Positions 1 to 8,641 of a stretch of DNA of 8,641 nucleotides are shown here, one piece after another. The DNA is taken from contig LUZH01000057.1 in assembly GCA_001602885.1 (NCBI GenBank), forward strand, positions 1 through 8,641, in the 5' to 3' direction. Positions within the stretch are counted from its first letter, which is position 1. Each line of letters opens with the position of its first letter. The notes under the pieces were generated by a model that made no database searches, was not told the DNA's origin, and saw only the letters and a program-made list of their open reading frames with translations. Position numbers and translations under genes: made by a program. Source of the stretch: Bacteroidales bacterium Bact_16. Its GTDB lineage: Bacteria > Bacteroidota > Bacteroidia > Bacteroidales > UBA932.

Positions 1-216
1 CGTCTTGATGTCCATCTTGCCGTCGCGGATCTTGGTGTTGTTGATGTCGTTTTTCGCGGAGATGATGTAGATCTCGTCGCTGCTGCGCTCCCAGACCTTC
101 TCAGGGACGGGAACGGAAAGGCGTGCCATCCGCTTGTGCGCTTCGCAGAAGCACTGACCGAAGCTGCGGAATTCGAAGCGAGGTTTGGAAATCTCGCCAA
201 TTTTAAGTTCTGCCAT
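1..216 (-). CDS. N-terminal part of an uncharacterised protein, possibly CYTH-like (3' end outside window)
   Basis: Reading leftward from an ATG at 216, 72 codons stay open to the window edge, so only the N-terminus is visible (starts MAELKIGEISKPRFEFRSFG). No signal peptide or membrane segment is seen, so the protein is probably cytoplasmic. Two segments stand out: a strand-like KPRFEFRSFG (about residues 11-20), and SDEIYIIS followed by NTKIRDGKMDIK (about 47-71). The E-x-R pattern early on, then alternating basic residues on a predicted strand, recalls CYTH/triphosphate-tunnel proteins, which bind triphosphate or polyphosphate. This is a recollection of pattern, not a demonstrated match. 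The start lies 29 nt after the lipoprotein stop, so it is probably the last visible gene of the phosphate-type operon. The leader is A/T-rich with no clear Shine-Dalgarno. That the gene is real is fairly sure; the family is a guess. Confidence 0.7.
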   Translation of the reverse strand, partial: MAELKIGEISKPRFEFRSFGQCFCEAHKRMARLSVPVPEKVWERSSDEIYIISAKNDINNTKIRDGKMDIKT

Positions 217-245
217 AATAAAAAACTAGAGTTTGTATATAGAAG

Positions 246-1067
246 TTAATTCCTTACATAATCATCTTCTTCAGCTGCCGTGGAGTTGGCTGCGCCCGGG
301 GTGAAGGCGTCCGTACGCATCCACTTGCCCGTTCCGTCGGGGACGCGGCTCCAGGAGCCGGCGTAGTTCGAGATGGAAGCGCCCCACTTGCCGTCTTCAT
401 CCTTGTCGCCGCGCTGGAAGGCGTCCAGCTTGGTGCCGTCCGGGGCGAAAAGCTCGACGATGACGCTCTTCTTGGCGGAGAAACCGCTGGTGAAGCCTCT
501 CTCGGTGGTCTTCTTGGCGCCCACGATGGCAAACCAGCCCTTGGCCGGGACGACCTCGCCGTCGATGCCGGTCCAGCAGTTGCCCTCGTCCTTGGAGATG
601 GTCACGCCGGTGAGCTTGATGGGGAAGTCGCTGGCGTTGTAGAGTTCGAAGAACTTCTCCTCGTCGGCACCTGCGCCATAGACCTCGTTGAGCTTGAGCT
701 TGGTCCAGTCGGTGGCAGGATCGCCCACCTTGTAGGAATACTTGTCGGAAGTGGTGGTGAAACCGGCTTCGTTGGTGACGGTGACGGTGAATTCGACCGT
801 GGTGCCGTCGGCCTGGGCCGGGATGGTGGCGGTATAGCTGCTGCCGGTACCGGACATCGCGACGTCCGTGCCGTTGTACTTCAGGGTGGCGGCGGTCACC
901 TTCTGGAGACCGGAGACGGTGGCGGTCACGACGACGTCGGAAATGGAGGTGGGAGCCTCAGGGGTGAAGACCACCTTGTCGATGCTCGACGGGCCCTTGA
1001 AAATTTCGTCCTTCACGCAGGCCGAAAGGGAAAGGAGAGCGGCCGCGATGAACAATATCTTTTTCAT
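246..1067 (-). CDS. Lamin-tail (LTD) domain lipoprotein, probably surface exposed
   Basis: 273 residues. The N-terminus is a lipoprotein signal peptide (MKKILFIAAALLSLSAC) with lipobox LSAC and acylated Cys17. The cysteine is followed by V-K-D-E; a lysine then acidic residues at +3 to +5 resembles the surface-export signal described for Bacteroidetes lipoproteins, so an outer-leaflet position is likely. Residues ~27-114 look like an Ig-like beta domain (PEAPTSISDVVVTATVSG, ending in TNEAGFTTTSDKYSYKV). Residues ~122-261 fit a lamin-tail domain: LKLNEVYGAG opening, FFELYNAS, PAKGWFAIVG, then GSWSRVPDGTGKW and FTPGAAN. A D-x-D-x-D-G loop at 221-226 resembles a calcium site. LTD domains occur in secreted or surface proteins, often beside nucleases and phosphoesterases; here no catalytic domain is visible, so a binding or scaffold role is inferred. 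It starts 19 nt after the porin stop, with an A-rich leader (AAAAGAA). Confidence 0.9.
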   Translation of the reverse strand: MKKILFIAAALLSLSACVKDEIFKGPSSIDKVVFTPEAPTSISDVVVTATVSGLQKVTAATLKYNGTDVAMSGTGSSYTATIPAQADGTTVEFTVTVTNEAGFTTTSDKYSYKVGDPATDWTKLKLNEVYGAGADEEKFFELYNASDFPIKLTGVTISKDEGNCWTGIDGEVVPAKGWFAIVGAKKTTERGFTSGFSAKKSVIVELFAPDGTKLDAFQRGDKDEDGKWGASISNYAGSWSRVPDGTGKWMRTDAFTPGAANSTAAEEDDYVRN

Positions 1068-1086
1068 AATCAGATTCTTTTAAGGA

Positions 1087-2454
1087 TTAGAAGTCGATTT
1101 CAAAACGGACGGCGAGCATGGAGTAGTCCACGCCGGCCTTGCCGGACTCGGTGACCACCTTCGTGTAGTCGCGCGTCGGCTTGCCGGCAGCGTCGAGACC
1201 CACGTAGAGCTTGTCCTTGCCGTTGGCGTAGCGGTCGTTGTTGTTGTACTGGTAGTTGAGCTGGACCTTCACGTTGTTGTTCACCCACCAGTTGAGGCCC
1301 ACGGTGTAGGCTTCGGCGCTGCCGCCGAACACCTTGCGCTCGGGAGCGTTGAGGTCGAGGAACTCGTAGCGGAAGCAGAGCTCGAGGTCGCCCCACTTCT
1401 TGCCGGGCTTAATCTTGGTGTACTTGCCGCCGTTGGCGTCGTAGCGCTGCCGTCCGCCGAAGAGGAGGTAGCCTGCCTGGGCGTACCAGCCGGAGAAGTT
1501 GATGGAAGAGACGCCGTCGTCGTTGAAGCGCACGTTGTCGCCGACATAGGCCGCCTCGTAGCGGAGGCCGTTCCAGTGGCCGGCCAGCTCAACGGTCCAC
1601 AGGTTGTTGTGGTCGTAGCCCTTCAGGTTGTTGGTGTCCATGTACTTCTTGCGGTTGATGCTGGTGGAGTTGCGGGCGCTGGCGCGGTAGGTGCCCCATT
1701 CGCCGGTGGCCTGGCTCACCTTGGTGGTGCGGTAGGAATAGGCCGCGCCGATGTGCAGGCTGGCGTTGTCCAGCTTGTAAAGCGGGCGGAAGACCACCTT
1801 CGTGGTGAGGGAATAGCCGGCGTTGCGGCCGAAATCCTTGTTGTTGTCAGCCACGTTGGTCCACTCTTCGCTGCCGGCCACTTCCTGCGTGAAGGCGCCT
1901 GCGCTGATCCACAGCCAGTCCTTGGCATACTTGGCGTTGATGCCCAGATGACGGGACGGGGTGAGGGCGGAGCACACCATCGGACGCTCCATGAACTGGA
2001 GGTAACGGGAGGTGGTGTTGCGCTGGATGGAGAAGTTCTCCTTGAAGTTGCCCACCTGGAGATCCAGGTTCGGGATGCCGGTATAACGGATCAGGGCGTC
2101 CTTCAGCTCCACGAGACCGTTGGCAAGGTCCATGTCGAACTCGCCGTACCAGCTCTCGTCGATCTGGCCTTTGACGGCGAAACGGGCACGGCGGATGCTG
2201 GTGCCGTTGCCGATCGGGTCGGCGTAGTCGGGGGCGCCGAAGAAGACGGCGCCGTCGGCCTGGGCCCGGATGTCGAACCAGAGCTTATAACCCGAAGTCG
2301 GGGAAGCCAGGACGAGGATGCCGTCCTGGGCCTCCACGTCGAGCCGGTCGGAGGACACCGCCACACCGTACTGGTTGTACTTGACGGGCTCCTGTGCAAA
2401 TGCCGCTGACAGGGCCGTCAGCAGGATTGCGATCATGCAAATTGGTTTACGCAT
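1087..2454 (-). CDS. Outer-membrane porin of the phosphate-selective OprO/OprP type
   Basis: 455 residues. A Sec signal peptide ends at AFA20 before Q21, and the C-terminus ends in alternating residues closing with phenylalanine (RFEIDF), the usual BAM recognition signal, so this is an outer-membrane beta-barrel. The middle follows the OprO/P family (PF07396) pattern: RRARFAVKG (88-96), an acidic/aromatic strand EFDMDLANG, LKDALIRYTG, then VGNFKENFSIQRNTTS (134-149), FMERPM and SRHLGIN. The later half has amphipathic strands with loops rich in Asn, Lys and Tyr. Classical OprP passes phosphate and OprO pyrophosphate/polyphosphate using arginine and lysine residues; substrate cannot be read here, and many Bacteroidetes members are of unknown specificity. 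The operon context (DUF47 and PiT-like genes upstream) supports phosphate or another anion. The 36-nt leader holds two tandem ATTTGGT heptamers (plus-strand reading). Confidence 0.9.
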   Translation of the reverse strand: MRKPICMIAILLTALSAAFAQEPVKYNQYGVAVSSDRLDVEAQDGILVLASPTSGYKLWFDIRAQADGAVFFGAPDYADPIGNGTSIRRARFAVKGQIDESWYGEFDMDLANGLVELKDALIRYTGIPNLDLQVGNFKENFSIQRNTTSRYLQFMERPMVCSALTPSRHLGINAKYAKDWLWISAGAFTQEVAGSEEWTNVADNNKDFGRNAGYSLTTKVVFRPLYKLDNASLHIGAAYSYRTTKVSQATGEWGTYRASARNSTSINRKKYMDTNNLKGYDHNNLWTVELAGHWNGLRYEAAYVGDNVRFNDDGVSSINFSGWYAQAGYLLFGGRQRYDANGGKYTKIKPGKKWGDLELCFRYEFLDLNAPERKVFGGSAEAYTVGLNWWVNNNVKVQLNYQYNNNDRYANGKDKLYVGLDAAGKPTRDYTKVVTESGKAGVDYSMLAVRFEIDF

Positions 2455-2490
2455 AGTGCTTCAAAATTTGGTATTTGGTATTAGGGTATT
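2455..2490 (-). repeat. Tandem heptamers in the porin leader
   Basis: The 36-nt gap between the HTH membrane protein and the porin is strikingly A/T-rich against G+C-rich surroundings. Plus-strand reading: ATTTGGT at 2466-2472, ATTTGGT at 2473-2479 and a diverged ATTAGGGT at 2480-2487. It could be a binding site, an internal regulatory leader, or simple slippage. No convincing TAnnTTTG promoter was seen inside it. Confidence 0.5.
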
Positions 2491-4140
2491 TCAGATGGAC
2501 TTGATGAACTGAACGAGGTTGTCGGAGCGCTTGAGCCCCAGCTTGATCCGAAGGCGGTAGCGGCTGATCTCGGCGCTCTTGGGCGTGATGTTCATCAGCG
2601 TCGCGATATATTTGGAAGAGAACCCCTGACGCAGGAGGATCGCCAGCTTGCGCTCGCTCTCGGTCAGGTTCGGGAAGGATTCTTTCAGGCGCATGTTGAA
2701 GTCTTTGTGCAGGATCTCCGACTGCGCGTAGAAATCGTTCATCTCGCGGGAAAAATACATCCGCTCCCGCAGGGAGCTCAGGAGCGCGTCGGTGGCGGCG
2801 TCCTTCTCGGCCGGGTCCGTCAGGCTCCTCACCTGGGAGAGCTGCTCGTAGACGCTCTCCATATATTCTTTCTGCTCGCTCACGCCCACGGCGAAATCGA
2901 CCAGCTCCTTGCGCTTGATGTCCAGCTTGTTGAGCAGGTCGCGCTCGTTCATCTCGGCCTTCACTTCGAGGGCCGAGAGGGTCTTCTGCGCATTGTATAT
3001 CTGCTGTTCGCGCGAGACGAGGATCTGCCGCTGAAGGTCGCGGCGCCGCTGGGCCCGGAAATACAGGGAGAGCACCGCCGCGATGACAATGGTGCCGAGG
3101 ACGATCAGGGTCGGGGTGATCCGGGCGTTCCAGTCCGTGCGGCCGGCATCCTCCGGCGACACGTTCAGGATCATCGACAGGCTGTAGCAGACGAGCAGGC
3201 CGAGGATCGGGCACACGACGGCGGACAGGGCGGCCTTGAGCACCTTCTCCCCTTCCACCAGCGCCTTGCGGCGGGACAGGCTCACGCCCACGAGCGCCGC
3301 CAGGAGCAGGACCGGAGCGGGCAGCGGCGTGGCCGTCAGGCCGAGCCGCGCGAGGACCGGCAGGGAAAACACCAGATAGGTCAGGCCCATCGCCGACAGG
3401 ATGGCGAACACGGAGCCGGACGAGAAATCGAGGTCCTGGTCCGCGACGTGCCAGGCCTTGGCGGCGAACTCCGGACGGACCAGCAGGAAAAGCAGCAGGG
3501 CGGGGACGGCCGCCACGGCGGCGGACACCGGGCCGGCGCCGAAAGCGGACACCGGGAAGAAGGCGACGATGGCGCCCAGGTTCCACGCCGCGGCCCCTGC
3601 CAGCAGGAAAGCGGCCAGGATACTCCCCACCAGGAGGCGGTGGTCGGAAATGACCAGATGGACCGGGCGGCTGCCCGGACGACGGACCGTCAACGCGACG
3701 AGCCCCGCGGCAAGCAGGCCGCAGAGCAGCGGGGCGGCGATCCAGGAAGCCGCCGTGCGCGCGGTGAGCGTCCAGTCCAGCGCCCCTTCCGTCATGAGGC
3801 GGAAACCGGCCACGGAGCCCAGGAATGCGAACGGGACCGCGGTGGAGGGGCTGATCAGGGAAGCGACCGACACGGCAACCGCCGTCGACAGGACGATGAC
3901 GAAGAGCGAGGGAAGGTCGGAAGTGGCGAGCTCCGGAAGGATGCCGGACTCCACCGGCACGCCCCAGGCGGCGCACACCAGCGCGCCGACGAAAAGCAGC
4001 GGCAGGAGGATCTTGACAGACCAGCGCTCGCTGGCACCGGACGCCCAGACCGGCCCCATCACCGCCGGCAGCTCGAACCGGATGACCGGCCAGACCGCCA
4101 GGAAAGTGACAAAGGACAAGAAGAGGATCCGGAACAACAT
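2491..4140 (-). CDS. Membrane-bound LuxR-type transcription regulator with a degenerate PiT (PHO4)-like transporter domain
   Basis: 549 residues in three parts. (1) Residues 1-~360 form about 10-12 hydrophobic helices. Several stretches align by eye with PiT phosphate transporters: ELPAVMGPVWASGA (23-36) where PiT has GANDVANAVGPAVGSGA; ISPSTAVPFAFLGSVAG (96-112) for PVSTTHA..GA..G; LDWTLTARTAASWIAAPLLCGLLA (121-144) for the W...SW..sPl..G..A helix; and VGVSLSRRKALVEGEKVLKA (284-303) for the second-repeat tSLadRaw..esav.RitG segment. The key GANDVAN Asn/Asp residues are not present. (2) Residues ~361-470 are charged and coiled-coil-like. (3) Residues ~489-546 are a LuxR/GerE-type helix-turn-helix (FPNLTESERKLA, then SSKYIATLMNITPKSAEISRYRLRIKLGL), the layout common in Bacteroidetes HTH regulators. 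The start is 3 nt after the DUF47 stop, with no clear RBS, so translation is probably coupled. Inference: a one-component sensor that reads phosphate or DUF47 state and regulates its own operon. The HTH is very likely; the PiT ancestry is moderately supported. Confidence 0.85.
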   Translation of the reverse strand: MLFRILFLSFVTFLAVWPVIRFELPAVMGPVWASGASERWSVKILLPLLFVGALVCAAWGVPVESGILPELATSDLPSLFVIVLSTAVAVSVASLISPSTAVPFAFLGSVAGFRLMTEGALDWTLTARTAASWIAAPLLCGLLAAGLVALTVRRPGSRPVHLVISDHRLLVGSILAAFLLAGAAAWNLGAIVAFFPVSAFGAGPVSAAVAAVPALLLFLLVRPEFAAKAWHVADQDLDFSSGSVFAILSAMGLTYLVFSLPVLARLGLTATPLPAPVLLLAALVGVSLSRRKALVEGEKVLKAALSAVVCPILGLLVCYSLSMILNVSPEDAGRTDWNARITPTLIVLGTIVIAAVLSLYFRAQRRRDLQRQILVSREQQIYNAQKTLSALEVKAEMNERDLLNKLDIKRKELVDFAVGVSEQKEYMESVYEQLSQVRSLTDPAEKDAATDALLSSLRERMYFSREMNDFYAQSEILHKDFNMRLKESFPNLTESERKLAILLRQGFSSKYIATLMNITPKSAEISRYRLRIKLGLKRSDNLVQFIKSI

Positions 4141-4143
4141 GGC

Positions 4144-4806
4144 TTACAGACTGCGTTTGATGGCCATCACGGAGAGCTGTTCCGCCACCTTGACCGCCGC
4201 GGTGGAGAGGTCTTCGATATGCAGGGCGAAGTAGCGGAGGTGGAATTTCTCGCTCAGCTTGAGGTGCTGCATGTCGTGGAAGACGGTCCGCTTGATGGAC
4301 TGCGAGAGCTTGACCGCTTCCTTTTCATAGAAATAGACCCGGTGGGACGATTCGGAGACCTTGTCGGGCTCCGTGAAATAGGCTTTGGTGCCCGGGATGG
4401 TCGTCTCGACGGCCGTCGTGGCCAGGTCCGTGAGTTTCATGAACTCCTTCTTCAGCTCCTGCGGCACGTTGGGCGCTTCGATCTCGAACTGGATCAGGTC
4501 GTTGGACAGGATCGTGAAGATGTGGTCGAAACGCTCGAGCAGGCGCATGATGTCGCCCCGGTACCGGATGAGCGTGCCCCGCGAATAGAGGCTGTTCTCG
4601 ATCTCGCGGCGCAAGGCGCCCGCCTCGCCCTCGAGCCTGGCCATGGTGGAAAGGTTCTCGGCGAAGCCTTCCGTGTCGTTGTAGAGGTAGCAGCGGATAC
4701 CATCCTTGAAGATGATCAAGGCCGTATCCACATCATTGAGGAGCTGGTCGACAGACTCGACGAAGCGGAAAGATTTCTTGGCAGAGAACAATTTAAACAG
4801 TTTCAT
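4144..4806 (-). CDS. DUF47 family (PhoU-like) phosphate-transport accessory protein
   Basis: 220 residues from ATG at 4806, starting MKLFKLFSAKKSF. No signal peptide or membrane span; the sequence is helical and charged, as in PhoU-like bundles. Family hallmarks of DUF47 (PF01865/TIGR00153 type): the short FKLF start, a helix around ARLEGEAGALRREIENSL (56-73), then IRYRGDIMRLLERFDHIF (80-97) and a C-terminal IEDLSTAAVKVAEQLSVMAIKR helix. DUF47 genes usually sit beside PiT transporters and are thought to control them; here the next gene, 3 nt away, is PiT-like. The usual E-x-x-A-D metal motif reads E-G-E-A-G at 59-63, so metal binding may be altered. An upstream in-frame TTG at 4839 would add 11 residues, but it overlaps the -7 promoter box, so the ATG at 4806, preceded by a GGAG, is preferred. 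Confidence 0.9.
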   Translation of the reverse strand: MKLFKLFSAKKSFRFVESVDQLLNDVDTALIIFKDGIRCYLYNDTEGFAENLSTMARLEGEAGALRREIENSLYSRGTLIRYRGDIMRLLERFDHIFTILSNDLIQFEIEAPNVPQELKKEFMKLTDLATTAVETTIPGTKAYFTEPDKVSESSHRVYFYEKEAVKLSQSIKRTVFHDMQHLKLSEKFHLRYFALHIEDLSTAAVKVAEQLSVMAIKRSL

Positions 4807-4827
4807 CCGGTCTCCAGGTTGTTTGCT

Positions 4828-4859
4828 CAAAGGTAGCAATTTAAGGAGCAGAAAAACAA
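4828..4859 (-). promoter_or_regulatory. Bacteroidetes-type promoter of the phosphate-type operon
   Basis: On the minus strand, TTG (4859-4857), 21 nt, then TACCTTTG (4835-4828) matches the Bacteroidetes sigma-ABfr consensus (-33 TTTG/TTG, -7 TAnnTTTG). Transcription would begin near 4821-4823, giving a leader of about 15 nt before the ATG at 4806. Confidence 0.75.
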
Positions 4860-4861
4860 GT

Positions 4862-4893
4862 ACTCTACAAGTTTTGCAGTGTTATTGTAGAGT
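4862..4893. promoter_or_regulatory. 9-bp perfect inverted repeat next to the operon promoter (candidate operator)
   Basis: ACTCTACAA (4862-4870) and TTGTAGAGT (4885-4893) are exact reverse complements separated by 14 nt. The repeat ends 2 nt from the -33 element of the leftward promoter, where an activator or repressor would bind. Centre-to-centre arm spacing is 23 nt, about two helical turns. On the plus strand a short T-run follows, so a weak terminator is possible, but no plus-strand gene needs one. Confidence 0.5.
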
Positions 4894-4970
4894 TTTTAAA
4901 ATCACAAAAAGGCCCCCACACGCGCAGAAGGCCGCTCTCGAAAACAGGTTTGTAGAATTCTCCCGCCCGC
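4894..4970. other. Intergenic stretch with no gene recognised
   Basis: No credible coding frame is seen. On the minus strand a GGCC...GGCC pair followed by five T (about 4934-4906) could be a weak terminator for a leftward transcript arising in the structured segment to its right, but the stem is only 4-5 bp. Confidence 0.3.
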
Positions 4971-5085
4971 AAGGCCGGACAGCTCCCTGCAAACGTCGCT
5001 GCGCTCCCCTTCCCACTTCCTGCGGAAGCGGGCCCCTCCCTCTAAGCCGAGGGTGGCATGGTTTGCTGGAAGCTGTCCGGACCTT
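4971..5085. repeat. Structured non-coding element: long imperfect inverted repeat enclosing two hairpins
   Basis: The arm at 4971-4994 (AAGGCCGGACAGCTCC... to CAAAC) pairs with 5061-5085 (GTTTGCTGGAAGCTGTCCGG then ACCTT) over about 22 base pairs with two mismatches and one bulged base. Inside lie CTTCC-TGC-GGAAG (about 5026-5038) and CCCTC-TAAGCC-GAGGG (about 5038-5053). The whole would fold into a stem with a two-armed head on either strand. It could be a small RNA, a REP-like or MITE-like dispersed element, or a regulatory leader; the strand cannot be chosen. Any short open frames through it look like peptides forced by the palindromes rather than a gene. Confidence 0.6.
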
Positions 5086-5107
5086 GCCTGGCAGACACTG
5101 GCAGGCA
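5085..5107. repeat. Small inverted repeat beside the structured element
   Basis: TGCCTG (5085-5090) and CAGGCA (5102-5107) are reverse complements around an 11-nt loop, and the loop region also contains CTGGCAG twice in direct orientation. It directly abuts the larger inverted repeat and may belong to the same element. Confidence 0.4.
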
Positions 5108-5201
5108 TTGGTAATCCAGCGCAGAAGATGCTGATCATGCAGACGCCCGCGCAATAATATATAGGACGCGCGAGAAGAATGTCGAAAAAAGTGAAAAAAG
5201 T
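5108..5201. other. Remaining intergenic DNA before the rightward promoter
   Basis: The sequence passes from G+C-rich to A/T-rich here (GCGCAATAATATATAGG, then A-runs at about 5184-5200). No gene, tRNA or clear hairpin is seen. A GCGCAGAAG word at 5119-5127 repeats one at 4922-4930, bracketing the structured element. Confidence 0.4.
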
Positions 5202-5232
5202 TTTGGAGATATGAAAAATGTGATTACCTTTG
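5202..5232 (+). promoter_or_regulatory. Bacteroidetes-type promoter of the outer-membrane receptor gene
   Basis: TTTG (5202-5205), 19 nt, then TACCTTTG (5225-5232) is a close match to the Bacteroidetes housekeeping promoter. The predicted start of transcription is near 5238-5240, giving a leader of about 28 nt with an A-rich CAGAAACAAA just before the ATG at 5268. Confidence 0.8.
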
Positions 5233-5267
5233 CGGTGTACTAATATACTATTACACGCAGAAACAAA

Positions 5268-7655
5268 ATGAAGAAACTTATGAAAATCGCGCTCCTGATG
5301 CTCTGCACGCTTTCTTTCAGCACTGGAGCCTTCGCCGCCCGCCAGGGCGAGACCACCCTTCGCGGTACCCTCGTAGACACCGCCGGCGAGCCGGCCGGTT
5401 TCGCTACCGTATATCTTTCGGCCGCCGACGGCACCGTCGTCACCGGCAACACCGCCGACGAGAACGGCCGCTTCGAGCTGCGCGCCGCCGAAGGCACCTA
5501 CACCCTCGGCGTCAACCTCGTCGGCTACCGCGAGGTCAAGCAGGAAGTCAAGCTCGCCGGCTCGCTCGTCGAGCTGCCCGCCATCACCCTCTCGGAAGAC
5601 TCCGAGCTGCTCGGCGAGGCGGTCATCTCCGCCGTGATGCCCAAGACCCGCCTCACGGGCGAAGGACTTGCGACGTCCGTGCGCGGCTCCGTCCTGGAGA
5701 ACGCCGGCTCCGCCCGCGACGTCCTCGGCAAGGTCCCCGGTCTGATCAAGAGCCGCGACGGCCTCGAGGTCGTCGGCAAGGGCGCGCCGCGCATCTACAT
5801 CAACGGCCGCCGCATGACCGACGCTTCCGAGCTGGACCGCCTCCAGAGCCACGAGATCCAGAGCGTCGAGGTCATCACCAACCCGGGCGCCCAGTATGAC
5901 GCCACCGTGCGTGCCGTGGTGCGCATCCGCACCATCCGCCGCCAGGGCGAAGGCTTCGGCTTCGACGTCACCCTCTCCGACCAGCAGTCTCTCCAGAAGA
6001 AAGACTTCAACGATCCGAGCGGCAACCTCAACGTCAACTACCGCACCGGCGGCGTGGACATCTTCGCCGGCGCCAATTACTCCTCCACGACCCAGACCCA
6101 GACCAGCACCCTGACGCAGGAGACGCTCGGCAAGGCCAACTACCGCCAGGTAGAAGACCTGGACGGCTACTTCAGCAACAAGACTGCCGGCGCCAACGGC
6201 GGCGTCAACTGGCAGATCGCCGACAACCACTTCGCCGGCTTCAAGCTGGACTACAACAGGAGTATTTCCTACAAGGAGTTCACCTGGATGGAAGGCGACA
6301 TGTTCGTCAACGGCACCCTGCTCGACCATCTCCGCACGGAGAACACCGGATCCAACGGCAGCCACGCCCCCTACTCCTTAGGTGGGAACGCATACTATAA
6401 CGGCTCCATCGGCAAACTCGGCATCGACCTGAACCTGGACTACTACAAAGTCACCGACAGCAAGGCCAACACGGCCCTCGAGACCAGCAACATCGAAGGG
6501 GCGACGGTGAAGACGGAGTCCGCCTCCAACCTCAACCTCTACGCCGCCAAGCTCGTGCTCTCCTATCCCATCTGGCGCGGCATGCTGCAGGTGGGCACCG
6601 AAGAGACCTTCACCCGCGGCAAGGACGACTACACGCTGTCCGGGGCCAACATTCCGGCCTCCACCGCCAAGGTGCGCGAAGACAACATCGCCGCCTTCGC
6701 CAACTACGGCTTCGTCCTCGGACAGTTCGGCCAGCTGAGCGCCGGCCTCCGCTACGAGCACGTCAACTACGCCTACGACGACCTCCTGGGCCAGAACAGC
6801 TTCACCCGCAAGTATGACAACTTCTTCCCGTCGGTCTCCTTCGCCGGTGTCTTCGGCAAGGTCCAGCAGATGTTGAGCTACAGCGCCCGCACGACCCGCC
6901 CGAACTACTCGGCGCTCTCCAACGCGATCCGCTACAACAACCGCTACACCCTGCAGAGCGGCAACGCCGCCCTCCAGCCGCAGACCACCCACTCCATCTC
7001 GTCGACCACGGTCTGGAACTTCTTCACCTTCGTGCTGAACTATGACCGGACGAACGATCCCATCATCACCTGGGCGAACATCTACGACGACGAAGGCACC
7101 ATCCTCCTGAAACCGCACAACCTGGACAAGCCGTACCGCCAGCTGTCCGCCTACGTGGTCGCCACGCCGACCATCGGCATCTGGAACCTGAACTTCGTCG
7201 GCGGCGTCCAGCAGGGATGGCTCAACATCGACGTCAAGGATGCCGACAACAAGGTCGTGCGCACCCTCTCCTTCAACGACAAGCCGTTCTTCTTCGTGCA
7301 GCTCAACAACACCTTCTCCCTGCCGAAGGGCTGGCAGTTCGAGCTCGGTGCAGAATACCACTCCCCGGGTTACTCCCAGAACATATTCCTCACCAACCAC
7401 TACCTCGACGTCAACGCTGCCATCCAGAAGACGCTCCTGCGCGATGGCTCCCTGGTGCTCCGCATCACCGGCAGCAACCTCGCGAACCTGGCCTACTACG
7501 ACATCGACAGCAACACCGGCAACTACCACATCCTCCAGGCCAACCGCTTTGACACGCAGCGGATCGGCATCTCCATCCGCTACCGCTTCAACACCGCGGC
7601 CAGCAAGTACAAGGGCACGGGTGCCGGCAAGGATGCAAGAGACCGTATGAAATAG
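5268..7655 (+). CDS. Outer-membrane beta-barrel receptor (OMP_b-brl_3 type) with CarboxypepD_reg-like and plug domains
   Basis: 795 residues. Signal peptide with cleavage at AFA23. Residues ~30-108 are a carboxypeptidase-regulatory-like beta domain (LRGTLVDTAGEPAGFATVYL, then GRFELRAAEGTYTLGVNLVGY). Residues ~128-224 are a plug-like domain (SARDVLGKVPGLIKS, APRIYINGRRM, IQSVEVITNPGAQYDA). The rest, ~230-786, is a barrel of amphipathic strands with aromatic girdles, ending YRFN. A short tail KYKGTGAGKDARDRMK follows the last strand, as is usual in this family. The architecture is TonB-dependent-receptor-like, but no clear TonB box and no SusD partner are visible, so this is not a typical SusCD pair. 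Substrate is unknown. It is transcribed divergently from the phosphate-type operon, whose promoter has the same -7 octamer; shared control is possible but unproven. Confidence 0.92.
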   Translation: MKKLMKIALLMLCTLSFSTGAFAARQGETTLRGTLVDTAGEPAGFATVYLSAADGTVVTGNTADENGRFELRAAEGTYTLGVNLVGYREVKQEVKLAGSLVELPAITLSEDSELLGEAVISAVMPKTRLTGEGLATSVRGSVLENAGSARDVLGKVPGLIKSRDGLEVVGKGAPRIYINGRRMTDASELDRLQSHEIQSVEVITNPGAQYDATVRAVVRIRTIRRQGEGFGFDVTLSDQQSLQKKDFNDPSGNLNVNYRTGGVDIFAGANYSSTTQTQTSTLTQETLGKANYRQVEDLDGYFSNKTAGANGGVNWQIADNHFAGFKLDYNRSISYKEFTWMEGDMFVNGTLLDHLRTENTGSNGSHAPYSLGGNAYYNGSIGKLGIDLNLDYYKVTDSKANTALETSNIEGATVKTESASNLNLYAAKLVLSYPIWRGMLQVGTEETFTRGKDDYTLSGANIPASTAKVREDNIAAFANYGFVLGQFGQLSAGLRYEHVNYAYDDLLGQNSFTRKYDNFFPSVSFAGVFGKVQQMLSYSARTTRPNYSALSNAIRYNNRYTLQSGNAALQPQTTHSISSTTVWNFFTFVLNYDRTNDPIITWANIYDDEGTILLKPHNLDKPYRQLSAYVVATPTIGIWNLNFVGGVQQGWLNIDVKDADNKVVRTLSFNDKPFFFVQLNNTFSLPKGWQFELGAEYHSPGYSQNIFLTNHYLDVNAAIQKTLLRDGSLVLRITGSNLANLAYYDIDSNTGNYHILQANRFDTQRIGISIRYRFNTAASKYKGTGAGKDARDRMK

Positions 7656-7686
7656 GACCTAAACGACTTCCATATATATCGTGAAA

Positions 7687-7721
7687 GGAGGTACGCAATT
7701 TGCAAGAAATTGCGTACCTTC
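7687..7721 (+). terminator. Strong hairpin between receptor and hydrolase-like genes (terminator or operator)
   Basis: AGGTACGCAATTT (7689-7701) and AAATTGCGTACCT (7707-7719) are perfect reverse complements of 13 bp around a 5-nt GCAAG loop, extendable by a G-T and a G-C pair. It lies 33 nt after the receptor stop. The following sequence, TCGCTTTGTTAT, is T-rich but not a true T-run, so termination would be imperfect. The right arm contains TACCTTCG (7715-7722), one base from the -7 consensus, but no -33 element is at the right distance. Confidence 0.55.
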
Positions 7722-7751
7722 GCTTTGTTATAACACTATTGCCCAGTATCC

Positions 7752-8641
7752 ATGAGAAAAACTTTCTTCCTGCGCATCGCAGCGATCCTGCTGCCGCTGC
7801 TGATGGCCGTGCCCGCCACGGCCGCGCACAAGAATTTCAAGGTTTCCGTCTATGTCCGCGCCTATGAGGTCCAGAAGATGAAGGACCCCGCCTGGCTGGA
7901 GTCCACCTGGAAGATCATTTCCGACCAGCTGGACGTGGACAAGATCTATCTGGAGACGCACCGCGACCTGCTGATCGTGGACGACGAGACCCTCGAACAG
8001 GCCAAGGCCTTCTTCCTCAAGCGAGGCATCGAGGTGGCCGGCGGCATCACCTACACCATCAACGAAGCCAACGATTTCGAGACCTTCAGCTATTCCGACC
8101 CGAAGGACCGCGAGATGGTGCGCCGCATCGCGGAGCACACGGCGAAGCATTTCGACGAATTCATCCTCGACGACTTCTTCTTCACCAGCAGCAAGAAGGA
8201 CGTGGAGATCGAGGCCAAGGGCGACCGCAGCTGGACGGAATACCGCCTGGAGCTCCTCAAGGAAGCCGGCAAGACGCTCGTCGTCGACCCGGCCAAGGCC
8301 GTCAACCCCAAGGTCAAGGTCATCATCAAATACCCCAACTGGTACGACCATTTCCAGGGCCTGGGCTTCAGCCTGGAGGACGGCCCCAAGATCTTCGACG
8401 GCGTGTGGACCGGTACGGAGACGCGCGACCCGTCCAGCGCCCAGCATCTCCAGAACTATCTGGGCTACAACATCATGCGCTACTTCGAGCACCTGTCCGG
8501 CGGCCGCAACGGCGGCGGCTGGGTGGACGCCGGCGGCATCTTCATGAGCATGGACCGCTACGCGGAGCAGCTGCACCTGACGGCCATCGCCCAGGCGCGC
8601 GACGTGATGCTCTTCGCCTACAACCAGCTGCTGGAGGTCCG
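7752..8641 (+). CDS. Secreted TIM-barrel glycoside-hydrolase-like protein (3' end outside window)
   Basis: An open frame of 296 codons from ATG at 7752 to the window edge. A Sec signal peptide (MRKTFFLRIAAILLPLLMAV, cleavage near ATA24) has no lipobox, so the product is periplasmic or secreted. The mature part alternates strands and helices as in a (beta/alpha)8 barrel: VSVYVRAYEV (31-40), DKIYLETHRDLLIV (63-76), IEVAGGITYTI (93-103), FDEFILDDFFFT (134-145), VKVIIKYPNWYDHF (188-201), KIFDGVWTGTETRD (213-226), then GGRNGGGWVDAGG. The strand-end acids Asp140/Asp141 and Glu223 are where catalytic acids sit in clan-D-like alpha-glycosidases; assigning them as catalytic is inference. The family resembles uncharacterised Bacteroides secreted proteins; I cannot give a GH number. 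It lies 96 nt after the receptor gene, possibly with partial read-through past the hairpin. Confidence 0.85.
   Translation, partial: MRKTFFLRIAAILLPLLMAVPATAAHKNFKVSVYVRAYEVQKMKDPAWLESTWKIISDQLDVDKIYLETHRDLLIVDDETLEQAKAFFLKRGIEVAGGITYTINEANDFETFSYSDPKDREMVRRIAEHTAKHFDEFILDDFFFTSSKKDVEIEAKGDRSWTEYRLELLKEAGKTLVVDPAKAVNPKVKVIIKYPNWYDHFQGLGFSLEDGPKIFDGVWTGTETRDPSSAQHLQNYLGYNIMRYFEHLSGGRNGGGWVDAGGIFMSMDRYAEQLHLTAIAQARDVMLFAYNQLLEV

Follow-up and report, generated by a model that had tools for sequence, protein, structure and literature searches.

A phosphate importer of the "PiT" type appears to have become, in certain Bacteroidales, a membrane-bound one-component transcription factor. In the window (the whole stretch of 8,641 nucleotides that was analysed), one uninterrupted open reading frame, as translated, encodes a protein of 549 residues in which a transmembrane domain and a DNA-binding domain share one chain. 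On the reading favored here, to which a probability of roughly 0.6 is given, this PiT-derived protein would sense phosphate with the aid of an accessory protein of the "DUF47" family, and its helix-turn-helix (HTH) domain would control the protein's own operon through repeated copies of the element CTCTACAA. Gut and rumen Bacteroidales may sense phosphate through a former transporter that is coupled straight to DNA. The parts of the protein are the following.

2491..4140, minus strand: PiT-LuxR fusion of class II (eroded PiT domain), a single open reading frame with Pfam PHO4 and GerE matches and with homologues
3151..4140, minus strand: membrane domain with the PiT fold (about residues 1-330), made of two repeats and without the transport motifs
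3055..3120, minus strand: extra transmembrane helix, about residues 341-362, followed by RAQRRR; seen in the sequence, and the start of model helix 341-437
2674..3054, minus strand: long helices resembling a coiled coil, about residues 363-489; the model has helices at 341-437 and 442-487
2494..2673, minus strand: LuxR/GerE-type HTH, about residues 490-549, with the recognition helix region PKSAEISRYRLRIKL

Although the Pfam matches to PHO4 and GerE both fall below their cut-offs (for PF01384, 21.6 against a curated 33.7 bits), the PiT fold with its two related repeats is present in the membrane domain and the GerE fold in the tail, which bears out both halves of the original prediction. A sister class, here called class I, joins a LuxR tail of this kind to a PiT domain that is still intact, and two of its members score 192.9 and 207.1 bits against PF01384. 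In hhalign comparisons with canonical PiT proteins, the local match is weak (52%, E 1.5e-4) and the global match stands at 75% (E 3e-6), the canonical set being the 13 of 30 loci that passed an ND..N filter (17 were dropped), with L081 added and the 742-residue L082 excluded by length. The extra transmembrane helix and the RAQRRR stretch would, in the predicted topology, place the tail on the cytoplasmic side.

Relatives of the fusion are numerous. With 7998 candidates scored by phmmer, 197 proteins match the window fusion at E<=1e-3, the closest with 98% identity across its entire length. Because many of the 120 matches listed carry PF00196 together with PF01384 in precomputed Pfam annotation, and some database names mention both domains ("phosphate/sulfate permease/DNA-binding CsgD family transcriptional regulator"), the architecture is already visible in databases. 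The open-access PMC literature yielded no description of a PiT-LuxR fusion or of a PiT-derived DNA-binding regulator, in line with the earlier statement that no described one-component regulator of this kind was known. A scan of GTDB genomes found 112 loci that encode such a protein, and the 80 best (31-93% identity) were retained; their titles assign them to Bacteroidales, Bacteroidia, Rikenellaceae or Tidjanibacter, and many name ruminant foregut or hindgut samples. When a class I protein is the query, all 7999 proteins scored reach E 1e-3 and all 120 matches listed align over nearly their full length, mostly, where a name is given, as "inorganic phosphate transporter" (borne by several class I proteins), "permease" or "hypothetical", and the fusion family looks large. 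Full-length relatives in many genomes from independent assemblies rule out a chimera in which an assembly error joined a transporter gene to a regulator gene, an explanation with nothing in its favor and a negligible probability; the two halves are one gene, as had been supposed. Two irregular loci were seen in passing: at L049:7233-9368, DUF47 and fusion matches occupy a single open reading frame in which the fusion match begins only at residue 83, by deletion or assembly fault, and at L190:5990-7807 a class I fusion has a broken frame in a draft genome.

Within this shared architecture, the two classes differ in the residues that mark a PiT transporter. The motif N(D/N)xxN, which is the PiT signature in both repeats and is visible in class I, occurs in 0 of 35 class II rows in one alignment (A2) and 0 of 29 in another (A1), against 20 of 20 class I rows. 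All 20 aligned class I rows also retain NDxxN, PVST, NNIxN and PVSS. Class II has lost two asparagines of class I, N24 and the third one in the second motif, along with most of the hairpin Ser/Thr residues, and at the positions aligned with PVST and PVSS it has A/S-V/A and S/P-A/V. A literal PxS(T/S) anywhere in the membrane domain is found in one of the 35 A2 rows and four of the 29 A1 rows; a literal PST is found in three A2 rows (the window protein, L001 and L034) and in no other A2 row, that of the window protein falling, by alignment, within the first hairpin but at a distance of two columns from the PiT Ser-Thr. Asn-187 (window 3580-3582) is invariant in 35 of 35 aligned class II proteins, and in the MAFFT alignment every one of the 35 rows has an acidic residue at position 23, beside the first Asp position; at the first ND motif hhalign and MAFFT disagree by a single column, and in the hhalign version the acidic residue is displaced from the Asp by that column. 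Given Asn-187 and the acidic residue near the first Asp, class II may retain some residual transport. In the MAFFT motif comparison class I was reduced from 125 sequences to 16 representatives, and the class I sample consists mostly of the best-scoring matches of one query.

The pattern of conservation has shifted accordingly along the chain. Mean pairwise identity in the PiT part and the tail is 0.67 and 0.51 in class I (20 rows, the best matches of one query plus fetched loci) and 0.28 and 0.59 in class II (35 rows), and among 11 class II pairs, two of which have dS over 1, the membrane part shows dN/dS values of 0.05-0.24 and the coil with the HTH values of 0.014-0.088. Constraint has therefore moved from the transporter to the tail, with the membrane domain still under selection. 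In a tree of LuxR tails, class II forms a clade (100/99), and class II together with 15 of 16 class I rows forms another (100/99), separate from 26 other LuxR tails; the branch that nests class II within class I is weak (84/63), and the class I row L188 lies outside, on a long branch of its own. The 26 other tails derive from 30 loci less five fusion loci, one of the remaining 25 having no pattern-matching tail, with L109 and L115 added to the other 24. The class II tail thus shares its descent with that of the intact class, which is probably the ancestral form. From its retained motifs, the PiT part of class I likely still transports, so that flux or occupancy could be read directly; for class II, with its ion and phosphate motifs eroded, the PiT domain is proposed to act mainly or only as a sensor.

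The setting of the gene is that of a phosphate-type operon of fixed gene order, running on the minus strand from DUF47 through the fusion, an OprO/P porin and a lamin-tail domain (LTD) lipoprotein to the start of a conserved gene, D1.

4144..4806, minus strand: DUF47/PhoU_div (PitR-type) accessory protein, 220 residues, first gene of the operon, PF01865
1087..2454, minus strand: OprO/P-type phosphate-selective outer-membrane porin, PF07396 at E 1.8e-42
246..1067, minus strand: lipoprotein with an LTD, PF00932 at 38.3 bits against a cut-off of 34.3
1..216, minus strand: conserved downstream gene D1, start only, leaving the window; 212 residues in relatives

The gene upstream of the fusion, whose start codon was picked for agreement with relatives, scores 30.4 bits against a PF01865 cut-off of 24.4, adjoining the PiT-type gene. 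Among 81 loci (the 80 and the window), DUF47 and the porin are each present in 78 and the LTD lipoprotein is present in 75, on one strand and in fixed order. Contig ends account for all three DUF47 absences, two of three porin absences and four of six LTD absences; the LTD gene is absent from L077 despite enough sequence, and L079, with 669 bases left, has neither porin nor LTD. D1 matches no Pfam family at E 0.01 and is the first open reading frame past the LTD gene in 48 loci; in many loci it (212 residues; L003:11875-12510, L075:11755-12390) adjoins genes for a CYTH protein and a DASS-type permease. An OMP_b-brl_3 gene (window 5268-7655, plus strand) is divergent from the operon and shares its intergenic region; with relatives in only two of the 81 loci, the window included, it lies outside the conserved unit.

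The region upstream of DUF47 supplies the candidate sites of action.

4885..4892, minus strand: CTCTACAA, a candidate half-site of the operator, 86 nt ahead of the DUF47 start
4863..4870, plus strand: second copy of CTCTACAA, inverted, 64 nt upstream of the DUF47 start
4950..4957, minus strand: third, degenerate copy, TTCTACAA
4828..4835, minus strand: TACCTTTG, a Bacteroidales-type -7 element of the operon promoter

A -7 element of the TAnnTTTG/A type and copies of CTCTACAA precede DUF47 in most loci. In the 77 of 78 upstream regions that remain once L044 is dropped for too little upstream DNA, 74 have an exact CTCTACA no more than 200 bp upstream, and 72 contain CTCTACAA, with 132 copies in all against 0.7 in 200 Markov shuffles. 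CTCTACA has a strand bias of 168 to 12, is kept in 32 of 35 upstream regions without a mutual BLAST match, and is found in 2 of 92 other upstream gaps of the same loci, none overlapping the operon's upstream region (12 of 103 before 11 overlapping gaps were removed). Direct pairs at 11 bp predominate across loci, with the window carrying an inverted pair. The exceptions are L049, where the start was misjudged and the motif lies further up, L063, with the motif about 250 bp up, and L076, without an exact site within 200 bp. In class I promoters the motif is weaker: clear in L186, L187 and L188, a variant CCCTACAA in L190, and poor in L185 and L189. Of the 245 CTCTACAA sites in the loci, 115 fall elsewhere than in this 200-bp upstream stretch, many in DUF47, porin or LTD coding sequence; the window has two such copies in coding DNA, at 637-644 and 4679-4686.

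The same motif accompanies other genes that encode this type of HTH. In L109 and L115, two CTCTACA repeats lie at about 1501-1541 between a SusC-like gene and a TPR-coiled-coil-LuxR gene, and in these two genomes the recognition helix of the TPR-LuxR protein is nearly identical to that of the fusion. Among 25 non-fusion LuxR genes, 7 loci have the motif nearby; its 210 anagrams average 0.88, and one of them, the motif itself, reaches 7; against all 7-mers, A/T runs included, it ranks 107th of 4099. The motif is thus tied to the HTH type and not to phosphate genes alone. The L109 and L115 repeats point to a possible recognition code common to this Bacteroidales HTH type. LuxR-type genes in other Bacteroidales also adjoin intergenic CTCTACA sites (L163, L160, L165 and L166), with four loose matches in L163, three of them exact.

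In an alternative reading, another regulator, for example a PhoB-like one, uses these sites and the fusion acts elsewhere or not on DNA. Direct repeats at 11 bp resemble PhoB-type boxes, and LuxR/NarL proteins usually have inverted sites, so the predominant layout speaks for such a regulator, as do OmpR-type response regulators in some of these genomes. TIGR02154 is above cut-off in 0 of 22 genomes, with low sensitivity, as only 2 of 14 control genomes pass. Yet the exact tandem form, CTCTACAANNNCTCTAYA, has 7 sites in 16 fusion genomes, 6 of them before the fusion operon (5 genomes), against one site for the reversed pattern, and this near-confinement, unlike a regulon-wide box, disfavors a PhoB box as the sole explanation; the motif beside unrelated genes for the same HTH type counts against it as well. 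Looser patterns are less discriminating: CTCTACA-N3-30-CTCTACA matches 28 sites (12 of 16 genomes) and its reversed control 15, a difference of less than twofold, and CTACAA-N5-CTACAA matches 6 sites (6 of 22 genomes), two of them before fusion operons, and its reversed control 17. Use of the arrays by another regulator is accordingly judged unlikely. Against the favored reading, in which the HTH itself binds these sites, counts the occurrence of the exact tandem form at the operon in only 5 of 16 fusion genomes, as do the direct-repeat layout and the weaker motif of class I promoters.

Two further alternatives concern the membrane domain. The term "phosphate transceptor" in the original prediction implies transport, and as the PiT-marking residues are lost in class II it is unsupported for the window protein; it fits the intact class I better. 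That class II nonetheless both transports and regulates, through an altered binding site, is quite improbable. The retained and constrained membrane domain, the invariant Asn-187 and, in one alignment, the acidic position 23 favor it, as does the content of the genomes: a full canonical PiT is found in 2 of 16 class II genomes (G004, G010), and PstC exceeds its cut-off in 0 of 16, against 4 of 6 class I genomes (matches below cut-off, at E<=1e-3 in 16 of 22 genomes, are taken as other ABC permeases). These absences are soft because the genomes are, by title, metagenome assemblies. The lost asparagines and hairpin Ser/Thr residues, the second alignment, and NptA-type transporters in 13 of the 16 genomes (all except G004, G010 and G015) argue the other way. 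In the order as a whole, 130 of 148 genomes exceed the PF01384 cut-off, fusions counted. At L081:1444-3172, G004 has a separate canonical PiT of 364 residues with a 216-residue gene that looks PhoU/DUF47-like by eye, and the fusion operon is there too. It is just as doubtful that the PiT part is merely an anchor or scaffold, with DUF47 or another protein sensing the signal and acting on the tail. DUF47 is indeed the strictest partner of the fusion, and PitR proteins are described as repressing PhoR together with PitA (PMC13170248); still, a full 330-residue two-repeat fold under the selection measured above would be needless in a mere anchor.

In the favored mechanism, then, the inner-membrane PiT-fold domain, aided by the PitR-like DUF47 protein, would sense phosphate supply, with DUF47 presumably coupled to this domain in the way that PitR is to PitA. 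The added helix and coiled coil would relay the state of this domain to the HTH, which would bind the CTCTACAA sites and control the accessory protein, the regulator itself, the porin and the lipoprotein, and in many relatives the CYTH protein and DASS-type anion permease. In the window the candidate sites stand ahead of the promoter, a placement that fits an activator, and activation at low phosphate is the likeliest direction of control; in some hindgut loci the site is closer to the -7 element. The signal may also be something other than phosphate, for example another anion taken up by the DASS permease.

A second importer appears to have followed a similar route. In three class II genomes, Na/Pi cotransporters of 649 residues (PF02690 and a PhoU domain) end in a PhoB-type winged helix, by sequence a second fusion of an importer to a DNA-binding domain.

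L197:1430-3379, plus strand: Na/Pi cotransporter-winged helix, G007, Trans_reg_C E 2e-21
L199:4414-6363, plus strand: Na/Pi cotransporter-winged helix, G002, Trans_reg_C E 1e-16
L198:1283-3232, minus strand: Na/Pi cotransporter-winged helix, G001, Trans_reg_C E 5e-13

The Na/Pi cotransporter of G005 (L200, 568 residues) has no C-terminal winged helix. A broader proposal, offered tentatively and at somewhat less than even odds, is that Bacteroidales have come to wire phosphate importers to DNA, with PiT-LuxR proteins first reading their own transport state and controlling the phosphate operon, class II later becoming a pure sensor in rumen and hindgut lineages, and the NptA fusions a parallel case; neither PhoR nor a response regulator of its own might then be required for phosphate control. 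These proteins bear on how bacteria convert phosphate import into a transcriptional signal; as one 2026 study of PitR puts it, if import is not sensed, the strong co-occurrence of accessory regulator and importer lacks a clear reason (PMC13170248). A single operon here encodes an importer fold, a PitR-type protein and a DNA-binding domain, the first and the last within the same polypeptide, and one protein with one promoter would suffice to test how import is linked to transcription. Together, the intact and the eroded class offer a natural series in which transport, occupancy or neither may prove to be the signal.

Compared with PiT transporters (PF01384; TmPiT 6l85), class II lacks N(D/N)xxN and most of the hairpin Ser/Thr, and adds the extra transmembrane helix, the coiled coil and the HTH; class I, in contrast, keeps NDxxN, PVST, NNIxN and PVSS. 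Transporter folds within signaling proteins have precedents. In Amt-kinase fusions the output is phosphorylation of a separate regulator. In CbrA, as described, an SLC5 transporter domain is fused to a histidine kinase and transport is possibly dispensable for signaling, but the output is again phosphorylation of a separate regulator rather than DNA binding by the same chain (PMC8871633). Phosphate genes of Bacteroides fragilis, including a putative phosphate/sulphate permease, are reported to be controlled by PhoB (PMC3547664). The "transmembrane transcription regulators," enriched in Bacteroidota, likewise join a membrane and a DNA-binding domain in one protein; unlike the fusion, they include no phosphate-transporter example in the passages describing them, and "permease," "LuxR" and "GerE" have 0 occurrences in the main text of that account (PMC10269533). 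Similar in layout are Eggerthella DadR, HcdR and CadR, LuxR regulators with 10-12 transmembrane segments, a polytopic membrane domain and a C-terminal HTH, which are activators by genetics; compared by description, they differ in belonging to Actinobacteria and in that the passages describing them mention no PiT relation, coiled coil or DUF47 (PMC9734109). As a PiT-derived DNA-binding regulator is undescribed in the literature searched, the fusion is therefore classed with regulators of this membrane one-component kind, as a member derived from PiT, and not as a PiT transporter.
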